From contig CALDHM010000076.1 of NCBI GenBank assembly GCA_937941455.1, forward strand, positions 1 to 42,797: 42,797 bases of DNA. Direction: 5' to 3'. Within the stretch, counting starts at the first letter, position 1. Every line of letters begins with the position of its first letter. Position numbers and translations under genes: made by a program. A model generated the notes under the pieces. That model was not told the origin of the DNA. It was given only the letters and a program-made list of their open reading frames with translations, and searched no databases. Source of the stretch: an uncultured Pirellulaceae bacterium (GTDB lineage Bacteria > Planctomycetota > Planctomycetia > Pirellulales > Pirellulaceae). Of the stretch, positions 1-42,797 are shown piece by piece.

Positions 1-1196
1 TAGCTCGGGGTGAAGCAGGCTTGGACTTGGCGTTGGCCGGAGTACCAGGACTTGTTGTGACGGGCCGCCTCGCTCGACATCGCTTGCGGAGAGCCCGCGC
101 AGCCGCTGCGACCAAAGTACTTCTTAAAGTTCCACACCAAGTCCCGAAACATCGACGCCGCAATCCCCAACTGGCCAAGAGTCCGGCTCACCGACGGCGG
201 CACCGAAGAGCTGTTGCCGCTTGAAGCCACACGGTCGCTGGTGGTAGGTGGCTTGCTCGTCCAACGCAGCAGCTCCAAGTACTGACGCCAGGGAAGATTC
301 AGAAAACCCTTGTCGCTCGCCCGCACCCCGCTGCGGCTCACCTCCGGGTCGCTCGATAACTTCGTGCGTCCCAAAGTCAGCGGCGCCAGCCAACTGTCAC
401 GCTTGATGCGGCGACGCCGACGAGCGTCCCCTCGCGTGCCGCGAAGACGCTTCTTGCGACGGAGTTCCTCGACCGGGGTCTGGCGGATCGCCTGCGCGAC
501 TTGTTCACGGGAGAGGGGGACCAAGTCGAACGCCGCCGACTCGATCTGCGAGCCTTTCTCCGCCGCGATCCGGTCGTAGGCCGAGGTGTGGGGGGCTTGG
601 TCGGGGGCCTTGGCCAAGGCCGCTCGCACCGGGTTGAGGTCCACGTACAGGGCACAGGCCAAAAGGCCCGCTTCATCAGCGATCCGCTGGGCCTTGAAGC
701 GGCCCTCCCAGAACCGACCCGTGCACCCGTCCTGGCGGTTGGCCAAGCGGGCAATCGGCTCGGCCAAGGCCCGCATGAACCACGAAATATCCGACAGCCG
801 CTGACGCACCAGGGACATCCGCTCGAGGTTCCCCACCAGCGTCTGGACGTCCGCCTCCGAAGGCTCGGCCAGATGCTCCTCCAGTCGCTTTCCCGGGAAA
901 ACCCGCAGCCAGCGGAGGGCGGCTTCCTCGTCGGACCACTGGGCGACGACGTCGGGCCGGTTCCGCAGGATCAAGTGCAAGTGGTTGGACATGATGGCGT
1001 AGCTGAGAACGTCGATCCCAAAGACCGACGCTAGGGCCTCCATCCTGCGGCGGATCCATTCCTTGCGAAAGGAGTAATCCCGGCCCGTTTTCTCGTCTTT
1101 TCCAGCCAAAAAGGCCCTGCGTACGCACCTCTGAATGGCGTGCACGATGCACACCTCCCCAGCCCCAAACTGCTCCACACGCAACGGTCGTCCCAT
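1..1196 (-). CDS. IS200-like (Y1/HUH) REP-associated-type transposase, at window edge
   Basis: The minus strand reads open from an ATG at 1196 through 398 codons to base 3. The last two bases (TA) may begin a stop codon just outside the window. A strong GAGGAGG ribosome site lies about 7 bases before the ATG. Residues 71-76 read NHLHLI, the His-x-His pair that binds metal in HUH nucleases. Residues 160-170 contain the WEGRFK motif, and CALYVDLNPVRA at 181-192 holds the likely catalytic tyrosine Y184. These motifs are typical of Y1 transposases related to the REP-associated (RAYT) group, which cut single-stranded DNA at hairpins. The protein is much longer than the usual 150-220 residues: after a basic stretch (about 240-265) comes a 130-residue C-terminal region with a conserved-looking LPWRQYLELLRWT segment. 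I infer a single-copy domesticated or mobile transposase; no flanking ends were found. Confidence 0.85.
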   Translation of the reverse strand, partial: MGRPLRVEQFGAGEVCIVHAIQRCVRRAFLAGKDEKTGRDYSFRKEWIRRRMEALASVFGIDVLSYAIMSNHLHLILRNRPDVVAQWSDEEAALRWLRVFPGKRLEEHLAEPSEADVQTLVGNLERMSLVRQRLSDISWFMRALAEPIARLANRQDGCTGRFWEGRFKAQRIADEAGLLACALYVDLNPVRAALAKAPDQAPHTSAYDRIAAEKGSQIESAAFDLVPLSREQVAQAIRQTPVEELRRKKRLRGTRGDARRRRRIKRDSWLAPLTLGRTKLSSDPEVSRSGVRASDKGFLNLPWRQYLELLRWTSKPPTTSDRVASSGNSSSVPPSVSRTLGQLGIAASMFRDLVWNFKKYFGRSGCAGSPQAMSSEAARHNKSWYSGQRQVQACFTPS

Positions 1197-1400
1197 AGAA
1201 AGTCCTCCTCAACGATTTTCAGAGTGTAACAAATTTCCAGAGGATGTCAACAAAAAGATGGATGGCACTTAAATTTTTTATAAAAAGGTGGGTGGCACTT
1301 AAATTTTTCCTTAAATTTTTTGCACTTAAATTTTTTAAATTTTTTCTTAAATTTTTTGTGGGATTGTGGGTGGCATTACAAAAGCTAAAAAAAAAGGTCA
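1197..1400. repeat. AT-rich tract of TGGCACTTAAATTTTT repeats
   Basis: The spacer upstream of the transposase contains TGGCACTTAAATTTTTT at 1263-1279 and TGGCACTTAAATTTTT at 1293-1308. A shortened copy GCACTTAAATTTTTT lies at 1322-1336, and further TTAAATTTTTT fragments lie around 1310-1320 and 1348-1357. A degenerate GGTGGCATTAC follows near 1369. Base composition is very different from the roughly 55 percent GC neighbours. The tract probably includes the promoter of the transposase, but no promoter hexamers could be assigned reliably. No gene is visible between 1197 and 1637. Confidence 0.7.
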
Positions 1401-1637
1401 GTTTACAGGGTCCGGCAATGACAGGCTGGTCCGTTGGTGTTAAACTACGGCACGGCTAAGGTTTTCACATAATTCGTTCGTTCCTTTTTCTTGATCGGCC
1501 TTCAGACTGGGATGATCTCGAAACCGCCGATGGGCCATTCCGCTCTTGGTCGGCTCGGAAGCTTGGTCTTTCGCTCGCCATGCTGGAGAATCGCGGACCA
1601 ACGTCATCCTGGGAACAAGGAATCGGATAGCCTCAAC

Positions 1638-2867
1638 GTGACGTCGTATGAGTTGGCTTTGGATACCGTGAAACGCCTGCGCGAGGCCGGATTCGAGGCG
1701 TTGTTCGCCGGGGGTTGCGTTCGCGATCAACTGATGGGCAAGACGCCCAAAGACTACGATGTCGCCACCAATGCCGCCCCCGACCAAGTGCGAGAGGTCT
1801 TCGGAAAAAAAAGTACGCTGGCCATCGGTGCCAGTTTCGGCGTCATCACCCGGATTGGACCGAAAACAGCCGGAAATATTGAGATTGCGACGTTCCGCCG
1901 CGATCTGGGCTACAGCGACGGGCGGCGACCGGACCGCGTCGAATTCGTCGATGCGCGGGCGGACGCTTTGCGGCGCGATTTCACGATCAACGGCGTGTTC
2001 TACGATCCGCTGACGAAGCAGTATCACGACTTTGTCGATGGCAAGGCGGACTTGGAATTAAAAATCGTGCGGGCCATCGGCAACCCGCACGAACGGATCG
2101 CCGAGGACAAACTCCGCATGCTGCGGGCCGTTCGGTTTGCAACCACGCTCGGCTTCGAAATCGACCCTGCCACGCAAGCAGCCATTCGAGCTCATGCTCA
2201 CGAGATTTGTGTTGTCAGTGGAGAGCGAATCGCCGTCGAGTTGCGCAAAATGCTAGTTCACCCCAGACGGCGGCAGGCCGCCGAATTCCTCGTGGCCCTG
2301 GAACTGTTGCCAGAGATTTTCGTCGGGGGCGACTTGGAAACCAAGAATCGGGCCAATTGGCGGACGCGACTGAAATGGCTGGATTACTTGGGTGAACAGA
2401 CCCGTTTCGAGACGGCGGTCGTCATTTTATTGAACCAGTCCCTCAAGACACACGGCGTGCTCCCGATTGCCGAGCGTTTGCGATTGTCCAACGCCGAGAC
2501 CGGGTCGATCGAATGGATCCATCGGCATTGGATAACCTTGGTTCGTGGTGAGCACATGCCCTGGAGCGAGATTCAACCGTTGCTGGTTCATCCCGATGCC
2601 TCGGCGGCCTTGCAATTGGCCGCGTCGGCGATGGGGGAGCAACATGTGGGAATCGCCTTTTGTCGCCAGCGAATGACTTGGCCGATTCAACGACTGAATC
2701 CCCCTCCCCTGCTTGATGGCAGCGATTTGCAAGCACTGGGCCTGCGACCAGGTCCCCTATTTTCGAAGATTCTCAAGCGAATTCGGGCGGATCAATTGGA
2801 TGGGTTCCTCATAACCAAATCGGATGCGGAAAAAAAGGCCTTGGAGCTTGCTGCCCAATTCCAGTAA
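1638..2867 (+). CDS. CCA tRNA nucleotidyltransferase / poly(A) polymerase family protein
   Basis: A 409-residue class II nucleotidyltransferase of the CCA-adding/poly(A) polymerase family, expected to add or repair the CCA end of tRNAs in the cytoplasm. The head domain is clear: FAGGCVRD at residues 23-30, then KDYDVATN with the catalytic pair D39 and D41. The RRDFTINGVFYDP segment follows, and the neck region contains FATTLGFEIDPATQ. The C-terminus has the LLDGSDLQALGL motif common in this family. I place the start at the GTG at 1638 because homologues begin just before the ALDTVKRLREAG helix. The frame stays open back to 1491, where the residues look unlike protein. Sequence alone cannot separate CCA-adding from poly(A) polymerase activity. 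The three tRNA genes in this window lack an encoded CCA, which favours the CCA role. Confidence 0.9.
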   Translation: MTSYELALDTVKRLREAGFEALFAGGCVRDQLMGKTPKDYDVATNAAPDQVREVFGKKSTLAIGASFGVITRIGPKTAGNIEIATFRRDLGYSDGRRPDRVEFVDARADALRRDFTINGVFYDPLTKQYHDFVDGKADLELKIVRAIGNPHERIAEDKLRMLRAVRFATTLGFEIDPATQAAIRAHAHEICVVSGERIAVELRKMLVHPRRRQAAEFLVALELLPEIFVGGDLETKNRANWRTRLKWLDYLGEQTRFETAVVILLNQSLKTHGVLPIAERLRLSNAETGSIEWIHRHWITLVRGEHMPWSEIQPLLVHPDASAALQLAASAMGEQHVGIAFCRQRMTWPIQRLNPPPLLDGSDLQALGLRPGPLFSKILKRIRADQLDGFLITKSDAEKKALELAAQFQ

Positions 2868-2943
2868 ATTGTTGCCGATCTGGCAAGGCTTCAAGCCGCA
2901 ACGAACAATCGATGTCCCTGTCTGCTTCAGAGGAACTCTACCG

Positions 2944-3498
2944 ATGTTGAACCACGTTTCGTATCTGGTCCTCGCTTTTATCATCCCCTTGGCTGGGGGA
3001 ATCGTGCCGGCCAAAGCTCAGGAGCAGTCAACAACAACTCTACTGACGCCGCAGACAAAGACTGCGCTCCAGCCCCCCTCTGCCAATCCCCATGAGGAAT
3101 TGCCACGCGACGAGTCAACGATCCTGAAGCGACTTGTGGGGACTTGGCGTCCCGTGAGTGGTTTGATCGCCGGAAAACCGATGCCCGAAGGGATCAAGAA
3201 CAATCGCCTAACGATTCGCCCCAACAAAATTTACGAATTCGATTTCGGTTCGATCAAAGACAAGGGCAAATTAGTGTTCGATCTGAAAGACCAAGTCGCC
3301 CGGCTCGATTTTTTGGGCACGGAAGGACCGAATCAAGATTCGACGGTGTCGACCATTTTCAAGCTCGAGAACGACCAACTGGTGATTTGTTATCGATTAG
3401 GCAGCGAAGAAAAAATCTCCGAATTCGCCTCGCCGGACAACACGGAAACCTTCTTGATACGTTACCAACGAGTCGCAACTGAGTCAGATAAAAAATAA
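2944..3498 (+). CDS. Secreted TIGR03067-like protein
   Basis: A 184-residue exported protein. The chosen ATG at 2944 gives a textbook Sec signal peptide (hydrophobic LVLAFIIPLAGG core ending near PAKAQ, about residue 26) and has AGAGG about ten bases upstream. The frame extends upstream to 2824, but those 40 residues overlap the end of the previous gene and precede the signal peptide. After a proline-rich spacer, the mature domain starts with LKRLVGTWRPVSGLIAGKPMPEG. This resembles the LQGTWxxVSxExNGxxxP opening of the TIGR03067 family of planctomycete lipocalin-like beta proteins of unknown function. It lies 77 bases after the nucleotidyltransferase, possibly co-transcribed. Function is unknown; family assignment is by motif only. 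Confidence 0.75.
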   Translation: MLNHVSYLVLAFIIPLAGGIVPAKAQEQSTTTLLTPQTKTALQPPSANPHEELPRDESTILKRLVGTWRPVSGLIAGKPMPEGIKNNRLTIRPNKIYEFDFGSIKDKGKLVFDLKDQVARLDFLGTEGPNQDSTVSTIFKLENDQLVICYRLGSEEKISEFASPDNTETFLIRYQRVATESDKK

Positions 3499-3601
3499 TA
3501 AAAATAATATTACGGTCGACGAGTTTAGTTTCATCCCGAGGGGCCTCCACTTGAGTTGCCCCGAAAGCTCCTTCAGGTTCCCGAAACCTCCCCCTCGCTG
3601 T

Positions 3602-3625
3602 CCTGCGGGCCGACTTTTCCGGAGG
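3602..3625. repeat. Dispersed short repeat, copy A (GCGGGCCGACTTTTCC)
   Basis: The spacer between the convergent genes contains CCTGCGGGCCGACTTTTCCGGAG. A near-identical run, with CTGGCGGGCCGACTTCTCCAGAG, occurs at 10892-10914, also between convergent genes. Both copies sit between gene 3-prime ends, as REP-like elements often do. Confidence 0.55.
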
Positions 3626-3699
3626 GAAAATCGGCGTTGGACGAACACACGGGCGGCTTATCAAAATCCCACAACGGGCGGTTTTACCTGCCGTTGAAT

Positions 3700-4806
3700 T
3701 TACCGCACGACGTCCGCACGGGCATGATCTTTTCCTTGCTGAGCACCGTCGTCCAATTCTCGCGATGTCTGTCCAACTTGATCGGTTGACGGGTTGGCAT
3801 TGCTGCTGTTGGGTGTTGTCGATTTGCTCGACTTGTCCCAACCCATGACTTCATTGAATACCGACATCAGGTAATTGTAGTGCCCGCTCTTGTGGGTAAT
3901 TTTGCCCCCTTCGTAGCCACAGTAGCTGACCGCGACAGCCAACAAGATCGCACCCAGTTTCCACAACGTCCCGTTGTCGGGATCGAGCGAACGCGCACGG
4001 GCGGCGTACAAAGCCAACAACAACGCAAAGAGCGTCACGCCAACTCCCGACAGGCGATGCCAGTAGTGTCGCGTGTCGGGCTGGGTCAATGCCGTCAAAT
4101 CGGCTGGCCCGCCGAGGTTGATGGATTGCGACCACCCAAAAATGCTTGCGAACACCGCGGTCAGCGCGCCGAGCCAGAGGCAGTAATACGCCGTATCACT
4201 CATCGCGAAGCTGCCCGTCAATCCGAGCAAAGCAAATAATCCGGCCGCCATCAACAAGCCGAGCGGCAGATGGACCGACGCCGGATGCAAGGCGCCGATC
4301 GCTTTCCAGATCTTTTGACCGAGCGTTAGATTTTCAACTTGGGATCCTTGTCTCTGTGGCGGACTCGGGCTATCGTCAACTGCCGCTGCTGCGGGTGCCT
4401 TTTGATCCTGCGGCTGGGGTTCTTGCATCGTCACCCCGTCTGGCCAAGCAGCACCTTGGTCAATCCATCGCTTGACCAGAGCGATTTGCTCCTCGGTCAG
4501 GGGATCGTTTTCCTCCGGAGGAGGCATCAGTTCGGCCTTGTCCTCGGTGATCAAATAGTTGTAAAGGTCGCTTTCGCTTGCATCACCCGCCGTGACATAG
4601 TCCATCGTTTCGGAGGCCATATCGATGCGAAATCCTTCTGCCTTAGAAGGACCGTGACAGCGCAGGCATTTGCTTTCGAAAATCGGCTTGATATCGCGCA
4701 CGAAATCGACTTTGGCATCTTCCTGACCGTAGGTGGAAGCCGACGTGCAGAAAACCGCGCAGAGGAGCAGCAGAATGGGCCTGAAGAATAGGGGCGATCG
4801 ATTCAT
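3700..4806 (-). CDS. Membrane protein with N-terminal PSCyt1-type c-type cytochrome domain
   Basis: A 368-residue protein starting at the ATG at 4806, which is followed by a signal peptide (LFFRPILLLLCAVFCTSAS). The heme site is CLRCH at residues 47-51 within FVRDIKPIFESKCLRCHGP, the hallmark of planctomycete cytochrome C domains (PSCyt1). MPPPEENDPLTEEQIALVKRWIDQGA closes that domain. An alanine/proline-rich linker (about 130-155) leads to a membrane part with four likely helices, starting near LHPASVHLPLGLLMAAGLFALLG, similar to DUF2231-type membrane regions. It probably sits in the inner membrane with the heme domain outside. The gene is monocistronic and convergent with the TIGR03067 gene. 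An upstream in-frame start at 4866 would put 20 residues before the signal peptide and is less likely. Its electron-transfer partner is unknown. Confidence 0.85.
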   Translation of the reverse strand: MNRSPLFFRPILLLLCAVFCTSASTYGQEDAKVDFVRDIKPIFESKCLRCHGPSKAEGFRIDMASETMDYVTAGDASESDLYNYLITEDKAELMPPPEENDPLTEEQIALVKRWIDQGAAWPDGVTMQEPQPQDQKAPAAAAVDDSPSPPQRQGSQVENLTLGQKIWKAIGALHPASVHLPLGLLMAAGLFALLGLTGSFAMSDTAYYCLWLGALTAVFASIFGWSQSINLGGPADLTALTQPDTRHYWHRLSGVGVTLFALLLALYAARARSLDPDNGTLWKLGAILLAVAVSYCGYEGGKITHKSGHYNYLMSVFNEVMGWDKSSKSTTPNSSNANPSTDQVGQTSRELDDGAQQGKDHARADVVR

Positions 4807-5026
4807 GCCTCGTTTCCATCGGTAGATTGCGAAAAAAGGGTTAACCTCAAGGAATGATTGTCGCAAATCGACGGGTTGTCTTCAATGACCGCGTGTCGGC
4901 AAATGAACTGTACTGCTGCCCAGACCGGCAATTTTGTTCCACTCTGGACAAACGGTGAACTTTTGCCATAGTGTTATTGTCAATTCACACGGCAAAGGAT
5001 AGCGTTCAGAGGTATCGAGCCGTATT

Positions 5027-5110
5027 GCGGATGTGGCGGAATTGGCAGACGCGCTAGATTCAGGTTCTAGTGGCCGCAAGGTCGTGGAGGTTCGACTCCT
5101 CTCATCCGCA
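5027..5110 (+). tRNA. tRNA-Leu (anticodon CAG)
   Basis: An 84-base cloverleaf. Acceptor arms GCGGATG and CATCCGC pair fully, with discriminator A at 5110. The anticodon stem CTAGA/TCTAG encloses loop TTCAGGT, giving anticodon CAG. A long variable arm typical of class II leucine tRNAs follows, and the T arm contains GGTTCGACTCC. The CCA end is not encoded; CTG follows. Confidence 0.97.
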
Positions 5111-5184
5111 CTGCACTTGGACGTTGGCAGGCCGACGGTAGCGGGCCGGGCACTGCTGTCTGCCGTTACTCGCATGCTGTTAGT

Positions 5185-5334
5185 CTAATTCTCCCTAGTG
5201 GGGACCGGCAACCCTTGAAAAGTATCGGCGATGCCTGGGGAGCCTTGAGATGTCTCGTTGACTACCGCAGTCACCTCAATCAAGTCTCGATAGCGGAAGA
5301 TCGTCCGACCAGGGTCGAGATTCTCCCTTAACAT
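5185..5334 (-). pseudogene. Possible small gene or frameshifted gene remnant
   Basis: On the minus strand an ATG at 5334 opens a 49-residue frame ending in TAG at 5185. The peptide looks protein-like: it starts MLRENLDPGRTIFRYRDLIE and continues with VTAVVNETSQGSPGIADT. Just upstream, in another frame, bases about 5341-5392 also read as plausible protein (AQFEQAGQLVDIFSRVYAA). The two pieces together suggest the C-terminal part of a gene broken by a frameshift. No family is recognised. The rest of 5111-5526 shows nothing else convincing. Confidence 0.3.
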
Positions 5335-5526
5335 GCTGCGTAGACTCTCGAGAAAATGTCAACGAGCTGGCCAGCTTGCTCGAACTGGGCCTTGCACCAT
5401 CACTGACTCCCGGAGCAAGGCATTGGGTCAGTCTAGCCAAGTCGGCGATGGCAATCTATGATTCGATATACGAATGTGGTCAAGCATTGTTAACCAGAGT
5501 TTGGAATCAAGACATTCCGCGTGCGC

Positions 5527-6474
5527 ATGGGCATCGAGAACCGCAGTTATTATCGAGACTCTGACGGTGATTATGCGGCCCCTTGGCGACAAACGGGCTC
5601 GCGTTCGATCGTCATGCTGTTGATCATCATCAATGTGGTGATCTTCGGTTTGGATTTGTTCACGCCCCGAGTCGATTTCGATGGATCCACGATCAACCAA
5701 ACGGGAGTCGCGGGCGAACTGCGCGATACAGGGCCTTTCAGCCATTGGCTCGGCCATACTTTGTCCCTCAAGACTGAGATTTTTCGCAAGCCGTGGCAGT
5801 TCTTTACTCTGCTGACCTACGGCTTCGCTCACACGCCGCTCGATGCGCCGGGCGGGCCTACGCATATTTTGTTCAATATGCTGACGTTATTTTTCTTGGG
5901 GCATGCGGTTGAAGCGGACTTGGGGCGCAGAGAATTCTTGCGGTTCTATCTCGTGGCGATTGTGGTTGCCGGATTGGCGTTTTTGGCAAGTGCATGGTTA
6001 CTTGGTGCTCAGCGGAGTTGCTTGGGAGCCAGCGGTGCGGTGACCGCCGTGGTGATGCTGTTCATTTTGAAATTCCCGCAGCAAATGTTGATGTTGTTTG
6101 GTGCTATCGAGATGCCAACCTGGGTCCTTGGAGTTCTCTTGATCGCGCTCGATCTTGTCCGCGCTTTCAATCCCGATTCGCGGATCGCCGTCGAAACCCA
6201 TTTGACGGGAGCCGCATTCGCTGCTGCCTATTTTTACGGCAAGTGGAATTTTGGGGCGTTGGCCTCGATGGATCGCGCCCACCGTCCGACCTTGCAAGTT
6301 CATTATCCGGATGATGATGAATTCGATCCGCACGAGGCGCAATGGGAAAAACTGCGAATCGAGGGGGACCGAATTCTGGAGAAGATCAATCGCCAAGGGC
6401 AGGATAGTCTTACCTGGCGAGAACGAAGAACGTTGCAGCGGTACAGCGAAATGGCCCGACAGCGCCGAAAATGA
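5527..6474 (+). CDS. Rhomboid-family intramembrane serine protease with C-terminal extension
   Basis: A 315-residue polytopic membrane protein. The catalytic serine motif is LGASGA with S169, and the partner histidine is H225 in VETHLTGAAFAAAYF. This matches the Ser-His dyad of rhomboid proteases, which cleave membrane-embedded substrates. Six or more hydrophobic segments span about residues 25-235. THILFNMLTLFFLG is the usual rhomboid HxxxN element before the catalytic helix. The cytoplasmic tail, ending in ILEKINRQGQDSLTWRERRTL, resembles the small DUF6576-type domain found at the end of many rhomboids. The ATG at 5527 is preferred to a GTG six bases earlier because MGIENRSYYRD is the common opening of planctomycete homologues. 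Substrate unknown. Confidence 0.88.
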   Translation: MGIENRSYYRDSDGDYAAPWRQTGSRSIVMLLIIINVVIFGLDLFTPRVDFDGSTINQTGVAGELRDTGPFSHWLGHTLSLKTEIFRKPWQFFTLLTYGFAHTPLDAPGGPTHILFNMLTLFFLGHAVEADLGRREFLRFYLVAIVVAGLAFLASAWLLGAQRSCLGASGAVTAVVMLFILKFPQQMLMLFGAIEMPTWVLGVLLIALDLVRAFNPDSRIAVETHLTGAAFAAAYFYGKWNFGALASMDRAHRPTLQVHYPDDDEFDPHEAQWEKLRIEGDRILEKINRQGQDSLTWRERRTLQRYSEMARQRRK

Positions 6475-6805
6475 ATCGCGCGGTTGGGCGGACAATCGAA
6501 TCGCCGAGAGAGGCGTCTAGTAATGCGTTCTTGGGCCAACTACTCTGCCATTCTATGAGGACTCGCGACAATCATGAACTGCGGCGAGTTTTTTCTCAGA
6601 CGTTTGTTCGAACTGCCAATCAACGGTTTCACCGGAGATATTGCGAGAAAATGTCGGTTTTCGCCTGGGAACGCCGATTGCTTTTGTTGAAGGGGCCTTG
6701 GGTGAGTGTTAAAATTTAAGAGCGTCGTGGTGCTGCGGAGTGGGGCACGAGCCAACGACTACTTCTTTTCTTCATAGCCGATTCACGTTTCGAGGAACCC
6801 TACAC
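6475..6805. other. Spacer with no recognised gene
   Basis: No credible coding region was found. A short AT-rich stretch at 6708-6718 (GTTAAAATTTA), 90 bases before the next start codon, could be part of a promoter for the DUF1549/DUF1501 pair. The nearest TTGTTG is 20 bases upstream of it, which is longer than standard spacing. Confidence 0.4.
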
Positions 6806-9325
6806 GTGCGCATCCTATCGCATTGTGTCGCGGCGATTGTCGCTGCCGCCGTCTTTTGGCCGATTTTGACGTATCCAAGTGCATTCGGACAACTACAAAT
6901 CCCAACCCTGATCGAAGCCGAAGCAGATGCGTTTTTCGTCGAGAAGGTCAAACCGATTCTGGAAAATCACTGTTGGGAGTGCCACGCCGAGGACCTTGAG
7001 GACCTGGGTGGCGAATTGGCCATAACTTCGCGCGACGCCCTGCTCCGCGGCGGCGAAAGTGGCCCGGCCATTAATTTGCGTGACTATGCAGCCAGCCTAC
7101 TGGTCAAGGCGATCAATCACGACGTCATCGAAATGCCCCCGGGCGAAAAATTGTCGAAGGCGGAAATCGAAACCCTCACAATTTGGATCGCTTTGGGATT
7201 GCCTTGGCCTAAAAGCGAGGAACTCGCCGGACCAGAAAGCCAAGGCAAGGCGGAGTTGGTCACCGAGGAAGCCAAACGCTGGTGGGCGTTCCAAGTCCCG
7301 CAACGGCCGAATATCCCAGCGGTGAAGAATTCGCAATGGTGCCGCAACGAAATCGATGCTTTTATATTGAAAGGTCTCGAGGATCGGCAGATGACGCCGG
7401 CGCCCGAAGCCAGTCGCCAATCCTTGATCCGCAGAGCTTACTACGATCTGACCGGATTGCCACCCTCGATCGAAGAGGTCCGTGAATTCGTCAACGACCC
7501 CGATCCTCACGCTTACGAGAAGCTGATCGATCGACTCCTTGCGTCTCCGCACTATGGTGAAAAGTGGGCACGTCACTGGCTCGATTTGGTTCGCTATGCC
7601 GAGTCGAACAGCTTTGAACGCGACGGCACGAAGCCTTTCGTCTGGCGTTATCGCGACTACGTCATTCAATCGCTCAACGACGACAAACCGTACGATCAAT
7701 TCTTGATCGAGCAACTCGCCGGAGACGAGTTGCCCAACGCGACTCCCGAAACATTGATCGCCACCGGCTTTTATCGACTAGGGCAATGGGACGACGAACC
7801 GGCCGACCCGAAGCAGGCGCAATACGATGCCTACGATGATATTCTGGCAACGGTCGGACAAACGATGCTGGGGCTCACGATCAACTGCGCCCGATGTCAC
7901 GATCACAAGATCGATCCCATCACGGGTAAGGACTATTACCAGATGTTGGCCTTTTTCACCAATATCCGCCCCTACGGCGTTCGCAGCCACGAGTCCGTAC
8001 TCGACGCGTCCGTTCAAACCCTTAGCCGCCCCGGCTTCGAAAAAGACAACGAAGAGCTGATGCAAAAAATCGCCGCCGTCGGCGCTCAAATCGAGGCGAT
8101 CGAAGCGAAGGCCAAACAGGATTTCATTCCCGTGGAACACGAGGAATTTCGCAACCCGTCGCGCCGAAATGAACTTGTCCAAAAACGGGTCGGGAAACTC
8201 ATCACGCAAGAAGAGTTTGACCAATACGTGCAATGGCAGCGCGACCGACGAGAATTGCAGCAAAAACTCGACGACCAGCGGTTGCCCATTTTATGCGTCA
8301 AGGAACACGGTCCCAATCCGCCACCAACTCACATCATGATACGCGGCAGTGCCCACGTGCTCGGCGACGAAGTCGAACCTGGCTTCCTCACCGTCCTCTC
8401 ACCGCCACAGCCAAAGATTGACGGCCCGACCGCGCGCACTTCGGGGCGGCGCTTGGCACTCGCCCGTTGGATTGCCAGCCCCGAAAATCCTTTGACCGCT
8501 CGCGTGATGGCTAATCGTATTTGGCAATACCATTTTGGCCGTGGCATCGTGCGGACGAGCAGCGATTTTGGATTCCAGGGAGCCGCGCCGACGCATCCGG
8601 AACTCCTGGAATACCTGGCCACCCAATTCATTGCCGACGGGTGGCGGCTGAAACCTTTGCACCGCAAACTGATGCTGTCGGCGACCTATCGGATGTCCAG
8701 CCAATTCAATCCCGAGTATGCCGCAATCGATCCTGAGAATGACTCCTATTGGCGGTTCGACATGCGACGGCTACTCGCCGAGGAAATTCGCGATTCCATA
8801 CTGCTGATGGCCGGCCAACTCAACCTGAACAAAATGTTTGGCCGCAGCGTCTATCCCGATTTACCCCCCGAAGTATTCGCCGGGCAGTCGATGCCCGGAG
8901 ACAATTGGGAAAAATCGAGTATCGATGATCAGAATCGTCGCAGTATCTATGTGCACGTCAAACGAAGCCTCCGCGTACCGATCCTTGCGAACTTCGACGC
9001 TCCGGACCCTGATTTCACTTGCCCAGTGAGGTTCACCACGACGCAGCCCTCGCAGGCCCTGAATATGATCAACAGCGAGTTCATGCAGACGCAGGCTGCT
9101 CGCTTCGCGGAATCACTCGGCGATCTGCAACAAGATCCGCTCGGCGAACTCGTGGCGCGAGCACTTGCGCGAGCACTGCAGCGGGATCCGCTCCCCGCAG
9201 AGATCGAAAAAGGAATCGCTGTCGTGAATGCCTGGATGAACGACGATCAATTGTCTCGGGAGCAGGCCTTGAAAAACTATTGCTTGCTCGTCTTGAACCT
9301 GAATGAATTCGTGTATCTCGATTAA
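6806..9325 (+). CDS. PSCyt1/DUF1549/DUF1553 cytochrome-like secreted protein
   Basis: An 839-residue exported protein of the planctomycete DUF1549-DUF1553 family, predicted heme-binding and of unknown reaction; such proteins are often linked with sulfated polysaccharide use. The GTG start at 6806 has CGAGGA nine bases upstream and yields a signal peptide (CVAAIVAAAVFWPILTYPS). Domains in order: PSCyt1 with heme motif CWECH at residues 55-59 and MPPGEKLS about 112; DUF1549 from about 178 with RRAYYDLTGLPP; a second CARCHDHK motif at 361; a helical spacer about 410-500; and DUF1553 from about 545 (NPLTARVMANRIWQYHFGRG) to the end. It is followed 15 bases later by the DUF1501 gene, the usual pairing, so the two are probably one operon. 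Confidence 0.93.
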   Translation: MRILSHCVAAIVAAAVFWPILTYPSAFGQLQIPTLIEAEADAFFVEKVKPILENHCWECHAEDLEDLGGELAITSRDALLRGGESGPAINLRDYAASLLVKAINHDVIEMPPGEKLSKAEIETLTIWIALGLPWPKSEELAGPESQGKAELVTEEAKRWWAFQVPQRPNIPAVKNSQWCRNEIDAFILKGLEDRQMTPAPEASRQSLIRRAYYDLTGLPPSIEEVREFVNDPDPHAYEKLIDRLLASPHYGEKWARHWLDLVRYAESNSFERDGTKPFVWRYRDYVIQSLNDDKPYDQFLIEQLAGDELPNATPETLIATGFYRLGQWDDEPADPKQAQYDAYDDILATVGQTMLGLTINCARCHDHKIDPITGKDYYQMLAFFTNIRPYGVRSHESVLDASVQTLSRPGFEKDNEELMQKIAAVGAQIEAIEAKAKQDFIPVEHEEFRNPSRRNELVQKRVGKLITQEEFDQYVQWQRDRRELQQKLDDQRLPILCVKEHGPNPPPTHIMIRGSAHVLGDEVEPGFLTVLSPPQPKIDGPTARTSGRRLALARWIASPENPLTARVMANRIWQYHFGRGIVRTSSDFGFQGAAPTHPELLEYLATQFIADGWRLKPLHRKLMLSATYRMSSQFNPEYAAIDPENDSYWRFDMRRLLAEEIRDSILLMAGQLNLNKMFGRSVYPDLPPEVFAGQSMPGDNWEKSSIDDQNRRSIYVHVKRSLRVPILANFDAPDPDFTCPVRFTTTQPSQALNMINSEFMQTQAARFAESLGDLQQDPLGELVARALARALQRDPLPAEIEKGIAVVNAWMNDDQLSREQALKNYCLLVLNLNEFVYLD

Positions 9326-9346
9326 CCACTGCAGCTGGAGATGACC

Positions 9347-10819
9347 ATGCCTCGGAAAGTCCCTAATTTTTGCGGCCGCACTCGGCGAGAATTTTTTTGG
9401 CAGTCGGGCGCCGGATTCACTGGCTGCGCCCTGGCCGGCATGCTCGATGCAGAGTTTTTTGCGAAATTCGGCCAAACCTCCGCTCGGCCATCCGACGATG
9501 AGAAATGGCAAAACCCTCTCGCGCCGAAACAACCCCATTTTCCCGCTAAGGCCAAGGCCGTCATCTTCCTCTATATGTACGGCGGCCCCAGCCATATCGA
9601 CACGTTCGATTACAAGCCGACCATGTACGGCATGGACAACAAAACGATCGAAGTCAAAACCTTCGGCCGCGGTGGGCACAAAAACCAAGGGCGAATTGTC
9701 GAGCCGCGGTGGAAGTTCAAGCAATACGGAGAGTGTGGCAAATGGGTGTCCGACCTGTTCCCGCATCTGGGGACATGCGTCGACGATATCGCCTTCATTC
9801 ACAGCATGACGGCCGACTCACCGATCCACGGCTCAGCCATGCTGCAGATGAACTCGGGACGGATTCTCAGCGGTAGTCCCTGTTTGGGATCTTGGGTCAA
9901 TTATGGTTTGGGGAGCGAAAACGAGAATCTGCCTGGTTTCGTCGTGATGCTGGACGACAAGGGTGGCCCGATCAGTGGCCCGAAGAACTGGAGCAGCGGC
10001 TTCATGCCCGCCGTCTACCAGGGGTGCGTGGTACGGTCCGAAGGGACGGCGATTCTCGACCTCAATCGGCACGCCACGATGACCGATTCGGTCCAGCGAA
10101 AACTTCTCGATACCTTGCGGGACTACAACGATGCTCATGAGGCATTGCATCCCGGGAACAGCGAGTTAGCCGCCAGAATCGCCAGCTACGAACTCGCCTA
10201 CAAGATGCAGAGCACGGCCCCGGAAGCAGTCAATCTGTCTCAGGAAACCGAAGCCACACAAAAAATGTACGGATTGGACAGTCCCAAAACTCAGTACTTT
10301 GGCCGGCAATGCCTCATGGCTCGCCGCCTAGTCGAACGCGGAGTCCGTTTCGTCCAAGTGTACTCGGGCGGCGCCCATAATGATGACAACTGGGACGCTC
10401 ACGGCGATTTGGTCTTCAACCACGAACTCCACGCCGGCGAAACCGATCAACCGATCGCAGCTCTGCTCAAGGACCTCAAACAGCGCGGCATGCTCGACAG
10501 TACGCTGGTTGTTTGGGGCGGTGAGTTCGGCCGCCAACCGACGGCAGAATACGAAAAAGGTACCGGCCGAGATCATAATGCCTATGGCTTCACGATGTGG
10601 CTGGCGGGCGGCGGCATCAAGGGGGGAGTGAGCCACGGCAAAACCGATGAACTCGGCGCGGCAGCGGTGGAAAACAAACTGCATGTCAAGCGGATCCATG
10701 CGACGATCCTCCATCAACTCGGTCTGGACCCGAACCGGTTAAGCTACTTTTACGGCGGTCTTAATCAACGCTTGATTGGCGTCGAAGACGTCGAACCCAT
10801 TCGTGAGATCATCGCGTGA
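9347..10819 (+). CDS. DUF1501 (sulfatase-like fold) Tat-exported protein
   Basis: A 490-residue DUF1501 protein. The N-terminus RTRREFFWQSGAGFTGCALAG is a twin-arginine signal, so it is exported folded. Family landmarks are MYGGPSHIDTFDYKP near residue 76, HGSAMLQMNSGR near 162, and VVWGGEFGRQP near 386. DUF1501 belongs to the alkaline phosphatase/sulfatase superfamily but its substrate is not known. The second ATG at 9347 is favoured over the ATG at 9341, because a GGAG element lies eight bases before it and only one base before the other. The gene follows the DUF1549/DUF1553 gene by a short gap, and the two products are presumed to act together in the periplasm. Confidence 0.92.
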   Translation: MPRKVPNFCGRTRREFFWQSGAGFTGCALAGMLDAEFFAKFGQTSARPSDDEKWQNPLAPKQPHFPAKAKAVIFLYMYGGPSHIDTFDYKPTMYGMDNKTIEVKTFGRGGHKNQGRIVEPRWKFKQYGECGKWVSDLFPHLGTCVDDIAFIHSMTADSPIHGSAMLQMNSGRILSGSPCLGSWVNYGLGSENENLPGFVVMLDDKGGPISGPKNWSSGFMPAVYQGCVVRSEGTAILDLNRHATMTDSVQRKLLDTLRDYNDAHEALHPGNSELAARIASYELAYKMQSTAPEAVNLSQETEATQKMYGLDSPKTQYFGRQCLMARRLVERGVRFVQVYSGGAHNDDNWDAHGDLVFNHELHAGETDQPIAALLKDLKQRGMLDSTLVVWGGEFGRQPTAEYEKGTGRDHNAYGFTMWLAGGGIKGGVSHGKTDELGAAAVENKLHVKRIHATILHQLGLDPNRLSYFYGGLNQRLIGVEDVEPIREIIA

Positions 10820-10890
10820 TAAGGTACGGAGCTTAGGAGTGCGAATTTCCCAATGGGGCGAGTTTTGTTGGGATTGCCCCCTTCTCCGGC

Positions 10891-10915
10891 CCCTGGCGGG
10901 CCGACTTCTCCAGAG
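10891..10915. repeat. Dispersed short repeat, copy B (GCGGGCCGACTTCTCC)
   Basis: CCTGGCGGGCCGACTTCTCCAGAG lies in the 163-base gap between the convergent DUF1501 and phosphatase genes. It matches the copy at 3602-3625 at about 19 of 23 positions. No T-run follows, so a role as a plain terminator is not supported. Confidence 0.55.
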
Positions 10916-10982
10916 ACAGAGTAGAGTATCCCCCTCCCCTCCACATCGAAAGCGTCGCCGACAACGAGCGCCTTCAAGTCGG

Positions 10983-12410
10983 CTAGGACTTATCCACCGC
11001 TGCCAGAACATCGGTTACGGCCAGCATAAATTGATGCAAATCCGTATTTCGAACGAAGGGGGGCAGTAATTCGCTCCCCGCGCCGAACATGGCCAGTTCG
11101 ACGAAATCGGCCGAATGATCGTCGCCGGCCCAGCCGATTCCGGTGAGAGCGGTCTGCATTCTGGCCAGTTTGGCATACGGCATTTTTCGGGCCACCGTGC
11201 GGTCCTCGGGTTTAAGACCGTCGATGTGCTCGAACAATTGCCGGGCATCCTCCTCACCGATTTGCCACCCTTGCGCGAATTCGATTCGTTGGCGAATTTC
11301 GTCGACTTGCCAGTTCTTCGCCAAGCCCTCCATGACCCACGTATTGGTATGCTTGAAGTTGAGGAGACTTTCGAACTTTTTGTTGGCCCCGCTAGTTCCG
11401 ATCAAACCTGGATTCGCATTTCCGTGATCGGTCGTGAGAATAACCAGGGTGTCGTCTCGATCTTCCGCGAAGGCGATGGCGACACGGAGAGCTGCGTCAA
11501 ACGCTAATTGGTCATGAATCAACGCCGGTGTGTCGTTGGCATGGGCTGCCCAATCAACCTTGCCCCCTTCGATTTGCAAGACGAATCCGTCAGGATGGCG
11601 GCTCAGTCGATCGATGGCGAACCGTGCCATCGCCGACAGGGTCGGCACTTTCTTCTGCAACTCCTCATCGTGGGCATGGTCGAGGGCATACGGAATTCCC
11701 GACTCATGAAATACCCCCATGACCGGCTGATCATCGCTGGGTACCTTGCTCAACTCGGACAACCGCGTGGGAACATGGTAGCCCGCATCGCGAAAGACGG
11801 CAAATAGATTTTGTTTGTCCGTCCGCCGCGTCGGTGCAAAAAATTCTTGCCCTCCTCCCAACATGCAATCGAATCGCAACGGCAAATAGCGAGAAGCGAT
11901 TTCCGCTTGATCGCCGCGACTCGATTGGTTGACGCAGAAACCTGCCGGAGTCGCATGAGTGATCGGTACGCTGGTCACGCAGCCGACCGCCTTGCCGGCC
12001 TCTTTGAACTTTTGCAAAATCGGGCGATGTTCCTCACCTTCCGGCCCGACATTCAGTGATCCATTGTTGACGCGGACCCCGCCCCCCCATGACGAACTTG
12101 CCGCGGCTGAGTCGGTCACCCAGGAATTTGCTGATGCCATATCCATCAACCCGCGCGCGATTCGCCGCTCGCGGTACAAATCGATCCATTGCGTCGTCTC
12201 CCCCGCTCGGATGTGCGCGAATGTTTCCGCTAATTGAAGCGTCCCGGTGCTCATCCCGTCGCTAACCATGAAGATAATGTTCTTCACGGACCGTTGTGGC
12301 TTGGCCTGCCACCAGTGATCGGCACTTGTGACTCGCGAGACTTGCGGAGCAGCCCAGCCCAAGCCCAGGGCTCCAATCGTGGTAGCTTGAAAAAACTCTC
12401 GACGCTTCAT
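10983..12410 (-). CDS. Tat-exported alkaline phosphatase (PhoA superfamily)
   Basis: A 475-residue metal-dependent phosphatase. MKRREFFQATTIGALGLGWA is a Tat signal. The active site is readable: metal ligand D51 in FMVSDGMS, and nucleophile S101 in WVTDSAAASSSWGGG. QIEGGKVDWAAHAND, TTDHGNANPG and WAGDDHSADFV follow, the last two carrying further metal ligands. These match bacterial alkaline phosphatases of the PhoA type rather than PhoX or PhoD. It should release phosphate from esters in the periplasm. The gene stands alone, convergent with the DUF1549/DUF1501 operon. No Pho box was recognised upstream. Confidence 0.93.
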   Translation of the reverse strand: MKRREFFQATTIGALGLGWAAPQVSRVTSADHWWQAKPQRSVKNIIFMVSDGMSTGTLQLAETFAHIRAGETTQWIDLYRERRIARGLMDMASANSWVTDSAAASSSWGGGVRVNNGSLNVGPEGEEHRPILQKFKEAGKAVGCVTSVPITHATPAGFCVNQSSRGDQAEIASRYLPLRFDCMLGGGQEFFAPTRRTDKQNLFAVFRDAGYHVPTRLSELSKVPSDDQPVMGVFHESGIPYALDHAHDEELQKKVPTLSAMARFAIDRLSRHPDGFVLQIEGGKVDWAAHANDTPALIHDQLAFDAALRVAIAFAEDRDDTLVILTTDHGNANPGLIGTSGANKKFESLLNFKHTNTWVMEGLAKNWQVDEIRQRIEFAQGWQIGEEDARQLFEHIDGLKPEDRTVARKMPYAKLARMQTALTGIGWAGDDHSADFVELAMFGAGSELLPPFVRNTDLHQFMLAVTDVLAAVDKS

Positions 12411-12858
12411 GGATCACCCCATAATTCAAAAAATGCAGTGCAACGGTACGGTCTCTGACCCGCAAGGCGACACGACCCCAAACAGCGTCATTGTATCGCT
12501 GACACTCGCCAGTGGGCAGGTCGATGGGGTTGAGCTACCGAGCAAGTCGAACGAGTATTGTCGCACGGAAATGAGCGCCCGCTCGCGGCCACCACGAATC
12601 CATCGGCAATGGGAACGCATTGTTTTTCCGCTCGGCGAGAAAACGCGGTATTCCCCGGCATTAAGAATGATTTGCAGGCGCCTTCGTTAAGGCCGCTTGC
12701 GAAACAAGCTATAATTGTCGGACGAAAGAGAATTGTTAAGACTGCGTAAATCGGCGATCGCCAACATGGCGCCATGCTTCGTTTGGTCGCATCGCAACAA
12801 ACTTTTGAATTCAGACGCTACTTATGACATCAATGCGAGCACCGAAGAGGCAACCCCA
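12411..12858. promoter_or_regulatory. Spacer with a -10-like TATAAT upstream of the M61 gene
   Basis: No gene is seen between the divergent phosphatase and M61 genes. TATAAT lies at 12710-12715, with a weak -35 candidate TTAAGG 17 bases upstream (12687-12692). This would give a leader of roughly 140 bases before the preferred M61 start at 12859. Hexamers alone are weak evidence. Confidence 0.3.
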
Positions 12859-14841
12859 GTGCACCGTAAACTAGGACAAACATTTCAATCCTTTTTAGCA
12901 ATCTGCCTGTTGATCGCCTTGCAGATTGGGTTCTGGAATCATGCCTTACAAGGCCAAGAGACCAACCTCATCGGGATCGATTATCAAGTCGATTTGTCCC
13001 AAGCGATCACCCGCTATGTGACGGTCACGATGGAATCCACCGCCACAGAATCAATCACTCAGCTGATGATGGCTACTTGGACGCCCGGTTCCTATCTCGT
13101 TCGTGAATACGCCCAACATGTCGATCGAATTGCCGCAACTGACGCTGCGGGAAATCCGCTCCCTCTCGAGAAAACGCGCAAAAACCGCTGGGAAGTACAA
13201 ACGACTCCTGAAGAACGTTTTCGCGTCACCTACCGCCTGTACTGCAACGAAGCCTCGGTGCGCACCAACTTGGTGAATCGGACCTGCGCTGTGATTAACG
13301 GAGCGGCCACGTTCATTACAGTTCCTGAGTATCAGCAATCGCCACATCGGGTCAAGTTCCTGCTACCCGAGTATTGGAATGAGTCGGCATCGGCCATGGC
13401 ACGGGTTGATGGGCAACCCAATCACTATCGAGCAGCAAATTTCGATGAATTGGTCGACAGCCCGGTCGTGGCTGGGCGAATCACGACTTACCCTTTTGAC
13501 GTCGGGGGTGTGCCTCACTTTTTGGTCAACGTTAATGAGAAGGCCGGCTGGGACGCAGAGACTGCGGTCAAAGACCTGGCGTCGGTAGTCGCGGCCCATC
13601 AAGCTTTTTGGGGCATCGTCCCCTACGATCGGTACTACTTTCTCAATGTATTTGTCGGCGGCGGTGGCGGCTTGGAGCACGATCATTGCTGCCTGATGAT
13701 GAATGGCCAATTCGAAGTCCGCGACAAAACTCGATACCTCGATTGGCTCAGTCTGGCCAGCCACGAATTTTTTCACACTTGGAATGTACGTCGCCTGCGT
13801 CCCAAAGCTCTTGTGAAATACGACTACGAAGCCGAGGTTTACACCCCCGCCCTCTGGATTGCCGAAGGATTAACGAGCTACTATGAAGACCTGCTGCTGG
13901 TCCGCGCCGGGATCATGACACAAGAGGAGTTTCTTAAAAGCCTGGGTAGGCAGATCAGCAGCCTGCAAAAAACCGATGGACGACTTATCCAAACGCTACG
14001 CGATTCTTCTCATGACGCGTGGATCAAGTTCTATGGCTCTGCGACCAACAAAAAAGACTCCCAAATTAGTTATTACACCAAAGGGGCGGTGGTCGGCTTT
14101 TTGCTGGACATGGAAATCCGCGCGTCTTCCGGCGGGACAAATAGTTTGGATAGTGTGCTCCGCGAATTTTATCAACGTTACGCCGGCCAAGTCGGTTACA
14201 CCATCCAAGATTTCCGCGATCTCTGCAGCCAGCACGCCGGAAAAGACTTAACCGACTGGCTGCGACTGGCTGTCGACACGACGGAAGAACTTGATTATCA
14301 AACTGCAGCCAATTGGTTGGGAATCCAAATCGGCGCTTACAGACCCACGCAACGATCAAGCAACGAGGCTACAAGCGAGCACTCACTGAAGAATGAGCAA
14401 ACGGATCGGACAGCTGCATCACCAGACAACAACGCACCGAACCACGCCGCCGAGAACCAAACTCAGCCGTCACGAGGTCGGCACCGCGGACCGAAACCAG
14501 TCCCGTGGATCGGCGTGGGCGTTCCCGATTCTCCGGCCACGCTGGCGGGCCTAGCCGACACCGACGAGATCATCGGGATCAATGGCAAACGAGTATCGTC
14601 CCTAGACAGCGATTTGAAACGGCACGAAATCGGTGAGACCGTCAAATTGCTGATCGCGCGCGACGGGCAGTTGATGGAAATCGAAGTCGTGGTCGGCAGC
14701 CGTTCACCAACAACCGACTGGTCCGTCACCGTGTCAAAAGATGCTACCGAACCCCAGCAGAATGCCCTACAGCAGTGGCTCGCCCCTGCTGCAACTCTGC
14801 CCTCGGGTGATGGCACGACTCCCGCTCAGCACGATGGCTAA
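12859..14841 (+). CDS. M61-family (glycyl aminopeptidase-like) metallopeptidase with PDZ domain
   Basis: A 660-residue exported zinc peptidase. The GTG at 12859 has GAAGAGG eight bases upstream and gives a signal peptide (FLAICLLIALQIGFWNHALQGQ). The frame stays open back to 12715 but that stretch is not needed. The M61 N-terminal beta domain (about 35-250) precedes the zinc site HEFFH at residues 302-306, with the third ligand E336 in WIAEGLTSYYEDL. WIGVGVPDSPATLAGLADTDEIIGINGKRV (about 548-577) is the PDZ region. A hydrophilic, Asn/Gln/Ser-rich linker of about 55 residues lies between WLGIQIG and WIGVGV and looks inserted at the edge of the PDZ. It probably trims peptides in the periplasm. 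No operon partner. Confidence 0.92.
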   Translation: MHRKLGQTFQSFLAICLLIALQIGFWNHALQGQETNLIGIDYQVDLSQAITRYVTVTMESTATESITQLMMATWTPGSYLVREYAQHVDRIAATDAAGNPLPLEKTRKNRWEVQTTPEERFRVTYRLYCNEASVRTNLVNRTCAVINGAATFITVPEYQQSPHRVKFLLPEYWNESASAMARVDGQPNHYRAANFDELVDSPVVAGRITTYPFDVGGVPHFLVNVNEKAGWDAETAVKDLASVVAAHQAFWGIVPYDRYYFLNVFVGGGGGLEHDHCCLMMNGQFEVRDKTRYLDWLSLASHEFFHTWNVRRLRPKALVKYDYEAEVYTPALWIAEGLTSYYEDLLLVRAGIMTQEEFLKSLGRQISSLQKTDGRLIQTLRDSSHDAWIKFYGSATNKKDSQISYYTKGAVVGFLLDMEIRASSGGTNSLDSVLREFYQRYAGQVGYTIQDFRDLCSQHAGKDLTDWLRLAVDTTEELDYQTAANWLGIQIGAYRPTQRSSNEATSEHSLKNEQTDRTAASPDNNAPNHAAENQTQPSRGRHRGPKPVPWIGVGVPDSPATLAGLADTDEIIGINGKRVSSLDSDLKRHEIGETVKLLIARDGQLMEIEVVVGSRSPTTDWSVTVSKDATEPQQNALQQWLAPAATLPSGDGTTPAQHDG

Positions 14842-14913
14842 TCGACGGCAACTGACGCCCGTAAATCTTGAGTGTTCTCTGATCGTTCTTCTACAAGGCC
14901 TCTCTCAAAACCG

Positions 14914-15008
14914 AATCTCAAAGTTTGCCTCATTGAACAATGAGGCGCGAACCCAACGGCTATTTGCCATTGATCCGCGGCAAGAATCATGAGGCTAATC
15001 TTGAGATT
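14914..15008. repeat. Nested inverted repeat (possible structured RNA or mobile stem-loop)
   Basis: AATCTCAA at 14914-14921 is the exact reverse complement of TTGAGATT at 15001-15008. Inside lies a perfect 8-bp hairpin with a 4-base loop, GCCTCATT-GAAC-AATGAGGC (14927-14946). A second ATGAGGC follows at 14989-14995 and could pair alternatively with GCCTCAT. No T-run follows, so it is not a standard terminator of the M61 gene. Confidence 0.45.
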
Positions 15009-15049
15009 AAGGATTGGACTCGGCTTTGTTTCAAAACCGTAAGAAAGAC

Positions 15050-15091
15050 CGCGTTAGCGTCCCGGTTTCGCGAGAGTCGCGGGATAACAAC
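15050..15091 (+). repeat. Dispersed intergenic repeat, copy 1 (CGCGTTAGCG type)
   Basis: This segment begins CGCGTTAGCGTCCCGGTTT and continues to GGGATAACAAC. The reverse complement of 23765-23806 begins CGCGTTAGCGACCGGTTTT and ends CTGGTAAC, and aligns along its whole length with a few gaps. Both copies lie in spacers. This looks like a genome-wide REP-type family; only two clear copies are in this window. Confidence 0.55.
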
Positions 15092-15333
15092 TGCGGGGCT
15101 TGCGGGTTCTGGCACAAAGCCCAGGACTGGCAAGGACGTCGTGAACGGGCAGCCTTTTTGCGTCGGCCAATGGTTTTTTGTGGTCTTGGCATGGCACGGC
15201 CGCTTCCCAGGCATCGCATCCCACCGGAACTAGCGCGCCACCCAAACATTTCCCTGGCACCCAAACGTCCCAAAACTCTCATCCGCGAAAAAAATCAACT
15301 CGTCAACCACCGAGAGATATCCCACATCCCTGC

Positions 15334-15376
15334 GGAATCCTGGCCTTTCTTTCAGAAAATGCCTGGCACCAAATTT
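15334..15376 (+). repeat. 43-base direct repeat, first copy, ending CTGGCACCAAATTT
   Basis: The block GGAATCC...TTTCAG...AATG ends in CTGGCACCAAATTT at 15363-15376. The same order of elements recurs at 15483-15526 with mismatches. CTGGCACCAAATTT resembles the TGGCACTTAAATTT unit next to the transposase at the left edge. Confidence 0.5.
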
Positions 15377-15482
15377 AAAGAACAACGCACACAACCCAAG
15401 CCACGCAAATTACCCACACCAGCCAAGCTACGCAACCGCACACACCCAACTCGCCACCTTCAAAGGACAAGCCTGTCGGTCC

Positions 15483-15550
15483 GGAAAATCCCGGCATTTT
15501 TCAATAATGTGGCTGGCACCAAATTTGCCCCCCAAATTTGCCCCAAATTT
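15483..15550 (+). repeat. 43-base direct repeat, second copy, with extra AAATTTG units
   Basis: The second copy ends in CTGGCACCAAATTT at 15513-15526. It is followed by two more AAATTTG units separated by runs of C (15533-15550). A GGCACCCAATTCG fragment comes next. The expansion suggests slippage or repeated insertion. Confidence 0.5.
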
Positions 15551-15737
15551 GAATTCCGGCACCCAATTCGTAGACCAATTCGAAAATTGCGACGGTCCAA
15601 CTTTGCCGTTGACAGAAAACGTGATCTTGGGGACCATCTCCTCAGGCGTCTTTTCTCCCGATCGATCTACCCCACGGATGGCAAGCGGGCTCTTGGCGAC
15701 TGCGCTCGATGGCGACAGCGTCCAGGGGTGCAGTAGC

Positions 15738-18700
15738 ATGGTGAGCGATTCCTTTTCCCGAAATTGCTGGACGATTTTTGGCTGCTTTCTCTTCGTGTTC
15801 AGCGTTCCCGAAATGTTGGTGGCGCAGCGCCGAGTCGGCGAGGCCATTCCAATCACTTGGCAAGACGATGCTGAGTTGACGACTTTGCACTTTATCAACC
15901 CGGAAACCATTTGGGTGGTCGGTGAGCATGGCACGATGCTCCATTCGCGGGACGGCGGACAGTCGTGGCGACAGGCCTATACGACGCTGTCGCTAAGTTC
16001 GGAACAAGGCAAAATCACTCCCGAAATGCAACGCTTGCTCGACAGCGTCCGCAAGAATACGGGGTCTGACGGGATTTCGTCGCGGCAGGCGATACGCCAG
16101 TGCTTGGATGTTCGCTTGGAGTCGGTCGCTTTTGCCGATCCGCAAACAGGGATCGCCGTCGGCGGCTTTTTTTCACCGGGGACCGATATTAGCCGCGGCC
16201 TGGTTTTGACAACTCGTGACGGCGGGGAGACATGGGAGCCGAATTCTGGCACCGTTCTGCCGAAACTCAATCAAGTCCAACTCGAAAAGGGTCCTTTGGG
16301 CTGGGCCGTCGGCCATCAACCCCTGATGCTCGGAACGGGTATCCTTACAACCACCGACGGCGGGACGAATTGGTATTCCGACGCGCAAGCCATCGCGGGT
16401 TCCTGGCGGCGTGCGGTGCGGACTCCAGGCGGTTGGTTGCTCCTTGACCTTCAGGGCAATTTGTATGTTGCCTCGGGCAAACGCTTGGAGCCTGCCGCGC
16501 TCCTCAACGCGTTACCGAGTCGTATTCATGACATGGTGCTTGCCGACGGCAGACTGGGTTGGGCCGTTGGAGACCAAGGGACTTTTTTAGTCACCCATGA
16601 CGGTGGCCACAGTTGGCGTCCCGCGTTAGGCGATTTAGATCAAGTTCGCCTCCGCTCGTTTGATTTGCGGACGATTTGCTGGCAGGAGAATCGTTTGCTG
16701 GTGGCGGGCAATCCGGGAACCAAGATCTTCGTACTGGACCTGGAAACGCACCAGTTGTCAGAAACTGCGATTCCCAATCGGGCCAAATTGAATGCCATCG
16801 CGATGGCCGATTCTGAACGTGGCTGTGCGATCGGATCCCAAGGGACGATCCTGATCACTCGTGACGGAGGTCAGCGCTGGCAGGTCGTCCGTGGGGGGGC
16901 ATCGTCCGTCGCTGTCTTGGCCATCCACTTCGACGAGCAAGACTTACCTCTGGAGGCATTGGCCAAAACGTGCCTGGCTGATGGCTATCGTGCGGCGGTC
17001 GCGCAGATTCTCTGGCAGCGCAACAGCTCGCCGGATCGTCTCGTTCAGGCGGTTTCTCGCTTGGGCGTTCATGAAGTCCGCTTGTTGGATGTCCCGGCGC
17101 AACGGGACAAGGCGCTCGCCGAGAGCCAGCGGATGGTTTTACTCGGACGTCTGGTCGCGATTCTGCGCGATCTTGAACCGCGACTCATCGTAACGCACAC
17201 CTCGTCTGTCAAATGTCCTGATGGAACGACGCTCGATGTCGTGCGGCTCCTCAGTGACGCCATGACGATGGCTGCAGATCCGCAAGCATTTCCCGAGCAA
17301 CTCGCGGCCACAGGGCTCCGCCCTTGGCAAGCGGAGCGGCTGGCGGTGCTGAGCGAATTTGGTGACGGCGCGTGGCGAATCGACCGCAGCAGTTTATTGA
17401 ACCGAACTGGCAAGCGACTGGATGACGAAATCGCCATAGCTCGTGGCCTTGTGGGAGGTCCGTTATTTTCCAGCGGAGTCATTACCTATCGCGTCAAAAC
17501 CCTGGGTCAGCGCGGCAACGAATTTCATCATGACATTTGGCAAGGGCTTGCCGCGGGCGGCTCATCGATTCCGCGGCGGCCAGAAGCTCGCTTGGGCTCG
17601 CGCAATCTCCGCGACATGGGACACTCGCTGGACAAGATGCCGGCCATCAATCGCCTGCTTCATCTACCGCTGGTCACGCTGGGGGACAAAGTCGTCTGGG
17701 AGCAAAATCTGCAATCCTGGCTCATGGAGGTCGATCGTGAGACGGCAGGAATTTGGCTCTTGCATCTCGCCGAATCGTACTATCACAGGGGAGACCTGTC
17801 GGCCGCCGCGATGACTTTGGATTATTTTCTGAGTTCGTATCCCGATCACCCGCTCGGCCCTTTGGCTATGGCCTCACTACTGAGCTATGTTGGCAGCCGC
17901 GAGTCGCAAATCGCGGCTTATTCCGCAGCTCAATTGCTACAAACGCTGCGATCGATCATGAGGGACGCGAATGTCAGTAAGGCAGGCAGTGAAACATCTG
18001 TTGACGGTACTGTACAGATTTCGAGATCCGTTTGGTCCCCCCCCTCGATGAATGAAGTGACAACCTCAACCCCATCGTCTGCCGACACAAGTCGCGACGT
18101 CAAAACGGAGATCGACACCGCGGCATTCGCAGACGTCGAAGGTGCACTCTGGAGGAGTATCGCTCAACAATTCTTGCGGATTCGCCAATGTGATCCGGAA
18201 TTGGCCAGCCACCCCGTGATGCGGGCCTTGGAGGCCCATGTCGTCGAACACGCAGAGTCCCCTGACCAGGCGGTGAATCTGTACAAACAGCTCGCGTTGC
18301 ATCCGCTGGCCAGTCCGCTCCTTAAGGAGTGGGCCAATCAGCAAGTGATGTTGTTTTCCCCCATGTCCGCTCGCATCCCTCAGGTCCTGTGCCCGCTTGT
18401 TGCAGACCGCCCGCACCTCGATGGAGATTTGAACGATAGGACATGGCAGCAAGTGCAAGCGGCGATCGCGCGATGGCCCACGCCCCACCCTTACTCACTG
18501 CCCTTGCCGCAAGACGCCCAGGACCAAGTCTGGTTAGCTTATGACGATGAATTTCTCTTCCTGGCGATCACATGCCGCAAAATCGAGGGCGTCGTCTACA
18601 TGGAACCCGTTCCAGGCAGAACCCGTAATCCGATTCTCGACATGTTCGATCGTGTCGAAATTAGCTTCGATGTCGATCGCGATCATCGATGGCCATTCCG

Positions 18701-18998
18701 TTTGACGATCGATTCGCGAGGTTGGGCTGCGGACCATGTCGGCTCGGCCGCGAGTTGGAATCCAATTTGGTACATTGCCGCGCGGCAGTCGGCGACCGAG
18801 TGGCGGATCGAAGCGGCAATTCCCTGGAACGAACTCGGCGGGCGGCCGAAGCCAGGGACGCACTGGGGGCTCGGCTTGGCTCGTCGCCCACCGCGCAGCG
18901 GAGATAGTCTGTGGCCCACCCCTGCCCCACCCCTACAAGGTTTGCTCGAATTCCCCGCGCTGGCACCCCACTCCTATCGCCCGCTGGTATTCCAGTAA
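15738..18998 (+). CDS. Secreted multidomain protein: YCF48-like propeller, degenerate PIG-L-like region, CBM9-like C-terminus
   Basis: A 1086-residue exported protein. The ATG at 15738 (AGGGGTG upstream) gives a signal peptide (CWTIFGCFLFVFSVPEMLVA). Residues about 45-385 carry repeated blades with GWAVG...TTDGGTNW and SRDGGQSW-type motifs, as in YCF48/sortilin-like beta-propellers. From about 392 the sequence reads AVLAIHFDEQDLPLEALAKTC, and later RLIVTHTSSVKCPDGTTLD near 482, then DPQAFPEQLAATGLRPWQAERL. The order and spacing resemble PIG-L/LmbE deacetylases, but the AHPDD and HxxH zinc ligands are not present. A helical region follows, and from about 885 (ADRPHLDGDLNDRTWQQV) to the end lies a CBM9-like beta-sandwich with WRIEAAIPWNELG. 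The gene stands alone. I infer a surface or periplasmic binding protein; no activity can be assigned. Confidence 0.8.
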   Translation: MVSDSFSRNCWTIFGCFLFVFSVPEMLVAQRRVGEAIPITWQDDAELTTLHFINPETIWVVGEHGTMLHSRDGGQSWRQAYTTLSLSSEQGKITPEMQRLLDSVRKNTGSDGISSRQAIRQCLDVRLESVAFADPQTGIAVGGFFSPGTDISRGLVLTTRDGGETWEPNSGTVLPKLNQVQLEKGPLGWAVGHQPLMLGTGILTTTDGGTNWYSDAQAIAGSWRRAVRTPGGWLLLDLQGNLYVASGKRLEPAALLNALPSRIHDMVLADGRLGWAVGDQGTFLVTHDGGHSWRPALGDLDQVRLRSFDLRTICWQENRLLVAGNPGTKIFVLDLETHQLSETAIPNRAKLNAIAMADSERGCAIGSQGTILITRDGGQRWQVVRGGASSVAVLAIHFDEQDLPLEALAKTCLADGYRAAVAQILWQRNSSPDRLVQAVSRLGVHEVRLLDVPAQRDKALAESQRMVLLGRLVAILRDLEPRLIVTHTSSVKCPDGTTLDVVRLLSDAMTMAADPQAFPEQLAATGLRPWQAERLAVLSEFGDGAWRIDRSSLLNRTGKRLDDEIAIARGLVGGPLFSSGVITYRVKTLGQRGNEFHHDIWQGLAAGGSSIPRRPEARLGSRNLRDMGHSLDKMPAINRLLHLPLVTLGDKVVWEQNLQSWLMEVDRETAGIWLLHLAESYYHRGDLSAAAMTLDYFLSSYPDHPLGPLAMASLLSYVGSRESQIAAYSAAQLLQTLRSIMRDANVSKAGSETSVDGTVQISRSVWSPPSMNEVTTSTPSSADTSRDVKTEIDTAAFADVEGALWRSIAQQFLRIRQCDPELASHPVMRALEAHVVEHAESPDQAVNLYKQLALHPLASPLLKEWANQQVMLFSPMSARIPQVLCPLVADRPHLDGDLNDRTWQQVQAAIARWPTPHPYSLPLPQDAQDQVWLAYDDEFLFLAITCRKIEGVVYMEPVPGRTRNPILDMFDRVEISFDVDRDHRWPFRLTIDSRGWAADHVGSAASWNPIWYIAARQSATEWRIEAAIPWNELGGRPKPGTHWGLGLARRPPRSGDSLWPTPAPPLQGLLEFPALAPHSYRPLVFQ

Positions 18999-19399
18999 CG
19001 GAAAAGTAACAGCTGCGGTCAGGCAACCTAACCGTTTCATTTCAGGGATAGCGTTCGTCTAAGAGGTGCCAGCGGCCAAAGTTAAACCATTTTTTACGTC
19101 TGACTTGCCCGGGCAATGACACGACAGCAGTCCGTTGCCAGCAATCCAGAGGCGGCCCGCATCGCTCGAAAAATTCGCATTGCTGAAAATCGGTCGAACT
19201 CGTAAAACGTAGCTCACGTAAGGAAGAACTTTACGGAACCCGAGCGGCGAAACAGGGAACGATTTCGCGGCGGACACGTCGAGCATGGCTGGCGTGCCCG
19301 GCCACTTGCAACGCGGTGGACTTCGGTTTTTTTTGTGATTGATCGAGGGCGAGACGACTCGCTCCTCTCGTCGAGTCAAAACATCATGGAGGATTTATT
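18999..19399. other. Spacer upstream of the OmpH-like gene
   Basis: No credible gene. Near 19062 there is a GGTGCCAGCGGCCAAAGTTAAA fragment related to the reverse of the TGGCACC repeats. A T-run (TTTTTTTT) lies at 19329-19336 after a GC-rich region with only weak pairing. Part of the stretch may be leader or promoter of the ompH-like gene. Confidence 0.4.
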
Positions 19400-19996
19400 G
19401 TGATTCGCTTCGCTGCAGTATTTTTCGCCGGTTCCTTAGCATGCCTGGCCTCGGCTACGCAGGCATTCGCCCAGGGTGATGGTGGAATCGTCGCCGTCCT
19501 GGACGTTGCTAAAGTCTTCAAGGAAAATCTGGAATTCTCCAACCAGATGGATGCGATTCGCCAAGAAGCCGATCGGTTGCGCACCCAACTGCAGTCCGCT
19601 CAAGAGGACCTGCGGCGCCAAGCGTCCGAAATCAGTCAACTCCCGGTCGGCAGTCCCGAGCGAAAGCAGGCCGAGGCTCAATTTGCTCAGCGGCGAACCG
19701 CTTTTGAAACTCAAGCCCGGCAAGACGAGAATGATCTGCTCGTCAAAGAGGCCAAAGCCTACTACACGACTTATCAAAAACTCCAAAACGTTGTCGCTCA
19801 GATCGCTCAACAAAACAACATTTCCTTGGTCTTGCGTTTCGATAGCGCCGAAATCAATCCGACCAATCCCAACGAAGTAGTCATGGGCGTCAACCGCGCT
19901 ATCGTTTATCATTACAAACTCGACCTGACCTCGATGGTGATCCAAGCGATGGGCCCCACCGTCGCCTCGGCACCCCAAGGCAATCCCAAACGTTGA
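19400..19996 (+). CDS. OmpH/Skp-like periplasmic chaperone
   Basis: A 198-residue exported protein beginning at GTG 19400, with GGAGG eight bases upstream. The signal peptide ends near ATQAFAQ (about residue 25). The mature part starts GIVAVLDVAKVFKENLEF, the beta strand that opens Skp/OmpH proteins. A long charged coiled coil follows (about 45-120, with EADRLRTQLQSAQEDLRRQ), and a closing helix-strand part contains ISLVLRFDSAEINPTNP. In Gram-negative bacteria Skp carries unfolded outer-membrane proteins across the periplasm. The usual neighbours (bamA, lpxD) are absent here. A strong terminator at 20121-20154 ends the unit. Confidence 0.85.
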   Translation: MIRFAAVFFAGSLACLASATQAFAQGDGGIVAVLDVAKVFKENLEFSNQMDAIRQEADRLRTQLQSAQEDLRRQASEISQLPVGSPERKQAEAQFAQRRTAFETQARQDENDLLVKEAKAYYTTYQKLQNVVAQIAQQNNISLVLRFDSAEINPTNPNEVVMGVNRAIVYHYKLDLTSMVIQAMGPTVASAPQGNPKR

Positions 19997-20120
19997 TGGC
20001 GAACACCCGGCGAGCCAATTCCGCCTGATCGTTCTCGGTGGCTCGCTCAAATTTTTTCGTTTTCGGGAGGCAGATCACCCACAGCAGCAACCCACTCGAT
20101 CGAGAAGGATAGCGTTCTAA

Positions 20121-20154
20121 CGGTTGGCCGCAAGCCAGCCGTTTTTTCTTTTTT
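20121..20154 (+). terminator. Rho-independent terminator after the OmpH-like gene
   Basis: CGGTTGGC and GCCAGCCG form an 8-bp stem (one G-T pair) around a 5-base loop CGCAA at 20121-20141. It is followed by GTTTTTTCTTTTTT. The position, 125 bases after the stop codon, fits the ompH-like gene. Confidence 0.85.
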
Positions 20155-20304
20155 CAGCATCCAACTGGCCCTGTTCTGGAGAACGTCGCCGTCGGCACCG
20201 GCCTAAACCGCGTTCAAGAACCTGGCGGCGAATTGGAAAATTGATTCCGTTTTGCTAGGCTTTTAGTCGAAGCGATCGCGATTATCCAAGTGTTCGAGCA
20301 AAAC

Positions 20305-21549
20305 ATGAACATCCTGTTGTTTGAAGACGCCCAAATCGATTCACTCTATCCATTGACGATCAGTCGGCCAGGCTTTGCACTCACCGTCGGGGCGTTTCGC
20401 TTGTACGATGTACTCTGCCGTTGGGACGCTCACATTACCTGTTACGTGCGACCATTTTTGCGGGAAATCGTCAAGTTGGACTACTCGCAGGCCAAACCCG
20501 CGCTCGAGAATTATCCTTGGACCTTGCTCGTCAATGCGCGCTTGGTTCCATCCATGGAAAATTTGCGCCGATTGGAACATCTGGCGAGCACGGGCGAACC
20601 CGTAGTCGTGCGGCAGGGAAATCGAATTCTTGCTGGCTTGGTCCCCACGCCGACACTCGGCTCGCTCACTCTCTCGGGAACAGTCGCCGAATTTTCCAAC
20701 TCCCTCGATCTCTGTTTAGCGAATCTGCGGACGAACAACGTGCCGCTGCATGTTTTGGAATTTCCGCATGACTTGATTAAATTTCATATGCAGCTGATCA
20801 ATGAAGGTTTGCAGGAAAAGATTCGGCAAGGTTCCTATCAAGAAATTTCCGAAGGCGTTTTCGCGGCCGAAGGGGCAAGAATCAGCGATTTTGTCGTCAC
20901 GAATTCGCGGAATGGACCGATCGTGATCGAACGCAATACCGTGATTGGCCCGTTCTGCTTCTTACGCGGCCCGGTCTTTGTCGGAGCCAATTCGCGAGTC
21001 AATGAACACGCCTCGTTAAAGGATGGGGTCTACATTGGCCATACTGCGAAGATTGGTGGGGAAGTCGAAGGTTCCGTGATCGATTGCTACACCAATAAAC
21101 AGCATCACGGTTTTTTGGGGCACAGTTATCTGGGCAGTTGGATCAACCTGGGCGCCGGCACCTGCAACTCGGACCTGAAAAACACGTACGGCGAAGTCAA
21201 GATGGAATACCTTAACCAGAAGATTGCTACTGGAATGCAATTCGTCGGCTGCTTTATCGGCGACTATGCCAAAACCGCCATCAACACGAGCATCTTTACG
21301 GGTAAAACAATCGGCGTCTGCAGCATGGTGTACGGGTTCGTTACCACGAATGTCCCCAGTTTCGTCAACTATGCACGTTCCTTCGGCCAAGTCACGGAAT
21401 CACCTCCAGCCGTGATGGAGGCAACCCAACAGCGCATGTTCAGCCGTCGCAACGTTATCCAACGCCCTGCCGATATCCGATTACTTGCCGACATGTACGA
21501 TTTGACACGGCGCGAGCGGCAAATGTCGGAAGAGCCGCTGAGTCTGTAG
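20305..21549 (+). CDS. GlmU-like sugar nucleotidyltransferase/acetyltransferase (TIGR03991 type)
   Basis: A 414-residue protein. The start MNILLFEDAQIDSLYPLTISRPGFALTVG is the typical opening of the alternative bacterial GlmU family, seen mainly in Bacteroidetes and planctomycetes. In that family the N-terminal half stands for the uridylyltransferase part but lacks the normal GxGTRM loop. The C-terminal half from about residue 190 is a left-handed beta helix (hexapeptide repeats such as VIERNTVIGPFCFL and VFVGANSRVNEHASL), the acetyltransferase fold. The predicted product is UDP-GlcNAc for peptidoglycan or lipopolysaccharide. The ATG at 20305 is preferred over a GTG 15 bases earlier. The gene stands alone; no canonical glmU motif appears elsewhere in the window. 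Confidence 0.85.
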   Translation: MNILLFEDAQIDSLYPLTISRPGFALTVGAFRLYDVLCRWDAHITCYVRPFLREIVKLDYSQAKPALENYPWTLLVNARLVPSMENLRRLEHLASTGEPVVVRQGNRILAGLVPTPTLGSLTLSGTVAEFSNSLDLCLANLRTNNVPLHVLEFPHDLIKFHMQLINEGLQEKIRQGSYQEISEGVFAAEGARISDFVVTNSRNGPIVIERNTVIGPFCFLRGPVFVGANSRVNEHASLKDGVYIGHTAKIGGEVEGSVIDCYTNKQHHGFLGHSYLGSWINLGAGTCNSDLKNTYGEVKMEYLNQKIATGMQFVGCFIGDYAKTAINTSIFTGKTIGVCSMVYGFVTTNVPSFVNYARSFGQVTESPPAVMEATQQRMFSRRNVIQRPADIRLLADMYDLTRRERQMSEEPLSL

Positions 21550-21802
21550 ACACCCGATTTTCAGAGTTCTTTGTGTCAGCTGAATTGAGCCGCAGAAAAA
21601 CTGCCGCAGCGGGCTACATGGGTTTTGCTGGGATGACCACGGGCCGAAGCCAGCTGACCATGCAAATCATGAAGCCTGGTCAAACAGATCAGATAGCCGC
21701 CAGAAAAATCTGACTCACCGATCGATATGGACGTTTCCGTTGCGATTTGTCATAACAGGGTCAAGTGATTGGAATAGATGACGTTGATGGCTCGAATTTT
21801 CC
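21550..21802. other. Spacer with no recognised feature
   Basis: I see neither a coding region nor a clear terminator here. Confidence 0.4.
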
Positions 21803-22156
21803 ATGAAGCCCTATTTTCTGACGATCCTATTGCTGACTTGCAGCAACATTTTCATGACCTTCGCATGGTATGCCCACTTGAAAAACATGCAGAGCCACGT
21901 GTGGTACGTCGCAGCGATTGCCAGTTGGGGGGTGGCTCTATTCGAGTATTTGCTGCAGGTTCCCGCCAACCGCATCGGCCATGAGGTCATGAATGTCGGG
22001 CAACTCAAGATCCTCCAAGAGGTCTTGGCTCTCTCCGTATTCGTCCCGTTCTCCTACCTTTACCTGCGCGAGCGGTTGACTTGGGATTACCTCTGGGCCG
22101 GGTTGTGTCTCCTCGGCGCAGCTTATTTCATCTTCCGCCGACAATGGGGCGGATGA
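21803..22156 (+). CDS. Small four-helix membrane protein of the DMT/DUF486 family
   Basis: A 117-residue inner-membrane protein with four hydrophobic helices (about 3-22, 33-50, 68-87 and 93-112). The patterns FMTFAWYAHLK, WGVALFEYLLQVPANRIGH and LKILQEVLALSVF are those of the DMT-type DUF486 family, half-size relatives of drug/metabolite transporters that probably work as dimers. The substrate is unknown. It starts at ATG 21803 and is a single-gene unit, convergent with rplX. Confidence 0.88.
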   Translation: MKPYFLTILLLTCSNIFMTFAWYAHLKNMQSHVWYVAAIASWGVALFEYLLQVPANRIGHEVMNVGQLKILQEVLALSVFVPFSYLYLRERLTWDYLWAGLCLLGAAYFIFRRQWGG

Positions 22157-22390
22157 TGTCGGAGCAGTTTGAGTCCCGCATCATCGCGTTGACATGAATC
22201 AATTCTCACCAGCAGGTGGTCGGGCCACCAAACGTTTCGCGAATTGAATCCGTACTTTTCGCTAGTCAGCCCGGAAACAATCGCAGGGAGGACCGGAGGG
22301 GTGGCTGACGGCCAGCTGGGCCATTCGTGACATGCGGCGGATTTACCGAGCTGTTTGAATCGGCTGTCAAACGCTGAACAGGAGCGTCAA

Positions 22391-22741
22391 TCAGCTCTTT
22401 TTCGTGTGAGCTTTCTTGGGCTGCGTGATCACGCCGAGGGATACCCCGCTGGTCTTTGCGTAACGTTCCTTCGATCCGTCTTCGAGATAGCGATAACCGA
22501 CGCGGGTCGGCTTGCCCGTTTTGGGGCAGATGACCATCAACTTCGAGGCGTCGATCGGCATTTCCTTGTGTAAGCGACCACCTTGGGGATTCCGCTGGCT
22601 GGGACGGACATGTTTGTAGACCTTGTTTACTCCCTCGACCAGGACCCGACCGGTACTCGGCTGGACCGCGATCACCTTCCCACGCACTCCCTCGTCGCGG
22701 CCACGCAGAACAACAACCGTATCGCCCTTATGAATTTTCAT
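22391..22741 (-). CDS. rplX: 50S ribosomal protein L24
   Basis: A 116-residue protein. MKIHKGDTVVVLRGRDEGVRGKV is the KOW motif at the start of bacterial L24, and GVNKVYKHVRPSQRNPQGG is the conserved RNA-contacting loop. The C-terminus is lysine-rich. L24 starts assembly of the large subunit by binding the 5-prime end of 23S rRNA. Normally rplX sits between rplN and rplE in the spc operon; here it stands alone between a DMT-type transporter and a DinB-like gene, with no other ribosomal gene in the window. The length matches L24 with a slightly longer middle segment. Confidence 0.95.
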   Translation of the reverse strand: MKIHKGDTVVVLRGRDEGVRGKVIAVQPSTGRVLVEGVNKVYKHVRPSQRNPQGGRLHKEMPIDASKLMVICPKTGKPTRVGYRYLEDGSKERYAKTSGVSLGVITQPKKAHTKKS

Positions 22742-23163
22742 GGATCAAAACTCCCGAACGGAACCGAAGTTCCTCTGCTGTTAATAGTTAATGGTCAGAT
22801 TGGCGGCATAGAGTTGGCCGAACAATCCACGGCGCGTGGACTGTCGTGAGAGTAGAAAATCATCGAAAAAGGGGGGCTGTTTGTCAAGGCTAGACAGCCT
22901 AATCGCGGCATTTTGGCGAATTTTTCAAGCAAATCCCGGCTTGATGGCTCGCATCGCATCGGTATTGCTGCGGTTTCACGCAAATCACCGCGCAATGGTT
23001 GGGGATTTCGGAAATTTTGCCGTCGACAGCCTCCGCAGCCAGCGTCCGAGGATTACGATATTCTGGGTCGAGACGAGGAAAGCGATTTTTTCCCTCAAGC
23101 TGACTTGGGGTTTTGACCTGGGTTCGCCTCGGGAAAGGGTTTTCAAGTTGATCGGAGTGGTCC
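22742..23163. other. Spacer between divergent rplX and the DinB-like gene
   Basis: No gene is supported. AT-rich TGTTAATAGTTAATGG at 22780-22795 lies about 40 bases upstream of rplX and may belong to its promoter on the minus strand, but no hexamer pair is convincing. Confidence 0.35.
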
Positions 23164-23700
23164 GTGAATTTAGCGTTTCACCCACCTGCGGCGGACGAAT
23201 ACGCGCCGTTTTACGAGAATTACATTCGTATCGTCGCGTCGGGCAGTTGCCTTGAGCAACTCGTTGCCCAAGTGGACGACCTCAAGGTCCTGTTACAGGG
23301 ACTACCTCCAGAAGAAGCGAACGTCTGTCACCTACCCTACACTTGGACAATCAAACAAGTCATCGGACATCTCATCGACACCGAACGGATTTTCGCCGAC
23401 CGGTTGCACCGTTTCGCCGCCGGTGAGCAGCAACCGCAACCGGGATTCGATCAAAATCGCTATGTTGATGAGATGGATTACCAAACCCCAAGCCTCGGCG
23501 ATCTGCTGGAAGAGCTTGCAGCCTGCCGCGCTGCGAATAGCCTGCTCGTTCGCCGCATACCAACCGAAGCTTGGGGCCGCCGCGGAATCGCATCGGGTCA
23601 CCCGGTCAGCGTACGCGGTTTGCTCTGGATGCTGGTCGGTCATGTTGCCTACCACGCGCGAATCATCGAGCAGCGAGTGGCCGGGAAAATGAGAACATAA
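23164..23700 (+). CDS. DinB-like (DinB_2) four-helix metal-binding protein
   Basis: A 178-residue cytoplasmic protein. WTIKQVIGHLIDTERIFADRL with H69, and LLWMLVGHVAYHARIIEQR with H160 and H164, give the three histidines that bind a divalent metal in the DinB/YfiT fold. Members include thiol-dependent transferases, but this subgroup has no assigned reaction. The GTG start at 23164 has GGAG about eight bases upstream. No operon partner is visible. Confidence 0.85.
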   Translation: MNLAFHPPAADEYAPFYENYIRIVASGSCLEQLVAQVDDLKVLLQGLPPEEANVCHLPYTWTIKQVIGHLIDTERIFADRLHRFAAGEQQPQPGFDQNRYVDEMDYQTPSLGDLLEELAACRAANSLLVRRIPTEAWGRRGIASGHPVSVRGLLWMLVGHVAYHARIIEQRVAGKMRT

Positions 23701-23764
23701 TCGATACGCCTGTTCACGATTGTGGATTTTCGGTGGGGTTTGCTTCGAAGCCCGTCAAACGCCG

Positions 23765-23806
23765 GTTACCAGCCGGCCGTTCGCGCGAAAACCGGTCGCT
23801 AACGCG
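23765..23806 (-). repeat. Dispersed intergenic repeat, copy 2 (CGCGTTAGCG type)
   Basis: Read on the minus strand this begins CGCGTTAGCGACCGGTTTT, passes through the palindrome TTCGCGCGAA and ends CTGGTAAC. It aligns with 15050-15091 on the plus strand. It sits just after the DinB-like gene. Confidence 0.55.
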
Positions 23807-24005
23807 TTCCGGCGCATAGTCGGCTCATCGTTTTGGAACAAAGCCCAATTAACTGCCGGCACCAAAAAAAGAATTTGACACAATGAACGCGACGCTACGT
23901 GGCAGCCAAGGCTGCGTTGTCGCGGCGGTGAGCTCGGCTCAGCGTGAGCTTTTACCAGCCGTTTTTTTCCGTGGTTCGCCGATCAGGTCGTCAGCAAAAT
24001 CAAAC

Positions 24006-24031
24006 GAGGGCGACGATTGCTCGTCGCCCTC
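24006..24031 (-). terminator. Strong hairpin terminator of the Tad-type gene cluster
   Basis: A perfect 11-bp stem, GAGGGCGACGA/TCGTCGCCCTC, with a 4-base loop. On the minus strand it is followed by GTTTGATTTTG, a modest T-rich tail. It lies 62 bases after the stop of the vWA gene. Confidence 0.7.
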
Positions 24032-24093
24032 ATTATCAGAATCCACATTACTTGACTTGTCTGCCGGAAAGAGTACCTGCCGACTCGTCGCAA

Positions 24094-26010
24094 TCACTCC
24101 TCCGACATCAGTCGGGCTGGCGGAACGAACGATGCGATTCGATAAAAGGCTTCGATCACATCGGCTTCTATGTCTTCGACGGTCGCACCTACCGGTACAT
24201 CGATGTAGACACCTCGACCAAGAAATGCAATTGCTCGCATCAAGTCCCGGTCGGCATCCACACCGACCGACATCGTGTGGATGGTGTAGCCGGCGTCGAC
24301 ACATTCCTTGGCCCGCCGGAGAACATGACACTTATGCGTACTGGACGTGGTATAGTCAGCAAAACCGTCTCCGTTGTAGTCGAACAGTGTGTTCCAATTC
24401 CAGTCCGCCGGCAAGTTGCCGGTTTCACCAGCGTCCATCGTGTTGGATTGACCATCGGTCATGAGCAAGATGGTGGGACGTGCTCCGGGGCGGCCATGGG
24501 TATCGAGCAACAACTTCGCCGACTTCAATCCTCCGCCGATGTTTGTCGCCGGGAAATAATGGGCTGCCTGGCGATAATGGATCAAGTCGCGAATCGCCTG
24601 ATAGTTATTCGTGAGCGGTTTGCTCGAAATATTCACCGCTGGAGCGCCAGGTTGATTGAGCACTTGCTCGATGCGGTGGTGCGTGTCGTAGCTTACGAAG
24701 CCCACGTAGTCATTGAAGCTCAGTTCTTCCAAGAAATTGCACAGCATCTGCTGGCCGAGCTTGACGGAATGGAAGGGATAGTGGCGTGTCCGCCACCAGA
24801 CCGGCGTCTGATCATATCTGGCGTTATGTCGCATTTGGTAGTTGAGCAACGTCATGATTCCAAACTTGCAACGAAAACCGTTCTGCTGAATCTTCGGGCA
24901 GTAGAGCGGCGACGCAGACAAGTTCGTCGACGATGCCGTACCCGATTGCGTGCTGCGGACCATGCTGAAGAAAGCTTCCCAACTCCCCGATGGCCAGGGA
25001 TAGCTCACATTCGTCAAACCTAGACCGCGGCGAATATGTTTATCATCGTAGAAATTGAACAACTCTGATATCGTGTTCTTTCTAATCGACACTCTCGCGA
25101 TTTGGCGGCCCGAGTTGGAACCCGTACCGGCCCAGGTGCCTGAAGGAGTCGAAGGGGTAAAGGTCTGTGTGGCTCCGTTGTTGAACGTGAGGATGACTTG
25201 GTTGAAGTTCGATCCGCCATTGATGAAGACCGAAGTGTTCTCCCAACGCACCCACACGCCTGAGCCCCAGGTCGTGCTGGGAATCGTTACCCAAGTCGGC
25301 TCCCACTGCATATTTCCCCACGTAGGATTACCGAGGTCATCCCAAACCTTGCGGATGTTGGCTCGGATTTGATTGTGGGGCATCGTCACGCCGGCCGTAT
25401 ACTCGGACGCAAAGTAACTGTCGAAATTCATCGAGCGTGAAAAGTCAATCACGCAAGCGATATCGCGGGATTCGACGAAAGCTGCTGCAATCGTACGCAG
25501 CGGCTGCGATCCGCGGCCGATCGCTTGGGCAAACGGCAAATGGACCATGCCATCGGGGCGCGACCGGTCAGCATGCTCCCGCCGAGCCGTGACGCGCACC
25601 ACGTTGGCAACAGGGACGTTCCAAGTCGTTTCAAACTTTTGTGTCGCCGGATTGTAGGAGCGCCGTCCAAACTCGACATCTTGATCCGGATCGACGAATA
25701 CACCGTTGAGCTGGGCAACGTAGGCAGCCTTGAGGCGGGCCTGCTGTTTGGCGTAAGCCACGACGTCGCTGACATCTGGCCCAGCGGTTTCAACTGCGGC
25801 CGTGATTTCCATCGCGGCTGCCAAAGCGGCGGCGTCAACGGCATTCTGCATCTCCTGGCGTACCATTACCAATCGGCCAAAGTCCACACTGAGAGCAGCG
25901 AAGGCGAGCACGATAGTCATCGCTACCAAGGCCAGAACCAAAAAGATCCCGCGGCGGGGATCTTTGGCAGATCGTTGTTCACGCTGCCATGTCAGAGGGA
26001 AAGGGGACAT
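24094..26010 (-). CDS. Tad-type pseudopilin fused to a von Willebrand factor A domain (TadG-like)
   Basis: A 638-residue protein. Residues 1-20 are basic, then RGIFLVLALVAMTIVLAFAALSVDFGRL is the single membrane helix of TadE/TadG-type proteins. It is followed by the VRQEMQNAVDAAALAAA signature of the Tad_N family. The extracytoplasmic part contains a vWA domain with MIDAS motif DFSRS at 189-193, and LMTDGQSNTMDAGE further on. A roughly 200-residue Asn/Ser/Thr-rich insert (about 205-400) lies between the first MIDAS strand and the rest. vWA domains bind protein ligands through a metal ion. A good AAAGGA site precedes the ATG. It is the last of three minus-strand Tad-type genes, and probably attached to the envelope with the vWA part outside. 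Confidence 0.87.
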   Translation of the reverse strand: MSPFPLTWQREQRSAKDPRRGIFLVLALVAMTIVLAFAALSVDFGRLVMVRQEMQNAVDAAALAAAMEITAAVETAGPDVSDVVAYAKQQARLKAAYVAQLNGVFVDPDQDVEFGRRSYNPATQKFETTWNVPVANVVRVTARREHADRSRPDGMVHLPFAQAIGRGSQPLRTIAAAFVESRDIACVIDFSRSMNFDSYFASEYTAGVTMPHNQIRANIRKVWDDLGNPTWGNMQWEPTWVTIPSTTWGSGVWVRWENTSVFINGGSNFNQVILTFNNGATQTFTPSTPSGTWAGTGSNSGRQIARVSIRKNTISELFNFYDDKHIRRGLGLTNVSYPWPSGSWEAFFSMVRSTQSGTASSTNLSASPLYCPKIQQNGFRCKFGIMTLLNYQMRHNARYDQTPVWWRTRHYPFHSVKLGQQMLCNFLEELSFNDYVGFVSYDTHHRIEQVLNQPGAPAVNISSKPLTNNYQAIRDLIHYRQAAHYFPATNIGGGLKSAKLLLDTHGRPGARPTILLMTDGQSNTMDAGETGNLPADWNWNTLFDYNGDGFADYTTSSTHKCHVLRRAKECVDAGYTIHTMSVGVDADRDLMRAIAFLGRGVYIDVPVGATVEDIEADVIEAFYRIASFVPPARLMSEE

Positions 26011-26077
26011 AAATCAAGTCCTTTGAAATAAGTGACAACTAACTGTGGGTCTCGAAAAATTTCCTCGAACTAATTTC

Positions 26078-26602
26078 TTAGTTCGACATCGTTGCTACAC
26101 GGCCGCGCCGCATCACGATCGAACTTGTGATCGTACGATTGGCCAGCATCCGTAACGGATACGAACTGATTTGGTTGTACGGAACGGAAACTTCCAGCCG
26201 GAATAGTTTTTGGTAGTTGGATGGATCATTCAAGTCGAAATTTTGACCAACTCGATTGCCATCGGCGTGGGTAAGTTGCACGGTGATCGCGTTTTCGGGA
26301 ACTCCCGCCGCCATGAGCACGCGTTTCACGTCCTGTACGATCTTTTGATTTGGCGTCATGTTGGGCGGAACATGCTCTTTGAAGTCCATACATGCCAGCC
26401 GACCGGCCTCGCGGACAGCAGCACTCAGTATCGTCGAGGCATTCAGCCCCTGCCCCAACTCGGCGATGCCCAAAAAGATAAACACCGCGATCGGCAGCAC
26501 GATAGCGCATTCCACGGCGGCGGCCCCCGATCGAATCAAACCTCCCGATCCGCGGCGAGCGAATCGCGATTTCCAACGGCGTCGATTGATTGTGTTTCTC
26601 AT
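26078..26602 (-). CDS. TadE-like pseudopilin
   Basis: A 174-residue protein with a short basic N-terminus. GAAAVECAIVLPIAVFIFLGIAELGQGLNA is the TadE motif: a prepilin-like helix with the conserved glutamate at the fifth position of the AAAVE segment. LSAAVREAGRLACM continues the family pattern. The rest is a small extracytoplasmic beta domain. TadE proteins are minor pilins of Flp-type adhesion pili, processed by TadV. Spacing is 67 bases to the vWA gene and 23 bases after the next TadE-like gene, so the three are probably one operon read from the minus strand. Confidence 0.87.
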   Translation of the reverse strand: MRNTINRRRWKSRFARRGSGGLIRSGAAAVECAIVLPIAVFIFLGIAELGQGLNASTILSAAVREAGRLACMDFKEHVPPNMTPNQKIVQDVKRVLMAAGVPENAITVQLTHADGNRVGQNFDLNDPSNYQKLFRLEVSVPYNQISSYPLRMLANRTITSSIVMRRGRVATMSN

Positions 26603-26625
26603 GGCAGCGGGTTTCTAAGCGTTTC

Positions 26626-27135
26626 TTATTCGTGACGAGTGACCGAAAGACCTACGAGTTGCGTGTTCTGCGCCCAAAATGGAGGGAAAATGGCAATCGA
26701 GGCGTAATTGACACGCAATTCGACGGCAAACATTTGACGCGGTTGAGCGGTGGCTAACTCAATGTCCGGCAACGTCGCGCAGTCGATCGTTCCATTCGGC
26801 GGATTCGGCCCATCGTAAATCGATGCATCCTTGATCCTGATGATGGGATTGACCGTCGGAAATAACGAGGACATGCGATCTTGAATGAAGGCTTCCACCT
26901 CAGCGGTCGATGCTTCGCTGACGCTCCCCAAACGCGCGGCGTCTTTGGCGGCTGAAGTTAGAGCCGCTTTGACCATTAGCAAGTGACCGAATTCGATAAT
27001 GGTGAACAAAAACAACAGAAAAATCGGGAAGGTGATCGCCACTTCAACAGCAGCGGCCCCCCTGCGTTCGCCGCGCCGTCGTATGCGATGGAACGTCCTT
27101 CTCGACTTTTTGCTTTCCAATTCAGAGGGGGACAT
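26626..27135 (-). CDS. TadE-like pseudopilin, first gene of the Tad-type trio
   Basis: A 169-residue protein. After a strongly basic leader, RRGAAAVEVAITFPIFLLFLFTIIEFGHLLMV is the TadE membrane helix, followed by KAALTSAAKDAARLGSV. The C-terminal half is a small hydrophobic-beta domain without a known name. It is the promoter-proximal gene of the three. None of the ATPase (TadA), secretin (RcpA) or peptidase (TadV) genes of a full Tad system lies in the window, so these proteins must use a machine encoded elsewhere or act without pili. Confidence 0.87.
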   Translation of the reverse strand: MSPSELESKKSRRTFHRIRRRGERRGAAAVEVAITFPIFLLFLFTIIEFGHLLMVKAALTSAAKDAARLGSVSEASTAEVEAFIQDRMSSLFPTVNPIIRIKDASIYDGPNPPNGTIDCATLPDIELATAQPRQMFAVELRVNYASIAIFPPFWAQNTQLVGLSVTRHE

Positions 27136-27265
27136 GGGATAAACAGTCTGTGGATTTGTAATCGTTTTAAGCCTTTGGCCGGGAAAATCCCGCCTCTAGT
27201 GGAAGCCTAGTATTCTCCGGCCAGGGTAAAGGCATAAAAATCAGAAAATTAAGCGAAGGTTCCCG

Positions 27266-27296
27266 GTCATGTCATGACTCTTGTGACGATCGTGAC
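27266..27296. promoter_or_regulatory. Palindrome and direct repeat between divergent genes (possible operator)
   Basis: GTCATGTCATGAC (27266-27278) is a perfect palindrome around a central T. Directly after it, GTGAC occurs twice at 27283 and 27292 with nine-base spacing. The cluster lies 131 bases from the tadE-type start and 62-92 bases from the coiled-coil gene, the right place for a shared regulator. Confidence 0.35.
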
Positions 27297-27357
27297 AATA
27301 ATTCGGAAACAGGATTCGACACATCCCATACAACGGTTAACCGCGAAGGCTCCTTAA

Positions 27358-28101
27358 ATGTCGAACAAACGCTTGAATTTCGATGACATGGCCCATGTTA
27401 AGAAAATCTCACGAACAACGCGGCAGTTTAAATATTCTCGGTATCGATCCGCCCGACATGTCACGATGCTCATCCCCAGCACTAACTTCCCTTTGTCACT
27501 GTTGCTAATGGCCTGGCTCTCCTTCCCCGCAATGGCACAAACAATCCCCTCCGACGGTAAGCAACAACCAGATATCTCCCCCGTGCCGAATGCGGAAATT
27601 CCCACCAACTCTTGGGAGACGAGATTTCAACGGCTAGAGGCCCGCCTCGACGCCCTTGAAAGAGTCGTTTTCGCCACCGCGAAAATAAGCGTCGTTGAAG
27701 CTGAACGCCGACTGCAGGACGCCGAGGCTCAACTCCGCGAAAGCCGCCAACTATTTCTCAAAGGGATCATTGCCGAAGGGCGATGGCGGCAAGATGAATT
27801 TATGGTCGAGCTACTTCGTCGCGAGCGTGACTTCCTCCTCGATACGACCCGGCAAAGAAAGGGATTGATGGAAATGGAATTGCTGCAAGCCGAGAACAAC
27901 CTGAGGATCGCCGAAGACCAACTGAATTTTCTTCAGAATCTGGCTAACCGCGGATTTGCGACCATCGACCAGATCCGCGAAACCGAGCGTTACGTGGCGG
28001 ACTCCAAGGCGCGTCTCACTCTCGCAAGAGAACGACTTCAGGCAGCCGAGGAACTGGAGGCCATCTCGGGAAAGCCGCCAACCACTCAGACCCCCAAAAA
28101 A

Positions 28102-28104
<3 letters not shown>
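27358..28104 (+). CDS. Exported coiled-coil protein of unknown function
   Basis: A 248-residue protein, or 212 if it starts at the ATG at 27466. The later start gives an ideal signal peptide (LIPSTNFPLSLLLMAWLSFPAMAQ); the earlier one has a better ribosome site (GAAGG eight bases upstream) but a 36-residue basic extension. The mature part is nearly all helical. RFQRLEARLDALERVVF is followed by long heptad stretches (about 115-235) such as AERRLQDAEAQLRESRQLF and LQAENNLRIAEDQLNFLQNL. The pattern resembles the helical hairpins of TolC-type or membrane-fusion proteins, but no beta-barrel or lipoyl part is present. Its TAG stop overlaps the 3-prime end of a convergent tRNA gene. Function unknown. 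Confidence 0.75.
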
Positions 28105-28175
<71 letters not shown>

Positions 28176-28932
28176 AAATTTTCGTATCTACCGCAATTTT
28201 CGCCGCTTTTTCCCGCGATCGCGCTGCCTTTGACGCGGTGTTTCCCCTGGTTGACCAAGCCCGAAGCGAATAGGCACAGCCGCTGAAGCCAGAAAAAACC
28301 TTCAGCAACGTCGTACATGTCCCCTCGTTTTCGTCCCCTCGTTTTCGCGCCTTGGCAACGATCCTCAATTCTACAGTTGAAGCTTCAACCAGCGAGAAAA
28401 TTCTTGCCAGGGTCGACCAGATAAAATCGGTTCCCGTCAGTAGGCAATCTTTGCCCCGCGGCAGTTCTAACTCAAAAATTGCTGTAGCTGCATTGTACAC
28501 CGCGCGGCCCGCCCTCCAAGTCTGCCCTCACACCGTCGAATTGATGTCGGCATATTTCCGAAAAAGGGGGCATTCATCCCCTTGGCTGCTAGCCAAAGCT
28601 GTCAGCAATTCTCCGCCGGATATGCTTCGCGATCGCAAGACGGTGATAGTGCCTCGGGCGAGCGACCTGAGGACCTATCCCAAACAGTTCGCGGCTGTAA
28701 TCCGAAGCGTCAACGAGGACCGATTCGGGATAATCGCTTAGCCGGATTCGTCCGCGCGAGCCCAATCTTGCAGCTTTTGGCGAAGCCGACACTGGAAATC
28801 CTCCAGCAACTCGTCGCAATGGCCGGTATCGCCAGTTCGTCGATCGTCCATCCGGCTGACCGTGATCTCGAAAGATGATTTTAAGAGGCTAACTCGGCCA
28901 GGAGCCAAGTGCCTATGTTACCAAGAATCTAC
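28176..28932. other. Non-coding or decayed spacer
   Basis: Over 750 bases with no convincing gene on either strand. A tandem duplication of CCCCTCGTTTTCG lies at 28320-28346. A forward frame of 129 codons (28352-28741) has no good start, no ribosome site and no family resemblance. The GC content and codon pattern look like gene decay. Confidence 0.4.
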
Positions 28933-29070
28933 TCAGTGTTCGCTCTGCTGATTGTCAGCCAACTCGATCAATTTGGCGGCCAAGGTCCGCAATCCCTCCG
29001 GATTACCGTAGATGTAAATCATGGGGTGATCTGGATCAGGACTGAAGCTGGCAAAAAGTTTAGAAGTCAT
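28933..29070 (-). CDS. Short Imm32-like protein, possibly truncated
   Basis: A 45-residue minus-strand frame from the ATG at 29070. It reads MTSKLFASFSPDPDHPMIYI followed by YGNPEGLRTLAAKLIELADN. The YGNPEGLRxLAxxLxELA pattern recalls the Imm32 family of putative immunity proteins found with polymorphic toxins, and similar short proteins are common in planctomycetes. Only a weak GAG lies upstream, and the protein is shorter than the usual 60-90 residues, so it may be a remnant. It lies in a decayed region between two tRNA genes. Confidence 0.45.
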   Translation of the reverse strand: MTSKLFASFSPDPDHPMIYIYGNPEGLRTLAAKLIELADNQQSEH

Positions 29071-29760
29071 GAAAGTAACTCGCGTAGAACATTCATCAAC
29101 CTCCGTGCATCGGTGGCCCCTAATCGTGGTCGCCGGAAAGCAGCGGACCTGCGCGGTACTGATCAAACTCGATCCCAAATCCAGCGGCCGACAACTGCCG
29201 CACTGCCGATCGACTGAGTCGAAAATTAAAGGTCCATTCGACTGAATCGTACAGTGCCGCAACGATTCTCATCGATGTCATTCCGCGGCATTGAAATGTT
29301 TTAGTCTCTCCGCAAACGGCTCGATCGTGGTCAACAAAACGTCCAACCGGTTGTGATAATCTCGATAGGCTGCCGGCGAGGAAGCTGCGACAATCCATTA
29401 CGAACGGCAAGGCTGGGGGCCCTACCGACCGCAGGGCAATCCCGTTCCTTGTCCGCATAATTGCGGCTGAGAATACTATCCGCAAGGCTATGGCGATTTC
29501 CCCGTCTGCAGGCATCTTGGCTAAACCCTTTTGAAAGATCGGTTCGGCCTGAACAACCTCTCAAAATATTGAAGACGCGTCGCATGGGCTCGCCGCAGAG
29601 AATTCAAATATTCTCTGAGCAAAGATTTGCAACAAAAAGCAGAAAACGTTGAAGCCGTCATTTACATTGCCATGAAAAACCTGACGACAAAAAGACTGGC
29701 GACGAAATAAAATTCATTTTCAAACGCGTTCTTAATGTCCTGCGAGGATGACTCGGCGCT
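29071..29760. other. Decayed region with fragments of protein-like reading frames
   Basis: On the minus strand, 29521-29661 reads as a 46-residue peptide with SLLREYLNSLRRAHATRLQY. In the same frame, 29278-29397 reads ...AYRDYHNRLDVLLTTIEPFA... up to a stop, with stop codons between them. Both look like once-coding sequence interrupted by nonsense and frameshift changes. No family was recognised. The region is otherwise without features. Confidence 0.35.
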
Positions 29761-30525
29761 TTACCACAACCATCGTAAGGCCACCGACTGAGCGCGCGGG
29801 CAACCGTGGTGCACGTAGAGCCGCTTGTCCAACCGCCGCGCATCCCGTACACACTCGTCGATAGAAAACACCTCGACCGTCTCATGCGGTTGCCAGTACC
29901 AGCCGTTGCTGACGAGCAATGTTCCAGAGGGGCTAACCGCCAACCGCGAGTGAAATACATCGGAGGGCTGTCTCTGTAGCCCGGCATCGTTAGCCGCAGT
30001 CGGCTCAGGTTCCTTGTCGCCTTCGGCAATCAAATCAAAGCTTGTGTCCTTGCTGGAGTTTTGAGCCGGACCCAGATTTTCATCAGGAGCCAATAGTCGA
30101 TAGCCTAACCGCTCACCGGTTTCGACATCTTCGATTTCCAGAGGATTGTATTTTGCGGGACAGTAGATCAGCACTTGTCGGCCGTCGGAAAGCGTGCCGA
30201 GGGCAATCGCCATCTCGTAGACGTCGGCGAAATAGTAACTGCGGTTGACTTCGCGAAAATGCCGTTTAGTGCTCGTACGACCGAGATCTGCTTTTGTTCC
30301 GGTTCGCGTAAATATCCCATAATAATCGCCCGATGGTGAGCCAACTGCTGCATCGAACCACTAGGTGGTCATCATTCGCGACAGGTGGCAGGTTTCATCG
30401 CGATCCCAGCGCATGCCGCCTCGGCACCAATCCACCAACTCATGACCGTCCCAGACAAGCGAGCGGACCTGCGCCGCATTCGTAGCTATCGTCCTAAGTG
30501 TGGCCTTGAAAGGGTACTCTGGCAA
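29761..30525 (-). pseudogene. Broken gene (beta-propeller-like hypothetical) with in-frame TAG
   Basis: One minus-strand frame reads continuously as protein, apart from a TAG at 30361-30363. Before the stop: LPEYPFKATLRTIATNAAQV, then RSLVWDGHELVDWCRGGMRWD. After it, in the same frame: WFDAAVGSPSGDYYGIFTRT and FREVNRSYYFADVYEMAIAL. GRQVLIYCPAKYNPLEIEDV and VSPSGTLLVSNGWYWQPHET follow. The motifs suggest a WD40-like hypothetical protein known to me from planctomycetes, though I cannot name it. There is no ATG or GTG start after the adjacent tRNA (only a TTG at 30525 without ribosome site). The C-terminus degenerates after VEVFSIDECVRDARRLDKR. I read it as a pseudogene with lost start, nonsense codon and altered end. 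Confidence 0.7.
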
Positions 30526-30647
30526 GCGCGCGTCTTGATTTCGGTAAGATCGCCACCGCGCAGATGGCTTCGTGATGCGAGTCTGGCGAGCCCCCTGAAT
30601 TTGACCAAAGGTCGCATTCGACGGCTTGAGACGGCATGCGGTGAGGA

Positions 30648-30729
30648 TAGCCGAGACAGGAATCGAACCTGCACACCTTGCGGTACTAGATCCTAAATCT
30701 AGCGCGTCTGCCAATTCCGCCACTCGGCC
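30648..30729 (-). tRNA. tRNA-Leu (anticodon TAG)
   Basis: An 82-base class II cloverleaf on the minus strand. Acceptor GGCCGAG pairs with CTCGGCT (first pair G-U), discriminator A is at 30648. The anticodon stem CTAGA/TCTAG holds loop TTTAGGA, giving TAG. The long variable arm TACCGCAAGGTGT is present and the T loop is GGTTCGATTCC. CCA is not encoded. A 7-bp hairpin CGCGGTT/AACCGCG lies just upstream (30736-30754). Confidence 0.96.
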
Positions 30730-31151
30730 GGTTTCGCGGTTGTTGGGAACCGCGCTTTCAAAACAGCTTTGCAAGTATATCACAGACAGGTCCACGTCGC
30801 CAACTCGATCTCGGGCGAATCGTCGCTGAAAATGGCTAAAAATGTCCGCGATAGACGCGAACTTCTCCGCGGCTGGAATATACTTGAGTTGTCGCAGCAG
30901 GCTGGTCGTGAATCGCCAGTTAATTACCGTCGTCGCCAAGATTTTTCCCTAGACTGTTCCCCAGCTGACACAAGTCGACCTGATCACAAGCTTATTTGAT
31001 GAACTTCGCGGCGGCTCGCAGCAGCAAGAGCCGAGAGGCGTTCGTCACGAACATTTTGATTTTGTTGCTCGGGCGCAACCGGTGCTGGACCGGTCAGCGA
31101 GGATTAACGAGAAAAATTTGCCTGGCTGTGGGTAAATTACTCTTTTGATCG
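30730..31151. other. Spacer with no recognised gene
   Basis: No coding region is supported. The divergent tRNA-Leu and DNA glycosylase genes must have promoters here, but I could not assign them. Confidence 0.35.
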
Positions 31152-31778
31152 ATGCCATTTTACGCACAACACATTCGCCAAGCTCAGGTTCATCTCAAGG
31201 CCGGCGATCTGGTCATGCGCGAATTGATCCGCCGAGTGGGGCCTTTCACCCTTAAGACCCAGAAGCACCCTTTTCAAAGCCTGGTTCGCGCGATCGTTGC
31301 GCAACAAATATCGGTCGCGGCGGCCCGAACGATCATGGAGCGGATCGCGCGGCGAGTCGGCGAGCCGATGACCGCTGAGGCTTTTGCACTTTTGAATGTC
31401 GCAGCTCTACGAGAACTCGGCGTGTCTCGTCAGAAGGCGGGTTTCTGCCTGGATTTGACTCAAAAAGTCCTCGACGGAACCGTACGACTCCAAAACTTCG
31501 CCAGGCGGTCGGACGAAGAAATCATCAAGGAGCTGGTGCAAGTCAAAGGGATCGGTACCTGGACGGCCCAAATGTTTTTGATTTTTTGCCTGGGACGCTT
31601 GGATGTGTTGCCGGTCGACGACTTGGGCATCAAAAACGCCGTGCACCGAAATTATAGGCTGAACGAGTTACCAAACCGCGAGCAAATTGTCGAGCTTGCG
31701 CGCCCTTGGCGGCCTTACGCTTCGATCGCCTCCTGGTATCTCTGGCGGTCACTGGAATGCCCACTACCTGAGCAGTAG
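31152..31778 (+). CDS. DNA-3-methyladenine glycosylase of the AlkA/HhH-GPD family
   Basis: A 208-residue base-excision repair enzyme that should cleave alkylated purines such as 3-methyladenine from DNA. Residues about 40-70 (HPFQSLVRAIVAQQISVAAA) form the conserved opening of HhH-GPD glycosylases. LVQVKGIGTWTAQMFLIF near 128-145 is the helix-hairpin-helix DNA-binding motif with its GxGxxTA signature. PVDDLGIKNAV carries the catalytic aspartate, most likely D157. It lacks the N-terminal beta domain of E. coli AlkA, as do the short bacterial and yeast Mag1-type enzymes. It stands alone, starting at ATG 31152 with no strong ribosome site. Confidence 0.93.
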   Translation: MPFYAQHIRQAQVHLKAGDLVMRELIRRVGPFTLKTQKHPFQSLVRAIVAQQISVAAARTIMERIARRVGEPMTAEAFALLNVAALRELGVSRQKAGFCLDLTQKVLDGTVRLQNFARRSDEEIIKELVQVKGIGTWTAQMFLIFCLGRLDVLPVDDLGIKNAVHRNYRLNELPNREQIVELARPWRPYASIASWYLWRSLECPLPEQ

Positions 31779-31955
31779 GCCGTATCTAGCCGCCGGACTC
31801 CGATAATCTGTGCCGCGAATGCCGATTGTTCGGCTGGACAGCTTGGCAAAATCCGCTTTTTTCGCAGAGGCACGGCCGCGGCGTTGATTCCAGGCGAAAA
31901 ATATCCTACCGCTTCGTCATTACTCGACTTCAGGATCAGCCCGATGGCGATAGTC

Positions 31956-32201
31956 TCAGCTTGATATTGTCGAGAAGCGGATCGCAAGGCCGGTCGCTCC
32001 AAGCTCACGGGCGATATCGACGAAGTAGCGGCAACCGGCAGCCTGAGCGACCGAAGCGGACACACTGGCTAACGCAGCACGTTGCTTTGAATCGAGCGGA
32101 CGTTGGTTTGTGCCGATTGATTTCGTTAATTCGTTCACACCGTGTTGACGCGCCGCTCGCAGAGTTTTTGCTAGTTCCCTAGACTTGCTGAGTACTTTCA
32201 T
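31956..32201 (-). CDS. Small protein of unknown function, divergent from the recombinase gene
   Basis: An 81-residue cytoplasmic protein starting at ATG 32201, with a strong GAGGAGG site eight bases upstream. It reads MKVLSKSRELAKTLRAARQH then helical, Ala/Ser-rich sequence ending AQAAGCRYFVDIARELGATG. The composition and good ribosome site favour a real gene, but no family was recognised. The ATG shares the palindrome CATG with the proposed ATG of the opposite-strand recombinase gene. The ribosome site of this gene lies inside the first codons of that recombinase. I cannot tell whether the two are linked in function. Confidence 0.5.
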   Translation of the reverse strand: MKVLSKSRELAKTLRAARQHGVNELTKSIGTNQRPLDSKQRAALASVSASVAQAAGCRYFVDIARELGATGLAIRFSTISS

Positions 32202-33153
32202 GAATCGGCCTCCTCGCAAAACAAAATTGCAACAATTCACCGTGAAGCCTGCAGCGGCGCCGTCGCGATCGGCGGAGTACTTCGATTCGTTCACCAATTA
32301 CCTTCGCAGCGAATGCCATCTCTCGGAAAACACTGTGGCAGCCTACGGCCGAGACATTCGCCGATTCGCTCAATGGCTCGGCGGCCGCAACCTCAAGAGT
32401 CTGACGATTCGCGATTACGCGGACTTCGTCAACAGCCTGCGCGGACACGATCTGGCCCCGACATCGATCGCGCGGCATATCGTGGCCTTGAAAATGTTTT
32501 TGCGCTATCTGCAACTGGAGGGAGTTCTCCAGGACAGCCCCGCCGAATTGCTGGGGAGCCAAAAACTGTGGGAGCGCGTCCCGGAAGTCTTGTCGCCCAC
32601 GGCAGTAGACGATTTTCTACAGGCCCCGCGGCGCGGCGAGTTCTTTTTTCTGCGCGATCGAGCCTTATTGGAAATGCTATATGCCACGGGTTGTCGAGCC
32701 AGCGAAATCTCGAATCTGCGCGTTCGCGACGTCCATCTGAACGACCGGTATTGCAAATGCCAAGGTAAGGGAAACAAACAACGACTGGTGCCGCTGGGTG
32801 ATGCCGCCATCGCAGCCGTCACGGATTACTTGCAGCAGCTGCGTCCGCAGTTGACCGCGCATGCCGCCGAGGAACCGGACTGGTTGTTTCTGTCTCGATC
32901 GGGACGGCGACTGCGGCGCGAAGCAATCTGGGAGTTGGTCAAAAAGTACGCGCGCATGTCCGATGTATCGCCCGACATCAGTCCCCACACGCTGCGGCAC
33001 AGCTTCGCCACGCATCTGCTGGCTGGTGGAGCAGATTTGCGGCAGGTCCAAGAGTTGTTGGGGCACAGCAGTATCGCAACAACACAAATTTATACGCATG
33101 TCGACCAGTCGCGATTGAAAAAAGTCCATTCGCAGTTTCACCCGCGCGCGTAG
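32200..33153 (+). CDS. Tyrosine recombinase of the XerC/XerD type
   Basis: A 317-residue site-specific recombinase. N-terminal SAM-like core-binding domain about residues 25-110 (YLRSECHLSENTVAAYGRDI), catalytic domain from about 125. All catalytic residues are readable: R166 in ATGCRASEI, K190 in CQGKGNKQR, H263 and R266 in HTLRHSFATHL, H289 in LGHSSIATTQ and nucleophile Y298 in IYTHVD. The size and organisation match XerC/XerD, which resolve chromosome dimers at dif; phage integrases are usually more divergent. The start is uncertain: the ATG at 32200 has no clear ribosome site, and a later GTG near 32242 is possible. No dif-like site was seen in the window. Confidence 0.92.
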   Translation: MNRPPRKTKLQQFTVKPAAAPSRSAEYFDSFTNYLRSECHLSENTVAAYGRDIRRFAQWLGGRNLKSLTIRDYADFVNSLRGHDLAPTSIARHIVALKMFLRYLQLEGVLQDSPAELLGSQKLWERVPEVLSPTAVDDFLQAPRRGEFFFLRDRALLEMLYATGCRASEISNLRVRDVHLNDRYCKCQGKGNKQRLVPLGDAAIAAVTDYLQQLRPQLTAHAAEEPDWLFLSRSGRRLRREAIWELVKKYARMSDVSPDISPHTLRHSFATHLLAGGADLRQVQELLGHSSIATTQIYTHVDQSRLKKVHSQFHPRA

Positions 33154-33233
33154 CGCATCTCACAGCTTGACATTGCTTTTGAGGTTGCTCGAGCGACGAC
33201 GATTGGCGCCCACCGATCCGTTATACTCTTGCT

Positions 33234-34454
33234 ATGGATTTCGAATCGTCCGCAAAGATTTTCGTCGCTTGCCACAAGGGCCTGACCCCATGGCTCACCC
33301 GGGAACTACACGAACTCGGGTACTCCGGAGCCCCTGCCGGTAGGCATGGCGTGGAGTTGCGGGGAACGCTCGGCGATTGCATCCGCCTGAATCTGAATTT
33401 GCGGTGCGCCAGCCAAGTCCTGTATTCGCTGGCGTCGTTCCGCTGCATAGGCCCAGATCAACTCTATCGCGAGGTCTCACGGATTCGTTGGGAATCGATT
33501 CTGCCTTGCGAGGGATATTTTTCCGTGACCAGTTTCGTGCAACATCCCACGATTCGATCGAGCATTTTTGCCAACTTGCGCGTCAAAGATGCCATCGTCG
33601 ATCGGATGCGCCGAACGGTTCGCGCCCGCCCTGATTGTGGTTCGGAGTTGATCGGTGCGGTGGTGCATCTGTTTTGGAATGGCCCTCGCGCGGAAATTTT
33701 CTTGGATACGAGTGGGCCGACGATTGCCAAGCATGGCTATCGAAAACATCCCGGTGCCGCACCGATGATGGAAAGCCTCGCGGCGGGGACACTGCTGGCG
33801 ACGCGGTGGGACCGCTACACTCCGCTGGTCAACCCCATGTGCGGCTCAGGCACCATCGCAATCGAGGCTGCTCTCCTAGCCACCGATCGGCGGCCAGGTT
33901 TGTTTCGGAAAAACTATGCCTTTCAGCATCTACTGGGTAATTGGGAGGAACGGTATCGACGGGAATTCGAATCGATTCGCCAAAAGGTGCAACCGCAAGT
34001 TTGTCCGCGCATCATTGCGACGGATCACGATTTGCGAGCCGTACAGATCGCCACGGAGAATGCCGCGGCCGCCGAGATTGCATCACTTATTGAGTTCTCT
34101 GTCTGCGATTTTCGTGAAACACCGCTGCCCAGCAGCGGATCGGTCACTGTGTACTTCAATCCTGAGTATGGCGAACGACTCGGCCAAGGCGAGGCCTTGC
34201 AATCCACATATTCGGCAATCGGTGACTTCCTCAAGCAGCGGTGCCGGAGCGGTTGGGGCTATGTTTTCACTGGCAATTTAGAGTTGGCAAAACGGATCGG
34301 TTTGCGGACCAGCCGCCGTCTGGAATTTCATACGGCCAATCTCCAGTGCCGTCTGCTGGAATTTGAACTCTACGCCGGTTCTCGACGGCAGCCGACCGAC
34401 AGGGATAATCTGGACAACAGGGTTTTTCACAACGAACCGCTTGACGAGCCTTGA
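33234..34454 (+). CDS. THUMP-domain class I SAM-dependent RNA methyltransferase (RlmL/YpsC type)
   Basis: A 406-residue cytoplasmic protein. MDFESSAKIFVACHKGLTPWLTRELHELGY is the ferredoxin-like opening, followed by a THUMP domain (about 45-165) that binds RNA. The Rossmann methyltransferase begins around 180. NPMCGSGTIAIEAAL at 200-214 is the SAM-binding motif I. Motif IV reads NPEYGERL at 309-316 instead of the family's usual NPPYG. Relatives (E. coli RlmL N-half, Bacillus YpsC) methylate guanosine N2 in 23S rRNA. The C-terminal RlmK half is absent, as in YpsC. It follows the recombinase by 80 bases and may be independent; TTATACT ends six bases before the ATG, and a TTGACA lies further upstream at non-standard spacing. 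Confidence 0.9.
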   Translation: MDFESSAKIFVACHKGLTPWLTRELHELGYSGAPAGRHGVELRGTLGDCIRLNLNLRCASQVLYSLASFRCIGPDQLYREVSRIRWESILPCEGYFSVTSFVQHPTIRSSIFANLRVKDAIVDRMRRTVRARPDCGSELIGAVVHLFWNGPRAEIFLDTSGPTIAKHGYRKHPGAAPMMESLAAGTLLATRWDRYTPLVNPMCGSGTIAIEAALLATDRRPGLFRKNYAFQHLLGNWEERYRREFESIRQKVQPQVCPRIIATDHDLRAVQIATENAAAAEIASLIEFSVCDFRETPLPSSGSVTVYFNPEYGERLGQGEALQSTYSAIGDFLKQRCRSGWGYVFTGNLELAKRIGLRTSRRLEFHTANLQCRLLEFELYAGSRRQPTDRDNLDNRVFHNEPLDEP

Positions 34455-35261
34455 AGCACCTAAATAAACTGCCGGCAAGGGCCAAGGATTCAACTGACCA
34501 ACATCAGATTCCCCAAACAAATGAATTGCAAGGATACACCGGAGTGCTCGAAGCTGGAGGCGGTCAATGAGTTGCTCGAAACGGTTAGGATCGAAGTGAC
34601 GTTTAGGGATGCTCACGCCATAGCTCCAGTTGCCAACAATATCGAAAACTTTGACCCGCAGTCGCGGATGAATAGCGGTCGAGGGGCTGAATTTAAGAGT
34701 GTCGAAAAGGAGTCAAAAAGGACAAGACTGATCCGCATGCAGGCGATGATCGCGCAGTCGTTGGAGCAGCGGCGCGAGTCGGTCGAAATACTTCAGCCAC
34801 GTGACATCCTTGCTCTGAATTGCTTGACGTTTCTTCCTCGCCATGGCCGATTCTTGCCATCTTGACAGATGGCCATGAAAGAAATCATGACCGCGCACAC
34901 GGCATGCCAAATCCAAACCAACAAAAAGTTTTCAAAAGCAATTATCGCGCCCAGCAGTATTGGACCTGTCCCCGTTTCTTCGTCCAACCATGAGCACAAC
35001 AAGCGACCTCGAATACCTGCTCCCCGACCGCTGGCTCTCCGACAACCCCACCCAAGGCTGGACCATCGCCGACGCAAGAAAAAACGAACGAATATAAAAA
35101 CCAGAGGATGCACTGCATCGTGCGCTGACCTTGATCCGGGTCGGACGGACCAATCAGTCGAAACCTGCACCGTACACGGCGGCATCATTCAATGTTAACA
35201 TGAGCGCTGATGAAACATCGTGCAGGGGGTAATTTTGGTCGATTCATTGGGGTTGATGGCC
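34455..35261. other. Spacer with transposase remnant and small open frames
   Basis: About 800 bases with one transposase remnant (separate entry) and a 35-codon plus-strand frame at 34990-35097. That frame opens MSTTSDLEYLLPDRWLSDNP and looks like a cut-off N-terminus. Nothing else is convincing. It probably received several insertions and deletions. Confidence 0.45.
34713..34844 (-). pseudogene. 5-prime remnant of an IS4-type transposase gene
   Basis: On the minus strand, the ATG at 34844 opens MARKKRQAIQSKDVTWLKYF and continues DRLAPLLQRLRDHRLHADQS before a stop at 34713. The pattern LKYFxxLxPLLxRLxxxGxxRDxxxNRxLxFDQ is the opening of a group of IS4-like transposases common in planctomycetes. 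Here the middle is shortened (a deletion after RLRD) and the frame ends at the start of the transposase core. Downstream sequence continues in the same direction as scrambled protein-like text. A remnant, not a functional gene. Confidence 0.45.
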
Positions 35262-36509
35262 ATGTCGAGTCAATCGTCCGCGGGATGGAAGGATGCCTTT
35301 GCATCCTGGAACAGGTTGCTCGTCTTGGTAGGCCTAATCCTTAGCGGATGCGATGAGGCAAAAAAAATTGCGGAGCCGTCCAATCCGTTGGTGACTTTCT
35401 GTCTGGCTGAGGCGATTTCGACGGTCGATTACGATGAGTATACGGGTTGGACTCGCCCCTCCGAAACGGTCGAGGTCCGCAGTCGTATCAACGGATTCTT
35501 GCAGTCGGTCGAATTTCAGGATGGCGACGATGTTCAAGAGGGGCAGTTGTTGTATGTCATCGAGCCCGATGAATACCATGCCGTTCATCAGCAGTCATTG
35601 GCTCGCATTACGGTCGCCGAATCTCGACTATCGACCAGTCGAGCCAATCTGCAGCGGCGGGAGGCCTTGATAGGCGGCAATGCCATTTCGAAAGAGGAAT
35701 ACGAAGAGTCGGTTGCTGCCGTTCGGGAGGCAGAAGCCCAGGTGATTGCCGCCAAGGCCGATGCGGATCGGACGGCCCTGAATTTGAAATATACGCAAAT
35801 TTTCGCTCCGATCAGCGGTCGAATCGATCGCACCCTCGTCACGCCAGGCAACCTGGTGTCGGGAGGCCTGGGGAGCGGCACCCTCCTGACGACCATCGTC
35901 AAAAAGTCGCCGATGCATGTCTTTTTCGATGTCGATGAAGCGGCTCTGTTGCGATATCGCCGAAAACGAGCGGCCTCTGAATCATCGCCTCAGACGATCC
36001 CCGTTCGCGATTTGGATTTGCCGTGTGAAATTCAATTGGCGGATGAGACAGGATTCCCGCACCGAGGGCGAGTCGATTTCGTTGAGTCCATGATCACGCA
36101 AACCAGTGGAACCATCACCCTCCGTGCAAGTTGCCCCAACGAAAACCAGGAACTACCGGCCGGGGCATTCGTGCGGGTCCGGATTCCGGTGAGCCAGCCC
36201 TACACGGCGATTTCGATTCCCGAAGCGGCGATTGGTACCGACCAAACCGTCAAGTACGCGTTCGTGATCGACGAGCAGAACATCGCTCGGCGGCGAGGCT
36301 TGAAGTTGGGCCGGCAAATCGGCAGCCAACGTCTGATTCTGGAAGGTTTGGCTCCCGGCGAGCGGGTGGTTCTAGGGGGGCTGTTGCGCGTTCGGCCTGA
36401 CAAACCGGTCACCGCACAGCCGGCTCCAGGCATTGCCCCCAACGGTGCAGCTACTCCCAAAGTTTCCAATTCTTCCTCGTCCTCCCCACCAGAAGAACGA
36501 GGTGAGTAA
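35262..36509 (+). CDS. RND efflux periplasmic adaptor (membrane fusion) lipoprotein
   Basis: A 415-residue HlyD/AcrA-type adaptor. The signal ends in LLVLVGLILSGC, a lipobox, so C30 should be lipidated; D31 at the next position would keep it in the inner membrane under the E. coli rule. The beta-barrel/lipoyl part (GFLQSVEFQDGDDVQEGQLLYVIEPDEY) and an alpha hairpin (about 105-175, with AISKEEYEESVAAVREAEAQV) are readable. The second lipoyl half (LNLKYTQIFAPISGRIDRTL) and a membrane-proximal domain follow. The C-terminus is Pro/Ala/Ser-rich and disordered. I prefer the ATG at 35262; ATG 35256 and GTG 35220 are in frame. It overlaps the pump gene by one base (TAATG), a tightly coupled operon. 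Confidence 0.93.
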   Translation: MSSQSSAGWKDAFASWNRLLVLVGLILSGCDEAKKIAEPSNPLVTFCLAEAISTVDYDEYTGWTRPSETVEVRSRINGFLQSVEFQDGDDVQEGQLLYVIEPDEYHAVHQQSLARITVAESRLSTSRANLQRREALIGGNAISKEEYEESVAAVREAEAQVIAAKADADRTALNLKYTQIFAPISGRIDRTLVTPGNLVSGGLGSGTLLTTIVKKSPMHVFFDVDEAALLRYRRKRAASESSPQTIPVRDLDLPCEIQLADETGFPHRGRVDFVESMITQTSGTITLRASCPNENQELPAGAFVRVRIPVSQPYTAISIPEAAIGTDQTVKYAFVIDEQNIARRRGLKLGRQIGSQRLILEGLAPGERVVLGGLLRVRPDKPVTAQPAPGIAPNGAATPKVSNSSSSSPPEERGE

Positions 36510-39500
36510 TGGTTCGATTTTTCATCGATCGACCGATCTTTTCGGCGGTCATTTCGATCGTGATTGCCCTCGGCGGTTTGATCTTTGTCACCCAACTGCC
36601 GATCGCTCAGTATCCCGAAATCACGCCTCCGTCGATTGCCGTCACCTGCCAGTATCCTGGGGCCGATGCCCAAGTGGTTGCTCAAACCATCGCAACGGCG
36701 ATCGAGCAACAAGTCATCGGCGTCGAGAACATGTTGTACATGTCCAGCCAATCGACCAACGATGGAGGTTACAGCCTGAATGTCACGTTCGCGGTGGGTA
36801 CCGATTTGGACATGGCACAGGTGCTCGTCCAAAACCGCGTCAACTTGGCATTGCCCTCCCTACCCGCTGAGGTCAAGCAAACCGGGGTAAGTGTCAAGAA
36901 GAAAAGTCCCAGTATTTTGCTGGTTGTGAATTTGATTTCACCGCGGGGGACTTACGATCAACTGTACCTCAGTAACTTTGCCAGCCTGGTGTTGCGCGAC
37001 GAGTTGGTCAAGCTGGAAGGAGTCGGAGACGTAGCTCAGCTTGGTCAAATGAATTACAGCATGAGAGTTTGGCTGGATCCAGACCGGATGGCGGCGCGAG
37101 GATTGTCGGCAGTTGACGTGGTGCAATCGCTGCGCGAGCAAAACGTGCAGGTTGCTGCCGGCTCGCTGGGACGCGAACCGACCTTGCCCGGCAACGCCTT
37201 TGAGTATTCGTTGACCACGCTAGGGCGGTTGACCGAACCCGAACAGTTCGGCGCGATTGTCATTCGTACCGACGACCGCGGGCGGAGCATTTATTTGCGC
37301 GACATCGTCAGCGAAACACGTGAGGTTGGTGGTCGAGAACTTGGCGGCATCCAGTTGGGGGCACAGCGACAAGACACGGCCTGCCTCTTGGACGGAAAGC
37401 CCTCCATTGGGCTCGGCGTTTACCAACAGCCGGGTTCCAATGCGTTAGCCACGGCGGAACGGGTAAAGAACAAAGTCGCCGAGTTGAGCGAGCGGTTTCC
37501 ACCAGATTTAGAATACGCAATCGTTTACGACACAACACCCTTCATTGACGAATCGGTGCACGAGGTGTTCAAGGCACTCCGCGATGCGATCATTTTGGTG
37601 GCCTTGGTCGTGCTGTTGTTTTTGCAATCTTGGCGAGCCACCTTGATTCCGCTGATAGCGATCCCCGTCGCCTTACTCGGGACGTTTGCCGTGATGGCCG
37701 GATTGGGGATGAGTCTGAACAACCTGTCCTTGTTCGGATTGGTCCTCGCCATTGGAATCGTCGTGGATGATGCGATTGTGGTCGTCGAGGCGATTGAGCA
37801 TAAGATCGAACACGGCCTGGGCCCGCGCGAGGCCGCACATCAAGCGATGAATGAAGTGGCCGGACCGATTATCGCGATATCTCTGGTGTTAATGTGCGTT
37901 TTCATTCCGTGCCTGTTTATCACGGGAATTACCGGCCAGTTTTTCTTCCAATTCGCCATTACCATAACGACAGCGACTTTTTTTTCCGCGATCAATTCGC
38001 TAACGCTCAGCCCGGCATTGTCGGCAGTGTTGTTGCAACCCAAACACGAGCAGCGAGATCCGCTGTCGTGGTTGATCAAGATCACCTTGGGCTGGTTCTT
38101 TGCCGGTTTTAATTGGACCTTCGAAAAAATTGCCGGGGGCTATGCAGGCTCCGTGCGGGTTTTGTTGCGACTCAGTTTGGTGGTGCTGTTGGTTTATGGC
38201 GGCCTGTTGTGGGCCACCTACGGCAGTATGCGTTCGGTGCCGACCGGCTTCATTCCGACGCAGGACAAGGGTTATTTGTTAATCGATTTCCGGTTGCCAG
38301 AATCGGCTTCTCTCGAGCGCACGCGCGAAGTCGTGCAGCGGGCCGTGAAATTACTGCAACCGGACGCCGATCGTGTGGATGGACATGCAGGTGCGGCACC
38401 AACATCACCAACGGCAGGTATCGCTCACACTGTTAGCGTCATCGGGCAATCGTTCGTGCGAAACGCCATCGGCTCGAATAACGGCGCGATGTTTCTGATC
38501 TTAGATGAATTCGAACATCGTCACGATCCCAATCTCAGTGCCGAGGCGGTCGCCGGTCGGTTGCGCAAACTGCTATACCAAGCCCTGCCCGAAGCCCAGG
38601 TGTCGATATTCGGCGCACCGGCGGTGGATGGTTTGGGGTCGGCTGGCGGTTTCAAGGTCATGATTCGAGATGTGGGCGATCTGGGGTATGACGAATTGGA
38701 TTTAGCCGCGCGCGAGGTCGCGTTGGCGGCGAGTCAGGCGCCGGGAATCGCCGGGGCCATCAGCAGTTTTAGCGCGGCCGCTCCACGGATGTTCGTCGAT
38801 ATCGATCGCGAGAAATGTAAAAAGATGGGCGTCCCACTGAACGATGTGTTCTTGGCATTGCAGCTGTTTCTGGGGGGGTACTACACCAACGACTTCAATC
38901 AGTTCGATCGAACCTGGCAAGTCAACTTGCAAGCTGATCCCGCGTTTCGCGTGACTCCTGACGACATCGGAAAATTGAAAGTCCGCAACCAGCGAGGTGA
39001 GATGGTCCCATTGGCGTCATTTGCTAAAGTGCGCGAGACTGTAGGGCCTGCGGTGATTACGCGTTACGACGCACGCCCCGCCGCTGCATTGAATGGTGCC
39101 AGTTTCCCCGGCGTCAGCTCCGGCGAAGTAATCAGTACGGTCGAACAAATTTGTAACGAGACGTTACCCCAAGGTATGGATTCGCGTTGGACCGAGTTGA
39201 CCTTGTTGCAAATCCAGGCCGGTAACACCGCGTTGATTGTGTTTGGCGTGGCGGTGATTTTAGTATTCTTGGTGTTGGCGGCGCAGTATGAAAGCTGGGG
39301 GTTGCCGCTGGCCGTCATTCTGGTGGTCCCCATGTGTTTGTTGGCCTCAGCCCTGGGGATCATTCTGGCGCGGATGGATCTGAACATCTTCGTGCAAATT
39401 GGTTTTGTCGTGCTCGTGGGCTTGGCAAGTAAAAACGCGATCTTAATCGTCGAATTTGCCAAGGAGGAAGTGATCAAGGGGACGGCATTAGTCGACGCCA

Positions 39501-39736
39501 CAGTCAAGGCTTGTCGCCTGCGACTTCGCCCGATCATCATGACCTCGCTGGCGTTTATCTTCGGCGTGGTACCGCTGGCACTGGCCAGCGGCGCGGGAGC
39601 CGAAATGCGAAAAACGTTGGGAATCGCCGTTTTCAGTGGCATGTTGGGCGTGACGCTGTTCGGCATCTTTTTGACCCCCGTGTTTTTCTACGCGGTCATG
39701 TGGTGCACTGGTAGGACTGCGAAAGGCCAAGGTTAA
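36509..39736 (+). CDS. RND-family multidrug efflux transporter (HAE1 type)
   Basis: A 1075-residue AcrB-like inner-membrane pump. It starts MVRFFIDRPIFSAVISIVIALGGL, typical of HAE1 transporters, and has the expected twelve helices in two repeats. The proton-relay aspartates D420 and D421 lie in IGIVVDDAIVVVEAIEH, equal to AcrB D407/D408. The second repeat contains FVQIGFVVLVGLASKNAILIVEFA. Two large periplasmic loops (about 35-340 and 590-890) carry substrates. The start codon overlaps the adaptor stop codon. No TolC-type outer-membrane channel gene is in the window; the OprB-like porin further on is not a known partner. Substrates cannot be read from sequence. Confidence 0.96.
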   Translation: MVRFFIDRPIFSAVISIVIALGGLIFVTQLPIAQYPEITPPSIAVTCQYPGADAQVVAQTIATAIEQQVIGVENMLYMSSQSTNDGGYSLNVTFAVGTDLDMAQVLVQNRVNLALPSLPAEVKQTGVSVKKKSPSILLVVNLISPRGTYDQLYLSNFASLVLRDELVKLEGVGDVAQLGQMNYSMRVWLDPDRMAARGLSAVDVVQSLREQNVQVAAGSLGREPTLPGNAFEYSLTTLGRLTEPEQFGAIVIRTDDRGRSIYLRDIVSETREVGGRELGGIQLGAQRQDTACLLDGKPSIGLGVYQQPGSNALATAERVKNKVAELSERFPPDLEYAIVYDTTPFIDESVHEVFKALRDAIILVALVVLLFLQSWRATLIPLIAIPVALLGTFAVMAGLGMSLNNLSLFGLVLAIGIVVDDAIVVVEAIEHKIEHGLGPREAAHQAMNEVAGPIIAISLVLMCVFIPCLFITGITGQFFFQFAITITTATFFSAINSLTLSPALSAVLLQPKHEQRDPLSWLIKITLGWFFAGFNWTFEKIAGGYAGSVRVLLRLSLVVLLVYGGLLWATYGSMRSVPTGFIPTQDKGYLLIDFRLPESASLERTREVVQRAVKLLQPDADRVDGHAGAAPTSPTAGIAHTVSVIGQSFVRNAIGSNNGAMFLILDEFEHRHDPNLSAEAVAGRLRKLLYQALPEAQVSIFGAPAVDGLGSAGGFKVMIRDVGDLGYDELDLAAREVALAASQAPGIAGAISSFSAAAPRMFVDIDREKCKKMGVPLNDVFLALQLFLGGYYTNDFNQFDRTWQVNLQADPAFRVTPDDIGKLKVRNQRGEMVPLASFAKVRETVGPAVITRYDARPAAALNGASFPGVSSGEVISTVEQICNETLPQGMDSRWTELTLLQIQAGNTALIVFGVAVILVFLVLAAQYESWGLPLAVILVVPMCLLASALGIILARMDLNIFVQIGFVVLVGLASKNAILIVEFAKEEVIKGTALVDATVKACRLRLRPIIMTSLAFIFGVVPLALASGAGAEMRKTLGIAVFSGMLGVTLFGIFLTPVFFYAVMWCTGRTAKGQG

Positions 39737-40205
39737 TTCAATCCGACTGGCGAGCGCTTCACGGTTCGAAGAACTTGGTCCCGGGCCATCTCGTTCCGGC
39801 CTCCTTCATTGTTCCTTAATAATTCCTTCCTCAGCAACACGTGACCACCAATACCAACTTCAGCCGATCCCATGCCAGTGGGCATGAGTTGTGGTCACCA
39901 TCTCTCCCAAGCAGTGATTGTTCTCGACATTCTACGCCAGGCTACTTACAGGTTCTTCTGCACATAACTTTGAATTTTCCGCAATCGAGGAATAGAATGT
40001 TTTGTGCCGAGTGTTTCATAAGGTTGAGGAAGGATTGAGATAAGCGGTCTGAGTTTGAGATTTCGGGATTCGAGTTACATGATTTTGATGACTGGGCTTC
40101 TACCCCAAACTAGAAACGCCGATGGAAAATATCCTAAAGCGTCACGTGAATAACTTGGCGTGTTCATTTGTTTTGTGTGTTCATTTGAAAGAGAGGGATC
40201 AAGAA
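39737..40205. other. Spacer after the RND operon
   Basis: No gene or clear terminator was recognised between the pump gene and the small membrane protein. The AT content rises towards 40200. Confidence 0.4.
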
Positions 40206-40382
40206 ATGAAACAAATTGAAGGATGGGGCTTTTTGAGTCTGATCGGCTGCTTGGTGACAGTCGCCCTATCGCCTACATTGCTGAACGGAATTTGGCAAGG
40301 GATCGGATGTGCCATAGGCGCACTGTTCGGAGTCCTATCAGGAAAACCTTATGCGGCGTCAGTCAACTTCCTGTCAAAATAA
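40206..40382 (+). CDS. Small hydrophobic membrane protein, unknown
   Basis: A 58-residue protein from the ATG at 40206, with GAGAGGGA about seven bases upstream. It reads MKQIEGWGFLSLIGCLVTVA and then LSPTLLNGIWQGIGCAIGAL before a short tail. Two hydrophobic stretches (about 8-24 and 33-49) suggest a small membrane protein with a glycine-rich second helix. The frame extends upstream to 40122, but the good ribosome site favours this start. No family was recognised. It lies between the RND operon and the convergent porin gene. Confidence 0.5.
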   Translation: MKQIEGWGFLSLIGCLVTVALSPTLLNGIWQGIGCAIGALFGVLSGKPYAASVNFLSK

Positions 40383-40497
40383 GAAACAGAAGTCAGAGGG
40401 GGCAACAACGGATTTTCATGATCTTGGTGCGTGCTAACACGATTTAGCAAGCTGTTAAAACGGCCACGAAATCGCTTAACAGACTAGAAACGCAACA
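40383..40497. other. Short convergent spacer
   Basis: CTGTTAA (40451-40457) and TTAACAG (40475-40481) can form a 7-bp stem with a 17-base loop. This may serve as a bidirectional terminator, although no T-run follows. Confidence 0.3.
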
Positions 40498-41925
40498 CTA
40501 GTAGAAAACCTCTAGACGCACGCCGGGGATGATCGCGGTGTCCAATGCAACGGTGCTGGGTCGCACGACCTGCAAGTCGGCTGTTGCACGAATGTTTTTG
40601 GAGATGGCACGATTGTAAAACCATTCCAAACCGTACTCATGCCGCTGAGGTAGAATGGCGGCTGTCAAGGTGCGGAAATTGTCGGAAAGTCCGACATGGA
40701 ATAAGCCGAGGCCAAATGTATCGAGTGAGCGAAGGGAGTTCATGACTCGTCCCCCTAGCCCAATGGCAGCCGTATAACTCACCGGATTCGGATCGCCGTC
40801 AGACAAACCGACAGTCCCAAAAATGCCCCAGTTTCGATCAGGCTGCCCACAGTCCTGCCAAAGGGCTTGATAAAAGTTGCCGTACAACGCCCAAGACCCT
40901 CGCGTGGTCGGGAGTGGACCAATAGGACTCGGAAGATTTAAATACGCGGCTGGGTCGACCGTTGTATACCGCGAGCTACTCCAAATTCCCCCAAAATTGT
41001 AAATCCCAGGCAATCCGAGGAGATTGGTGCCTAAGTTAAAATTTGGCATTAACACGACACCTTCTTCGTATAAGTTCTGAAGTCCGGTCGTAGCTCGCTC
41101 GACGGGATCAAAAACGGTAAAGGTAAACACTGGCTGCAGCTCACGCAAAATCGCGAATCCCACTCCTGCGGCCCCATAGGGAATCGTTCTCGCAGCAATC
41201 GGATTGAAAACCAACGATGTGTTCATGAACCCGCTGATGCCGGGCCGACTTAGCCCAGGGGCAGAATTGTAACGAATAGGAAAGTCGTCGAGCGTATTAA
41301 TTTTACCGGCGTACACGGCGAAATTTTCGGAGAGGGCTTGCGTGATTTTTAATCCCGTCAGCGCAGTTACATTTTCATTCGCTTTGGGGAATGCCATCGC
41401 GATGTTGCTGGGAGCCAGCAGGCCATCAATATTGTTGACCGACTGTCCCAGTCGAGATTCCAAGTGCATATCGATAAATAGGCCTTGCCACAGACCGATT
41501 TTCTGGCCATCAAACTTTGAAAACAAGTCTAATTTGCCACCATACTCCCACTCCTGGGATCGCCCGCCTGCAGCCAGACCTTGGTAAAACTGTGTGGCGG
41601 CAAAATCGAGCGATACACCCTTTGCCGCGAGACGCTCTTTGATTCCCCCCTCAGGCCGCATCGCAGCTGCCATTTCGTACGATTGTTGATCGGGAAGAAC
41701 ATCGCGGTACAGAGGACGATTCGCAACGTCAGCTGGGATAGCTTGGTTTTGTCGATTTTTTTCCCAACCAGCTGGGGGCAAATTACTATCCGTTAGACTT
41801 GCAGTTACCGGCGCGTTCGAGTGAGACTGAGCATAAACGGCATTTTCGACGTCTGAGATAATCGCCGAAATGACGATGAAGACCATGCATGCAATTTCAA
41901 ATTTGCGTTTGGTACCTTTGAGCAT
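40498..41925 (-). CDS. OprB-family carbohydrate-selective porin
   Basis: A 475-residue outer-membrane beta-barrel. A long signal (FEIACMVFIVISAIISDVENAVYAQ) is followed by a linker. The OprB pattern includes IKERLAAKGVSLDFAATQFYQGLAAGG, YGGKLDLFSKFDGQKIGLWQGLF, and ENFAVYAGKINTLDD. The strands alternate hydrophobic residues through to the end. The last residues, VRLEVFY, end in an aromatic, as the BAM machinery expects. OprB porins take up glucose and related sugars in Pseudomonas; planctomycete relatives have no proven substrate. It is convergent with the small membrane protein and stands alone. Confidence 0.9.
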   Translation of the reverse strand: MLKGTKRKFEIACMVFIVISAIISDVENAVYAQSHSNAPVTASLTDSNLPPAGWEKNRQNQAIPADVANRPLYRDVLPDQQSYEMAAAMRPEGGIKERLAAKGVSLDFAATQFYQGLAAGGRSQEWEYGGKLDLFSKFDGQKIGLWQGLFIDMHLESRLGQSVNNIDGLLAPSNIAMAFPKANENVTALTGLKITQALSENFAVYAGKINTLDDFPIRYNSAPGLSRPGISGFMNTSLVFNPIAARTIPYGAAGVGFAILRELQPVFTFTVFDPVERATTGLQNLYEEGVVLMPNFNLGTNLLGLPGIYNFGGIWSSSRYTTVDPAAYLNLPSPIGPLPTTRGSWALYGNFYQALWQDCGQPDRNWGIFGTVGLSDGDPNPVSYTAAIGLGGRVMNSLRSLDTFGLGLFHVGLSDNFRTLTAAILPQRHEYGLEWFYNRAISKNIRATADLQVVRPSTVALDTAIIPGVRLEVFY

Positions 41926-42474
41926 GGCGGTTTTCTTAAAAAGCTTGTGGACTTTAACAAATTACCCATGAAGCCACGCGAATGCGGGCCATCAACGCAC
42001 ACAGTGCAAGCGGATGCGTCTTTTTCCCAGCTTGCTCGGCGCAATCGATCAGGCGGAACGGCAAAATTCACTATCAGGATTATCGTAATATTCGTTACAA
42101 CGCTTTAGGCCATCTGCCGAGATCTGCAGTTGACAAGGGAAATGAACCCTTACGATTGTTTATGGCTGCGACTGACGGCTGAAGGGAGTAACTAAACTTC
42201 TGCGATGCTGGATCGGAAGATGGGAAGATTGGGGCATACAGTAAGCGGCCAAACTGGCTTCATTCGAGTATTCAAATCCTATTCGCCAACGACAAGAGGC
42301 CACGGTTGTGAGCGTCGATGATTTTTAGACTCGCTTGACAATCCCACATTCCTCAATGCTTGCGATTTTTCCACTAAACGAATTTTGATCCACTCAGGAA
42401 TAATGAAGTTCGCCAAGATTGGAAGATTGTGAGTCACCCTATGTCAGAATGTTCTGATAGGAAATGAGACCAAG
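41926..42474. other. Spacer before the IS3 remnant
   Basis: No gene is supported. TGAGTCACCC at 42430, about 45 bases before the orfA-like ATG, might be the left end of the IS3-type element, but the partner end is not visible. Confidence 0.35.
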
Positions 42475-42621
42475 ATGGAACGTCGAAGATTTACCTGGTA
42501 GTTCAAGCTCGCCGCGGTAAAGGGGGAACAAAAAGGGAAGAACAAAAAGTCGAGCATCAACTGGCCAGTCAAAACGCACCGTCCAGGGGGTTTAGCAAGG
42601 CCGCAGAAAATAGGGGTTTTG
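42475..42621 (+). pseudogene. Degenerate IS3-family orfA remnant with in-frame TAG
   Basis: An ATG at 42475 opens MERRRFTW, then a TAG at 42499-42501, then FKLAAVKGEQKGKNKKSS in the same frame. Intact IS3-family OrfA proteins begin with a basic MxRRRFTxEFKLxAVxLV segment that starts their helix-turn-helix, so the match on both sides of the TAG is good. Beyond about 42530 the text no longer resembles the family. I read it as a decayed insertion sequence, not a coding gene. Confidence 0.5.
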
Positions 42622-42697
42622 GCGAGGAAGGTCCTGGGCCTAAATAATGCCTGTCTCGAATGGCACTGTCGCGGTGAAACGCGGGTTTTTTGCGTTT

Positions 42698-42797
42698 TTA
42701 TAACTCGAAGGTGTTGTCTCCCTGCTTCAACCTCGCACGCAGCTCGTGGCGGGGCTGCATCATCCTCCGATACTTGTCCTTGCGTTTCTTCAGGACG
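42698..42797 (-). CDS. 3-prime end of an unidentified gene, cut by the window edge
   Basis: On the minus strand a frame enters from the right edge and reads ...VLKKRKDKYRRMMQPRHELR followed by ARLKQGDNTFEL and a TAA at 42698-42700. The basic, helical tail is compatible with many families and none is recognised. Only 33 codons are inside the window. It points towards the IS3 remnant on its left. Confidence 0.4.
   Translation of the reverse strand, partial: VLKKRKDKYRRMMQPRHELRARLKQGDNTFEL

Follow-up and report, generated by a model that had tools for sequence, protein, structure and literature searches.

Our analyses show that the 1086-residue product of a gene in a 42,797-nucleotide stretch of DNA from an uncultured Pirellulaceae bacterium (the window) joins known modules in a new combination: behind a signal-peptide-like start come a YCF48-type propeller, a PIG-L/LmbE fold without its metal site, TPR-like helices and a CBM9 fold (Table 1). 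The predicted model of the middle domain is clearly of the PIG-L fold, and we propose, with a probability of roughly 0.55, that the protein is a non-catalytic exported binding scaffold or assembly factor. No description of such a protein turned up in the open-licence literature searched on this architecture.

Table 1. Features of the gene and its product; positions are those of the window.
Feature	Position	Strand	Basis
Whole gene, 1086 aa and stop codon	15738..18998	+	ATG at 15738, stop ends at 18998
Signal-peptide-like start, about aa 1-30 (hydrophobic aa 10-23)	15738..15827	+	hydropathy
YCF48/HCF136-type beta-propeller, aa 40-385	15855..16892	+	PF14870, PDB 5ojr
PIG-L/LmbE-fold domain without zinc ligands, aa 391-590	16908..17507	+	model, structure match, hhalign
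Former metal motif 1 (HPDD place), aa 393-406; His place D399, Asp-ligand place D402	16914..16955	+	two profile comparisons
Former metal motif 2, aa 486-498; last-His place T498 or G496	17193..17231	+	two profile comparisons
Conserved loop ending Arg-Arg (R613, R614), aa 601-614	17538..17579	+	row counts, model
TPR-like helical region, aa 621-875	17598..18362	+	TPR_6, model helices
CBM9-fold C-terminal domain, aa 880-1086	18375..18995	+	PF06452, 1i82, 7nwo

The protein is one of an old, class-wide and mostly single-copy family of probably exported proteins. Among 148 genomes sampled from the class, 111 match the family, or about 107 once likely false matches are dropped, and the whole-protein query finds a match, in some cases a partial one, in 54 of 60 related genomes; the source genome itself has a single match. 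A scan of contigs gave at least 593 matching stretches and at least 280 confirmed relatives, which rules out chance or an artefact of a single genome. The best 80 of these relatives, the window copy and 28 open reading frames from related genomes make up the 109 aligned rows used below; L004, which is the window itself, and relatives under the blast cut-off stand outside this set, and removal of the 12 near-copies (95% identity or more) leaves 97 rows. Mean pairwise identity over 1500 sampled pairs is 0.437 for the propeller, 0.45 for the CBM9 part, 0.36 for the PIG-L-like core and 0.29 for the helical region. The class-wide old age of the arrangement was missing from the sequence-only reading of this DNA.

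The open reading frame could be extended upstream in frame to 15507, but it is the start at 15738 that the hydrophobic stretch directly follows. This stretch has a mean hydropathy of 2.15 over 14 residues, and a hydrophobic 12-mer lies within the 60 residues ahead of the propeller in 89 of the 109 rows, so that the protein, judged by hydropathy alone, is probably exported. Residues 1-34 have a pLDDT under 50. The pTM of 0.83 reached by the model of the full-length protein suggests a defined packing of the modules.

The propeller that the sequence-only reading had placed ahead of the middle region is matched by Pfam PSII_BNR (PF14870; E 1.3e-22, 80.9 bits with a cut-off of 27), phmmer matched YCF48 chains, and Foldseek put YCF48 chains first (PDB 5ojr with TMt up to 0.75, best E 4.8e-14). 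Sequence and Foldseek thus agree on a YCF48-type BNR propeller. In the VIA list obtained with the full-length model GH74 propellers rank higher, with Z up to 26.8, slightly above YCF48 at 24.5; nearly all the rows of this list are propellers, with GH74 enzymes on top, and the absence of other folds from it is uninformative.

For the middle region, a fold unrelated to PIG-L would have spoken against the assignment made from the sequence; the fold predicted is that of PIG-L. The AlphaFold model of residues 383-665 (pLDDT 84.5, pTM 0.79) matches PIG-L structures with Z 12-16 over 166-202 residues. The best matches are 2ixd (Z 16.4, 2.5 A over 177 residues), 5bmo (Z 16.1) and 6ull (Z 16.0), and the top 22 rows, from Z 16.4 to 12.3, all belong to the PIG-L superfamily, in which we presume 1uan and 5cgz to be included, the next row being another fold at Z 8.7. 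Foldseek of the domain against the PIG-L fold gave E 1.6e-8. Single sequences carry less of this signal: PF02585 scores 15.8-17.4 bits for the window protein or its parts, below the gathering threshold of 28.2 (single-sequence E 0.02), and it matches 14 of 67 family members at E up to 1 (best 0.00027) and 1 of 24 at E up to 0.1. The family profile of the domain finds LnmX at E 9e-9 and MshB at E 0.0024.

The strict zinc triad, defined as the His and Asp of HPDD and the last His of motif 2, is present in none of the 109 aligned rows, which include only the best 80 of the at least 280 relatives, and in none of the 97 rows left without near-copies. The ligands had been said to be lacking in the window protein, and a check for intact ligands elsewhere in the region agrees: under loosened positions a single row of the 109, L084, shows H, D and H. 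Column 399 never holds a His, and column 402 holds an Asp in 37 of the 109 rows. For motif 2 the two profile comparisons disagree by two residues on the place of the last His (T498 in one, G496 in the other), and a His is found at column 496 in 1 row, at column 498 in 3 and at column 499 in 28. We also considered His 397, the metal His of an earlier register, and rejected it, as in both profile comparisons it lies two residues ahead of the ligand place; it is a His in 22 of the 109 rows, and even when it is allowed only L084 has H, D and H. Because the triad is missing in all aligned relatives, the loss of the metal site is an old property of the family and not decay in a single genome, and we infer that the protein has ceased to act as a zinc deacetylase. 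Other residues are strongly kept, with an acidic residue (Glu or Asp) at 406 in 100 of the 109 rows, Arg 434 in 96 and Arg 477 in 108. Given Asp 402, the acidic residue 406 and Arg 434, the middle domain may still bind some ligand or metal.

Where does the metal-less domain come from? Its alignment with long planctomycete PIG-L proteins by hhalign gave E 4.5e-26 over 241 columns. In a tree of 61 domains the metal-less rows (26 of the 67 in the set) form one clade (100/99), and the metal-less and long PIG-L domains are split together from the short PIG-L domains (100/100), so that the metal-less domain is, by sequence, a single clade grouping with the long proteins of other planctomycetes. Both the long and the short sets were chosen by an HPDD-type motif, and the presence of motif 1 in them is by construction; in an unselected count, HPDD is found in 15 of 17 long proteins (all except L153 and L158) and in 30 of 31 short-set loci (L003 gives no pattern match). 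A loose motif-2 pattern is present in 15 of 15 long rows and in 14 of 26 short rows, the scan having covered a fixed stretch only and missed short rows, and the invariant columns of the short set include H10, D12, D13, D110 and H111. L153 and L158, which carry the motif RPGDED, were considered as forerunners of the metal-less domain and fall outside its clade, but in the tree with these two proteins the base is unresolved and the long group no longer comes out as a single clade.

Between the PIG-L-like and CBM9 parts the model shows helices, with a low-confidence insert at residues 750-789. TPR_6 matches the window protein at E 0.0022, below the cut-off, and TPR matches at E up to 0.1 were obtained in 11 of 24 members. 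The order of propeller, PIG-L fold and CBM9 end given by the sequence-only reading was right; this TPR-like region, about residues 620-875, had been overlooked. Ahead of it, the conserved loop keeps R613 in 106 and R614 in 108 of the 109 rows, and its pLDDT of 64-79 indicates middling model confidence. The CBM9-like end was also correctly recognised: PF06452 matches 16 of 24 members at E up to 0.1, not including the window protein itself in the Pfam scan, a profile search with this part finds PDB 1i82 at E 8e-6, and Foldseek finds 7nwo at E 8.6e-7 with TMt 0.66.

What could be the role of such a protein? In the reading we prefer, the PIG-L fold would no longer be a zinc deacetylase, and the protein would serve beyond the cytoplasm as a scaffold for binding or as an assembly factor. 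YCF48 holds a subunit while the photosystem is assembled; in a similar way the propeller and the TPR-like region may hold protein partners, and the PIG-L-like and CBM9-like parts could be recognition surfaces beside the strongly kept Arg-Arg loop. The gene neighbourhood adds nothing in favour of this role, since no conserved gene neighbour supports it at the 80 loci. Of the 24 other open reading frames of the window, none has a homologue close to the gene at more than 4 of these loci (the best 80 of at least 280). The commonest neighbour elsewhere, an RNase-HII-like frame, is present at 13 of the 80 loci, 12 of which belong to the 63 loci that extend more than 1.2 kb downstream, and does not suggest any envelope process. 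The cell envelope of planctomycetes is unusual, and many of the proteins that they export lack an assigned role. Tentatively, and with clearly less confidence, we put forward that the protein might be an assembly factor of the planctomycete envelope throughout the class. In this scenario a deacetylase domain of the long, secreted kind would have been fused early to the YCF48-type propeller, the helical repeats and the CBM9 fold. After a single loss of the metal site the protein would have persisted as a chaperone or scaffold without catalysis, serving an envelope structure that only these bacteria have, and the Arg-Arg loop would be a point of contact.

The sequence-only reading had suggested a sugar or glycoconjugate sensor or a scaffold. 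The scaffold has turned out the better half of this suggestion, being itself an inferred role, and the sensor, in which the metal-less PIG-L pocket and the CBM9 part would bind glycans and report through the propeller, now appears unlikely. PIG-L and CBM9 folds do belong to sugar-linked families, Arg 434 is widely kept, and the GH74 propellers that slightly exceed YCF48 in the VIA list are sugar-cleaving. Against this, the propeller is YCF48-type by sequence, and neither a sugar operon nor a signalling partner was seen to be conserved near the gene at the 80 loci. Furthermore, the two stacking tryptophans of glucose-binding CBM9, placed on the 1i82 alignment, occur together in none of the 102 rows that reach the C-terminus (loop 1 Trp in 0, loop 2 Trp in 1).

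It is also rather improbable that the PIG-L-like domain is still an enzyme, catalysing a different reaction with another metal site or with none. The residues kept at 402, 406 and 434, the nearly invariant Arg 477 and Arg 614, and an HPD stretch retained within motif 2 by some members would fit such a reading. However, the expected residue is not conserved family-wide at any of the three ligand places, and Arg 434 and Arg 477 may be structural, because the same columns are invariant in PIG-L proteins with intact motifs.

A propeller N-terminal to helical repeats within one protein is the sole rule of a published screen for membrane-coat-like proteins (PMC2799638); the order of parts in our protein agrees with it, and Gemmata protein 4796 of that screen, with 1,039 residues and modelled pieces of 326 and 188 residues, would fit in size. 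We nevertheless consider it very unlikely that the family acts on membranes as a planctomycete coat-like protein, since it has a PIG-L fold between these parts and a CBM9 fold after them, neither of which is mentioned in the excerpts of PMC2799638 used here, and since those excerpts count 5-11 coat-like proteins per positive planctomycete, while our family has mostly one. Finally, the family-wide pattern refutes a deacetylase gene decaying in one genome, a view to which the window copy's branch, the longest of the 61-domain tree at 1.81, might have lent itself, as the same ligand loss is seen in all 109 rows, most relatives have open frames of about 1000-1250 residues, and conserved columns run throughout the alignment.

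The binding scaffold or assembly factor that we propose deserves attention on two grounds. The gene, present mostly in one copy in about seven in ten of the genomes sampled from the class and built from recognition folds, is a good candidate for a basic function in these bacteria, and the family is a clean example of an enzyme fold that has outlived its metal site, while relatives that still have the site allow comparison. In one planctomycete, the laboratory strain Planctopirus limnophila, deletion of a gene has been achieved (PMC5394234).

How does it compare with known systems? With the YCF48/HCF136 photosystem II assembly factor it shares the propeller fold and the PF14870 match; in contrast, the NCBIfam equivalog PRK13684 scores 79 bits, short of its cut-off of 326, and our protein carries three further modules. 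The coat-like proteins of the gp4978 group (PMC2799638), compared by description only, also have an N-terminal propeller and later helical repeats, and on the same descriptive basis are set apart by the two additional folds and the mostly single copy of our family. The CBM9 domains of a xylanase (1i82) and of CkCBM9 (7nwo) share fold and profile match with the C-terminal part, which keeps neither stacking tryptophan. PIG-L/LmbE deacetylases (LnmX 5bmo, BC1534 2ixd, BshB, MshB and the chitobiose deacetylases) likewise share fold and profile match with the middle domain, and the columns of R434, R477 and P481 are conserved in intact PIG-L proteins too, whereas in our family the zinc triad is gone and the domain is embedded between the propeller and the helices. 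The nearest relatives found are the long planctomycete PIG-L proteins, with open reading frames of about 750-1070 residues and the motifs AHPDDED and GHGHH. They show no Pfam propeller or CBM9 in the three scanned and, unlike the metal-less family, their 15 HPDD-bearing members all have the His pairs of motif 2; the two groups are joined by the block AADP..FPEQ..GL.PWQ and by their grouping in the tree.

Taken alone, the window protein, which has an exported-type start by hydropathy, gives a Pfam match to a YCF48 propeller (E 1.3e-22), sub-threshold Pfam matches to PIG-L (E 0.02) and TPR (E 0.0022), and no Pfam match to CBM9; in NCBIfam, its Ycf48 match lies far under the equivalog cut-off and the PIG-L-type and TPR-type matches are weak. 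Because a single sequence is a weak basis for assigning PIG-L and CBM9 domains, a family was assembled. The whole-protein query matched 54 of 60 related genomes, some matches covering parts only, and a scan of genome contigs with a profile built from six relatives confirmed at least 280 relatives, the best 80 of which were retained. The labels of these best 80 are almost all Planctomycetota (Pirellulales, Gemmataceae, Gimesia, Schlesneria and others), the exceptions being a locus labelled 'bacterium' only (L104) and one labelled Candidatus Nealsonbacteria (L037). The family member in the latter is 51% identical to the query, and its contig is probably planctomycete and wrongly binned.

The sequence-only reading had proposed a PIG-L-like region in the middle of this protein, and the predicted fold bears it out. 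A model of residues 383–665 from 67 sequences (pLDDT 84.5, pTM 0.79) has LnmX as its top PDB match in Foldseek (E 1.6e-8), and in VIA its 22 leading entries (Z 16.4 to 12.3) all belong to the PIG-L superfamily, to which we take 1uan and 5cgz, two of them, to be assigned, against a Z of 8.7 for the first other fold. Sequence searches with a family profile also recover LnmX (E 9e-9) and MshB (E 0.0024).

That reading had further held the deacetylase to be dead for want of zinc ligands. The ligand places, for which we assumed the zinc-binding residues of PIG-L structures, were set in register by aligning the family profile with that of 15 long PIG-L proteins (E 4.5e-26 over 241 columns) and fall at D399, D402 and T498 of the window protein; comparison with the short PIG-L set (E 7.8e-6) gives an identical register for motif 1 and, two residues away from T498, puts the motif 2 place at G496. 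Histidine occupies position 399 in none of the 109 aligned family rows and positions 496, 498 and 499 in 1, 3 and 28, while aspartate is found at 402 in 37. The strict zinc triad is thus present in 0/109 rows and a loosened triad in one (L084), a result unchanged in the 97 rows left after removal of 12 near-copies, and the ligands are indeed missing. Scraps of the motifs, such as VHA and DHPD, are retained in some rows, including Gemmatales records, as expected from active-site decay. Other positions are strongly kept: an acidic residue at 406 (E406 in the window protein; 100/109), R434 (96/109), R477 (108/109), P481 (109/109), D514 (98/109), W530 (102/109) and an Arg-Arg loop (R613, 106/109; R614, 108/109). 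R434, R477 and P481 may be structural, because the same columns are conserved in intact PIG-L proteins.

A search for the PIG-L-like region in a sample of 148 genomes of the class gave matches in 111. In G159 the matching protein (L166) is a PIG-L protein whose motifs are intact. Its family-level group, f21, has three further matches, all weak and partial (E 2e-5, 8e-4 and 6e-9) and probably of the same kind; setting these four aside leaves about 107 of 148 genomes with the family. Group f21 itself seems to be without it, all four of its matches being weak, partial or intact-motif PIG-L. Nearly all matching class genomes carry one copy, the additional matches in G035, G042, G168 and G176 being weak and partial. 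When 148 genomes from across the phylum were sampled, 37 matched: 15 within the class, with full-length hits, and 22 outside it, all partial, of which 19 lie in ORFs of 720–1072 aa.

A tree was built from 61 domains: 26 of the 67 metal-less rows, the 15 long PIG-L proteins with the HPDD motif and 20 of the 26 short PIG-L proteins. In it the metal-less domains form a single clade (support 100/99), and together with the long group they are split from the short PIG-L proteins (100/100); the long group is weakly supported (89/72), and the longest branch (1.81) is that of the window copy. A single loss of the metal site, early in the class, followed by long retention, fits these data best. The HPDD motif is found in 15 of the 17 long PIG-L proteins read. 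The other two, L153 and L158, come from outside the class and carry RPGDED at the place where AHPDDED is expected. When both were added to the tree, they fell outside the metal-less clade (100/100), and the base was unresolved. The motif has probably been lost elsewhere too and, given RPGDED in these two proteins, metal-site loss may have occurred more than once.

The full-length model (pLDDT 80.4, pTM 0.83; low confidence at residues 1–34, 85–93, 750–789 and 1054–1074, among others) agrees with the proposed YCF48-type propeller, with YCF48 first in Foldseek (TMt up to 0.75). In VIA, GH74 propellers (Z up to 26.8) score slightly over YCF48 (24.5); the sequence matches favour the YCF48 type. 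TPR_6 was detected in 11 of 24 members (E up to 0.1). The C-terminal fold is CBM9, as had been suspected: it aligns with the xylanase CBM9 1i82 across most of the domain, 7nwo is matched in Foldseek at TMt 0.66, and CBM9_1 was detected in 16 of 24 members (E up to 0.1). In the 102 rows reaching the site, the tryptophan pair presumed to sandwich glucose in 1i82, placed via this alignment, has a counterpart in no row for loop 1, in one for loop 2 and in none for both, so canonical glucose binding is unlikely. A third tryptophan adjoining these positions is kept in 89/109 rows.

Gene neighbours at the 80 loci gave no pointer to a partner, location or process. At 13 of them (L034, L048, L074, L076, L077, L081, L089, L091, L093, L094, L095, L098 and L107), 12 of these among the 63 loci having over 1.2 kb downstream, an RNase-HII-like ORF of 324–383 aa with the motif GTDEAGYGPNLGPL or close to it follows on the same strand; the two scanned score far under the NCBIfam RNase HII cut-off.

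Features of the window and the two long PIG-L loci with RPGDED
Feature	Location	Strand	Remarks
Family gene	window 15738-18998	+	1086 aa
OmpH-like gene	window 19400-19996	+	downstream of family gene
Alternative-type GlmU	window 20290-21549	+	TIGR03991 E 3.3e-104; downstream of family gene
HlyD-type membrane-fusion gene, then directly AcrB-type efflux pump gene	window 35220-39736	+	
tRNA gene	window 5027-5110	+	Rfam
tRNA gene	window 28102-28175	-	Rfam
tRNA gene	window 30648-30729	-	Rfam
Long PIG-L protein	L153:3314-6115	-	RPGDED
Long PIG-L protein	L158:2800-5052	-	RPGDED

What could be the role of this protein? The sugar or glycoconjugate sensor first suggested finds partial support at most: the PIG-L fold, the metal loss and the CBM9 fold are borne out, and the absent glucose-sandwiching tryptophan pair speaks against such a role. 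We propose that the family protein may be a non-catalytic scaffold or assembly factor acting outside the cytoplasm; YCF48 shows that such a propeller can serve as an assembly factor. Every module is known, and searches of an open-licence library turned up no description of the modules joined in this way, nor of a PIG-L family lacking its metal site. The family is a class-wide orphan open to testing, with a clear metal-less enzyme fold.

The planctomycete membrane-coat-like proteins, like the family protein, have a propeller ahead of helical repeats, and that order was all that their published screen required (PMC2799638). Family members could therefore have been among the hits of that screen, for example Gemmata 4796, listed at 1,039 aa (PMC2799638). 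When one of the coat-like proteins was deleted from P. limnophila, macromolecule uptake was unaffected (PMC5394234).
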